Shown here in pieces: positions 1 through 42,868 of a stretch of 42,868 nucleotides of DNA. Within the stretch, counting starts at the first letter, position 1. Every line of letters begins with the position of its first letter. The stretch spans positions 1 through 42,868 of the forward strand of contig JANWVF010000019.1 of NCBI GenBank assembly GCA_025056965.1. The letters run 5' to 3'. The position numbers were made by a program, and so were the translations under genes. The DNA comes from Thermoflexales bacterium (GTDB lineage Bacteria; Chloroflexota; Anaerolineae; J036; Brachytrichaceae). The notes below the pieces were generated by a model, which made no database searches, was not told the DNA's origin, and worked only from the letters and a program-made list of their open reading frames with translations.

Positions 1-572
1 GTTGCGAGCAGCACACGCCATTCGTCCGCAGTGTGATAGTGGTAGTGCGCAAGGAGCTGATCTACGGCGCGCGCGTATTGCTCGGCAGCTGCCTTGGTCG
101 GCGCAGCGCGCACACCGTCGAGCAGTTCGCGAAACCGGTCACTCGGCACGGTAAGCACCAACAGCCCTCCTGGCCGCAGCACACGCGCCAGCTCCGGCAG
201 CACATGCTGCGGGTCGGGGATGTGCTCGATCACCGAGTTACTGTAGACCGTGCCAAAGGCGCCGTCGCGATAGGGGAGATGATGCCCGTCGGCGAATTGC
301 ACACCATGGCGATACACGCCGCTGTCGCGTGCCGCCGGCAGTTCCCCTTTGGCGATATCACAACCGTAGATGCCGTCCTGCTTCCCGAAGATCGCCTCTG
401 TGAAAAGGCCATCGCCGCAGCCGAAGTCGAGCATGGGCGCCGGGAAGTCAAGTGTGCTCAGCGCCTTGGCTTCGATCGAGCGCCACAGCGCGACCGGCGG
501 CGCAAACCAGTAGCGTCGCAGCAAGTCGGACAGGAAGTCCTTGCCGCGGTGGACGTGCAGCGTATCGGGCAT
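1..572 (-). CDS. Class I SAM-dependent methyltransferase (3' end outside window)
   Basis: The frame opens at ATG 572 and runs off the left edge, so the C-terminus is missing. The SAM-binding motif I is visible as MLDFGCGDG near residue 47, followed by a motif like SVIEHIPDP and the post-II segment ELARVLRPGGLLVLTVPS, the usual order of a Methyltransf_11-type Rossmann fold. It probably moves a methyl group from S-adenosylmethionine to a small molecule, lipid or sugar; the substrate cannot be read from the sequence. It begins 14 bp after the stop of the upstream LysM gene, which suggests it is the distal gene of the same minus-strand operon. The family call is firm, the substrate unknown. Confidence 0.85.
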   Translation of the reverse strand, partial: MPDTLHVHRGKDFLSDLLRRYWFAPPVALWRSIEAKALSTLDFPAPMLDFGCGDGLFTEAIFGKQDGIYGCDIAKGELPAARDSGVYRHGVQFADGHHLPYRDGAFGTVYSNSVIEHIPDPQHVLPELARVLRPGGLLVLTVPSDRFRELLDGVRAAPTKAAAEQYARAVDQLLAHYHYHTADEWRVLLA

Positions 573-586
573 CGCAAAGCCAAGCG

Positions 587-1669
587 TTAGCGAGTGATGG
601 AGAGCTCTTGGCCGGGGCGAATCAGGCAGTTATCGCCGAGCCGATTCTGGCGAATGAGCTCATCCACCGTGATATTGAACTGCGTGGCGATCGCCCAGCA
701 TGTGTCGCCTTGCTTCACAACGTAGGTGATGGTGTTGCTCGCAGTTATGGGTGCTTCAGTAGGTTGAGGCGCAGGTGCCTCGGTTGGCGTAGGCAGCGCG
801 GTTGGCGAGGGCAGAGGCGTCGGCTCGCTCGTTGCTGTAGCCGTAGCTGTTGCCGTCGCCGGTAGCGCGGCTTCGGTTGCTATGGCTGTGGTGGCGACCG
901 GCAACACATTCGTCGTCGGGATGGCATTGGCCATCGGCGTCGCTGTGACCGCAGCCGATCGGAATCGTAAGTCAGGGCCGATGCTCAAGATCGCAAGAGC
1001 AAGGGCGACGAGGGCAACGACGCCGAGGACTGCCCCTGCGATGATCGGCCAGCGAGGTGACCTGCGTGGCCGTGTCGCCGGAAAGGCAGTAGGACGCTTT
1101 GACGGCGTGGCCTTAGGTTGCAAAGGGCGAGCCGTTGTCACCGGTCGAGGCAGCGTCCGGTAGGCAGCCGAAGCCTGCCATCTCGGCCTATCCTCTGTCC
1201 CCGCCGCAGGGGCTGTGCGGCGAGGTTCGTGCGCGCCGAATGACTGCGTCGGCGTGGGCGAGGATGCATTATCCTCAACAGCCCACTCATCAACCTCCGC
1301 GCCGGCCAACGATTTGCTTGGCGCCTCGACCGATGATGACGCCGAGGCGCCGACGGCTGCGCCGGGCGTCGCCGGTGGCTCGCCGGCCGATGCGGCCGAT
1401 TCTGCAACCTGCGCGTTCGCCGAAGGTGGCGCTGCCGTTTCGCCGTTCGGCATTCGCATTTGGCGCTCTGATGCCGAAGTCGGCGGCGTCTGCTGTGCCG
1501 GCCGAGTCGGTGGCGCCGAGTCGGCGGGGCGCAAAGCCGCCGCGCGCTTGGATGTGACGCCGTCTGATGGCTCGAACACGTAGCCACACATGTCGCAGCT
1601 CGTCGCGTTGGCCGGATTGCTCGAGCCGCAAGACGGACAACGTTTTCTCAACTTGGCCGGTGAAGTCAC
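587..1669 (-). CDS. Zinc-ribbon / single TM / LysM membrane protein (one LysM)
   Basis: A 360-residue protein. At the N-terminus is a CxxC...CxxC zinc ribbon (C11, C14, C25, C28). A long Ala/Pro/Ser-rich segment follows, then basic residues and one membrane helix at about 208-230, a Thr/Pro/Ala-rich linker (240-312) and one LysM domain (314-358). By the positive-inside rule the zinc ribbon should be cytoplasmic and the LysM outside, where LysM domains usually bind GlcNAc-containing glycan. The LysM carries two cysteines (C324, C348) at places also occupied in both LysM domains of the upstream neighbour, suggesting a disulfide. It lies 18 bp after that neighbour, of which it looks like a shortened paralog. 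The low-complexity regions make other reading frames look open here; they are shadows. Function unknown; a wall-tethered scaffold or sensor is a guess. Confidence 0.88.
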   Translation of the reverse strand: MTSPAKLRKRCPSCGSSNPANATSCDMCGYVFEPSDGVTSKRAAALRPADSAPPTRPAQQTPPTSASERQMRMPNGETAAPPSANAQVAESAASAGEPPATPGAAVGASASSSVEAPSKSLAGAEVDEWAVEDNASSPTPTQSFGAHEPRRTAPAAGTEDRPRWQASAAYRTLPRPVTTARPLQPKATPSKRPTAFPATRPRRSPRWPIIAGAVLGVVALVALALAILSIGPDLRFRSAAVTATPMANAIPTTNVLPVATTAIATEAALPATATATATATSEPTPLPSPTALPTPTEAPAPQPTEAPITASNTITYVVKQGDTCWAIATQFNITVDELIRQNRLGDNCLIRPGQELSITR

Positions 1670-1687
1670 GTCGTTAGTCTCCCTGCG

Positions 1688-2953
1688 TTATGAGCCGGGC
1701 GTCGCCGTGGCTGTGGTCGGCTTGCGCCAGACAAACCTGCGCGGGACGCTCGGCGGGCTCAGATCAATATACATGCGCCGGTTAGTGCCCGGCTCGACCC
1801 CGATGAAGCGCTTCACCTGCACCCACCAGGCGATCTCCCGCTCATCGCGGTCGCCCAGGATGTCCTGCGTAAGCTTAAGCGACGTGGCCTTGGTCTCGAA
1901 GATTGGCACAGTCAGCGCGCCTGCCGGCTGAACCTGCACGACATACCACTCGTTCTGTTGCAGCATCCCTACTGTTAGCCATTGTAATGTCACGGTGGTC
2001 TGCGCGTCGCTGATCCGTGCGCCGTCAATTGGCTGCATAACAATTGGGGCGCTATAGCCGGTGCGCGGGGTCGGCGTTTGTAGCACGAAGGGCGTGGCCA
2101 TCGCGGCCGGCGTAGGCGTGGCAAAAGTGATCGTCAGCACTTGATTCATGCGGATTAGGCAATTCGCGTCTAGGTTGTTTTGTTGGATCAACTGATCGAG
2201 CGAGATATTGAACCTTTGGGCGATCTCGCTGCATGTGTCCCCGCCCTTCACCACATAAACGATCTGCGCGGGCAGCGTAGCTGTAGGCTCTTGCGGACCG
2301 CTCGCAGCGCCCGCTGCGGTAGCACCAGGCAGCGGGGTCGGCGAGGGCAGTGGGATCAACAACTTGTCGCCGATGCGAATCAGGCAGCGTTCGATGTCGA
2401 GGTTGTTGAGCGCGGCCAATTCGCCCAGCGACACGCCGAAGCGCTGCGCAATGCCGCCACATGTATCGCCGGACTGCACGACGTATTCGAGCGGTGGGAC
2501 GGGCGTAGGAGACGGCGCCGGCGTCGCAGTCGGCGGCGCGGTGGTCGGCGTCGGTGCAAAGGCAAGCTGTGATCCTCCGGCGATCAACCCGTTCTCCGCA
2601 TCTGTCGCATCTTGAATGACAACTTGGATGGTTGGCTCGGCAAACGGTTGGGTCAGGCCAATGCTCTGCGCAAGCCACATCGCGCCGAGGATGATGGCGG
2701 CAATGACGACGACTATGCCGATCACTCCCCAAGGGATCTGGGCCGCCGAAGATCGCCCGCGCGGCAGCGGTCGTACTCGATTGGTAGCCCGCGAGCGCTG
2801 AGGCTCGGCTGCCTTCGTTGACGGCTCGATGCGCGGCATGGCCTGCGTCGTGCCGAATTCGTGTCCGCACACGTCGCACACTAGTGCATCTTCGGGGGCG
2901 CGCGAACCGCACGAAGGGCAGCGTCTATAGCGCGATCTCGGAGGGCTGCTCAT
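1688..2953 (-). CDS. Zinc-ribbon / single TM / tandem LysM protein with C-terminal beta domain
   Basis: A 421-residue protein. The zinc ribbon (C12, C15, C26, C29) is followed by a basic stretch, a membrane helix at about 74-99, a Thr/Pro-rich linker, LysM 1 (156-201), a second Pro-rich linker, LysM 2 (231-277) and a C-terminal region (about 303-415) rich in predicted strands and aromatic residues. Fibronectin-III-like or another Ig-like fold is my inference for that last part. Each LysM has the GDTC...NxL...CLIR pattern with a cysteine pair. Expected topology is ribbon inside, LysM and C-terminal domain outside. It starts 28 bp after the HD-domain gene and is followed 18 bp later by a one-LysM paralog. 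No catalytic motif is seen, so binding rather than hydrolysis is likely. Confidence 0.9.
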   Translation of the reverse strand: MSSPPRSRYRRCPSCGSRAPEDALVCDVCGHEFGTTQAMPRIEPSTKAAEPQRSRATNRVRPLPRGRSSAAQIPWGVIGIVVVIAAIILGAMWLAQSIGLTQPFAEPTIQVVIQDATDAENGLIAGGSQLAFAPTPTTAPPTATPAPSPTPVPPLEYVVQSGDTCGGIAQRFGVSLGELAALNNLDIERCLIRIGDKLLIPLPSPTPLPGATAAGAASGPQEPTATLPAQIVYVVKGGDTCSEIAQRFNISLDQLIQQNNLDANCLIRMNQVLTITFATPTPAAMATPFVLQTPTPRTGYSAPIVMQPIDGARISDAQTTVTLQWLTVGMLQQNEWYVVQVQPAGALTVPIFETKATSLKLTQDILGDRDEREIAWWVQVKRFIGVEPGTNRRMYIDLSPPSVPRRFVWRKPTTATATPGS

Positions 2954-2981
2954 ACGTCGAGCGGTTGAGGCCGACGGCCGA

Positions 2982-3569
2982 TCACTTCACTCCGTCTAGG
3001 CCGAGGGCGGCGGCGTTGCCTTGCATGGCTGCCAGGACGATGCCGATGTGCTCGTCGAGCGGGACGCCCAGGGCTGCTGCGGCTCGTTCGATCTCGTCGC
3101 GGTGCACGCCGGCAGCGAAAGCCTTCTCCTTCCACTTTTTCTTTACCGACGACACCTGAACGTCGGCGATGTTCTTCGTGGGACGAACAAATGTCACCGC
3201 AGCGATGAAGCCGGTCAGCTCGTCCACTGCGACCAAGGCGCGCTCCATGTCGTTTGCGGGCTGCACACCAGTGAGCTCGGGCGCGTGGGCGGCGATGCCA
3301 TGCAGGATCTCCTCCGGCCAGCCTCGCTCGCGCAAGTAAGCGATGCCGACGTTCGGATGCCCACGGCCATCTAAATTCGGGTATCGCTGGTAATCGAAGT
3401 CGTGAATTAAGCCGAGCACCCCCCACATTTCTGGATCGCCGCCGAAGCGCGGCGCGTAGGCGCGCATAGCCGTCTCGACAGAGAGCATATGCCGGATCAG
3501 GGCCGGATCGGTCGTCCACTCAGTGACGATGGCCCACGCAGCGTCGCGGTTATATCGAGAGTCGCTCAT
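2982..3569 (-). CDS. HD-domain phosphohydrolase family protein
   Basis: A 195-residue soluble protein with the metal-binding pattern of HD hydrolases: H27 in the first helix, H56-D57 in GLIHDFDY, then H71, H90 and H95. Known HD proteins hydrolyse phosphomonoesters or phosphodiesters of nucleotides or other small phosphorylated molecules; the substrate here is not evident. Its ATG overlaps the stop of the upstream YdcF-like gene in an ATGA arrangement (4 nt), indicating translational coupling in the minus-strand operon. It has no membrane segment and no GGDEF, PAS or response-regulator domain, so it is a stand-alone HD protein. Confidence 0.85.
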   Translation of the reverse strand: MSDSRYNRDAAWAIVTEWTTDPALIRHMLSVETAMRAYAPRFGGDPEMWGVLGLIHDFDYQRYPNLDGRGHPNVGIAYLRERGWPEEILHGIAAHAPELTGVQPANDMERALVAVDELTGFIAAVTFVRPTKNIADVQVSSVKKKWKEKAFAAGVHRDEIERAAAALGVPLDEHIGIVLAAMQGNAAALGLDGVK

Positions 3570-4258
3570 CGCGAATCCAAGAGTCTAGCAGATTCACTAT
3601 GGTTGCGCGATCGAGCGATCGGGAGCGGTTCGCTTGGCGTCGGTTGCGGCCGCGCAATGAACACGTCCCAGAACGCTTTTAGCGTGGCGCCGACTTCGCG
3701 AATTTGAAACCAGAACATGCGAGCGTAAGGGCGCTGGTCGGCCGGATAACCGACGACCGACAGCCCGAGCGCGCTGCACGTGAAGATGGCACGGTCGAGG
3801 TGATAGGCTTGGGTCACCAACACGGCGTCGCGCAGGCCAAAGACGGCGCGGGCGCGATAACACGTCTCGTAGGTGCTGCGGCCGGCGTAGTCGAGCAAGA
3901 TATCTGCATCTGGCACGCCGAGCTGAAGCGCTGTTTGGCGCATGACGCCCGGCTCATTGTAGTGAGCGAAGCGATTGTCGCCGCTCATCAGCAGCTTGTC
4001 CACCGCGCCGGCCTTATACAACGCCACTGCCGACGCAACGCGGTCGTATAGCACGGCGCTGGGCCGGCCGTTGCGCACGCCGGCGCCGAACACGATAGCC
4101 ACACGGTGACGCGGCACAGCCTCGGGCGTGCCGTAGATTCGGCCTTGCGCAAGTGCCATCGTGACCCCGCGCCCCAGCAGCGAGGTGCCCAACAGCAGGA
4201 TGGCGAGCCACAAGATAATTTGCTTGATCACAAGCGCATTGTATGCGCAAGACGCCAC
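3566..4258 (-). CDS. YdcF/SanA family (DUF218) membrane-anchored protein
   Basis: A 230-residue protein with one N-terminal membrane helix (about 11-31), then the DUF218 core: VAIVFGAGVRNGRPS, the region KLLMSGDN and a histidine in the segment TQAYHLDRA. E. coli SanA and YdcF belong to this family. SanA mutants lose an envelope barrier function, but the biochemical activity is not settled. The start chosen is GTG 4258, immediately after the cytidine deaminase stop; a second GTG nine codons downstream would give a more usual short cytoplasmic tail. The 3' end overlaps the HD gene by 4 nt. Family assignment is good; role in envelope maintenance is inference from the family. Confidence 0.85.
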   Translation of the reverse strand: MASCAYNALVIKQIILWLAILLLGTSLLGRGVTMALAQGRIYGTPEAVPRHRVAIVFGAGVRNGRPSAVLYDRVASAVALYKAGAVDKLLMSGDNRFAHYNEPGVMRQTALQLGVPDADILLDYAGRSTYETCYRARAVFGLRDAVLVTQAYHLDRAIFTCSALGLSVVGYPADQRPYARMFWFQIREVGATLKAFWDVFIARPQPTPSEPLPIARSRNHSESARLLDSR

Positions 4259-4648
4259 CTACCGCCGTTTCGCCTGCGCCAACTTCTCCGGCGTGAAAGC
4301 GTCCGGCAGCAGCGCGCCGACGGTGGTGAGCGTATAGTTGCCGCGCGCGTCGGCCTGGATGACCAAGGTGTTCAAGCCGAACTCGCTCATAAACTGCCGA
4401 CAGGCGCCGCACGGCGCCCCGCCGTTTTCGGTGACGACCGCGATAGCGACGAACTCACGCTCGCCCTCGCTGATCGCCTTGACGTAAGCCGTGCGTTCGC
4501 TACAGATCGCCAGGCCATACGAGGCGTTCTCCACGTTCACACCGCTATACACATTGCCCGAGGCGGCCAGCAAGGCCGAGCCGACGCGATAGCGCGAATA
4601 GGGTGCATGCGCATATTTCCGCGCGCGATTGGCGACCTCGATGAGCAC
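4259..4648 (-). CDS. cdd: Cytidine deaminase
   Basis: Deaminates cytidine or deoxycytidine to uridine or deoxyuridine in pyrimidine salvage. The protein shows HAPYSRYRVGSALL, the catalytic block NVENASYGLAICSERTA (zinc ligand C49, catalytic E51) and the second zinc site PCGACRQ (C80, C83), in the order expected of a homotetrameric CDA. I chose GTG 4648 because it gives 129 residues, the usual family length, and has GGAAGAGG eight bases upstream. The same frame stays open to 4792, but that extension is Lys/Gln/Pro/Ser-rich and would overlap the upstream transporter gene by 122 bp. The next gene (YdcF-like) begins directly after the stop. The enzyme looks intact. Confidence 0.93.
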   Translation of the reverse strand: MLIEVANRARKYAHAPYSRYRVGSALLAASGNVYSGVNVENASYGLAICSERTAYVKAISEGEREFVAIAVVTENGGAPCGACRQFMSEFGLNTLVIQADARGNYTLTTVGALLPDAFTPEKLAQAKRR

Positions 4649-4670
4649 GCGGATGACCTCTTCCGGCAGC

Positions 4671-6065
4671 TCATCCGGCAGCGGCTTTGTTGACGGCGTT
4701 TGAGAGTCGCTTGTGCTCGGCTTCTGTGGCGTCGTCTGCCGCGCGCGATTGCTCTTGGGTTGCCTGCTGCGCGTTTGTTTGGCTTGGCGCATGCGTCACC
4801 TTCACTTTTAGGATGCGTCGGTCGTTCACAGTAAGCACCTCAAAGACGAACCCGCCATGCTCAACCTTCTCGCCGACCACCGGCACCTTGCCTAATTGGT
4901 CGTAGATGAAGCCGCCCAGCGTGTCGCTTTCGCCCTCAGGCAGCTCAACCTTGAGCAATTCGCTGGCGTCCTCGATGTTCATGCCGGCGTCGAGGATGTA
5001 GCCGTTGCCCTCCGGCAGCGGCACGATATCGGGCTCCTCTCTGTCGTATTCGTCTTGGATCTCGCCGACGATCTCCTCTAGGATGTCCTCGATGGTCACT
5101 AGGCCGGCCGTGCCGCCGTATTCATCCACCACGATGGAGACGTGCACGCGGCGCTTCTGCAACTCGTGCAACAGCTCAATCACGCGCTTGGATTCCGGCG
5201 TGAAATACACCTGGCGCAGCATCTTCTCCAGCGGCGGTTTCGTGCCGTCGCGCAGCGCAGCCAGCATGTCCTTGGCGTAGAGAATGCCGATGATTTCGTC
5301 AATCGTGCCGCGGTAGACCGGGATGCGCGAGTGGCCGGCCGAGATAACTACGTCAAGCGCCTCGTCGAACGGGGTGTTGACCTCCAGCGCTACCATAGCA
5401 ATGCGCGGCACCATCACCTCGCGCGCGACCGTGTCACCGAAGTCCAGCACCGAGAGGATCATCTCCTTCTCGCCCTCCTCGATCAACCCTTCCTCTTCGC
5501 CGGCGTCCACCATCGTCTTGATCTCCTCTTCGGTGACGAGCGTGGCGCCTTCGCGCTTCTGGCCGCCCATCGGGACGGACAACAGGTTGCTCAACACCAC
5601 CGCAAAGCGCACGAACGGCGCGAGCAACACGCTCATCAACTGCACTGGGCGAACGAGCGCCAGCGCGAGTGGCTCGGTGTAGCGCAGCGCTAATGCCTCT
5701 GGCACCAGCCGGCCAAAGACAAACAGGAAGAGAGCCGCGGCGAGCGCGACGATCAGAAAGGCGAGGGCCTGCGCTGCATCCGTCGGCAGACCCTCTATCG
5801 TCGAAGTAAGCCAGTGCGATACCGACGGCGTGAAGCCCAAGGCGGCGATGCCCGCCGCCAACACTAGCCCCAGCAACGCGCCTACTTCTGCCGTGGCCAG
5901 CAGGCGGCCGGAGTTCTCAGTCAACTGTTGGATGGCTCGCGCCGAGGCCACTCCCTTCTTCTCCAACTCAACCAGGCGGGAGCGGCGCATGTTGATCAAT
6001 GCGCTGCGGGCGACTGCGAAGAATGCGCGTAATGCAGTGGCCAACACGAATAGCAACGCGACCAT
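4671..6065 (-). CDS. CorC/HlyC (CNNM-like) transporter: DUF21, paired CBS and CorC_HlyC domains
   Basis: A 464-residue membrane protein. The N-terminal DUF21/CNNM domain (about 1-185) has several hydrophobic helices and the family motif SALINMRRSRLVELE. A CBS pair follows (about 205-325; REVMVPR, HSRIPVYRGTIDEIIGI, VVDEYGGTAGLVTIEDILEEIVGEI), then the C-terminal CorC_HlyC domain (about 340-425) and a polar Ala/Gln-rich tail. Family members are often called hemolysins but are better understood as Mg2+ (or other divalent cation) transporters or regulators controlled by nucleotide binding to the CBS pair. ATG 6065 is preceded by GAGGG eight bases upstream. It lies 59 bp after glmU. The start is slightly shorter than in some relatives, but the motifs are complete. 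Confidence 0.92.
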   Translation of the reverse strand: MVALLFVLATALRAFFAVARSALINMRRSRLVELEKKGVASARAIQQLTENSGRLLATAEVGALLGLVLAAGIAALGFTPSVSHWLTSTIEGLPTDAAQALAFLIVALAAALFLFVFGRLVPEALALRYTEPLALALVRPVQLMSVLLAPFVRFAVVLSNLLSVPMGGQKREGATLVTEEEIKTMVDAGEEEGLIEEGEKEMILSVLDFGDTVAREVMVPRIAMVALEVNTPFDEALDVVISAGHSRIPVYRGTIDEIIGILYAKDMLAALRDGTKPPLEKMLRQVYFTPESKRVIELLHELQKRRVHVSIVVDEYGGTAGLVTIEDILEEIVGEIQDEYDREEPDIVPLPEGNGYILDAGMNIEDASELLKVELPEGESDTLGGFIYDQLGKVPVVGEKVEHGGFVFEVLTVNDRRILKVKVTHAPSQTNAQQATQEQSRAADDATEAEHKRLSNAVNKAAAG

Positions 6066-6124
6066 AGCGACGACCCTCTACACTCCGTCCCAGCGCGAAT
6101 CGCCTGAAACGGCGCTGCCGGGTG

Positions 6125-7504
6125 CTACGCCTCCAGCTTGCGAATCACGCGCGCCGGCACGCCGACAGCCAGCGTTGCGGCCGGCACGTCCTTGGTGACC
6201 ACGGCGCCGGCGCCGGTGCGCGCCCGCTCGCCCACGGTGACTGGCGCCACCAACATCGTGTCGCTGCCGATGAACGCATGATCGCCGATGATTGTGCGGT
6301 TCTTCTTCACCCCATCGAAGTTGCAGGTGATCGTGCCGGCGCCGATGTTGACGTGCGCGCCAACAATGGCGTCCCCCAGATAGCTGAAGTGCCCCATGTG
6401 GCTGCCTGCGCCCAGCGTGCTGTTTTTGATCTCCGCGAAGTTGCCCACGTGCGCGCCGGCACCGACGTGCGCGCCCGGGCGCAGGTGTGAGAACGGCCCA
6501 ATATGCACATCGTCTTCGACTCGTGCGTGCTCGATCATGGACTGCACGATGTGCACGCGGTCGCCGATCTGCGACTCGACGATGTAAGAGTTCGGCCCGA
6601 TCAGGCAATCGCTGCCGATGCGTGTGTGGCCGACTAGGTGAGTGTTGGGCAGAATGACGGTGTCCACACCGATCTCCACACCCTCCTCGATGTAGGTCGT
6701 CTCGGGATCGGTGATGGTCACGCCATTGAGCATGTGCCGACGGTTGATGCGTCGGCGCAGCGCGCGTTCGGCGTCGGCGAGGTCCACGCGGGTGTTGATG
6801 CCGATGCACTCATCGCGGTCATCTGTCACCAGGGCGCGCACCTCGCGCCCGTCGGCGACGGCAATCTCGATCAGGTCGGTCAGGAAGTATTCGCCTTTCT
6901 GCGGATTGGGGCGAATGCGCTTCAGCGCGCCCCACAACCACCTGCCGTCGAAGCAATACGCGCCGGCGTTCAGCTCGCGGATCGCAAGCTGCGCCGGTGT
7001 GCATGCGATCTCCTCGATGATAGCCAGCACTCGCTCGCCTTGCGCATCGCGGATCACGCGGCCGAACCCGCGCGGGTTGTCCGAGGTCAAGGTGAGCATC
7101 GTGATCGCTGCCCCATGGCGCTCGCGCAACGCGATCAGTTGTCGCAGCGTCTCCGGCCGCAGAAGCGGCATATCGCCGTAGGTGACGACGACCTGCGGTG
7201 CGTCGGCAGCATAGGCTTCGGCCTGCATCAGCGCGTGACCGGTGCCCAGGAGTTCGGCTTGCGACGCAAAGACGGCGCGCTCACCGATCGCGGCGCGCAC
7301 GGCTTCGGCGTCGTGTCCAACAACGACGATGGGCACATTTCCGGTTGCCTGAGCTGCAGTAGTGATACAGTGGTCTATCAGAGGGCGACCGCCGAGCGAG
7401 TGCAGGATCTTGGGGCGCTTCGACTTCATGCGTGTCCCCGCGCCGGCGGCGAGCACGACCACGCAAGCGTTAGAGTGCGGATGGTCCGATGCGTCAGACA
7501 TCAT
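6125..7504 (-). CDS. glmU: Bifunctional GlcNAc-1-P uridyltransferase / GlcN-1-P acetyltransferase
   Basis: GlmU makes UDP-GlcNAc from glucosamine-1-phosphate, acetyl-CoA and UTP, feeding peptidoglycan and other glycans. The N-terminal pyrophosphorylase signature LAAGAGTRMKSKRPK lies at about 18-32. The C-terminal half is a left-handed beta-helix of hexapeptide repeats containing HFSYLGD (catalytic-type H372) and TITCNFDGVKKN. ATG 7504 (or ATG 7501, the next codon) gives 458-459 residues, normal for the family. The frame continues upstream to 7663, but that extension reads through the tRNA-Gln gene and a hairpin, so it is rejected. No strong ribosome-binding site is visible. First protein gene of the minus-strand operon that includes the LysM proteins. 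Confidence 0.95.
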   Translation of the reverse strand: MMSDASDHPHSNACVVVLAAGAGTRMKSKRPKILHSLGGRPLIDHCITTAAQATGNVPIVVVGHDAEAVRAAIGERAVFASQAELLGTGHALMQAEAYAADAPQVVVTYGDMPLLRPETLRQLIALRERHGAAITMLTLTSDNPRGFGRVIRDAQGERVLAIIEEIACTPAQLAIRELNAGAYCFDGRWLWGALKRIRPNPQKGEYFLTDLIEIAVADGREVRALVTDDRDECIGINTRVDLADAERALRRRINRRHMLNGVTITDPETTYIEEGVEIGVDTVILPNTHLVGHTRIGSDCLIGPNSYIVESQIGDRVHIVQSMIEHARVEDDVHIGPFSHLRPGAHVGAGAHVGNFAEIKNSTLGAGSHMGHFSYLGDAIVGAHVNIGAGTITCNFDGVKKNRTIIGDHAFIGSDTMLVAPVTVGERARTGAGAVVTKDVPAATLAVGVPARVIRKLEA

Positions 7505-7520
7505 CTGAATTTGAAAACTA

Positions 7521-7571
7521 AGAACCGAGAACCGCGTGCCGCGCGATATACGGGCCTCGATTCTCGGTTCT
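7521..7571 (-). terminator. Inverted repeat between tRNA-Gln and glmU, likely terminator
   Basis: On the minus strand the 11-base arm AGAACCGAGAA (7571-7561) pairs perfectly with TTCTCGGTTCT (7531-7521), with a 29-nt GC-rich loop. The T-rich stretch TAGTTTTC follows the second arm. It lies four bases past the tRNA-Gln 3' end, so it may end the tRNA transcript before glmU or act in the glmU leader. The long loop makes it less typical than a classic terminator. Confidence 0.55.
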
Positions 7572-7574
7572 CCA

Positions 7575-7646
7575 CTGGGGCGGCTGGATTCGAACCAACG
7601 AATGTCGGATCCAGAGTCCGATGCCTTACCACTTGGCGACGCCCCA
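7575..7646 (-). tRNA. tRNA-Gln (anticodon CUG)
   Basis: A 72-nt cloverleaf on the minus strand. The acceptor arm TGGGGCG pairs with CGCCCCA, discriminator G at 7575. The D-arm has GCC AAGTGGTAA GGC. The anticodon arm is TCGGA / TCCGA around loop CTCTGGA, giving anticodon CTG, which reads CAG. The T-arm is GTTGG / CCAGC with loop TTCGAAT. The U1-A72 pair is typical of bacterial tRNA-Gln. CCA is not encoded. A -10-like TAAAAT lies 17 bp upstream. Confidence 0.96.
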
Positions 7647-7663
7647 TCGCTGTTGCATGCCAT

Positions 7664-7669
7664 ATTTTA
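7664..7669 (-). promoter_or_regulatory. -10 element of tRNA-Gln
   Basis: TAAAAT on the minus strand, 17 bp before the tRNA 5' end, leaving room for a 5' leader of about 10 nt. The same hexamer precedes tRNA-Pro at 38716. No convincing -35 is visible. Confidence 0.45.
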
Positions 7670-7733
7670 CCATTCACAACAGGGAAGGTGACGGCGCGAC
7701 AACCGGAAGGGCTACGCCCCGGCACATGTGTGA

Positions 7734-7739
7734 TAGATT
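7734..7739 (+). promoter_or_regulatory. -10-like hexamer close to GNAT start
   Basis: TAGATT ends 10 nt before ATG 7750, with no Shine-Dalgarno sequence between. It is one of several such hexamers in the window that would place the transcription start at or next to the start codon. Confidence 0.35.
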
Positions 7740-7749
7740 CTGCGCCGAC

Positions 7750-8661
7750 ATGCCGACGCTCGGTTCGCAAGTCGTTCCGGCTAGGGCGCTGGATCTTAGG
7801 CGATTGTTGGCTCAGCTTGGAGCAGAAGACATCGGCGCACTGGACGAGTCGCTGGGGGAATGGATGAGTCGCCCGTTAGGGCGCGAAGCGCTGGCCGGCC
7901 TAGTCTTCCCGGTAACCGGCTCGGCCTACGTGTGCATGCTCAACTTCGAGCCGGCGGGGCTAATGCTGGTCGAGCGCGGCAGTGTAGGGGCGCGCATCCG
8001 AGCATTGGCCGTTGCGCCGGATCTGCGGCGGCGTGGTCTGGCGCGCACCATGCTCGAGGCTACGGAAAGCCTGGCGCGCCAAGCCGGCCTGCGCTGGATA
8101 TGGATGATCGTGCCTTCGGACAACCTGCCGGCGACGCGCTGCGCGCTAGCGTGTGGTTACCGGCGCTACCGACCGCAATTCATGCGCCGCCAACTCAGCC
8201 ACGCACTGCCTGTGCGCGTCGAGCACGCCCGCATCGAGCCGTTGACTGGGCGTGAAGCCGATGCGTCGCTGCGCCACTGGGTTGGCGTAGCGGCGAACCA
8301 AGGCGATGCTTGGTGCAGCGACCTTGCCCAGTCCGATTTGCTTGCATGGAACACGGCTGCCTTGGACGCCGGCCAACTGTATTTGTTGGTCAGTCCGCCG
8401 GACGAAGTGGGCATCGCGCACCTGCGGGGCGAGCCGCCCCATCGGGTCATCACGCTGTGGCTGGATCAGGCTCTGTGGAACACGCCGCGCGAGATGCAGT
8501 TGTTGAAGGCAGTTCTGGATTCGGTCGCGGATACGCCGCCGATGCTCGACGTCGAGTTCGGCAGTGGAGGGCACCTACGCGCATCGGCATCGGCCTATAA
8601 GGCGCTGGGCTTCAGGCCGGTGCTGCGTGACCGAGTGGTGATGGTCAAACGAGTCGTCTGA
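7750..8661 (+). CDS. GNAT family N-acetyltransferase, two-domain
   Basis: A 303-residue protein. The central GNAT core has IRALAVAPDLRRRGLARTML (acetyl-CoA pyrophosphate loop RRRGLA), then a strand and the helix ending CALACGYRRY. The C-terminal half looks like a second, degenerate GNAT-like domain ending SASAYKALGFRPV, as in tandem-GNAT proteins. It should transfer an acetyl group to an amine; the acceptor is unknown. I chose ATG 7750; ATG 7726 is an alternative. The longer frame from 7621 starts inside the tRNA on the other strand and is rejected. It stands alone on the plus strand and converges with dnaJ 27 bp downstream. Confidence 0.85.
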   Translation: MPTLGSQVVPARALDLRRLLAQLGAEDIGALDESLGEWMSRPLGREALAGLVFPVTGSAYVCMLNFEPAGLMLVERGSVGARIRALAVAPDLRRRGLARTMLEATESLARQAGLRWIWMIVPSDNLPATRCALACGYRRYRPQFMRRQLSHALPVRVEHARIEPLTGREADASLRHWVGVAANQGDAWCSDLAQSDLLAWNTAALDAGQLYLLVSPPDEVGIAHLRGEPPHRVITLWLDQALWNTPREMQLLKAVLDSVADTPPMLDVEFGSGGHLRASASAYKALGFRPVLRDRVVMVKRVV

Positions 8662-8688
8662 CGGCAGGAGCGACCCGTGTGAGCTGAC

Positions 8689-9591
8689 TCAGTGTCCGGC
8701 GCGTCGGCGGGCCATCTTCGCTAGCTGCTCGCGCTCGGCGTCGGTGAGATCGTTGGGCACGGTGATCAAAACGCGCAAGTAGAGGTCGCCGTATTCGCCC
8801 GACTTGTTGAGCTTGGGCATGCCGCGCCCGCGCACGCGGATGAGCTTGCCAGAAGAGGTGCCGGGCGGCACTTTCACCATAATCGGACCAGCGAACGTGT
8901 CCACTTGTATCTCGCCTCCCAGCATGGCCGTGAACGCATCTACCTGCACGTCGCGATACAGGTCGTCGTCTTTGCGTTCGTAGATCGGGTGAGGTTTGAC
9001 CTCGATCACCAAGTAGAGGTCGCCGGCCTGCCCGCGCGCGTTCTTGCCACCTTGGCCGCGCACTCGCACTCGCGAGCCGGTCTTCACACCGGGCGGAATC
9101 TTTACCTCGATGTCGGACTGACCGGGTTTCTGCACCAGGCGCGTCGTGCCGTGGTAAGCCTCCTCGAGGGTGATGTCCACGCCTTGTTGAAAGTCGCGCG
9201 GCTGGCTCACGGTCTGCCCACCACTGAACATCTGGCGGATGAACTCGCCCAGGTCAATGTCCTGCTCGTAGACGCGGCGAGCGTTCTGGCCGAACCCGAA
9301 GAAGTCGCTGCCCGTCGCCCACTGGCTCCAGTCGTAGTCGCGCGGATTCCCGCCAGCGCGCTGATACTCACGATAGCTGGCGCCCATCCGGTCGTAGAGC
9401 TTGCGCTTCTCCGGATCGCTCAGCACCTCGTAAGCCTCGTTGATCTCTTTGAACTTCTCCTCGGCCTTCTTGTCGCCCTTGTTGGCATCCGGGTGGTATT
9501 GACGCGCTAGTTTGCGAAACGCCTTCTTGATCGTCTCCTGGTCGGCGTTCCGGTCTACGCCGAGCGTCTTGTAATAGTCCTTGTATTCCAT
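8689..9591 (-). CDS. DnaJ-like co-chaperone, class II (CbpA type)
   Basis: A 300-residue protein with an N-terminal J domain (about 5-70; catalytic HPD at 33-35, which stimulates DnaK ATPase), a Gly/Phe-containing linker (FFGFG) and two C-terminal beta-barrel client-binding domains with [18 protein letters not shown] and [18 protein letters not shown]. The cysteine-rich zinc domain of class I DnaJ is absent, so this is a class II or CbpA-like protein. Start MEYKDYY at 9591 matches the family; a 12-residue extension to 9627 is unlikely. No dnaK or grpE is nearby, and no CIRCE element is seen upstream. Confidence 0.93.
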
Positions 9592-9652
9592 ATTCGCGAT
9601 CAGGTCATGCCTGTTCCAAGCGATCAAACCGCAGGTGGATTTTCACCAAGAG

Positions 9653-9691
9653 AGATTAACAGAATGATTGTATAACCCCGATTAGATTAAC
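9653..9691. repeat. Two direct copies of AGATTAAC flanking the dnaJ -10 region
   Basis: AGATTAAC occurs at 9653-9660 and 9684-9691, 31 bp start to start (about three helical turns). Between them on the minus strand lies TATACA (9674-9669), a possible -10 for dnaJ. The layout resembles an operator pair, but no known regulator is recognised. The rest of 9592-9758 shows nothing else. Confidence 0.3.
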
Positions 9692-9746
9692 GAGGTTCAC
9701 CCCGGCCGTCAAAAGCTGGGCGCTCCCCTGAAATCCGACCGTGCGC

Positions 9747-9752
9747 TAAACT
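9747..9752 (+). promoter_or_regulatory. -10-like hexamer close to sugar isomerase start
   Basis: TAAACT ends 6 nt before ATG 9759, with no ribosome-binding sequence in between. Transcription from it would begin essentially at the start codon. Confidence 0.4.
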
Positions 9753-9758
9753 GGCCGC

Positions 9759-10616
9759 ATGTTCAAGAACCTGAATGCCGGAGCGCTGGGCCACGTGATC
9801 CCGTTCGACCAGGCATGCACGCTGGCCAAACAGTTTGGCTTCCCGGGTGTGGATTTGGACGTAAATTACTTGATGAGGATAGCCGAGGAGAAGTCGCTAC
9901 AAGCAGCCAAAGAATGGTTTGAGCAGACCGGCCTGCGCCCGGGCGCCATCAGCCTGAGCGCGAAGTGGCGTGAGGGCGACAGCGACACGGCTTTTGAGGA
10001 CAGCCTGACCCGGCTGGCGAACGAGGCGCGCCTGGCTGCCGCTCTGGGATGCACGCGCTGCGTCACATGGGTGCTGCCCGGCTCGAACACGCTCGACTTT
10101 TATCGGCACTGGGATTTCGTCGTTCCCCGCCTGCGACGCGTCGCTTCCGTGCTGGCCGAGCATGGCCTGCGCCTCGGTTTGGAATTCATCGGTCCGGCTA
10201 CGTTGCGGGCTCGCTTCAAGTACGATTTTGTCCACACCATGGACGGGATGCGCGCGCTCATCGCTGCGATCGGCGCGGACACGCGCAATGTCGGCCTGTT
10301 GCTGGATTGCTTCCACTGGTATACCGCGCATGCGTCCGTGAGCGACATCGAGCGCCTCGACCCGAGCGAGGTCGTTTACGTTCACGTCAACGACGCGACG
10401 GCCGGGCGCGGCCCGGACGAGCAGATAGACGGCGAGCGGCAAATGGTGGGCGCCAGCGGCGTAATTGACATCCACGGGTTTTTGGCTGCGCTGCGCAAGA
10501 TCGGCTACGATGGCCCGGTCACCGTTGAGCCGTTTAACGAAGCGGTGCGCGCCATGCCGGTATTAGAGGCGGTGCGCGTCACCAGCGAGGCGTTAGACCG
10601 CGTCCTAAGCCTTTGA
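9759..10616 (+). CDS. Sugar phosphate isomerase/epimerase (xylose-isomerase-like TIM barrel)
   Basis: A 285-residue TIM-barrel protein of the AP_endonuc_2 superfamily. Likely metal or catalytic residues sit at the ends of successive strands: E142 (LGLEFIGP), D183 and H186 (LLLDCFHW), H209 (YVHVND) and E257 (TVEPFNE). The family includes inosose dehydratases, tagatose/psicose epimerases and hydroxypyruvate isomerases. The two glutamates fit an epimerase- or isomerase-type reaction on a ketose or related sugar, but the substrate is not readable. It is monocistronic and divergent from dnaJ. The probable start ATG 9759 lacks a Shine-Dalgarno sequence. Confidence 0.85.
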   Translation: MFKNLNAGALGHVIPFDQACTLAKQFGFPGVDLDVNYLMRIAEEKSLQAAKEWFEQTGLRPGAISLSAKWREGDSDTAFEDSLTRLANEARLAAALGCTRCVTWVLPGSNTLDFYRHWDFVVPRLRRVASVLAEHGLRLGLEFIGPATLRARFKYDFVHTMDGMRALIAAIGADTRNVGLLLDCFHWYTAHASVSDIERLDPSEVVYVHVNDATAGRGPDEQIDGERQMVGASGVIDIHGFLAALRKIGYDGPVTVEPFNEAVRAMPVLEAVRVTSEALDRVLSL

Positions 10617-10781
10617 ATTTGCAGAATCTGGATGGTGGCCTTACACTAGTTGCACGGCAAATCATTGCGCTGGATTAGTTTAGTAAGGACGCAGCCAGCA
10701 CCGAAACCCTCCTAACTCTGGCCGCATTGCCCGGAAATCGGCTCTAATCCAGGCGATTGAATAAAGAGGAGGCGAAGTTTG

Positions 10782-12662
10782 ATGATCTCTAGACAATTTG
10801 TCTCAGTCGCTGTCCATGCGACACTGGCCGCAGCGTTGTGCGCGAGTTTGCAACCGCCGTCGCAGGCAGCTGCCACGCGACCCACTCCGGTGTCGTCGCT
10901 CGACGATGTCACGAAAGCAGTCGCCTTCGTCGTAGCACAGGGGTCATTTTGGGATCCGCAGACCGCGGCACAGGTCGCGGATGCCTGGACCGGCACGGCC
11001 TTCATCATTGATCCGTCTGGGTTGGCGGTGACGAATAACCACGTCATCGCCGGCGCGGCTATCCTCGAAGTCTACCTAGATGGCGAGAAGGAGCCGCGCA
11101 ACGCCAAGGTGCTGGGGCGCTCGGAGTGTTCTGATCTGGCCGTGATTGACATAGATGGTGAGGGCTTCAGGTATCTAGAATGGTTTACCGGCACGCTCAA
11201 AGCCGGATTGCCGATCTATGCCGTTGGTTTCCCGCTCAGCAACCCTGAGGTGGACATCGAGGACGGCATTATCTCCAAGGCGCGCGCCAGCGGTGATACG
11301 CGCTGGTCGTTCGTCAAGCAAGTGATCGAGCATAGCGCCGCAACCAACCCCGGCAATTCCGGCGGACCGATCGTGACCGCCAACGGCAAGGTCGTCGCTG
11401 TGCATTTCGCCGGCTTCGATAAGGCGCGCCAATACTTTGCCATTGCGCGCGACGAAGCATTGCCCGTCATCAGGCAACTGATGCGGGAGCGCGATGTGGA
11501 CAGCATCGGCATCAACCCGCTGGCCGACATCTTTGAGGTGAATGGTCAGAAGTTCGGCGGCATCTGGGTGCAGGCTGTGCAGTCCGGCTCGCCGGCCGAC
11601 GACGCGGAGCTCAAGCCGGGCGACTTGCTGATCGAGATGGAGGGCCAACCACTAGCCCAAAATGGCACGATGCGCGAATTCTGCTCCATCATTCGCAGTC
11701 GCCGCCCCACCGACAAGATGACGATCAAGGTGCTGCGACCTTCTACCGGCGAGCTGCTCGAAGGCCAGATCAACGGCCGCCCGCTCAAGGTCGTCGGCAA
11801 GGTGTCCGCAGGGACGGGCAGCGCCGGTACACAGGGCAGTGCGGCCAGCGCAACGTTGACGATCGTGAACGAGTCCAGCAACACCATTAGCAGCATCAAT
11901 ATCGCCTCGCCTGAGGCGACTGAATGGGGCGACAACGTGTTGAGCAGGGCTATATCGCCCGGCAAGAGCACGACCCTTGAAGGCATCCCTGCTGGCGTCT
12001 ACGACATCCGCGCGCTGGACGAAGAGGGCAACTTCCTGGCGGCCATTTTTAGCGTGCAAATCGAGGGTGAACAAAGCTGGACGATCTACCCGCGCTGGGC
12101 CGGCTGGCCGAAGAATGCCAAGGAGCTGTTTAAAGACGACTTCACCAACAACAAGAACAAGTGGCCGGTCGGCTCGACCAATGCCTTCGACGTGACCCTA
12201 AGCGACGGGGCGATGAATATCCTGATCAAAGAAGCCGAATGGACCGGCTGGCAAACGTATTCGCGCCAATTGTCCGGTCAGTTCATCGCCGAAGTGCTGT
12301 GCCGCGCAGAGGGTCAAGACGCCGAGTGCGCCCTTGGCTTCGCGCTGGACGACAATAACTTTTTATGGTTCCGCGCGAACCCCTCTAAGCAAGAGTATTC
12401 GCTGCGCCTGGCCGAGCGCGGACAGTGGTCAACAGACCTGATCGCGCCGAACGTCTCGGTCTACATCGCGCCGATGGGCTGGAACCGCTATACGCTGGGT
12501 CGCATCGGCAAAAGCATCGTGCTGTACGTGAACGGCACATTGATTGACTTGGTCGAAACCAACAAAATCCCGCGCGGCAGGGTAATCTTCGGTGGATCGT
12601 CGGGTACGAAGGCCAACGTGCAGCTCCAGTTCGACGACTTTATAGTCTTCTCGGTGCAGTGA
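10782..12662 (+). CDS. Secreted HtrA/Deg-like serine protease with PDZ and C-terminal lectin-like domain
   Basis: A 626-residue exported protein. The signal peptide covers about 1-30. The trypsin-like domain has the triad H87 (VTNNHVIAG), D118 (SDLAVI) and S193 (NPGNSGGPI). A PDZ domain follows (about 235-330; SPADDAELKPGDLLIEM). Next is a small beta domain (about 360-440) and a C-terminal region (about 450-626) resembling LamG/DUF1080-type concanavalin folds (DDNNFLWFRAN, LYVNGTLIDL). HtrA proteins degrade damaged exported proteins; the extra tail may bind glycan or a surface. GAGGAGG lies upstream of ATG 10782; an in-frame TTG directly precedes it. The stop abuts the msrQ stop with no gap. 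The tail is unusual for HtrA. Confidence 0.9.
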   Translation: MISRQFVSVAVHATLAAALCASLQPPSQAAATRPTPVSSLDDVTKAVAFVVAQGSFWDPQTAAQVADAWTGTAFIIDPSGLAVTNNHVIAGAAILEVYLDGEKEPRNAKVLGRSECSDLAVIDIDGEGFRYLEWFTGTLKAGLPIYAVGFPLSNPEVDIEDGIISKARASGDTRWSFVKQVIEHSAATNPGNSGGPIVTANGKVVAVHFAGFDKARQYFAIARDEALPVIRQLMRERDVDSIGINPLADIFEVNGQKFGGIWVQAVQSGSPADDAELKPGDLLIEMEGQPLAQNGTMREFCSIIRSRRPTDKMTIKVLRPSTGELLEGQINGRPLKVVGKVSAGTGSAGTQGSAASATLTIVNESSNTISSINIASPEATEWGDNVLSRAISPGKSTTLEGIPAGVYDIRALDEEGNFLAAIFSVQIEGEQSWTIYPRWAGWPKNAKELFKDDFTNNKNKWPVGSTNAFDVTLSDGAMNILIKEAEWTGWQTYSRQLSGQFIAEVLCRAEGQDAECALGFALDDNNFLWFRANPSKQEYSLRLAERGQWSTDLIAPNVSVYIAPMGWNRYTLGRIGKSIVLYVNGTLIDLVETNKIPRGRVIFGGSSGTKANVQLQFDDFIVFSVQ

Positions 12663-13331
12663 TCAAAGCCCCTTATCGGCATGGCTCGGCGCGTATGACG
12701 AGCGCTGAGCCGCGCCCCGCACTTTGAAGCGCAGATTGCTGATGGCCCTGCGCATTGCCGGGATGCGCAGGGCCAATAGCACGATGACGACCGCGCCGAA
12801 GAGCAGCGGTTCAGGACGACTGCCCAATGACTTAACCAGCAGTGCGAAGTGCAGCACGGCGACCGGCACGGCCAGGTAGACCAATTTGTGCAGGGCTCTC
12901 CAACGCTTGCCCAGGCGCGCCATCCAACCGCGCGTGGACGTAACTGCCAACGGGACTAGGATGATGAAGGCAATGAAGCCGGCAATCACGTAATACTTTT
13001 CGATGATCGTCTGCCCGATGAGCTGAAGATCAAGCCCGTAGTCCAATACGGCGAAGGCGGCCAGGTGCAGCCCGGCATACATAAAGCCGTAAAGTCCTAG
13101 GGCGCGCCGCACCTGTAGCGCCTGTCGAAAGCCGAAGATCGTGTTCAGGGGCGTGCAGGCCAGCGACAGCACAAGCAGCACCAACGCAACTTTGCCGGTG
13201 CGCACGATGATCTCTTGGATTGGGTTGGCAGTTAGGTTATAGCGATAGTTGTCTAGGACGATGACGCCCAACGGCGCCAATGCGCCGATGTGGGCTACGA
13301 TCCGCAGCCAGTTCGCCCTCAACCAGTCCAT
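12663..13331 (-). CDS. msrQ: MsrQ, heme-binding membrane subunit of methionine sulfoxide reductase
   Basis: A 222-residue integral membrane protein with about six helices. Histidines in helix contexts (GLHLAAFAVLDYG, WRALHKLVYLAVP, AVLHFALLVKSLG) are candidate heme b ligands, as in the ferric-reductase-like YedZ/MsrQ family. It passes electrons from the quinone pool or a flavin to MsrP for repair of oxidised methionines outside the cytoplasm. It lies 6 bp after msrP, the usual two-gene arrangement. A short basic C-terminal tail extends past the last helix. Its stop codon lies directly against the stop of the convergent protease gene. Confidence 0.93.
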   Translation of the reverse strand: MDWLRANWLRIVAHIGALAPLGVIVLDNYRYNLTANPIQEIIVRTGKVALVLLVLSLACTPLNTIFGFRQALQVRRALGLYGFMYAGLHLAAFAVLDYGLDLQLIGQTIIEKYYVIAGFIAFIILVPLAVTSTRGWMARLGKRWRALHKLVYLAVPVAVLHFALLVKSLGSRPEPLLFGAVVIVLLALRIPAMRRAISNLRFKVRGAAQRSSYAPSHADKGL

Positions 13332-13337
13332 ACAGGG

Positions 13338-14330
13338 TCAGTAGTTCACCTGTAAGTCCATCCCCGCATACAGCCCGGCTACCTGCTCGGCATAGCCGTT
13401 GAACATGAGGGTAGGGCGGCGTCCGGGTTCACCGATGCGACGCTCAGTCGCCTGTGACCAGCGCGGATGCGGGCGCTGTGGATTGACGTTCGAGTAGAAG
13501 CCATACTCGTGCGGCGCCATGGTGTTCCACAACGTCTTCGGCTGCTCGGCCGTCAGCTCGATCTTGACGATGGCCTTGATGCTCTTGAAGCCGTACTTCC
13601 ACGGCACCGCCAAACGCAACGGCGCGCCGTTGGAGTTCGGCAACGGCTTGCCGTATAGGCCGGTCACCATCAGCGTCAGATCGTGCATGGCCTCATCCAG
13701 GCGCAACCCCTCGGTATACGGCCAGGGATAAAAGGTGGGCGGACGCTGGTTGGGATACTGTTGCGGATCGAACAGCGACTCGAATCGCACATACCTGGCC
13801 TCGGCTTTCGGCTCGACCTCTTTGAGCAACTTGTGCAGGGGAAAGCCGATCCATGGGATAACCATAGACCAACCCTCGACGCAGCGCAGCCGGTAAATGC
13901 GCTCCTCTTGGTCGAACTTGCGGCGCAGGTCGTCAATATCGTAAGTGCGCGGGTTGTTCACCAAACCGCCTACCGTCACCGTCCAGGGCTCGGCTTTGAA
14001 GTTGGCTGCCAATCGCGAGACCGCTTCCTTATCTTCGGTGAATTCGTAATAGTTGTTGTAGGTCGAGATCGTCTCGAACGAGTTGGCCGGATCGCCGAAC
14101 TCATCGCGTTTGATCTCGGCGCTGCCAGTCGGCGCAGGCAACGGCTCGCGCGTCCCGGCGGGCGCCGTCCGGCCGGCAAGCGTATCGCCCAGCTGACCGC
14201 CGCACGCCGTCAGCGCCGCCGAGCCGAGGGCCAATGCGCCGAGGCGCATGAACCGACGCCGCGAGAGATACACATGCTCCGGGGTGATCTCGGACGAACG
14301 AATCTTTAGGGTGTTCCGCCTCAGCAACAT
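13338..14330 (-). CDS. msrP: MsrP, molybdopterin methionine sulfoxide reductase, apparently Tat-exported lipoprotein
   Basis: A 330-residue catalytic subunit that reduces methionine sulfoxide in exported proteins. The Tat motif SRRRFMR lies at 23-29, followed by a hydrophobic stretch and LTACGG, where C43 fits a lipobox. The sulfite-oxidase-like Mo domain includes YRLRCVEGWSM with the molybdenum-ligand cysteine C150. E. coli MsrP is a soluble periplasmic protein without a lipobox; a lipid anchor would keep this one at the membrane beside MsrQ. ATG 14330 is chosen; an in-frame TTG precedes it. First gene of the msrPQ operon, divergent from recQ. Confidence 0.93.
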   Translation of the reverse strand: MLLRRNTLKIRSSEITPEHVYLSRRRFMRLGALALGSAALTACGGQLGDTLAGRTAPAGTREPLPAPTGSAEIKRDEFGDPANSFETISTYNNYYEFTEDKEAVSRLAANFKAEPWTVTVGGLVNNPRTYDIDDLRRKFDQEERIYRLRCVEGWSMVIPWIGFPLHKLLKEVEPKAEARYVRFESLFDPQQYPNQRPPTFYPWPYTEGLRLDEAMHDLTLMVTGLYGKPLPNSNGAPLRLAVPWKYGFKSIKAIVKIELTAEQPKTLWNTMAPHEYGFYSNVNPQRPHPRWSQATERRIGEPGRRPTLMFNGYAEQVAGLYAGMDLQVNY

Positions 14331-14395
14331 CAATGTGTATGGTAGTGCCTGAACATTACACTCGGCTTAGCCGCGCGAAGAGCATTGTGAGGTGC

Positions 14396-14401
14396 TACAC
14401 T
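14396..14401 (+). promoter_or_regulatory. -10-like hexamer close to recQ start
   Basis: TACACT ends 8 nt before ATG 14410. There is no Shine-Dalgarno sequence. It would support a leaderless start at 14410 rather than the in-frame GTG at 14392. Confidence 0.4.
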
Positions 14402-14409
14402 TCTGCGCG

Positions 14410-16323
14410 ATGCGCGACCTGCGTGCTTCGCCATCGGATCTATCTGAGCTGCGACGTCTTCTCCGCGAACGCTTCGGCATAAATGACTTTCGCGACGGGC
14501 AGCGAACGGCGATCGAGCACTTGCTCGCCGGGCGGAACACCCTGGTCGTCATGCCAACCGGCAGCGGTAAGTCGCTCATCTATCAATTCTGCGCGCTTGC
14601 ACTGCCCGGCACGGCGCTAGTGATCTCCCCGCTCATCGCGCTGATGAAGGACCAAGTGGATCGCCTGAGCGCGCTCGGCATTCCGGCGACGTTTATCAAC
14701 AGCTCGATTGGCGCAGAAGAGCAGCAGCGCCGCATCGAAAAGATGGAAAGCGGTCAATGGCGCTTGGTGTATATCGCGCCGGAGCGCCTGCGCAGCGCGA
14801 CATTCATCAACGCCCTGCGACGTGTGCGGGTGTCCTTGCTGGCCGTGGATGAAGCACATTGCATCTCGCAATGGGGGCACGATTTCCGTCCCGACTACTT
14901 GCGTATCGGCGCGATGCGCAAGGCGCTGAACGATCCGGTCACCGTAGCGCTCACTGCGACCGCCACGCCCGAGGTGCAGGATGACATCATCGGCCAGCTC
15001 GGCCTGCCTGCCGTCGAGCGCGTGATCACCGGCTTCGCTCGTCCCAACCTCGTCTTTCACGTTCGCTTCACGCCGGATTTGCAATCGAAGTACCGTGCCA
15101 TTCGCAAAGTGCTCGGCGCCGTGCGTGGCGCAGGCATCATTTATGTCGCCACGCGCCGCGACGCTGAAGAGCTGGCCCAAACGTTGGAGGCGGAATATCG
15201 CCTGCCGGTCTGCGTCTACCATGGCGGCATGGAGCGCGGTCAGCGCGCGCTGGCGCAGGATGCCTTCCTCGCTCAGGAGAACGCCGTTATGGTTGCGACG
15301 AACGCCTTCGGCATGGGGGTGGATCGCCCCGACGTGCGGTTCGTGGTGCACTACCACATCCCGGGCACCTTAGAGGCTTACTACCAGGAAGCCGGTCGAG
15401 CCGGGCGCGACGGCAAGCCGGCGCAGTGCATGCTGCTCTACGCGCCACAGGATCGCAACTTACAAGAGTGGTTCATTGAGAACGATGCCCCTTCGCGCAG
15501 CGACCTGCTGCGGCTGCACGGGGTCATTGCTTCGCGCGCGGCGGATGGCCTGGTGCAGCTGTCGCCAGACGAGCTTTATCGCGTGACGCGCCTGTCCGAG
15601 GTGAAGCTGCGCGTTGGCTTGTCGCACCTGGAGCGCGTTGGCGCGCTGGAGATGACGTCCGGGGAGGCACAAGCCTTGTGCTTTGCCGTGCGCGAGTTGA
15701 GCGAGGATGCGCTGAGCCAGATCGAGGCCGACATCCGTCGCTGGCGGGCACATAAGCGTGCCCAGCTCGATAAGGTGATTGCCTACGCCGAGACGACCAC
15801 GCGCTGCCGGCAGCAGATGCTCATCGCGCACTTCGGCGACACGAGCGAAGTGCGAGCTTGGCCGTGCTGCGATTTTCACGTGCGCGAGGCGCGCGGCGAA
15901 GCTCACCCACAATTCAACGTCTCGGCCTTCCCTCGTCCGCAGGCCGATAAGGCACAAGATAAACAACATTCGGTGGACGTAACCGCACAGCTGCTCAATG
16001 CCGGCATGAGCATCCGAGAGGTGGCTGCGCAGCGTGGGCTGAGCCTGAGCACGATATATGTGCATGCGGCCCAGCTCATCACGGCCGGCCGCCTGGAATT
16101 GCATCGCGTGGTCAGCGCAGCCACCGAAGCCGAGATTCGCCGCGCGATTGCTCAGGTCGGCTCCACAGAGCGGTTAGCGCCGATCAAAGCCCTGCTGCCC
16201 GACACGATTGACTACGGCGAAATTCGCTGCGTGGTGGCGCAGGTCAAAGGTCCGGCAGCGGGCCGCACAGGCACAGATGAGCGCGCGGACGGCGCACAGA
16301 CCAAGGGCGGGCAAACCTCGTAG
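14410..16323 (+). CDS. recQ: RecQ-family ATP-dependent DNA helicase
   Basis: A 637-residue 3'-5' helicase for recombination and repair. Walker A is MPTGSGKS near residue 50, the DEAH box is at 147-150 (VDEAHCISQWGHDFRPDY), and the second RecA lobe has ATNAFGMGVDRPDVRFVVHY and QEAGRAGRDG. The zinc-binding subdomain begins at C466 (CRQQMLIAHFG) but ends WPCCDFH (C486, C487, H490), where the family normally has CxxCDxC. The winged-helix region is short, and the C-terminus carries a helix-turn-helix like the HTH_40 domain (about 525-615); no HRDC domain is seen. An upstream GTG at 14392 is possible. Helicase assignment is firm, zinc-site integrity uncertain. Confidence 0.94.
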   Translation: MRDLRASPSDLSELRRLLRERFGINDFRDGQRTAIEHLLAGRNTLVVMPTGSGKSLIYQFCALALPGTALVISPLIALMKDQVDRLSALGIPATFINSSIGAEEQQRRIEKMESGQWRLVYIAPERLRSATFINALRRVRVSLLAVDEAHCISQWGHDFRPDYLRIGAMRKALNDPVTVALTATATPEVQDDIIGQLGLPAVERVITGFARPNLVFHVRFTPDLQSKYRAIRKVLGAVRGAGIIYVATRRDAEELAQTLEAEYRLPVCVYHGGMERGQRALAQDAFLAQENAVMVATNAFGMGVDRPDVRFVVHYHIPGTLEAYYQEAGRAGRDGKPAQCMLLYAPQDRNLQEWFIENDAPSRSDLLRLHGVIASRAADGLVQLSPDELYRVTRLSEVKLRVGLSHLERVGALEMTSGEAQALCFAVRELSEDALSQIEADIRRWRAHKRAQLDKVIAYAETTTRCRQQMLIAHFGDTSEVRAWPCCDFHVREARGEAHPQFNVSAFPRPQADKAQDKQHSVDVTAQLLNAGMSIREVAAQRGLSLSTIYVHAAQLITAGRLELHRVVSAATEAEIRRAIAQVGSTERLAPIKALLPDTIDYGEIRCVVAQVKGPAAGRTGTDERADGAQTKGGQTS

Positions 16324-16341
16324 AGCGGTTACTTCAGGGGC

Positions 16342-16405
16342 GCGAACGCTCGGCCTTCGTACAGGCTCCGCAGACTGCACGAAGGCCCTCCCCCGGAGCG
16401 TTCGC
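16342..16405. repeat. Large inverted repeat downstream of recQ
   Basis: GCGAACGCTC (16342-16351) pairs with GAGCGTTCGC (16396-16405), and the adjoining GGCCTTCG (16352-16359) pairs with CGAAGGCC (16380-16387). This gives 18 base pairs interrupted by an 8-nt C-rich bulge (16388-16395) around a 20-nt loop. No U-tract follows on either strand, so it is not a classic intrinsic terminator. It sits between the convergent recQ and glcF; the remaining bases to 16548 are AT-rich with no gene. Confidence 0.6.
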
Positions 16406-16548
16406 ATATCCGCATGGTGCTCTGCGTCGCTCACAGGATATTTTAAGCAATTGTGCCCCGATGAAAATAGGTAGAAATCTACTCTTTTCTAAACAATACC
16501 GCTCGGTGAATTGTGCGCAGGTAAGTATGTTGGTGTTATGTCGCTGCT

Positions 16549-17808
16549 TCAGCGACTTGTTGCCTGTGCCAAGATCTCCATCGTGTGCACTACCGGCAGC
16601 GGGTGGCCGGCGCGCCGCAGATGCGTCCGTATCTGCACCAGGCAGCCGATATTGCCGGTAGCGACGACCTCTGCGCCGGTTGCTAGGATGTTGCGTACCT
16701 TGCGCTCGCCCAGTTGATCGGCGATGTCGGGATGCTCGATGTTATACGTGCCGGCCGAGCCACAGCAGATTTCGCCTTCGGGGATCTCAACCAGCGAGAC
16801 GTTAGGGATAGCTCTGAGCAGCCGGCGCGGCGCACCCCAGATGCCCTGGGCATGTGCCAAGTGGCAAGCGTCATGATAAGCGACGGTCAGCGGTTGCGGC
16901 AGGGAATGCACTTCGCGCAGGCCTAACTCGTCCAAGAACTCGCCGACGTCCTTCGCTTTATGGGCGAAGGCGCGCGCCTCGTCCTCCATCGGTGTGCCGC
17001 GAAAGAGCAGCTCATACTCCTTCATGGCCGAGCCGCAGCCGGCCGCATTTGACACAATCGCGTCTACGTCGCGTGGGAAGGTGCGCACATTCGTCTCGGC
17101 CAGCCGACGGGCGCTCTCGGCATCGCCGGTGTGCATACCCAGCGCGCCGCAACAGCTCTGACCCTTTGGCACGATCACTTCTACGCCGTGGGCGGTCAGC
17201 GCTTGGATCGTCGCCTGATTGATCTGTGGGGCGAGCACTTGCTGCACGCAGCCAGCCAGCAGCGCCACGCGCGCTCGACGTTGGCCGATGGCCGGATAGG
17301 CTTCGGCCAGCGGCTGGCTCCGAGCTGGGATGTCGTCGGGCAGCAGTGCGAGCATGGCCGCGAGTTGACCGGGCAACACATCTTTGAGGGGCCGCGCGAA
17401 CTTGCCGAGCATCGCCGCCGCGCGAAAGCGATTCGGGTAAGGCAAAGTCTCGCGCACCAGCCGCCGCGCAAGGCGGTCCATCATCCGCCGCGGACGCAGC
17501 GGCTCACTGTAGGCGCGGTAAGCCGTGATCAGCTCACCGTACTTCACGCCGGATGGGCAAGCCGTCACGCATCCGACGCACCCCAAGCAGCGGTCGAGGT
17601 AGGGCGCGGCATCCTGCGGCGTCAGCGAGCCTTGCAGCACGTCGCGCATGAGGACGATGCGCCCGCGCGGCGAGTCCATCTCCTCCCCCAGCACCTTGTA
17701 GGTTGGACAGGCGGCCAAGCAGAAGCCGCAGTGTACGCAGGCGGCGACGGCATCGGCCATCGTCTGGCCGTTTGGACCGAGCTTGTCGGCGGAGATTGTA
17801 TGTTGCAT
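16549..17808 (-). CDS. glcF: Glycolate oxidase iron-sulfur subunit
   Basis: A 419-residue Fe-S protein. Two 4Fe-4S motifs lie near the N-terminus (C24, C27, C30, C34 and C74, C77, C80, C84). Two CCG domains follow, marked by QSCCGALG and EICCGSAG with further cysteines (AAGCGS, YHDACHL). In GlcDEF it takes electrons from the flavin subunits oxidising glycolate (or another 2-hydroxyacid) to the keto acid and passes them to the respiratory chain. It is the last gene of the minus-strand set, 44 bp after glcE. No clear terminator follows. The related LutA is shorter and contains only CCG domains, so GlcF fits better. Confidence 0.92.
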   Translation of the reverse strand: MQHTISADKLGPNGQTMADAVAACVHCGFCLAACPTYKVLGEEMDSPRGRIVLMRDVLQGSLTPQDAAPYLDRCLGCVGCVTACPSGVKYGELITAYRAYSEPLRPRRMMDRLARRLVRETLPYPNRFRAAAMLGKFARPLKDVLPGQLAAMLALLPDDIPARSQPLAEAYPAIGQRRARVALLAGCVQQVLAPQINQATIQALTAHGVEVIVPKGQSCCGALGMHTGDAESARRLAETNVRTFPRDVDAIVSNAAGCGSAMKEYELLFRGTPMEDEARAFAHKAKDVGEFLDELGLREVHSLPQPLTVAYHDACHLAHAQGIWGAPRRLLRAIPNVSLVEIPEGEICCGSAGTYNIEHPDIADQLGERKVRNILATGAEVVATGNIGCLVQIRTHLRRAGHPLPVVHTMEILAQATSR

Positions 17809-17852
17809 TGGTCGAGAGTGTACATGTGGCGCGCTGCGCCGCCAGAGGCAAG

Positions 17853-18911
17853 TTACCCGAACTTGTGCTGAGGATCGAGCGCGCGAGCGACGCGCTCGGC
17901 GAATGGATGGCTGACCCGCCGGCCGATGCGTGGGTCACCGAGCGCGTTCAGCATGACCAGGCCGGCCAGGTCCAGCGCGGTGAGCAGCGCGTCTAACTCA
18001 GCCGGCGCGTGCGTCGCGATCCATGCGACGTTGCCGCCGACGCTGTAGCGTCGCCGCGTCGCTTGGATGCGCGCGTCCAGCGCAGGGATGCGGGCGGGCG
18101 TGAGCGGCACTTTGACGACCGATGCATCCTCGGCGACCCAGGTGAATTCGCGCGCCTCACGCCAGATGCGCGCTTCGTCATCGCCGGCCACGATCTCGCC
18201 GCCGCCGCACAGCGATCGCACGCGATCCATGCGCTGGGGCAGGCCGGCGGCTAAACCACCGACGCGGACGAGCAGCGTTGCCGCATTCGATCCGTTCACG
18301 ACGATGTCAATTGCGTTGAGGTCGTATGGACAGTTGGTGAGTTTGGGCAACAGAGCCAGCGCGGCGTCGAGCGAAGGGCAGCTCATCTGCAACGTGGCGT
18401 AGGCTTCCGGCCTGGGAAAGACCTTGAATGTGACATCCACCAGTGCGCCGAGCCGACCCAGGCTGCCGACCATGAGCTTGGGGTAGTCGAAGCCGGCAGC
18501 GTTCTTCACCACCTTGCCGCCGCCTTGGATCACGTGGCCGTTGCCGTCAATGAAGCGCGCGCCGATGATAAAGTCGCGCACGCCGCCATAGCGGTAGCGC
18601 TCCGGTCCACATGCATTCGCGGCGACCGTTCCGCCCAGCGTCGCGCCGCGCTCCGCCAGCAGCGGGTCGAATGGCAAGTATTGCCCGTGCTCAGCCAGCA
18701 GCGCCTGCACTTCCGCTGCCGGCGTGCCAGCCCAGGCCGTGATCACGAATTCGGTCGGCTGGTAGTCAATGACGCCGGTCAGCCGGCGCATGTCGAGCAG
18801 TTGACAGCCATCAGCCACAGGGCGAAGCTTGGTCGCCGCGCCGCGCAGGCGCACGCAAGGGCTCGACGCGATCGCTGCTTGGAGTTCGCGTATTAGGTCG
18901 GCAGCAGACAT
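17853..18911 (-). CDS. glcE: Glycolate oxidase FAD-binding subunit
   Basis: A 352-residue FAD-binding protein of the PCMH fold (LRGAATKL, FDPLLAERGATLGGTVAANACGPERYRYGGVRDFIIGA, GGGKVVKNAAGFD). GlcE is the smaller flavin subunit of the three-part glycolate oxidase; it resembles GlcD but is shorter at the C-terminus. I chose ATG 18911 (MSAADLI...), 10 bp after the stop of the CAP-lipoprotein gene. The frame extends to 18944 but would overlap that gene. It lies between the lipoprotein and glcF on the minus strand. Confidence 0.9.
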   Translation of the reverse strand: MSAADLIRELQAAIASSPCVRLRGAATKLRPVADGCQLLDMRRLTGVIDYQPTEFVITAWAGTPAAEVQALLAEHGQYLPFDPLLAERGATLGGTVAANACGPERYRYGGVRDFIIGARFIDGNGHVIQGGGKVVKNAAGFDYPKLMVGSLGRLGALVDVTFKVFPRPEAYATLQMSCPSLDAALALLPKLTNCPYDLNAIDIVVNGSNAATLLVRVGGLAAGLPQRMDRVRSLCGGGEIVAGDDEARIWREAREFTWVAEDASVVKVPLTPARIPALDARIQATRRRYSVGGNVAWIATHAPAELDALLTALDLAGLVMLNALGDPRIGRRVSHPFAERVARALDPQHKFG

Positions 18912-18921
18912 GGTGATCAGG

Positions 18922-19596
18922 TCAGCGCGGCGCAGCGTAGTCAATCACGAACACATAGTTGCCGGACGGCGCATGGCGAGCGATGCCAATGCCAATCTCG
19001 CGGTAGATCGGGGAAAGGATCGCCTGGCGCTGACGCTCGTCGTTCAGCCAACCGACGAAAGCATCCTGCCAACTGGCGAAGAGTCCCCAGTTCTCTGCAC
19101 CGGCGACCAGAGAGTATCCCGAAGCGCGCATGCGTGCCTCTGGCGGCAAGCCGTCAGGTCCCAGTTGGGCGGCGTTGCCTAGCGCAATCAGCGTATTGAG
19201 GGGCAAGCCGGCGAGATACTCCGCATGCTTTTGCGCTACCTGTTCCAGCGCAGGAGAAAGGGTAAAGAACGGCAAGTCGTAGCCGCGCCGCACCTGGTTG
19301 TGTAATTGAAGCAGGGCTTGTCGCGTGCCGACGGCGTCGTCGGCGGCAGGCACGGGCGGTTGCGTCGGTGACGGCGTTGGCTGTGGTGTGGGTGTAGGCG
19401 CAGGTGTAGGTGTAGGCGTCGCGGTTGGCGCCGCGGTCGCTGTGGGCGAAGGTGCGACGGTCGGCGGTGCAGCGGTTGGTGTGGCCTCTGGGGCAGGGGC
19501 GGGCGCAGGTTGGCGCGGCAGCCATGCTTGGCAACCGAAGAGGGCGAACGATATTCCGATGACAACTACGATGTGAGTGAATCGAAATGTGTGCAT
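18922..19596 (-). CDS. CAP/SCP-domain lipoprotein
   Basis: A 224-residue protein with a lipoprotein signal (lipobox ALFGC, C22), a long Thr/Pro/Ala linker (about 28-85) and a C-terminal CAP (SCP/PR1) domain of about 130 residues (LLQLHNQVRRGYDLPFFTLSPALEQVAQKHAEYLA, WGLFASWQDAFVGWLNDERQRQAIL, REIGIGIA). The histidine and glutamate positions of canonical CAP domains are only partly kept. Function is unknown; bacterial CAP proteins are extracellular and mostly uncharacterised. AGGGAGG lies 11 nt upstream of ATG 19596. Odd in that it sits between glcD (40 bp upstream) and glcE (10 bp downstream). Confidence 0.88.
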   Translation of the reverse strand: MHTFRFTHIVVVIGISFALFGCQAWLPRQPAPAPAPEATPTAAPPTVAPSPTATAAPTATPTPTPAPTPTPQPTPSPTQPPVPAADDAVGTRQALLQLHNQVRRGYDLPFFTLSPALEQVAQKHAEYLAGLPLNTLIALGNAAQLGPDGLPPEARMRASGYSLVAGAENWGLFASWQDAFVGWLNDERQRQAILSPIYREIGIGIARHAPSGNYVFVIDYAAPR

Positions 19597-19636
19597 AGCT
19601 TTGATCGCCTCCCTGAACGATTCGCTTGATGCAGGC

Positions 19637-21085
19637 TCACACTCGCGAGATCACGCCGGCCTGCTCTAGCGGGTGGGATCCGACCCGGCGCAGCGCGGGC
19701 GCTTCGCCGTCGGGGAAGACCTTGCCGCGGTTGGCCAGCTCCAGCGGGTCTATGGCTTTGCGCAGTGCCCACATCGCGTCCATGTCGGATTCACTGAATT
19801 GGCGCGGCATGTACTGGCGCTTCTCCATGCCGACGCCGTGCTCACCGGTGATCGAACCGCCGAGCCGGATGCACAAGTTAATAATCTCGCTGGCCAGCTC
19901 CTCGGCGCGCTGCAGGGCACCGGGTTCGCGACCGTCGAACATGATCAGTGGGTGCAAGTTGCCGTCGCCGGCGTGGAAGACATTCGCAACACGAATGCCC
20001 CACTTGGCGCTGAGTTTCTCGATCTCGGCTAGCGCCTCGCCCAGCCTGCGGCGTGGCACCACGCCGTCCTGTACGATGTAATCAGGGCTCAGCCGGCCTA
20101 CGGCGCTGAAGGCGCTTTTACGCCCCTTCCAAATCTTCGAGCGTTCTTCGTCGTCCCGCGCGACCTTGATCAAGTAGGGCTGTGAGGCGTCAATTACTTC
20201 TCGCAGGCGCGCCCACTCTGCCTCGACCTGTGCGCGCTCGCCTTCCAGCTCGACGATGAGCAGCGCTGCAGCGTCGAGCGGGTAACCAGGTTTCACGGCG
20301 GCTTCGGCGGCCTGAATCGAGAGGTGATCCATGATCTCCAGCGCGCCGGGCAACAGGCCGGAGGCGATCACGCTGGAGACGGCATCGCCGGCGGCCTCCA
20401 AGCTGCGATACGCAGCCAGCAGCGTGCGGTAGGTCTCCGGCTTCGGCAGCAGCCGCACGGTAGCCTCCAGCACGACGCCAAATAAGCCTTCGCTGCCGAC
20501 GAATAGACCAACGTAGTCGGCATCTACGCTCTCTAAGCTGTCGCCGCCCAACTCGGCGATCGCGCCATCCGGCAGCACCACCTTCAATCCCAGCACGTGG
20601 TTGCTGGTCATGCCGTACTTGAGGCAGTGTGCGCCGCCGCTGTTGAAGGCGATGTTGCCGCCGATGGTGCAAACGGGTTGACTGGATGGATCAGGCGCGT
20701 AGAGCAGGCCGTAAGGCGCAGCGGCTTTGGTGATTTCGGCATTGACCACGCCGGCCTCGACTACGGCAATGCGCTGCTGCGGATCGAGCTTGAGGATGCG
20801 GTTCAACCGGTTGAGGGCGATAAGGATGCCTTCCTTAATTGGCAACGCGCCTCCGCTCAGGCTAGTGCCGCTGCCACGCGCTACGAATGGCACGCCGAAG
20901 CGATGGCATGCCCTCACCGCTGCGACGACTTCGGCTTGGGTTTCGGGAATGACGACGGCGAGTGGGCGGGCTTGAAAGGCAGTGAGTCCGTCGGACTCAT
21001 AAGCGGCCAGCGCTGCCGGCGCCGTGAGCAATCGCCCGGGCGGGAACACCGCGCGCAGCGCGGAGAGGAATTCGGCTTGGCTCAT
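19637..21085 (-). CDS. glcD: Glycolate oxidase catalytic FAD-linked subunit
   Basis: A 482-residue VAO/PCMH-type flavoprotein. The FAD-binding region includes [18 protein letters not shown] and [28 protein letters not shown]. The C-terminal FAD-oxidase_C domain has [14 protein letters not shown] and the ending [14 protein letters not shown]. Oxidises glycolate (D-lactate or another 2-hydroxyacid cannot be excluded) and feeds electrons to GlcF. The start overlaps the stop of the alpha/beta hydrolase gene by 4 nt (ATGA), so the two are coupled. Full length for the family. Confidence 0.92.
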
Positions 21086-21888
21086 CGAAGGAAAGCGTAC
21101 ATCGCCTCGTTAAAGGCGTTGGGCTGTTCGAGCGGGGTGAGATGTCCGGCGCCGGGGATGACGACGAGCTTCGCGCCGTCCACTTCGCGCGCGATCACCT
21201 CAGAATCGCTCGGCGGTGAGATCACGTCCTTCTCGCCGGCGATGACGAGCGTCTTCGCCTGCACGCGGCGCAGCCAGTCGGTCATGTCCTTTCGCGTGGC
21301 CAGTGCCTCCAGCGTAGCGACGATGGTGTCCGGGTGCGTGCGTTCGATCATGTGGCGCACCTCGTTGCCGCATCGTTCCATGTTCTCCGGCGCGAGCAGC
21401 CGAGGCAACATCTCATCGGCGTAGGGACGCATGCCTTTGGTCTTGACCAGCTCGGCTTGGCGCTTGCGGTTGGCCTTGGTCTCGGCAGTGTCGCCGGCGG
21501 CGCGTGTGTTCGAGAAAATCAGGCGTCGCACCCGCCTGCGAGTAGCCAGCCGCCGCCAGATTGCCAGTGCGATATAGCCGCCCATGGATAGCCCAACGAA
21601 ATCTGCGCTCTTAATCTTGAGGTGATCGAGCAAGGCAACGATGTCAGCGGCGAAGGTGTCCACGGTGAGCGGGGTTGGCTGAGGCGGCTTCTTCAGCTCG
21701 CTCGATGCGCCGAAGCCGCGCAGGTCGGGCGCGATGCACCGGTAGCCCGTCGAGAAGTAGTCAAGCTGGTGTCGCCAGATGCTGTGGTCGAGCGGGAAGC
21801 CGTGCAAGAAGACGATGACATCGGTTGAATCGCCGCTGCTGCCGCGATCCTCAAAGAACATGCGGAGGCCGTTGATTTCTGCATACAT
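21082..21888 (-). CDS. Alpha/beta-hydrolase fold protein
   Basis: A 268-residue hydrolase. The oxyanion region is [12 protein letters not shown], the nucleophile elbow GLSMGG has S101, the acid is probably D221 (GEKDVISPP) and the base H249 ([11 protein letters not shown]). It resembles 3-oxoadipate enol-lactonase or non-heme haloperoxidase/esterase enzymes, but the substrate cannot be assigned. It is the first gene of the glc operon and overlaps glcD by 4 nt, so it may act on an ester or lactone that yields the 2-hydroxyacid oxidised by GlcDEF. That link is inference. Confidence 0.85.
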
Positions 21889-22035
21889 TTTGGGAATGCC
21901 CTATTGTTGATCCGGCATCGCTATGCAGGACGGATTTTATCGCCGCCGGCGGAGAGGCGGGTGGATTGGCTTACGGTCATGCAGCGTGGGCCGTGCGGCA
22001 TGAATTGGAAGGCTGTTGCCGGAGCGATCGCTGCT

Positions 22036-23064
22036 TCAGCTCTGCCGCCCGAGCAGGCTATGCGCCAAGTCGCGCAAAGCGCGGCTGGCCGCGTTATCCA
22101 GTCCTGTTGCGCTCAGGGCGTCTAGGGCGCGCGCGTAAGCTTCGCGCGCCGCTTGCTCGGCATGCGCTTTGCCTCCGGCGGCCTCGATGAGCTCGCGCAT
22201 CGGCTGCACCGCATCGTGGCTCAGCGCGCCGACCTCTAGGTAACCATGGCGGACGCGCGCGTCCCGCTCAGCGGCGTAAAGCACCGGAAGCGTCTTCTTG
22301 CCATGAGCCAAGTCGCTATCGTGCTTGCCGGTGACGCTTGGATCACCCCAGATGCCCAACACGTCGTCTTGGAGTTGAAACGCGATGCCAAGCCACTGAC
22401 CGAAATCGGCGAATGCCTGCACGGTGGCATCGTTCGCGCCGCCCAGCAGCGCGCCGATCTCGCACGCGCTCGACGTGAGCGCCGCCGTCTTGCCCTCGAT
22501 CATGCGCATATATTCCTCGGTGGTCACGTCGCTGCGCGACTCGAAGCTCAAGTCGAGGTGTTGGCCGATCGTCAGCCGCACGCACATTTCATCGAAGGCG
22601 CGCATCGCGCGCACGACGCGCTCGGGCGGCGCGCCGCATTCTGCGGAGCGCAGCAGCGCCAAGTGCGCGAATGCGAACATCGCATCGCCGGCATTGATGG
22701 CCTGGGATTCGCCCCACAGCTTCCACACGGTTGGCCGGCCGCGCCGCAGCTCATCGCGGTCCTCGATATCGTCATGAATCAGCGAGAAGTTGTGCAGCAG
22801 CTCAATGCCCGCCGCCGCCGGAATGGCGCGTCGGTAGTCGCCGCCGCACGCCTCGCAGCTCAGAAGCGTCAGCATCGGTCGAATGCGCTTTCCGGCCGGC
22901 GCCGACGTTGGCGCACCGCTGCTATCTGCAAAGCCAAGGTGGTAGTTCAACATGACGCTTAGTTCTCTGGGTTGCGTCCCTGCGTTGATCACGGTGCGCA
23001 TCTCCGCCTCGACCAGGGGCACATAGCGCCGGAAGGCATCGCTCAGGGTGTTTGTGCTGGACAT
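22036..23064 (-). CDS. Polyprenyl diphosphate synthase (trans-isoprenyl transferase)
   Basis: A 342-residue all-helical prenyltransferase that condenses isopentenyl diphosphate onto allylic diphosphates. It has GKRIRP at 59-63, the first Asp-rich motif LIHDDIEDRDELRRGRPT (D98, D99, D102) and the second QLQDDVLGIWGD (D233, D234, D241). Chain length cannot be set from sequence alone; the residues just before the first Asp motif (HNFSL) hint at a C20-or-longer product, with low confidence. It lies 12 bp after the PAP2 gene in the same direction. The product might supply lipid carrier, quinone side chain or carotenoid precursor. Confidence 0.92.
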   Translation of the reverse strand: MSSTNTLSDAFRRYVPLVEAEMRTVINAGTQPRELSVMLNYHLGFADSSGAPTSAPAGKRIRPMLTLLSCEACGGDYRRAIPAAAGIELLHNFSLIHDDIEDRDELRRGRPTVWKLWGESQAINAGDAMFAFAHLALLRSAECGAPPERVVRAMRAFDEMCVRLTIGQHLDLSFESRSDVTTEEYMRMIEGKTAALTSSACEIGALLGGANDATVQAFADFGQWLGIAFQLQDDVLGIWGDPSVTGKHDSDLAHGKKTLPVLYAAERDARVRHGYLEVGALSHDAVQPMRELIEAAGGKAHAEQAAREAYARALDALSATGLDNAASRALRDLAHSLLGRQS

Positions 23065-23076
23065 ACACGGCCAACT

Positions 23077-23730
23077 TTAACCGAATTTATCGCGCAGATA
23101 CAGTCCGATGCCGATCCAGCCGACGGCCAGCAGATAGCCGGCCAGCACGTCGGTGGGCCAGTGCACGCCCAGGTACACGCGCCCAAAGCCTGCGCCGCCG
23201 ATGACGAGCGCTGCCCCCAGCATTGTCAACACGCGCAGGCGAGGTCGCGATGCGCTGAGCATAGCTAGGGCGGTGAACGCGACCATCGCCGCGCCGGCAT
23301 GTCCGCTCGGATACGAGAAGCGCTGAAAGTCGGCTTGTAGCTCCGGCAAGCCGTGCGGGATGTAATCCACGCTCGGCCGCACCCGCCCTATAGCGATGCG
23401 CATGCCGATATTGCAAGCCAACGCGCCGAGGAAGGCGATGACCGGCCAGCCGGCAGCGATGATCTGCCCTGCGCTCAAAACGATTCGGCGTGCGCGCAAC
23501 CGCAACAAGCCGACGCCGCTCGCGAGGACACAGATCAGCAGCGCAGGCGTAGCGGAGCTGATGAAGGTCAGCAACCAGATCAGGCGGGTGAGCGCGTCGC
23601 TGCGGGCGGCCAGCGCCCAGTGGATCATTGGCCACTCACCGGGCAGCGGACCGACAAAAATGACCAACATCGTGATCACGGCTAGGGCGGAGAACGACGC
23701 GACCGCAATGAATCCCCAACGCGGATGCAT
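23077..23730 (-). CDS. PAP2-family membrane phosphatase
   Basis: A 217-residue membrane protein with about five or six helices and all three phosphatase motifs: R111...RP (RIAIGRVRPS), PSGH at 141-144 (SYPSGHAGAA) and R184...H190...D194 (GRVYLGVHWPTDVLAG). Family members remove phosphate from lipid phosphates such as undecaprenyl diphosphate or phosphatidic acid. Pairing with a polyprenyl diphosphate synthase 12 bp downstream suggests a polyprenyl diphosphate substrate (inference). ATG 23730 is used; the longer frame to 23832 runs into the divergent gene. Confidence 0.9.
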   Translation of the reverse strand: MHPRWGFIAVASFSALAVITMLVIFVGPLPGEWPMIHWALAARSDALTRLIWLLTFISSATPALLICVLASGVGLLRLRARRIVLSAGQIIAAGWPVIAFLGALACNIGMRIAIGRVRPSVDYIPHGLPELQADFQRFSYPSGHAGAAMVAFTALAMLSASRPRLRVLTMLGAALVIGGAGFGRVYLGVHWPTDVLAGYLLAVGWIGIGLYLRDKFG

Positions 23731-23737
23731 AGTTTCG

Positions 23738-23743
23738 ATAATG
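23738..23743 (-). promoter_or_regulatory. -10-like hexamer for PAP2 gene
   Basis: CATTAT on the minus strand ends 7 nt before ATG 23730, with no ribosome-binding sequence between. It lies two bases from the opposing hexamer TACACT for the plus-strand aminotransferase, so both promoters share one 30-bp interval. Confidence 0.4.
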
Positions 23744-23744
23744 C

Positions 23745-23750
23745 TACACT
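23745..23750 (+). promoter_or_regulatory. -10-like hexamer for class IV aminotransferase gene
   Basis: TACACT ends 10 nt before ATG 23761. Same hexamer as upstream of recQ. Its -35 region would fall inside the start of the PAP2 gene. Confidence 0.4.
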
Positions 23751-23760
23751 GCCGGAGCAC

Positions 23761-24612
23761 ATGGTCACTACATTTCGGCTCAACGCTGGCAACGCCGTCG
23801 CCGAGCGCAGCATCACGCTCGTCGGCGAGCACGCCTCACTTCGCGAAGCATCCGCACAGTTGCCCGATGGGGCCTACACGACCTTTCGCACATACGACGG
23901 CAACCGCGTCTTGCGGCTACGCCAACATATCCAACGCCTTGAGGAGTCGGTTGCGTTGCTCGGCCGTCCGGCGACGCTCGACGAGTTCGCAACACGTCAA
24001 GCCGTGGCGCATGCCCTACGCGCGACGGGCTATCCCGAATCCCGCTTCCGGTTGACTTTTGCGCCGCCGATGTTGTTCGTCAGCGTCGAGCCGTTCGCGC
24101 CCTATCCGCCTGCCCTCTATGAATCCGGCGTTTGGTGCGTCAGCGTCTCGCTCCACCGCGACAACCCGCACGCCAAAAGCACAACGTTCATCGCCTCGGC
24201 AGCGGATGCCTACCGCGCCTTGCCGGAGGGGGCGCACGAGGGCTTGATGATTGGCGAGGACGGCGCTGTGTTGGAAGGGCTAAGCAGCAACTTCTTCGCC
24301 GTGATGGCCACAGCGGACTCCGAAGCCTCGCCGGTGCTGCGCACGGAGGAGTCGCGCGTTCTGGCTGGGGTGACGCGCGCGCTCGTATTAGAGGTCGCCC
24401 GCGAGGTGTTGCCCGTCGTGCCCGAAGCCGTGGCCTACCGCGACTTGCCGCGCGCGCGCGAGTGCTTCATCACCAGCGTCTCGCGCGAGATTCTGCCGGT
24501 GGTCAAAGTGGATCAGTTCACAGTTGGCGACGGCGGTCCCGGCCCCATCACCCGCGAGCTGATGCGGCGCTTCCAGGCTTTGGTGCGGCGCGAGGCCGAG
24601 CCGGTCTTGTAG
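23761..24612 (+). CDS. PLP-dependent class IV aminotransferase
   Basis: A 283-residue protein of the fold shared by branched-chain aminotransferase, D-amino-acid aminotransferase and aminodeoxychorismate lyase. K139 in HAKSTTF is the likely Schiff-base lysine. EGLSSNFFAVM and the helix GVTRALVLEVA fit the PLP phosphate-binding region, and the segment ARECFITSVSREILPVV matches the conserved end. Which of the three reactions it performs is not clear. ATG 23761 leaves only 30 bp to the divergent PAP2 gene. It converges with the LCP gene, with 49 bp between. Confidence 0.87.
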   Translation: MVTTFRLNAGNAVAERSITLVGEHASLREASAQLPDGAYTTFRTYDGNRVLRLRQHIQRLEESVALLGRPATLDEFATRQAVAHALRATGYPESRFRLTFAPPMLFVSVEPFAPYPPALYESGVWCVSVSLHRDNPHAKSTTFIASAADAYRALPEGAHEGLMIGEDGAVLEGLSSNFFAVMATADSEASPVLRTEESRVLAGVTRALVLEVAREVLPVVPEAVAYRDLPRARECFITSVSREILPVVKVDQFTVGDGGPGPITRELMRRFQALVRREAEPVL

Positions 24613-24661
24613 CCTGCGCATACCTGCCTCGACTATTTCGTGCGCGTGGAAGGGTAGGGCG

Positions 24662-25735
24662 TCAAGGCGTGGTCGAGCGGATTTCGGCGGCATTCACGCT
24701 TGCCCGGCTGCTGAAGAAGTGCTCGCGCAGCTCGGCGATGCGCGCGCGAATGGGGACGATCACTTGCGAGCCGTCGGGGGTCGTCGCGAACTCGGTGTAA
24801 CGCTGATCGAGCACCTCGGATTTGATCTTGTCGCGCTCGAGGTTCTGAGCGAGCACGGCCAGTTGTTGCATCTGGTCAAGCGTCATGTCGGTCTTGATGG
24901 AAGAGCCGAGTTCGCGCAGCATGTCCGGCGCGCTGGCGATGAGCAGCGCCAGCGTTTGCGGGTTCTTGAGCTTCTCGCGCACGGCCAGGATCACTTGCTG
25001 TTGGCGACGGGCGCGGTCGAAGTCGCCGTTGCGCGAGTGGCGCGTGCGCGCATACTTCAGCGCGGTCGCGCCATCCATGGTTTGTAGCCCGGCCGGTAAA
25101 GAGAACACTTCGGTTCCGTAATCCTCAGTCGGGTATTCAGGGTCGTAAATCGGCTCAGGCACGTCAATCGTGATGCCGCCGATGCGGTCTATGAAGCTCT
25201 CGAAGGCCGTGAAATTGATGCGAGCGACGAAGTGGATCGGGATGCCCAAGAAGTTCTCGACCGTCTTGCGCGCCAAGGCAATGCCGCCGCCCGGATAGTC
25301 ATAGGCATCACCCAGGAAGTTGGCCTGGTTGATGCGATAGTTCGGCTGGCCGAAATCGCCGGGGATCGGCACCCAGATGTCGCGCGGGATAGACAGAATG
25401 CCCGCCTCCATCGTGACCGGATCGAGGGTGAACACGATCATGGTGTCGGTACGATAGGCGCGCTCGCTTTCTCCGGCCCGCTGGTCAATGCCCAGCAACA
25501 AAATATTCACACGCTCCTTGCCGTCCCAGGCTTTCGGCAACACGATGATTCCATCTTGCGAGTTGCTGGGCGTGGCGATGCTGATCGGTCGAGGTTGGTT
25601 GAGGATCTCCGGCAAGATGGGGAGTTCATTCGCGAAGTACTCGTATGCGCGATGGTAGGCGTAGAAGCTCGCGCCGACCGCCGCCGCGATCAGGCCGAAG
25701 ATGATCAAGCCCATGACAAGGGGTTTTCGCAGCAT
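24662..25735 (-). CDS. LytR-CpsA-Psr (LCP) family transferase
   Basis: A 357-residue protein with a short cytoplasmic start, one membrane helix (about 7-29) and an extracellular LCP domain (about 75-260). The family landmarks are NILLLGIDQR, RTDTMIVFTLDP, ILSIPRDIWVPI and ARTRHSRNGDFDRARRQQQVI, whose Arg and Asp residues bind the polyprenyl-pyrophosphate substrate. LCP enzymes transfer glycopolymers from lipid carriers to peptidoglycan or protein. It stands alone on the minus strand. An extended -10 (TGGTATATT) lies about 20 bp upstream of ATG 25735. Confidence 0.93.
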   Translation of the reverse strand: MLRKPLVMGLIIFGLIAAAVGASFYAYHRAYEYFANELPILPEILNQPRPISIATPSNSQDGIIVLPKAWDGKERVNILLLGIDQRAGESERAYRTDTMIVFTLDPVTMEAGILSIPRDIWVPIPGDFGQPNYRINQANFLGDAYDYPGGGIALARKTVENFLGIPIHFVARINFTAFESFIDRIGGITIDVPEPIYDPEYPTEDYGTEVFSLPAGLQTMDGATALKYARTRHSRNGDFDRARRQQQVILAVREKLKNPQTLALLIASAPDMLRELGSSIKTDMTLDQMQQLAVLAQNLERDKIKSEVLDQRYTEFATTPDGSQVIVPIRARIAELREHFFSSRASVNAAEIRSTTP

Positions 25736-25754
25736 TGCTCGACGATCTCATTTC

Positions 25755-25763
25755 AATATACCA
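25755..25763 (-). promoter_or_regulatory. Extended -10 of the LCP gene
   Basis: On the minus strand TGGTATATT (25763-25755) fits an extended -10 (TGn plus TATATT). It would give a 5' leader of about 12 nt before ATG 25735. Upstream -35 is weak, as is common with extended -10 promoters. Confidence 0.5.
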
Positions 25764-25816
25764 CCTCCGCCGGGTTCGGTATGCACGATTTACTTGCGCT
25801 AGGCTGACGATTCCTC

Positions 25817-25822
25817 TACGAT
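25817..25822 (+). promoter_or_regulatory. -10-like hexamer for PfkB kinase gene
   Basis: TACGAT ends 7 nt before ATG 25830 and overlaps the alternative ATG 25821. If real, translation must start at 25830. Confidence 0.35.
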
Positions 25823-25829
25823 GCTGCCT

Positions 25830-26792
25830 ATGTCCGCAGTATCACAGCCGAAGCGGCCGATGATTGTGTGTTATGGCGACCTGGTGACCGATCTGGTGGT
25901 GGCCGTTGAACGCTTGCCGATTGAACCTGAACGCGTGCAGAGCATCCATGCCATCACGATCGAACCGGGCGGCGCCGGCAACTTTCTGATCACCGCTGCG
26001 CGCTTGGGCGTGCATGCCGTCGCCTTCGGCGCAGTTGGTGAGGATGCTTACGGCCAGGCGGTATACGAAATGCTGCAGGCCGAGGGCGTGGACGTGAGCT
26101 ATGCGCAGCGGGGCACCGGCAGCGTGAATGTGCTGGTGATGGTGATTGTGGATGATGCCGGACGACACGTCTTCCTCGTTCGCGACGGGACAGGCGATCC
26201 GTTCGTGCTGGATGGTCGCTCGGTTGCGTTGATCCGGAGCGCCGACCTCTTCTTTATGCCGGGCTACGCGCTCCACGAGCGGCGCGTGGCCGGTTCAGCA
26301 GTCGCGGCGACGCGCGTTGCTGCTGAGTCGGGCGTGCCTGTGATGAACGACCTCGGCCCGATTGTCTCCGAGGCGAGCGTGCGCGCAGCGGCGCTGGAGA
26401 TCGTGCAGCTGAGCGAGGTGAGCTTGTTAACCGCTGACGAGGCGTTGCGCTTCACCAGTGAGCGCAGCGAGGCCGACGCCGCAGCCTGGATGTTGGCACG
26501 GGGAACGCGCTGCGTGGTGATCAAACGCGGCGAAGCAGGCTGTGCCGTATATGCTGGCGATGGTTGCTACGACGTGGCCGGCATTCCCGTGCCGGTGCGC
26601 GACACGACCGCTGCCGGCGATGCCTTCGCGGCCGGTTTCGCCGTGTCCTGGTTGAAGCATCGAGATGTGCGCAGAGCCGCCGAGTTCGCCAATTGTGTCG
26701 GCGCTGCCAAAGTGCAGAAGCTCGGCAGCGGACGACAATGCCCCACGGCAGCCGAGATCGCCCGGGTTTGCGGCGATGCGTTCACTGAATAA
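25830..26792 (+). CDS. PfkB-family carbohydrate/nucleoside kinase
   Basis: A 320-residue ribokinase-fold protein. The N-terminal signature region is GGAGNFLITAARLGVHAVAFGAVGEDAYG, and the C-terminal signature DTTAAGDAFAAGF carries the catalytic base D264 and the anion hole. It phosphorylates a sugar or nucleoside hydroxyl with ATP; the substrate is not determinable. ATG 25830 (MSAVSQ...) is preferred over ATG 25821 because a -10-like hexamer overlaps the latter. It is separated from the secreted CAP gene by 70 bp that contain the CAP gene's ribosome-binding site. Confidence 0.9.
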   Translation: MSAVSQPKRPMIVCYGDLVTDLVVAVERLPIEPERVQSIHAITIEPGGAGNFLITAARLGVHAVAFGAVGEDAYGQAVYEMLQAEGVDVSYAQRGTGSVNVLVMVIVDDAGRHVFLVRDGTGDPFVLDGRSVALIRSADLFFMPGYALHERRVAGSAVAATRVAAESGVPVMNDLGPIVSEASVRAAALEIVQLSEVSLLTADEALRFTSERSEADAAAWMLARGTRCVVIKRGEAGCAVYAGDGCYDVAGIPVPVRDTTAAGDAFAAGFAVSWLKHRDVRRAAEFANCVGAAKVQKLGSGRQCPTAAEIARVCGDAFTE

Positions 26793-26862
26793 ACTCTATA
26801 CGCTAACGGGCGAGAAGGGAGAAAGAGTTGGGCGCGATACTATTCGTAAGAGGAGGGGAAAC

Positions 26863-27717
26863 ATGCGCCGGTCGTTTCTTGCTGCAGCAGTAATCATCTT
26901 TATGGCAGTCGCCTGGGACGTGCCTGTCATCCATGCCCAGAATCAGCCATCGCCATTCACAGGGTGCAAGGTCGTACCACTGCCGCTTGTGAATGCCGCT
27001 TTTGAGCAGCGGGTAGTCGAGTTAACCAACGACCATCGCGTCTCGATCGGGTTGCCACCACTCAAACGTGCCGCCCCGTTGGACGAGGCAGCACGCTTTC
27101 ACGCCTACGATATGGCAACTGAGGAGTACTTCGATCATGACTCTCTGGATATGATCGAGCGCGTGACCGAAGAGAGCGGGACAGTGAAAACGACTTTCAA
27201 CGTCGTGTGCTCAATGGCGAAGCGCGTCGGCCAGAGCTACAAAGGCTGGTCAAGGCTGGGCGAGAATATTGCAGCAGGACAGGAATCGCCCGAACAGGTC
27301 GTGCAGCGATGGCTCGAATCGCCTGGCCACCGCGCTAACATCGAGGGGAAGGACTTCCGAGAAATCGGCGTTGGCTTTGCGACAAGTGGAGGAGGGTTCT
27401 TTCCGACCTGTTGGGTGCAGAACTTCGGGACGCGCAGCCGCATTCATCCTCTGGTGATCAACCGTGAGTATGCACAGACTGACTCTCCTGAGGTCGAAGT
27501 TTATGTTTACGGGCGTTGGACGCAGATGCGCCTTCGCAATGACAACGGGGCATGGACCGCGTGGCAGAAGTTCCAGAATAGCTTCCGCTGGCGACTGGAC
27601 TGGGCCGCGGGCGAGCGGCAAGTGTGCGCCGAGTTGCGCTCGGGCGGTCGGCGAGAGGTAACATGTGACTCGATCGTGCTCACCACGAGTGACCCTGGCT
27701 TGTCCGGCGCCTCATAA
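26863..27717 (+). CDS. Secreted CAP/SCP-domain protein
   Basis: A 284-residue exported protein. The signal peptide spans about 1-26 (ending VIHAQ). A CAP domain (about 45-190) has ELTNDHRVSIGLPPLKRAAPLDEAARFHAYDMA, the HD of YFDHDSLD, LGENIAAGQESPEQVVQRWLESPGHRANI and EIGVGFA, the full set of CAP signatures, better kept than in the lipoprotein at 18922-19596. A small Trp-rich C-terminal region with three cysteines follows. Function unknown. GGAGGGG lies just upstream of ATG 26863, a strong start. A longer in-frame reading back to 26665 overlaps the PfkB gene and is rejected. Confidence 0.92.
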   Translation: MRRSFLAAAVIIFMAVAWDVPVIHAQNQPSPFTGCKVVPLPLVNAAFEQRVVELTNDHRVSIGLPPLKRAAPLDEAARFHAYDMATEEYFDHDSLDMIERVTEESGTVKTTFNVVCSMAKRVGQSYKGWSRLGENIAAGQESPEQVVQRWLESPGHRANIEGKDFREIGVGFATSGGGFFPTCWVQNFGTRSRIHPLVINREYAQTDSPEVEVYVYGRWTQMRLRNDNGAWTAWQKFQNSFRWRLDWAAGERQVCAELRSGGRREVTCDSIVLTTSDPGLSGAS

Positions 27718-27818
27718 TCTTCTCTTAGCAATAGGATAAAGTTCTCTTTAACTCCTCCCCATATCCTTGTCGCGAATTTGACTGCTCAACAGCAAACAGA
27801 CATAGGAGAGGTAATACC

Positions 27819-28655
27819 ATGAAGATCAACTTTCGCAGAGGCGTCGTCGGCTTGACGATGCTCAGCCTGTTCGGCGCTAGCTTGGCCCTGACCGCCCCCG
27901 CGCAAGCGCAGACTCTAGGCAAGATCTATGGCGTAGCTTTCATTGACTCCAACGCTAATGGCAAGCGCGATCCAGGTGAGTCGACGACCCTCGGCCGCTT
28001 CAAAGTCACTGGCGGCGGCGCCTTCTGGCGCTGTGGCCATACCGGCCGCGACAACACCTACGGCATCATGGTCCGCCCTGGCACCTACTTCGTGATGCCG
28101 ATCGCCGGTCCAGGTCAGCACACTTCCACCCCCGTAATTCGCGTGCAGGTGCCTAGCCCTGGATCGGCCGTCCAAGCGGATCTGCCGCTGGTGCCACAGC
28201 CGCTGGCAGTGGCTGAGAACTGCGGCGAGTATGCGCCCAAGCGCACGGCCCGCGTGCCCTGGGGCATCCCCGAGACGGCGGTTGCGAAAGGCTTTACGAC
28301 GCTGGTGCGTGCAATTGACGCGGCTGGCCTGTTCGACACGCTGAGCGGCCCCGGCCCATTCACCGTGTTCGCGCCGAACGACCTGGCGTTCGCTCAGTTC
28401 ACCGAGGAAGAGCTAAACACGATCCTGGCTGATCGGGACTTGCTTCGCTCGGTGTTGACGTATCATGTCGTGCCGGGCAGACTGAAGGCCAGCGACGTCG
28501 CAGGTGCATCACAGCTCACTACGGTTAACGGCAAGACGCTGACGGTGCAGGTCAAGGATGGCGAAGTCTTCGTCGGTGACGCGCGCGTGATCGCTACTGA
28601 CATCGAAGCTGCCAACGGCGTCGTGCACGTGATTGACACCGTGCTCGTGCCCTAG
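27819..28655 (+). CDS. Secreted fasciclin-domain protein
   Basis: A 278-residue exported protein. The signal peptide is about 1-30 (ending APAQA). The N-terminal half contains a SdrD/carboxypeptidase-regulatory-like beta domain with the calcium-loop-like DSNANGKRDPGES. The C-terminal half (about 150-278) is a fasciclin (FAS1) domain with LVRAIDAAGLFDTL, PFTVFAPNDLAF, LTYHVVPGRL and GVVHVIDTVLVP. FAS1 domains mediate adhesion. AGGAGAGG lies 7 nt before ATG 27819. A good intrinsic terminator follows, and the next gene has its own promoter, so it is probably transcribed alone or with the CAP gene 101 bp upstream. Confidence 0.93.
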   Translation: MKINFRRGVVGLTMLSLFGASLALTAPAQAQTLGKIYGVAFIDSNANGKRDPGESTTLGRFKVTGGGAFWRCGHTGRDNTYGIMVRPGTYFVMPIAGPGQHTSTPVIRVQVPSPGSAVQADLPLVPQPLAVAENCGEYAPKRTARVPWGIPETAVAKGFTTLVRAIDAAGLFDTLSGPGPFTVFAPNDLAFAQFTEEELNTILADRDLLRSVLTYHVVPGRLKASDVAGASQLTTVNGKTLTVQVKDGEVFVGDARVIATDIEAANGVVHVIDTVLVP

Positions 28656-28689
28656 TTCGTCCCTAGAGGCTCAGACAACAGTGCATCTC

Positions 28690-28724
28690 GGGCAGGCTGT
28701 TCAGGGCAGCCTGCCCCGTTCTTT
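28690..28724 (+). terminator. Intrinsic terminator after the fasciclin gene
   Basis: A perfect 10-bp stem GGGCAGGCTG / CAGCCTGCCC with a 7-nt loop, followed by CGTTCTTTT. It lies 34 bp after the stop codon. Confidence 0.85.
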
Positions 28725-28765
28725 TCGAAGCATCAATCCAGGCTTTTAAATCCGGCTTAATATCC

Positions 28766-28776
28766 ATACGTATCAT
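28766..28776 (+). promoter_or_regulatory. arsR promoter with overlapping operator-like palindrome
   Basis: The palindrome ATACGTAT (28766-28773) overlaps the -10-like TATCAT (28771-28776), 10 nt before the arsR start. ArsR-family repressors bind AT-rich inverted repeats over their own promoters, so autoregulation is plausible. No Shine-Dalgarno sequence lies between. Confidence 0.45.
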
Positions 28777-28786
28777 ATCAATAGCG

Positions 28787-29146
28787 ATGGATACAGCGCG
28801 CAGCGCGCCTGCCCTGGTCGCAAACTCAGCGGAGACCTTCCCCGCAGAGCTGGGGCGATTGCACACGGTGCTCAAGTCGCTCAGCGAGCCGAACCGGCTG
28901 CGCATCTTCGCGCTCCTCACGCATGGCGAACGTTGCGTGTGCGACATCGAGTCGGCGATGACGATACCGCAGAACTTGGCTTCGCATCATCTGCGTGTCC
29001 TACGCGAGGCCGGCCTGATCGAGGTGCGAAGGGAAGGGCGTTGGGCATACTATCGGATCAACAAAGTTTATCTGTCCGAGGTGTATCCCGCATTGTGCAG
29101 CCTGTTCGATCCGAACTCCATCAGCGACGCTCGTGCTGCCTGCTGA
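28787..29146 (+). CDS. arsR: ArsR/SmtB-family metalloregulator
   Basis: A 119-residue winged-helix repressor. LKSLSEPNRLRIFALL begins the DNA-binding core, ERCVCDIE carries the metal-site pair C50 and C52 typical of As(III)-sensing ArsR, and NLASHHLRVLREAGLIEVRREGRWAYYRI is the recognition helix and wing. The protein ends in a cysteine (AAC), a possible third ligand. It should release DNA on binding arsenite or antimonite. It heads a three-gene set with two arsenate-reductase-like genes, 25 bp before the first. Confidence 0.92.
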   Translation: MDTARSAPALVANSAETFPAELGRLHTVLKSLSEPNRLRIFALLTHGERCVCDIESAMTIPQNLASHHLRVLREAGLIEVRREGRWAYYRINKVYLSEVYPALCSLFDPNSISDARAAC

Positions 29147-29171
29147 TCCTTATACCGCATTGCTGGCAACT

Positions 29172-29612
29172 ATGACCGAATCTCCCAAAAAACGAGTGCT
29201 GATCTTATGCACGGCCAATTCGGCACGCAGCCAGATGGCCGAGGGTATCCTGCGCTGGCTGGGAGGCGACCGCTACGAGGTCTTCAGCGCCGGAACTCGA
29301 GCGACCGGTGTCAATCCCTTTGCCATCCGTGTGATGGATGAGATTGGCGTGGACATCCGCAACCAGTATTCAAAGACCTACGAGCAATTCATCGGTCAGC
29401 CCTTCGACGCGGTCATCACCGTATGCGATGACGCAGCTGAGACTTGCCCCTTTCTGCCGGGTGATTACCGGCGCATTCATTGGAGCTTCCCCGATCCCGC
29501 CGCCGTAGTGGGCGATGAAGCCAAGCTTCAGGCATTTCGTCAAGTGCGGGACGGGTTGATCGAGCGATTCAAGGTGTTCATTGAAACGAACCAGGAGGTT
29601 TCTCGTGCCTAA
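29172..29612 (+). CDS. arsC: Arsenate reductase, thioredoxin-coupled / low-MW phosphatase family (first copy)
   Basis: A 146-residue protein of the LMW tyrosine-phosphatase fold. The P-loop is C13-TANSA-R19, and a redox cysteine pair occurs as VCDDAAETCP (C85, C92), matching the three-cysteine relay of Bacillus/Staphylococcus ArsC. WSFPDPAAVVG supplies the general-acid aspartate. Reduces arsenate to arsenite using thioredoxin. ATG 29172 is chosen because the family starts a few residues before the P-loop; an in-frame ATG at 29133 overlaps arsR. Its 3' end overlaps the second copy by 8 bp. Confidence 0.88.
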   Translation: MTESPKKRVLILCTANSARSQMAEGILRWLGGDRYEVFSAGTRATGVNPFAIRVMDEIGVDIRNQYSKTYEQFIGQPFDAVITVCDDAAETCPFLPGDYRRIHWSFPDPAAVVGDEAKLQAFRQVRDGLIERFKVFIETNQEVSRA

Positions 29613-30060
29613 GTCCAACGTGCTGTTCCTATGCACCGGTAATTCGGCCCGCAGCCAGATGGCCGAAGCGTTTCTGCGCCACTACGCCAGCGACCTGTTC
29701 AATGCCTATAGCGCCGGCCTAGAACCAAAGGGGATGAATCCCTTTACCGTCAGAGTAATGAATGAGATCGGCATCAGCGTCGAAGGGCAATACTCCAAGA
29801 GCCTGCGCGAGTATCTCGGCAAGCAATTATTCGCCTATTTGGTCACCGTGTGCGCTGATGCTGAGGCGCGCTGCCCGTCGGTGTGGCCGGGCGTGCAGCA
29901 CCGGCTGCACTGGAAGTTTGACGATCCTGCTGCCTTTGAGGGCAGCGAAGAGGAGAAACTGGCCAAGTTCCGTGAAGTGCGCGATCAGATCAAAGCTGCC
30001 ATCGAAGCCTTCGTCGCGCAGGAACGGGCGAAACAGGCCGCGTCGGCAGCCGCGCGTTGA
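29605..30060 (+). CDS. arsC: Arsenate reductase, thioredoxin-coupled / low-MW phosphatase family (second copy)
   Basis: A 151-residue paralog of the preceding gene with P-loop C10-TGNSA-R16 and redox pair C83 and C90 (VCADAEARCP), then the acid loop WKFDDPAAFEG. It is closer to classical ArsC in the tail (EEEKLAKFREVRDQIKA) than the first copy. GTG 29605 is chosen for the AGGAGG six bases upstream, inside the first arsC; the frame is open from 29581. Two adjacent three-cysteine ArsC proteins may differ in substrate. No arsenite efflux gene is adjacent. The C-terminus is Ala/Gln-rich. Confidence 0.88.
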   Translation: MPKSNVLFLCTGNSARSQMAEAFLRHYASDLFNAYSAGLEPKGMNPFTVRVMNEIGISVEGQYSKSLREYLGKQLFAYLVTVCADAEARCPSVWPGVQHRLHWKFDDPAAFEGSEEEKLAKFREVRDQIKAAIEAFVAQERAKQAASAAAR

Positions 30061-30125
30061 TCTCGCCGGCCGACGTGCGTCGTCACCTCAATAATCACTC
30101 AATAATCAAACGATCTCGAAAACTG

Positions 30126-30158
30126 CTCGCGGAGACGCAACCGATGCGTCTCCGCGAG
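30126..30158. terminator. Bidirectional terminator between arsC and cupin genes
   Basis: A perfect 14-bp stem CTCGCGGAGACGCA / TGCGTCTCCGCGAG with a 5-nt loop. It is followed by GTTTATG on plus and CAGTTTTCG on minus. It sits between the convergent second arsC and cupin genes. Confidence 0.75.
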
Positions 30159-30186
30159 GTTTATGCTGCGGCTTGGCTGTTGCTTG

Positions 30187-30600
30187 TCATGATCCTCTCT
30201 CGGGTGGCGTCACGGTGCAGCCGGGGAGCGTGCGGAAGAAGCGCTCCGGTCCGGGCGGCGCGTAAACGATGAAAAGCTCGGCCGGCTTCCATCCCACGTT
30301 TAACGTCGCGTGATACACATCGGCCGGGATGAAAATGCTGGCCCCGGCGTGTAGCCGCACCGGCGGCTGATCGTCAATCATCTGCTCGATCTCGCCGCTG
30401 ATGACGTAGATGATTTCGTCGCTGCCGGGGTGGTTGTGCCGCGGATGCCCCATGCCCGGTTTGACGACAACTACGCCGCTGCTGAAGCGCTGCGAACCGG
30501 TCACCGCCGGCTCGTTGTGCATCTTCAGCGTGCCCCAATCGAAGTGCAACGCCTCGACATCTTCGCCGTAAACGACGTATCCTGCTCCGATCTTTTGCAT
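30187..30600 (-). CDS. Cupin-domain protein
   Basis: A 137-residue single-domain cupin. Motif 1 is GMGHPRHNHPGSDEIIYVISGE, with metal-ligand candidates H55, H57, E62 and the motif 2 histidine H97 (IPADVYHATLNVG). Such small cupins bind Fe, Mn or Zn and range from dioxygenases to isomerases and sensors; no substrate can be named. GGGAGAG lies about 8 nt upstream of ATG 30600, and a promoter-like pair lies further upstream. It seems monocistronic, ending at a bidirectional terminator shared with the ars genes. Confidence 0.85.
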   Translation of the reverse strand: MQKIGAGYVVYGEDVEALHFDWGTLKMHNEPAVTGSQRFSSGVVVVKPGMGHPRHNHPGSDEIIYVISGEIEQMIDDQPPVRLHAGASIFIPADVYHATLNVGWKPAELFIVYAPPGPERFFRTLPGCTVTPPERGS

Positions 30601-30632
30601 GGCTTATCTCTCCCTCGTCAGGTGTCGGGCAG

Positions 30633-30661
30633 AGGTTAGCATGCAATGACGTGCGGCGCAA
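30633..30661 (-). promoter_or_regulatory. Promoter-like pair for the cupin gene
   Basis: On the minus strand TTGCGC (30661-30656) and TAACCT (30638-30633) are separated by 17 bp and lie about 33 bp before the start. Each matches the consensus only partly. The rest of 30601-30888 holds no gene, only this and the DUF2892 terminator. Confidence 0.35.
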
Positions 30662-30816
30662 TCTAGATGCCCAGATCCTCGCCCGCCCTGCGCACATGGC
30701 TGGGATCTGCGCAGTGCGTCGCTCCTAACGAAAGTGCAGTTCGATCTCATCGAGACGTCGAGTCGTCGCTTTGTCAGGTGCTTTGACTCGGTCCGTGCTG
30801 AGCGGAAGCAAGAGGC

Positions 30817-30855
30817 GTAAAACACCGGGCCGGAGCGCACACCGCGTTCCGGCCC
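30817..30855 (-). terminator. Intrinsic terminator after DUF2892 gene
   Basis: On the minus strand GGGCCGGA pairs with TCCGGCCC and the stem extends inward through a G-U and three G-C pairs to a 5-nt loop. It is followed by GGTGTTTTACG. It lies about 34 bp after the DUF2892 stop. Confidence 0.75.
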
Positions 30856-30888
30856 GATGGCAAGAGAGGTCGGCGACGATGTTCGAAG

Positions 30889-31098
30889 TTAGCGCTGTTC
30901 GCGCGGGCGCGTGTTGATGCCCAGCGGGGCATAGAGTGGGCAGAAGCCGATGAAGCTGGTCAGCAAGAACACCGCAGCCAGCACACCCAGCACGATGGCC
31001 AGCACTCCGCTCACAGTGCCGGTAGCGATGAGCGCGGCGACGACGATGGCGACGGCGAAACGAATCCCGCGATCCAAGTTACCCATATTCCTTTTCAT
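30889..31098 (-). CDS. DUF2892 (YgaP-like) small membrane protein
   Basis: A 69-residue protein with an amphipathic start (MKRNMGNLDRGIRF), two membrane helices and the family ending FCPLYAPLGINT. This domain is found alone or fused to rhodanese in YgaP-type sulfurtransferases; the stand-alone form has no known activity. ATG 31098 has GGGAGG six bases upstream. Crp/Fnr-type regulators and DUF2892 genes are often neighbours, as here (109 bp apart), and a perfect Crp-like palindrome lies in the interval. Confidence 0.85.
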   Translation of the reverse strand: MKRNMGNLDRGIRFAVAIVVAALIATGTVSGVLAIVLGVLAAVFLLTSFIGFCPLYAPLGINTRPREQR

Positions 31099-31169
31099 TC
31101 TCAACCTCCCGAACATGAACCGATGCTTGTTCGTTTCTTACACAGTAACACGTCGTCAGCGGCCTTTCA

Positions 31170-31182
31170 GTGACTATGTCAC
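31170..31182. promoter_or_regulatory. Crp/Fnr-type palindrome upstream of DUF2892 gene
   Basis: GTGACTATGTCAC is a perfect 13-bp palindrome (5-bp arms, 3-bp centre), extended by TGTGAC on the minus strand. It resembles Crp/Fnr sites (TGTGA and TCACA half-sites) but with a shorter centre. It lies 72 bp before ATG 31098 and next to the Crp/Fnr gene, the probable regulator. A second inverted repeat, TTAC-ACA-GTAA, lies at 31138-31148. Confidence 0.5.
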
Positions 31183-31207
31183 ACAAGGGGGAGAATGCGT
31201 GGAGCGT

Positions 31208-31885
31208 TCAGGCCTTGGTGCGGCGCAGAAGGCCAGCGTGATCCAGCAGCCGGATCGTCCCCCGACCAGTTTCGATGAGGCGAGCGGCGCTGAAGTCTTC
31301 CAGGATGCGGCTGACGACCTCGCGCGAGGTGCCTAGCTCGGCAGCGATCTCCTGATGGGTGATGCGCAGCGTGGGATGCGATGGGTTGAGCCGACGAGCT
31401 AAGAAGTCGGCGATGCGTGTGTCCATCCGTCGGAAGGCTACCTCGTCTACGACGGCCATTACGCTGGCCAGCCGCCGCGAAAGCAGATCAAACACGTAGT
31501 CGCGCCAGAGCTGATAGCGATTGAACCAGTTGCGAAAGGCAGCGGCGGTGATCACGATAGCCTCGGCGTCGTGCTCGACGACAGCAATGGCAGGGAAATG
31601 CCGGTTGCCCAGGATGCAGTTGGCGGTGAGGATGCAACTCTCGCCGCGATCGAAGCGGTAAAGCGTGATCTCGCGGCCGGTCTCGCCGATTTTGAACACG
31701 CGCACCGTGCCGCTGAGCAGGATGGCTAAGGCGTCGCACGCGTCGCCCTCGGCGAAGACCTGCGTGCCGGCGGGAATAGTGTGAATGTTCGCCTCATACA
31801 GGAAGTCACGGATCAGTTCGCCGGGCGCGCGCGTCAAGAACGGCAACGCCGGCGTGATGCGCTCGAGGTCTTCTGTTCGCAACAT
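31208..31885 (-). CDS. Crp/Fnr-family transcriptional regulator
   Basis: A 225-residue regulator. The N-terminal cyclic-nucleotide-binding fold (about 30-125) includes VFAEGDACDALAILLSGTVRVFK and GESCILTANCIL. The C-terminal winged helix has THQEIAAELGTSREVVSRILEDF. Cysteines at GESC...NC are typical of a branch that does not carry the Fnr 4Fe-4S cysteines, so the signal is unknown (redox, NO and heme are options). ATG 31885 is preferred; in-frame GTG 31897 and TTG 31900 lie upstream. It lies 18 bp after the PEP-hydrolase-like gene and before DUF2892. Confidence 0.9.
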   Translation of the reverse strand: MLRTEDLERITPALPFLTRAPGELIRDFLYEANIHTIPAGTQVFAEGDACDALAILLSGTVRVFKIGETGREITLYRFDRGESCILTANCILGNRHFPAIAVVEHDAEAIVITAAAFRNWFNRYQLWRDYVFDLLSRRLASVMAVVDEVAFRRMDTRIADFLARRLNPSHPTLRITHQEIAAELGTSREVVSRILEDFSAARLIETGRGTIRLLDHAGLLRRTKA

Positions 31886-31903
31886 CGGGATGCGCACCAA
31901 CGA

Positions 31904-32728
31904 TCAAGACCGCCGGAGTTGCTTGAATCGCCGGGCGTTCTCGGTGATCGCGATCTCGGTCGGCAGGCGCTCCATGCTGCTGGCGCCGAAGAAGCCGACG
32001 ACGCCTCGCGTGCGCGAGAGCACGTATTGCGCATCCTCCGGCTCGGCGATGGGTCCGCCGTGGCATAGCACCATCACGTCGTCGCGCACGCGCTTGGCCG
32101 CGTCATGGATGCGCTGGATGCGCTCGACGCACTCGTCCAGCGTCAGCGCGGTCTTGGCGCCGATGGTGCCCTTGGTCGTTAGCCCCATGTGCGGCACCAG
32201 CACATCTGCGCCGGCCTGCGTCATCGCGATGGCCTGATCTTCGTCGAATACATAGGGGCAGGTGAGCAAGTCCATCTCGTGCGCCAGCCGGATCATGTCC
32301 ACTTCCAAGCCGAAGCCCATGCCGGTCTCTTCCAGCCCCTGACGGAAGGTGCCGTCAATTAAGCCGACGGTGGGGAAGTTTTGCACGCCGGTGAAGCCGG
32401 CTTCCTTCACGCGGCGCAGGAAGACCGACATCAGCCGGAATGGATCGGTGCCGCACACGCCGGCCAGCACCGGCGTGTGCTTGACCACAGGCAAGACCTC
32501 GTTGGCCATCTCCATCACGATGGCGTTCGCGTCGCCATAAGGCATCAGCCCGGCCAACGAGCCGCGACCGGCCATTCGGTAGCGCCCACTGTTGTAAATG
32601 ATGATGAGGTCTACGCCACCTGCCTCGGCACATTTCGCCGAGAGGCCTGTGCCGGCGCCGGCGCCGATGATGACGCCGCCGGCAGCCACGGTTGCCCTCA
32701 ACTTCTCAAGTGCGGTTGCCCTGTCCAT
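31904..32728 (-). CDS. PEP-hydrolase-family TIM-barrel protein (Tm-1 C-domain-like)
   Basis: A 274-residue TIM-barrel protein of the family annotated as phosphoenolpyruvate hydrolase-like or TIM-barrel signal transduction protein. Landmarks are [47 protein letters not shown] near the start and VLCHGGPI followed by [12 protein letters not shown] at the end. It is equivalent to the C-terminal half of plant Tm-1. It is encoded 6 bp after the Tm-1-like N-domain gene, a conserved bacterial pairing. The reaction is not established. Confidence 0.88.
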
Positions 32729-32734
32729 GTGGGT

Positions 32735-33979
32735 TTAAAGCGCGTGCTTCTTCCCTGCGACCTTTGCGCCGGTGATCATTTGATCGAGTTCGCGCGCCAT
32801 AGCTTGCGCGAAGCGCGGGTCGTTAATGTCCATATCCATCTCTCTCACCGGTATGCCGGCGCGCAGGTTGGCCTTCAGCTCGCGGATCAAGGCCGCGTCT
32901 GCCTCTGGATCGTAGAATGGCTTACCCTCCGTAGCAATCATCGAGACGCCCTTCAGCGGGATGAAGACCGCCGTAGGACCGACCGCCATATTCAGCTTAC
33001 GCGCGATGATGCGCCCTAGCTCGGCGCACTCCTCCGCCGTGGTGCGCATGAGCGTGACCGTGGCGTTGTGCCGATAGAGGTTGCGCCCGCGAAACTTCTC
33101 CGGCACGGTGTCCGGCGGTCCGAAGTTCACCATGTCCAGCGCGCCGAGCGACACGACTTGCGGCACTCCCGCCTTGCCGGCCGCCTCTAGCCGCTCCGGC
33201 CCGGCGCTCAACACTCCGCCGACCAGCTCATCGGCCAGCTCAGTCGTGGTAATGTCCAACACGCCGGCCAGGAAGCCGGCCTTGACCAGCGCTTCCATGC
33301 TTTGCCCGCCGGTGCCAGTGGCGTGAAAGACGAGTACCTCATAGCCCCGCTCCTCCAGCCAGGCGCGCGCAGCGTTCACGCAGGGCGTGGTCACCCCGAA
33401 CATCGTCGCGCCGATCAGCGGCTTGGACTTGGTCGCGCGCCTGCGCATGGCATAGGCCGTCGCCATGCCGGCGATGGCTGCCGCGGCGTTGCTCAGGATG
33501 CGTTCGCTGAAACGGTTGATGCCGGCGATGTCCACGACTGAGTACATCATCGTGACATCGGTTGCTCCGACGTAGGGCCGCGTGTCCCCGCTGGCCAGTG
33601 TGCTAACGATGAGCTTGGGCACGCCCACAGGCAGCTCGCGCATGGCCGCAGCAGCGATGGACGAGTTCCCACTGCCGCCCATGCCCATGATGCCATCGAG
33701 ACTCTTCTCGGCGTAGAGCCGCTTGGCGATCTCCGCTGCGCCGCGCGCCATGGCCATCACGGCGGCGCCGCGGTCGCCGGCCGCTGCTAGAGTCGTTAGG
33801 TCTGCGCCGGCGGCACGCGCGACCTCCTCGCGCGTGATGTTGGGCTTGGCCTGGGGCGCGCCCAAAATCCCGGCGTCTACCAGGATCACGTCTACGCCAT
33901 GCCGTTTGAGGCGCTTGCGGATAAAGTCGAACTCTGCACCCTTCGTGTCGAGTGTGCCGATCAAAACGACGGTGGGCAT
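32735..33979 (-). CDS. Tm-1-like ATP-binding-domain protein (UPF0261)
   Basis: A 414-residue two-domain protein. It starts MPTVVLIGTLDTKGAEFDFI and contains GMGGSGNSSIAAAAMRELPVGVPKLIVSTLASGDTRPYVG and a second-lobe FHATGTGGQSMEALV. It corresponds to the N-terminal half of the tomato resistance protein Tm-1, which binds a viral replication protein; the bacterial role is unknown. ATG 33979 is chosen, with GGTGAGG a few bases upstream; GTG 33991 is in frame. First of the set Tm-1-like, PEP-hydrolase-like, Crp/Fnr on the minus strand. Confidence 0.9.
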   Translation of the reverse strand: MPTVVLIGTLDTKGAEFDFIRKRLKRHGVDVILVDAGILGAPQAKPNITREEVARAAGADLTTLAAAGDRGAAVMAMARGAAEIAKRLYAEKSLDGIMGMGGSGNSSIAAAAMRELPVGVPKLIVSTLASGDTRPYVGATDVTMMYSVVDIAGINRFSERILSNAAAAIAGMATAYAMRRRATKSKPLIGATMFGVTTPCVNAARAWLEERGYEVLVFHATGTGGQSMEALVKAGFLAGVLDITTTELADELVGGVLSAGPERLEAAGKAGVPQVVSLGALDMVNFGPPDTVPEKFRGRNLYRHNATVTLMRTTAEECAELGRIIARKLNMAVGPTAVFIPLKGVSMIATEGKPFYDPEADAALIRELKANLRAGIPVREMDMDINDPRFAQAMARELDQMITGAKVAGKKHAL

Positions 33980-34157
33980 AGCGCACCTCACCTGCGTTAT
34001 ATGTCAGCCCATCGTTGAACGCAAATGTCTTCTCAGCGCACTATCAGGCTGCGCATATAGATTTCATACGCGCGGCCAATAGCGTCCTGCGCAAATGAAA
34101 GCGAGCGCTGCACGTCCGGGCGGCGCTTTGAGATGCTGAAGATGACAGGAGGTTGTG

Positions 34158-35009
34158 ATGCTCACTCTGCATGAGGAGTTGATGCTCCTTGCTCTAGATG
34201 ACAAAGAGGGCGTTGTCGTGCCCCATGCTCGCGAACCCCTAAAGATGGGACTAGCCAGCGCGATCCTGACCGAGCTGACGCTGCGTGGCAAACTACAAAC
34301 CGATGCGCAGTTCAACGTAGTCGTCGTCAACCCCACCCCTACCGGCGATCCATTGCTCGACCGCGCCCTGGAGGCCATCCGGTCGTCGGCGCCATCGCCT
34401 CAGCCCGCGACCTTTTGGATTGAGAACCTGGCGCGCGACATGCGCGACTTGGAGGATCAGGTCATTCGGCAGTTGGTGCAACGCGGCGCGCTGCGGGCCG
34501 AAGAATCGCGCCGACTGCTCTTCTTCAAGGAATCGCGCTTCCCACAAGGCGTGTCGGGATTCGAGGAAGGCATCCGCAGGCGGCTGCGCGACGTGGTCAT
34601 CGGCGGTGCATCCCCGGATGAGCGCACCTTGGCGCTGATCGGCCTGATCAAGATGACCAATTTGATCGAGGTCGTCTTCCCCTACACGGAATGGGAACAG
34701 GCGCGGCGGCGCATCGAGGAGCTGACCAGCCCGCAGGCAGTAGGTTGGCCGACCGCGATGCAACCCGGCTATGCGCCGCAACCGGAACCGGTGACCGACA
34801 TGCTAGGCAGCGTGATCCCGGTGCTGATGTTCAGCATGCTGGCACAGAGCATGTTCTGGGGTGCCGGAGGATGGATGCTGCCGGGCATGCTGAGCGAGCC
34901 GCTCCCGGAAGCTTCGCCGCTCGATGAGGGTGGCTTGCTCGAGGCCGGCGGCATGGACGACTCCGGCGACATCGGCTTCGACTTCGGCGACTTCGGCGGA
35001 GAGTTCTAG
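34158..35009 (+). CDS. GPP34 (GOLPH3/Vps74-like) domain protein
   Basis: A 283-residue protein. The N-terminal part (about 1-200) begins LTLHEELMLLALDDKEGVV and continues with alternating helices (GLASAILTELTLRGKL, RRLRDVVIGG, LALIGLIKMTNLIEVVF), the pattern of the GPP34 family. In eukaryotes these bind PI4P and glycosyltransferase tails at the Golgi; the bacterial role is unknown. The tail (about 205-283) has a Met/Trp-rich hydrophobic stretch and an acidic Gly/Asp/Phe-rich end. AGGAGG lies 5 nt before ATG 34158. It is followed by a terminator and then a sugar transferase. Confidence 0.85.
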   Translation: MLTLHEELMLLALDDKEGVVVPHAREPLKMGLASAILTELTLRGKLQTDAQFNVVVVNPTPTGDPLLDRALEAIRSSAPSPQPATFWIENLARDMRDLEDQVIRQLVQRGALRAEESRRLLFFKESRFPQGVSGFEEGIRRRLRDVVIGGASPDERTLALIGLIKMTNLIEVVFPYTEWEQARRRIEELTSPQAVGWPTAMQPGYAPQPEPVTDMLGSVIPVLMFSMLAQSMFWGAGGWMLPGMLSEPLPEASPLDEGGLLEAGGMDDSGDIGFDFGDFGGEF

Positions 35010-35055
35010 CCTTCCTCGGCGTTCGCCGACGCTTCTCCTTCCTCTTCTTATTTCT

Positions 35056-35097
35056 GCAAGAGCGCAGGCTGCACGCCTGAGCTCTTGCTTTGTTAAT
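35056..35097 (+). terminator. Intrinsic terminator after the GPP34 gene
   Basis: GCAAGAGC (35056-35063) pairs with GCTCTTGC (35081-35088); an inner CAGGC / GCCTG stem adds five pairs. It is followed by TTTGTTAAT. It lies 47 bp after the stop codon. Confidence 0.8.
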
Positions 35098-35174
35098 ACC
35101 CGGATGATCCACGCGAAGCCGAACCCGGCAACGGGCTTGTATCTCGGCGTTCCGGCAGCCTGGACTCATTACCC

Positions 35175-35180
35175 TATAAT
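35175..35180 (+). promoter_or_regulatory. -10 of the sugar transferase gene
   Basis: A consensus TATAAT 25 bp before ATG 35206, giving a leader of about 18 nt. No strong -35 is seen 17 bp upstream. No clear ribosome-binding site. Confidence 0.5.
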
Positions 35181-35205
35181 CGTTGAGTACTTAAGCGTTA
35201 TCGTT

Positions 35206-36663
35206 ATGCACACGACCACGCTCTTGACGGCCAAATCACGCCCAAGCTTTCTTCGGCAACACTATCAGGCGATCATCACCCTGTCGCTGCTGGCCGTGGA
35301 CGTGCTCAGCATCACGATAGGTTTCTTCCTGGCCTATCGTCTGCGCTTGATGATTCCTTTGCCCGAGCCGGCGCGCAGCGTGCCGGGCTTCGCCCAGTTT
35401 CTCCCCTTGCTGGCGCTACAGATCGTCGCCATCGTGAGCGCTTTCTTCTTCGGCAAGATGTATCACCGCCGCCGCACGCGCTACAGCACCGACGATCTCA
35501 CGACTATCTTCTCGGCGGTTTCCATCGGCACGCTCGTCAGCGTCGCGCTGGTTTCGCTTACGTTCAGGGGCGATTCCACGATCGCGGATTTCCCGCGTGT
35601 GATGGTGATTTATGCGTGGCTGTTGACCATCGTCATGGTCGTGCTCGGGCGGAGCGTGCAGGCGCGCATCCAGCGCGCCTTGCAGATGCGCGGCATCGGT
35701 CGAACGCGCGTGGTCGTGGTCGGCGCGGGCGAGCCGGCAGCGACCGTGCTGCAGCGCATTACCCAGAACCCTCGCCTAGGCTACGATGTGGTCGGCCTGG
35801 TGCCATACGATGGCCAGAAGCCCGGGTGCGACGTGCGACTGCTCGGCTCGCTTGACGATCTCTCGCGCCTGGTCTCGCGCGAGGCCGTGGACGAGGTCAT
35901 CATCGCCCTGCCGGAGGCCAGCAGCGATGATCTGCTGAACGTGATCTCCAAGTGCGATCGCAGCACGATCAGCATCAAGGTGTTGCCGGACCAATTTCAG
36001 ATCATGGCCGGTCAGTTGACCATCGGCGAGCTGAGTGGCCTGCCGCTGCTGAATCTGCGCGACGTTGCGCTGCGCGGATGGAAGCTCTCGCTCAAACGGG
36101 CGATTGATTTGATCGGCAGCGCAGTCGGCTTAGTGCTGCTCTCGCCGTTCATGCTCCTCATCGCCATCCTCGTCAAGCTCGATTCGCCCGGCCCGGCCTT
36201 CTACACGCAGGAGCGCATGGGGCTGGATGGCAAGCGCTTCTACCTGATTAAGTTCCGCAGCATGCGCGTGGATGCCGAGCAGAACGGCCCGGGTTGGACG
36301 CGGCCGGATGATCCGCGCAAGACGCGCCTGGGCGCGTTCCTGCGACGAACCAATCTCGATGAGCTGCCTCAGCTCATTAACGTCCTGCTGGGCGACATGA
36401 GCCTGGTCGGTCCGCGCCCCGAGCGGCCGGTTTACGTGGAGGAATTCCGCAAGCGCATCCCGCGCTACATGGAGCGTCACCGCGAGAAAGCCGGTATGAC
36501 CGGCTGGGCACAGGTGAACGGCCTGCGCGGCGACACCTCGATCGAGGAGCGCACAAAATACGACCTGTGGTACGTCGAGAACTGGTCGGTCTGGTTGGAC
36601 ATCAAGATCATCCTCATGACCATCTGGCAGACGATCACCGGCGAGCATCACAACGCATATTGA
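35206..36663 (+). CDS. Polyprenyl-phosphate glycosylphosphotransferase (WcaJ/CpsE-like)
   Basis: A 485-residue membrane enzyme that starts exopolysaccharide or other glycan assembly by moving sugar-1-phosphate from a UDP-sugar to undecaprenyl phosphate. Four or five N-terminal helices (about 20-140), a Rossmann-like CoA-binding domain (RVVVVGAGEPA), a further helix near residue 310 and the C-terminal transferase domain are present. The last has FYTQERMGLDGKRFYLIKFRSM, RTNLDELPQLINVLLGDMSLVGPRP and GMTGWAQVNGLRGDTS. ATG 35206 gives the usual length; the open frame back to 34924 overlaps the GPP34 gene and is rejected. It converges with metG. Confidence 0.93.
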   Translation: MHTTTLLTAKSRPSFLRQHYQAIITLSLLAVDVLSITIGFFLAYRLRLMIPLPEPARSVPGFAQFLPLLALQIVAIVSAFFFGKMYHRRRTRYSTDDLTTIFSAVSIGTLVSVALVSLTFRGDSTIADFPRVMVIYAWLLTIVMVVLGRSVQARIQRALQMRGIGRTRVVVVGAGEPAATVLQRITQNPRLGYDVVGLVPYDGQKPGCDVRLLGSLDDLSRLVSREAVDEVIIALPEASSDDLLNVISKCDRSTISIKVLPDQFQIMAGQLTIGELSGLPLLNLRDVALRGWKLSLKRAIDLIGSAVGLVLLSPFMLLIAILVKLDSPGPAFYTQERMGLDGKRFYLIKFRSMRVDAEQNGPGWTRPDDPRKTRLGAFLRRTNLDELPQLINVLLGDMSLVGPRPERPVYVEEFRKRIPRYMERHREKAGMTGWAQVNGLRGDTSIEERTKYDLWYVENWSVWLDIKIILMTIWQTITGEHHNAY

Positions 36664-36687
36664 AGACGCGCAGTCCGGCTTCGTCTC

Positions 36688-38454
36688 TCACGCTTCGTCC
36701 GCCAGCTCGATCTTGCTCACCAAACCCTTGGGCTCGCCGCCGAGTGGTTGCCCGGGCGGCAGTTGGCTAGGTGCCCATCGGCCGCGCGCACGCCTGGCGT
36801 CGTAGCGCAACACGTCATGGCTGCGCGTGCTCTCGTGCAGGGTCTCAATGTATTGTTCGCCGAACAGCGGATCGGCATAGCCGAGCTGGGCGCGCGCGCG
36901 CTCCGACAAACCCGGCGTGAACGGCGCAAACAACACGGTCAGCGAGTCAACCACCCGCGCGGCGACGTAGAGTTGTGTGCCGGCGCGGGCCTTATCGGTT
37001 TTGATCGTCTTCCAAGGCGCCTCGAAGTCGAGGTATTGATTCGTCGCCGTTGCCAAGTCGAGTGCTTCGTTGAGCGCGTCGCGCAGCCTAACTGCGTTCA
37101 GCTTCTCGCCCACCGAGTCGAAGCCGGCCTCGACCTTCGCGATCAAAGCTTGGTCGGCCTCGGTCAACTCGCCGGGCTGCGGAATCCGCCCCTCGAAGTT
37201 GCGCCAGATCTGCGATAGTGTGCGCTGGATGAGGTTGCCCCACTTGGCCAGCAACTCGCTGTTATTGCGCTGGGCAAAGTCGCTCCAGCTCCAATCGCTG
37301 TCCCTGGCTTCGGGCATGATCAGCGTGAGGTAGAAGCGCAGCGCATCTGCGCCGTATTTCTGCGCCAGATCAATCGCGTCGAGTGAGACGCCCAAACTCT
37401 TGCTGAACTTTTGCCCGCCCAGGTTGAGGTACTGATTGGCCGGCACGTCATAGGGCAGGTTGAACTTAAGGTCGGCACCTCGGTCAAGGCCGTCCCAAGG
37501 CTCACCCAGCCGTTGCATGCCGATCAATGCTGCCGGCCACAGCACCGTGTGGAACAGGATGTTGTCCTTGCCAATGAAGTTGTAGATGCGCACGCCGTCC
37601 GCCCGATACCAAAATTCTTTCCACGCATCCGGTTGGCCAGAGACCTGAGCCCACTCAATCGTGGCCGACAGGTAGCCGAGCAGCGCCTCGTACCACACGT
37701 AGATACATTTGCCCTCTGCGCCTTCGACGGGAATCGGGATGCCCCAGGTGAGGTCACGCGTGAAGGCGCGCGGCTCCATCTCCTCGGCATAGCGCCGAGA
37801 AAACTCCAGCACGGTAGATCGCCAGTAGCCGTCCTTGTCGGCCAGGTATGCCAGGATCGGCTCGCGCAGCGCCGGAAGATTGAAGAAATAGTGCTCGCTC
37901 TCGCGGATCGTCAACTTGTCGTCTGGGTGCGCGCGGCTGTGCGGGTTGATCAGCTGCGTGCCATCGAGAAGATGGCCGCAGCTATCACATTGGTCGCCGC
38001 GCGCTTTGTCATAGCCGCAGATCGGGCATGTGCCTTCCACCAAGCGGTCGGGCAGGAATTTGCCCTGCCTTTCCGAGTAGAGCTGCTTCTGCGTGGCCTT
38101 GAACAGATAGCCGTTCTCCAACAGCCGCCGGAACATCTGGCGGCTGATGGCATGGTGGTTTTCCGTGTCGGTATGGGTGAATAGGTCGTATGAGATGCCG
38201 AGCAGCCGCTGCGTCTCCAGGAAGCGGCCGTGATAGTACTCGAACACCTCGCGTGGCGTTTTGCCTTCTTTGTCGGCGCGCACGACGATTGGCGTGCCGT
38301 GTGCATCGCTACCACTGACCATCACGACGCGGTTGCCCTTCAAGCGGTGGTAACGCGCGAAGATATCGGCGGGCAGGTATGCTCCCGCCACATGGCCGAC
38401 GTGTAAATCGCCGTTGGCATACGGCCAGGCGACGCAAACGAGGATGTTTTCCAT
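36688..38454 (-). CDS. metG: Methionyl-tRNA synthetase
   Basis: A 588-residue class I synthetase that charges tRNA-Met. The HIGH motif is HVGH (18-21), KMSKS is KFSKS near residue 349, and a zinc knuckle CPICG...CDSCG (C143, C146, C156, C159) marks the connecting peptide. The anticodon-binding helical domain follows (about 390-540). The C-terminal EMAP/tRNA-binding domain of longer bacterial forms is absent; the protein ends in a short Arg/Pro-rich tail. It stands alone on the minus strand with a terminator about 105 bp upstream that insulates it. Confidence 0.97.
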   Translation of the reverse strand: MENILVCVAWPYANGDLHVGHVAGAYLPADIFARYHRLKGNRVVMVSGSDAHGTPIVVRADKEGKTPREVFEYYHGRFLETQRLLGISYDLFTHTDTENHHAISRQMFRRLLENGYLFKATQKQLYSERQGKFLPDRLVEGTCPICGYDKARGDQCDSCGHLLDGTQLINPHSRAHPDDKLTIRESEHYFFNLPALREPILAYLADKDGYWRSTVLEFSRRYAEEMEPRAFTRDLTWGIPIPVEGAEGKCIYVWYEALLGYLSATIEWAQVSGQPDAWKEFWYRADGVRIYNFIGKDNILFHTVLWPAALIGMQRLGEPWDGLDRGADLKFNLPYDVPANQYLNLGGQKFSKSLGVSLDAIDLAQKYGADALRFYLTLIMPEARDSDWSWSDFAQRNNSELLAKWGNLIQRTLSQIWRNFEGRIPQPGELTEADQALIAKVEAGFDSVGEKLNAVRLRDALNEALDLATATNQYLDFEAPWKTIKTDKARAGTQLYVAARVVDSLTVLFAPFTPGLSERARAQLGYADPLFGEQYIETLHESTRSHDVLRYDARRARGRWAPSQLPPGQPLGGEPKGLVSKIELADEA

Positions 38455-38548
38455 GCCGATTACCGGTTTGTGATCAGTCGTCGCTGGTTGCCGGTGGTCG
38501 GTTGACCTCGCTCGCCGTCTGCTATGTCCCGAATCACCGTTTGCAACT

Positions 38549-38581
38549 CAAACAAGAACCGCCCGGCAAATGTGCGGGCGG
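38549..38581 (-). terminator. Intrinsic terminator upstream of metG
   Basis: On the minus strand CCGCCCG pairs with CGGGCGG across a 9-nt loop and is followed by TTCTTGTTTG. It would end any minus-strand transcript entering from the right of metG. Confidence 0.65.
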
Positions 38582-38615
38582 CTCATTCCTTGGCCAGAGG
38601 TGATCGAGTGTGATC

Positions 38616-38702
38616 TCAGCCCGCGCAATAGCCCGCGTCGGGCGTGCACATCAAAATCCGAGCGGTATACGCAACACCGGCGACCATCGCAATCACAATC
38701 AT
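38616..38702 (-). CDS. Possible 28-residue small membrane protein
   Basis: ATG 38702 to a stop at 38616 gives a short peptide with a hydrophobic start (MIVIAMVAGVAYTARIL) and an ending with two cysteines (MCTPDAGYC). A good minus-strand terminator lies 35 bp downstream. No ribosome-binding site is visible, and the upstream end overlaps the tRNA-Pro promoter region on the other strand. It may be a chance frame; the main support is the downstream terminator. The rest of 38455-38730 holds no other gene. Confidence 0.25.
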   Translation of the reverse strand: MIVIAMVAGVAYTARILMCTPDAGYCAG

Positions 38703-38715
38703 AGCCCATGGCGTG

Positions 38716-38721
38716 CTAAAA
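38716..38721 (+). promoter_or_regulatory. -10 element of tRNA-Pro
   Basis: TAAAAT 9 bp before the tRNA 5' end, the same hexamer as upstream of tRNA-Gln. The transcript would begin very near the mature 5' end. No clear -35. Confidence 0.4.
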
Positions 38722-38730
38722 TCAAGGCAG

Positions 38731-38804
38731 CGAGGTGTGGCGCAGCCTGGTAGCGCACTTGCATGGGGTGCAAGGGGTCCCGAGTTCAAATCTCGGCACC
38801 TCGA
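38731..38804 (+). tRNA. tRNA-Pro (anticodon GGG)
   Basis: A 74-nt cloverleaf on the plus strand. The acceptor arm is CGAGGTG / CACCTCG with discriminator A, and C1-G72 is typical of tRNA-Pro. The D-arm is GCGC ... GCGC with GGTA in the loop. The anticodon arm is CTTGC / GCAAG around ATGGGGT, giving anticodon GGG. The T-arm is CCGAG / CTCGG with TTCAAAT. CCA is not encoded. Confidence 0.96.
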
Positions 38805-38951
38805 CTGGAACGCAGGGTGATCCTCCTGAGCGAGGCAGGGCCTAACACTCGGAGCACTGCCCGCGACCAAATTGCCGGCCGAACAAGCCAAACAGATCGA
38901 GCCGATTCCGAGGCAGACGACGGTAAATGACAGAGGTGTTCTCTTCTGCCG

Positions 38952-40343
38952 TCAGAGCTCGAACGACTCTCCCCGCTTTGGCAAGCGGACGTCTGTGATT
39001 CCCAGGCTTGCCAACCCCTCCGCCAATGCTTGCATCGGCCCAAGCTCACCGTGTACGAGAAAGACGCCGCGCAATCGGCGCGCTTGTGGGCGCACCCAGT
39101 CGAGCAGTTCATCGCGGTCAGCGTGCCCGCTGAGCGCCTCGATGTGTCGCACCTCGGCGCGCACGGTGAATTCGTCCCCTAGGATCTTCACGTATCGCTG
39201 GCCGTCTAAGATGCGCCGGCCCAGCGTGTCCTGAGCTTGGAAGCTGACGAACAAAATCATGTTCTTAGGATCTTCGATGGTATGGCGCAGGTGATGTAAG
39301 ACGCGCCCGTGTTCGGCCATGCCGGACGCGCTGATGATGACGGCCGGCCCGTCTAAGTCGTTGAGCGCTCTAGAGTCCTCGACCCGTCGAACGTAGGTCA
39401 GTCGCGCGAAGCCGAACACGTTGCCGTCGCCGTCCTCGATGAGCATGCGCTTTGTCTCGTCGTCGTAGCACTCCGGATGGGTGCGGAAGACCTCGGTCAC
39501 GTTCACCGCCAGCGGGCTATCCACGAAGACCGGCACGCTGGCTAACTCGCCGTGATTGACCAGCTCGTTCAGCCGATACACGATCTCCTGCGTGCGCCCC
39601 ACGGCGAACGCGGGGATGATCACCTTGCCGCGCCGGGCGACGACGTCACCGATCGCGCGCCGCAGATCCGAGGTCGCCTCATTGACCGGCGGGTGCGAGC
39701 GGTCGCCGTAGGTGCTCTCCAGGATGAGGTAGTCCGCCTCGGGCATGGGCGACGGATCGCGCAGGATGGGCAAGCCGCGTCGGCCCAAGTCGCCGCTGAA
39801 GCACAGCCGCACGGTGCGCGTCCCCTCGGTCAGTTCCAAGAGCACCCAGGCCGAGCCGAGCATATGACCGGCGTCGCCGAACATCGCCCGCGCGCGAGGG
39901 GTGACCGAAATCCACCGCTCGTAGTCGTAGCTGACGAATTGGCGCAGCGATCGCTCGGCGTCGGCTAGCGTGTAGATCGGCATCAGCGGTTGAGGCGATT
40001 TTCGATGATGGTTGAGGTAGGCGACGTTCTCTTCTTGGATCGCGCCAGAGTCGCGCAACATGACCGCGCACAAGTCGCGCGTGGCGTGCGTGCAGATGAT
40101 GTCGCCGTGGAAGCCGCTTTTAGTCAGATTGGGGATGTTGCCGGAGTGGTCAATGTGCGCGTGCGACAACAGCACCGCGTCCACTGCGCGCGCGTCGTAC
40201 GGCAGCCGCTGGTTGATCGCGTACGACTCGGCTCGCTTCCCCTGAAACAGTCCGCACTCCAGCAGGATTCTGTCGCTCGCCGACTCTATCAGATGTTGCG
40301 AGCCGGTCACGGTTTGGGCAGCGCCCCAGAAAGTGACGCGCAT
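38952..40343 (-). CDS. Metallo-beta-lactamase/beta-CASP RNase-like protein
   Basis: A 463-residue protein. The MBL core has H61, H63, D65 and H66 in LLSHAHIDHSGNIPNL and FSGDLGRRG. The beta-CASP insert (about 195-325) precedes a conserved ending with SASGMAEHGRVLHHL and the C-terminal region LSGHADRDELLDWVRP...VHGELG. These mark the CPSF73/Ysh1-like beta-CASP family, Zn-dependent endo- or exonucleases acting on RNA. ATG 40343 is one base after the stop of the WD40 gene, so the two are likely co-transcribed. The longer frame to 40451 runs into the WD40 gene and is rejected. Confidence 0.92.
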   Translation of the reverse strand: MRVTFWGAAQTVTGSQHLIESASDRILLECGLFQGKRAESYAINQRLPYDARAVDAVLLSHAHIDHSGNIPNLTKSGFHGDIICTHATRDLCAVMLRDSGAIQEENVAYLNHHRKSPQPLMPIYTLADAERSLRQFVSYDYERWISVTPRARAMFGDAGHMLGSAWVLLELTEGTRTVRLCFSGDLGRRGLPILRDPSPMPEADYLILESTYGDRSHPPVNEATSDLRRAIGDVVARRGKVIIPAFAVGRTQEIVYRLNELVNHGELASVPVFVDSPLAVNVTEVFRTHPECYDDETKRMLIEDGDGNVFGFARLTYVRRVEDSRALNDLDGPAVIISASGMAEHGRVLHHLRHTIEDPKNMILFVSFQAQDTLGRRILDGQRYVKILGDEFTVRAEVRHIEALSGHADRDELLDWVRPQARRLRGVFLVHGELGPMQALAEGLASLGITDVRLPKRGESFEL

Positions 40344-40344
40344 A

Positions 40345-42327
40345 CTAAGGCACACCCCATAACCGTGCTGTGCCATCCGCAGAGCCCGAGGCGAACAGCC
40401 CGCCGTCCGGCGAGAAGATGACGCTGAGCACCTCCGATGTGTGCCCCTCAAGCGTGGTCAGCAGCGCGCCATCACTGACCTGCCACAGCCGGAGCGCGCC
40501 GTCCGTGTGTCCTGAGAGGAGCAACCGGCCGTCGGGCGAGAAGCCTACGCTGGTCACATCGCTGGCCTGCCCTCCCAGCACGTGTAGGAGTGCGCCATCG
40601 CCAACTCGCCATAACCGAACCGTGCCGTCCTCCGCTCCCGAGGCAACTGCCTGTCCATCCGGCGAGAAGGCCACGCTACTGACCGCGGCCTGATGCCCTT
40701 CCAGCGTCTGCAGCAGCGCGCCATCGCTGACCCGCCACAGCCGCACCGTCTTGTCGTATGAGCCAGAAGCCAGTGTCTGCCCGTCCGGTGAGAAAGCGAC
40801 TCCTTTGACGTAGCTCAGGTGTCCTTCTAGGGTTCGCAGCGGTGCGCCGTCGCTGAACTGCCATAGCCGGACCGTGCTGTCTGCCGATCCAGAGGCCAGT
40901 AGCCGTCCGTCCGGTGAGAAGGCGACACTGAGCACCCAGTTTGTATGCCCCTCCAACGTTTTCAGAGGCACGCCGTCACCGACCCGCCACAGCCGCACCG
41001 TGTCGTCGTCCGAGCCCGAGGCTAGCGTCTGACCATCCGGCGAGAAAGCGATGCTTTTTACAGAGACTGCATGCCCCTCCAGCGCACGCAGCAGTGCGCC
41101 GTCGCTAACCCGCCACAGTCGTATCGTGCGGTCTCCATAGCCTGAAGCTAGCATATCGCCGCCGGGTGAGAAGGCGACGCTGTTTATGTCGCTGGTATAT
41201 CCCTCCAACGTCCGCAACGGCGTGCCGTCGCCGACGCGCCATAGCCGCACCGTGTTGTCGCTTGAGCTTGAGGCTAACGTCTGCCCATCCGGTGAGAGCG
41301 CGATGTTGTGCACGTTGCCCTGGTGTCCTTTTAGCGTTCGCAGCAGCGCGCCATCGCTAACCTGCCACAACCATACTTCAGTGCCGAACTTGGAAGCCAG
41401 TGTTTGCCCATCAGGTGAGAACGTGAGGCTGCCCGGCAGCTCACCGCTGAATATTCGCACGCGCCCTCTTAGCGTCCGCAGCGGCGCGCCATCGCTGGTG
41501 CGCCACAGCTGCACGACGTGATTGTCCGAGCTCGAAGCCAGCATCTGCCCGTCCGGCGAGAAAGCGATGCTGGTCACCGGCAGGATATGTCCTTCTAGCG
41601 TACGCAGCAGTGCGCCGTCGCTAACCCGCCATATTCGCACCGTGTTGCCATCTGAGCCTGAAGCCAGCGTTTGCCCATCCGGTGAGAAGGCAAAGCTCTG
41701 TTCCGCGAAAGGATGTCCTGCGATCGTCTGCAGCAGTGCGCCGTCGCTGACCCGCCACAGCCGTATCGTCTTGTCCCTTGCACCCGAAGCCAGCACCTGC
41801 CCGTCCGGAGAGAAAGCGACATGGGTCACCCAGCCGGTGTGTCCCTTGAGCGTCCGGAGAGATGCGCCATCACCGACTCGCCACAGTTGCACGGAGTTAT
41901 CCATTGCGTCTGAAGCTATCATCTGCCCATCCGGCGAAAAGGCGATCGTGGACACTGGAAAGGCCGTTGGGATGAACCGCACTTCTTCGGCCGTCTCGGC
42001 GTTGTAGAGCCGGATGCCCACCGAAGAGGCGACTGCCAAAAGCTTTCCCGATGGCGAGTAAGCTACCGATATCACCCAGCCTTTGCCGAGCAGCGCGCGC
42101 TGCGCTATGCGATCGGCGTTTTGCGAGGTGATGGGCATCGCCGCTTGAGTCTGCATCATCGGTGAGGGGGTGAGAGCGGGTTGCGCAGTAGCTTGAGCCT
42201 GTTGATCCGGGATTGGACCAGCCGTAGGCGTAACTTGCAGCTCCGCGACCTCTGCGCAGCCTGCCACTCCCAGCGCCCAAACGATGAATGCCGCCAGCGT
42301 GTGCTTGATCGGATTGCGGATTTGCAT
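40345..42327 (-). CDS. WD40-repeat lipoprotein, 14 repeats
   Basis: A 660-residue protein. The lipoprotein signal ends at GVAGC (C24), and a Pro/Gln/Thr-rich linker (about 30-75) leads to 14 WD40 repeats of about 42 residues, each with the pattern SPDG, LASG and a final xLW (repeat 1 ends LYN). Fourteen repeats make two seven-bladed propellers. They form a platform for protein interactions outside the membrane; no partner is known. Repeats 2-14 are very alike at the protein level. GGAGGG lies 5 nt before ATG 42327. The stop is one base before the beta-CASP gene. Many short frames on the plus strand here are repeat shadows. Confidence 0.92.
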   Translation of the reverse strand: MQIRNPIKHTLAAFIVWALGVAGCAEVAELQVTPTAGPIPDQQAQATAQPALTPSPMMQTQAAMPITSQNADRIAQRALLGKGWVISVAYSPSGKLLAVASSVGIRLYNAETAEEVRFIPTAFPVSTIAFSPDGQMIASDAMDNSVQLWRVGDGASLRTLKGHTGWVTHVAFSPDGQVLASGARDKTIRLWRVSDGALLQTIAGHPFAEQSFAFSPDGQTLASGSDGNTVRIWRVSDGALLRTLEGHILPVTSIAFSPDGQMLASSSDNHVVQLWRTSDGAPLRTLRGRVRIFSGELPGSLTFSPDGQTLASKFGTEVWLWQVSDGALLRTLKGHQGNVHNIALSPDGQTLASSSSDNTVRLWRVGDGTPLRTLEGYTSDINSVAFSPGGDMLASGYGDRTIRLWRVSDGALLRALEGHAVSVKSIAFSPDGQTLASGSDDDTVRLWRVGDGVPLKTLEGHTNWVLSVAFSPDGRLLASGSADSTVRLWQFSDGAPLRTLEGHLSYVKGVAFSPDGQTLASGSYDKTVRLWRVSDGALLQTLEGHQAAVSSVAFSPDGQAVASGAEDGTVRLWRVGDGALLHVLGGQASDVTSVGFSPDGRLLLSGHTDGALRLWQVSDGALLTTLEGHTSEVLSVIFSPDGGLFASGSADGTARLWGVP

Positions 42328-42406
42328 TTAGGCCCTCCAATCGCTGCTCAGTGTTGCACGACCCGTAGTCTAGTCGCTCGCGCGAGATTTGGGCAATGCG
42401 CGGTCC

Positions 42407-42443
42407 GGAAAAGAATGAAAGGGCGGGTTGTGCGCCCGCCCTT
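42407..42443 (-). terminator. Intrinsic terminator after cytochrome c gene
   Basis: On the minus strand AAGGGCGGG pairs perfectly with CCCGCCCTT across a 7-nt loop, followed by TCATTCTTTTCC. It lies about 21 bp after the cytochrome stop. Confidence 0.85.
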
Positions 42444-42463
42444 CCCGGAATCCTGTGATCGAG

Positions 42464-42868
42464 TTATCGGAGTGCGCTGAGGTAGTCCACCAGGTTGTTC
42501 AACTCTTCCGGAGTCATCTGCTGCCCGTAGTTCTGCGGCATCAGATTCGCCTGGCAGGGGCCTTGTGGACACTGCGCCACGATGTAAGCGTTCGGGTACA
42601 GGATAGATTGTCGGATGTACTCGGCGCCGGTCGTCGCAGGCGGTTGGTCCTTTAGATTGTTCTTGTAGCTCTCGCTGGCGATGCGCTCCTCAGCCACCGC
42701 ACCCATGCGGCTGAGGTTCGGGCCGATCGCCCCCTGTGCGCCGACTCCGCGAATCGCGTGGCACGCCGCGCAGCCCTTGGCCAGATACACTTCGCGGCCG
42801 GCCTCCTGAGCAGGTGTGAGCGGGATCGGCGTCGGCCGAGGCGCCATGCCCTCGCCAGGCGCCGGCGG
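42464..42868 (-). CDS. Class I c-type cytochrome (5' end outside window)
   Basis: The frame is open from the right edge, so the N-terminus is missing. From the first visible ATG (42847) there are 127 residues, preceded by at least seven more in frame (Pro/Gly-rich linker). The heme-binding site is CAACH (about 26-30), the axial methionine is probably in NLMPQNYG, and the C-terminal helix LNNLVDYLSAL is typical. Just before the methionine loop is an extra cysteine pair, CPQGPC. It carries electrons at the outer membrane face. The Pro-rich stretch suggests a tethered or fused domain. A strong terminator follows. Confidence 0.88.
   Translation of the reverse strand, partial: PPAPGEGMAPRPTPIPLTPAQEAGREVYLAKGCAACHAIRGVGAQGAIGPNLSRMGAVAEERIASESYKNNLKDQPPATTGAEYIRQSILYPNAYIVAQCPQGPCQANLMPQNYGQQMTPEELNNLVDYLSALR

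Follow-up and report, generated by a model that had tools for sequence, protein, structure and literature searches.

In a hot-spring Chloroflexota bacterium, two adjacent genes, here called LysM_A and LysM_B, encode membrane proteins predicted to join an intracellular zinc-binding knob to wall sugar-binding domains (Table 1). The window, that is, the whole stretch of contig JANWVF010000019.1 analysed here, comprises 42,868 nucleotides. A sequence-only reading of this DNA had placed two adjacent genes here, and the open reading frames, both on the minus strand, bear this out. The same reading had given both proteins one order of parts, a zinc ribbon, a basic segment, one transmembrane (TM) helix, a Thr/Pro linker and LysM, reaching from the cytoplasm through the membrane to the wall. 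Domain profiles, a structure model and topology signals support both the order and the topology.

Table 1. Features of the two LysM genes and of the genes preceding them (positions in the window).
Feature	Position	Strand	Remarks
LysM_B gene	587..1669	-	360 aa, GTG start; ribbon, 178-residue segment, TM, linker, one LysM at the end
LysM of LysM_B, Cys324/Cys348	593..724	-	Pfam, Cys positions
LysM_B TM segment, residues 207-231	977..1051	-	hydrophobic stretch picked by eye
LysM_B zinc ribbon, Cys11/14/25/28	1586..1639	-	two CxxC knuckles
LysM_A gene	1688..2953	-	421 aa, ATG start; ribbon, basic segment, TM, Thr/Pro linker, LysM1, linker, LysM2, FN3-fold domain
LysM_A C-terminal FN3-fold domain, residues 299-412	1718..2059	-	model pLDDT mostly 88-96; Foldseek; VIA
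LysM2 of LysM_A, residues 232-276, Cys241/Cys265	2126..2260	-	Pfam, Cys positions
LysM1 of LysM_A, residues 157-201, Cys165/Cys190	2351..2485	-	Pfam, Cys positions
LysM_A TM helix, residues 75-99	2657..2731	-	one strong hydrophobic stretch, modelled as a helix; net charge +2 on its N-terminal and -1 on its C-terminal side, as for an inside N-terminus
LysM_A zinc ribbon, Cys12-x2-Cys15 ... Cys26-x2-Cys29	2867..2920	-	model pLDDT about 84; below Pfam cut-offs
HD-domain phosphohydrolase-like gene	2982..3569	-	TIGR00277 over cut-off; directly upstream of LysM_A
SanA-like DUF218 protein	3566..4258	-	same operon
Cytidine deaminase	4259..4792	-	same operon
CNNM/CorC-type membrane protein	4671..6065	-	same operon
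glmU	6125..7663	-	head of the run

The LysM model PF01476 passes its cut-off of 20.9 bits over two stretches of LysM_A (98 bits, E 2.9e-28) and over one stretch of LysM_B (54.8 bits, E 8.7e-15). Both CxxC knuckles of the zinc ribbon are present in each protein. The zinc-ribbon models of Pfam (PF13240, PF10571 and kin) stay below their cut-offs in the pair, with best scores of 23.6 against 29 bits and 22.3 against 25 bits; the 25-bit cut-off of PF13240 is passed by relatives, with 66.5 bits at locus L061 and 27.3 bits at L198. The predicted cytoplasmic segment of LysM_B between ribbon and TM is rich in Pro, Ala, Ser and Thr. LysM_A holds eight cysteines, four in the ribbon and two in each LysM, and LysM_B holds six, four in the ribbon and two in the LysM, with none elsewhere in either protein. 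In all three LysMs one cysteine follows GDT and the other precedes LIR, just as had been noticed from the letters.

The structure model of LysM_A contains the ribbon, the TM helix, two beta-alpha-alpha-beta LysM folds and a fibronectin type III (FN3) fold. The C-terminal beta domain that the sequence-only reading had seen in the two-LysM protein is thus confirmed, and is FN3-like by the model, Foldseek and VIA. With the LysM_A model as query, Foldseek gave 25 matches of E 0.001 or better; these include FN3 domains, which match singly at E about 4e-4. VIA aligned the C-terminal domain with FN3 folds at Z about 10 and 2.5–4 Å over about 90–100 residues. Sequence profiles detected no FN3 family in LysM_A at E up to 0.1. 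The model PF23473, which represents LysM3 of plant LYK4/5, exceeds its 29.3-bit cut-off on LysM_A (47.5 bits) and at L198 (55.0) and L195 (31.4). Its passing on bacterial proteins indicates that PF23473 is not plant-specific.

The window belongs to a Roseilinea-type family, f1 (families are given by code only), and the nearest named loci are those of Candidatus Roseilinea and Thermoflexales MAGs. A search of 60 relatives found strong LysM_A orthologs in 26 of 28 f1 genomes, and weaker matches with the full architecture spread over the class Anaerolineae. The sequence-only reading had staked its architecture on relatives keeping the ribbon and the helix, and most do: among 62 aligned family members the TM is present in all, and the ribbon in 56, in one to four copies each. 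The six members lacking a ribbon include L021, which may be a broken reading frame. In 43 members the TM is preceded by more charge than follows it, and an N-terminus inside is not favoured in 19. The architecture is therefore that of an Anaerolineae family and not a local oddity; ribbon-TM-LysM2-FN3 is an old family of the class. It defines a class-wide family of envelope proteins, ribbon-TM-LysM-LysM-FN3, so far without a name, in bacteria about whose wall little has been learnt. The accessible part of the literature on bacterial LysM disulfides, on LysM or TcaA combined with a zinc ribbon, and on cysteine-bearing LysMs in Chloroflexota holds nothing on this family.

LysM_B is seen in the window's genus alone: it adjoins LysM_A in all eight loci of genus g1, and was not found in the remaining 18 f1 loci examined, some of which end at contig ends. 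It is a genus-specific shorter relative with one LysM, a long disordered cytoplasmic segment and no FN3 domain. The mean identity of its LysM is 0.53 to LysM1 and 0.56 to LysM2, which points to neither of the two in particular as the LysM it might have been copied from.

Both cysteines of the GDTC/C-LIR pair occur in 60 of 60 operon LysMs of f1, 59 being found by script and the 60th, which the profile clips, by eye. The pair occurs in none of the 18 other LysMs of the window's own genome, one of which has a cysteine at the second site only, nor in any of 28 other LysMs from 20 further f1 genomes (one stretch each). The combined count of 0/46 non-operon LysMs in 21 f1 genomes supports the earlier claim that the pair is rare among bacterial LysMs. 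At the first-counted loci of other Anaerolineae families, the pair is found in 1 of 59 LysM domains. A profile of the cysteine-bearing LysMs matched 254 of 301 genomes of the phylum, and the best 30 loci were read. Among these, f27 and f34 proteins have the GDTC/C-LIR pair in LysM1, and in LysM2 a pair of another kind, placed at the domain borders. The GDTC/C-LIR pair recurs in two f87 proteins that differ in architecture; three f49 proteins ranking high lack it. A pair restricted to the window's own genome is ruled out by the f1 relatives, f27 and f34, and a pair absent outside f1 by f27, f34 and the two f87 proteins. The cysteine pair is thus real and wider than the window and, on the sequences compared, is a trait of the clade rather than of this genome alone; most relatives lack it.

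Counts of extracytoplasmic cysteines bear on what the pair does. LysM_A has exactly four in 24 of 24 f1, 15 of 15 f27 and 2 of 2 f34 proteins. Of the 21 other relatives 15 have none, and the remainder 1, 2 or 4. In all eight LysM_B proteins exactly two cysteines fall within the last 130 residues. Such strict pairing is as predicted by a disulfide, and the matched pair probably forms an internal staple of this kind. DsbA-like Thioredoxin_4 proteins are encoded in 28/28 f1 genomes. VKOR, a candidate for re-oxidising DsbA, was found in 0/28 f1 genomes against 15/32 genomes of other families (14 over the cut-off), and its absence from f1 is a mild point against the disulfide.

Each operon LysM of f1, and in part those of f27 and f34, would be stapled by a bond that joins the first loop (GDTC) to the one ahead of the second strand (C-LIR). 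We take the sugar groove to be lined by these two loops; the staple would then fix the sugar-binding site, without the border bond of other LysMs. A border-type cysteine pair, one member of which immediately precedes the first strand while the other ends the second, is present in 13 of the 46 non-operon f1 LysMs (2/18 from the window's genome and 11/28 from other f1 genomes). The border pair was seen at L053, L056, L163-L168, L170, L172, L175, L176 and L179; no domain has both it and the groove-loop pair. Two alternative LysM cysteine pairs in the same bacteria make a natural experiment on the effect of a disulfide in wall binding.

The sequence-only reading had likened the pair to the disulfides that stabilise plant and fungal LysMs. 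The likeness in its original form is ruled out by Ecp6, the best described of the fungal LysM proteins, whose disulfides are reported to join the domain borders (PMC9614474). Ecp6 (PDB 4b8v), with its disulfide-bearing LysMs, is the top Foldseek match to the LysM_A model (E 2.4e-6) and the top PDB sequence match to LysM_A. However, it has no cysteine at the columns of the LysM_A pair, and the LysMs of LysM_A and LysM_B lack the border cysteines. The fungal comparison instead fits the border-pair LysMs, the border pair matching the Ecp6 disulfides, and not the operon LysMs. Tal6-type fungal LysMs are likewise stabilised by cysteines, but fungal-specific LysMs are reported to have four cysteines, which may form two bridges (PMC5662087), against two per LysM in LysM_A and LysM_B. 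LysM_A agrees with the LysM domain of Pfam in its PF01476 score and its modelled beta-alpha-alpha-beta fold. It differs by the GDT/LIR cysteine pair, which the aligned bacterial LysMs of the PDB lack.

The domain order, topology signals, matched cysteines, conservation and gene neighbours are read from the sequences, and on them we somewhat favour a LysM_A that serves as a membrane-to-peptidoglycan tether with disulfide-stapled LysMs; the disulfide, glycan binding, tethering and a cytoplasmic partner are what we infer. LysM_A would span the cytoplasmic membrane once and tether it to peptidoglycan. Outside, its two LysMs would bind wall glycan that contains GlcNAc, a further contact may be made by the FN3-fold domain at the tip, and the zinc ribbon would act as a cytoplasmic docking knob. 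MurG-like matches reach E 1e-50 or better in 27/28 f1 genomes; most of them lie under the curated cut-off, and they suggest that f1 cells make peptidoglycan.

The known zinc-ribbon membrane protein TcaA offers a similar order of a zinc ribbon, then one TM, then an extracellular part; it is not known to contain a LysM. The TcaA profile of NCBIfam, NF053815, gives only 13 bits against a cut-off of 550. A peptidoglycan-like layer and a PilO-LysM fusion have been reported from a Chloroflexota cousin, Litorilinea (PMC13319060). The fusion resembles LysM_A as a Chloroflexota membrane protein whose LysM is thought to grip peptidoglycan. It differs in being a PilO homolog near archaellum genes, and zinc is unmentioned in the main text of that paper (PMC13319060).

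The sequence-only reading had the LysM genes downstream of glmU. This holds, with the CNNM, cytidine deaminase, DUF218 and HD genes lying in between. Many f1 loci preserve the run glmU - CNNM - cytidine deaminase - DUF218 - HD - LysM_A. Only HD - LysM_A of the run is found in L039, L044, L045 and L047. Of the 26 f1 genomes that have both genes, 25 place the HD gene directly upstream of LysM_A, the 26th being split between contigs. Among 32 genomes from other Anaerolineae families, 9 have it close to the LysM_A ortholog and in the same orientation; in one of these the HD gene is cut by the contig end, and in two the gaps are 227 and 446 bases. In one f1 genome, G007, the DUF218, HD, LysM_A and LysM_B genes were not found, while glmU, CNNM and the deaminase remain.

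These arrangements suggest that the HD gene directly upstream, not glmU, is the best lead to a cytoplasmic partner, and the linkage provides a concrete candidate for asking whether the LysM_A family signals. They also argue for the strongest rival to the tether, a signalling receptor whose LysM/FN3 part would read the condition of the wall and whose ribbon would control the upstream HD phosphohydrolase, which would hydrolyse a nucleotide messenger. The model of the HD protein (pLDDT 95.6) resembles the HD folds of PgpH, YqeK, alarmone hydrolases and glycyl-tRNA synthetase; Foldseek gave no match at E 0.001 or better. Residues H27, H56-D57, H71, H95 and D116 are invariant and fit the metal-ligand motif of HD proteins, so that both the fold and the metal-ligand residues are present. 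Yet the HD protein, whose group we take to be COG2316, is widespread, with 566 confirmed stretches in the genome collection, and occurs in many phyla without a LysM neighbour. Among the best 80 of the 566 loci, a LysM gene starts within 40 bases past the end of the HD gene on the same strand in 12, and none of these 12 is titled as a non-Chloroflexota organism. A search of the literature on COG2316 gave no useful paper. In f27 the HD gene is located away from LysM_A, and a CNNM/CorC gene is the neighbour instead: in 9 of 16 loci it precedes the LysM_A ortholog directly or at a distance of up to about 430 bases. The seeming joint loss of HD and LysM_A in G014 is put down to a contig that ends just after DUF218, and gene order by itself is no proof that ribbon and HD protein interact. 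We regard the HD-linked receptor as rather unlikely.

The f27 loci with CNNM beside LysM_A are L190-L193, L199, L201 and L207-L209, which makes CNNM a second recurrent neighbour of the family. At L089, L090, L093, L094 and L132, LysM proteins stand convergent beside the HD gene, and their C-terminus appears L,D-transpeptidase-like by eye.

To the tether may also be opposed a quirk of the lineage, in which the disulfide does no more than stabilise an exposed fold, LysM_A being an ordinary wall-anchoring protein without special function. A family tree of 62 rows was built with the cysteine columns kept in a first run and masked in a second; partial, duplicate or fused sequences, or those outside the filter, were left out (L016, L024, L030/L079, L076, L078, L080, L113, L118 and L192). 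The LysM1 pair requires one change on the tree with the cysteine columns and two on the masked tree. A single clade, and thus a single origin, for the LysM1 pair is not rejected (AU p 0.952, cysteines masked), so the pair may simply be inherited. The pair is, however, kept in every f1 member and is present in LysM2 and LysM_B as well; in LysM2 it is confined to f1 on this tree. Stabilisation of an exposed fold also fits poorly with the thermophilic Thermoflexus relatives L099 and L102, which lack the pair. This explanation is unlikely, and ranks below the HD-linked receptor.

A bolder reading unites several of these elements. LysM_A would be a one-helix wall receptor of the Anaerolineae's own, whose disulfide-clamped double LysM and FN3 read peptidoglycan and whose ribbon docks and controls the adjacent HD nucleotide hydrolase, coupling the wall state, and perhaps oxygen via the clamp, to a nucleotide signal. 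We hold this to be doubtful. Very improbable is a pair that acts as a redox or metal switch instead of a constant staple: its position at the groove loops could couple redox state to binding, and two reports describe hot-spring phototrophic mats as super-oxic by day and anoxic by night (PMC11788075) and Roseilinea as having respiration genes (PMC8446752), but strict pairing and total conservation suit a structural bond equally.

Elsewhere in the window, positions 28787-30060 hold a small ArsR-type-like open reading frame followed by two that resemble low-molecular-weight phosphatases or arsenate reductases, all recognised by eye.
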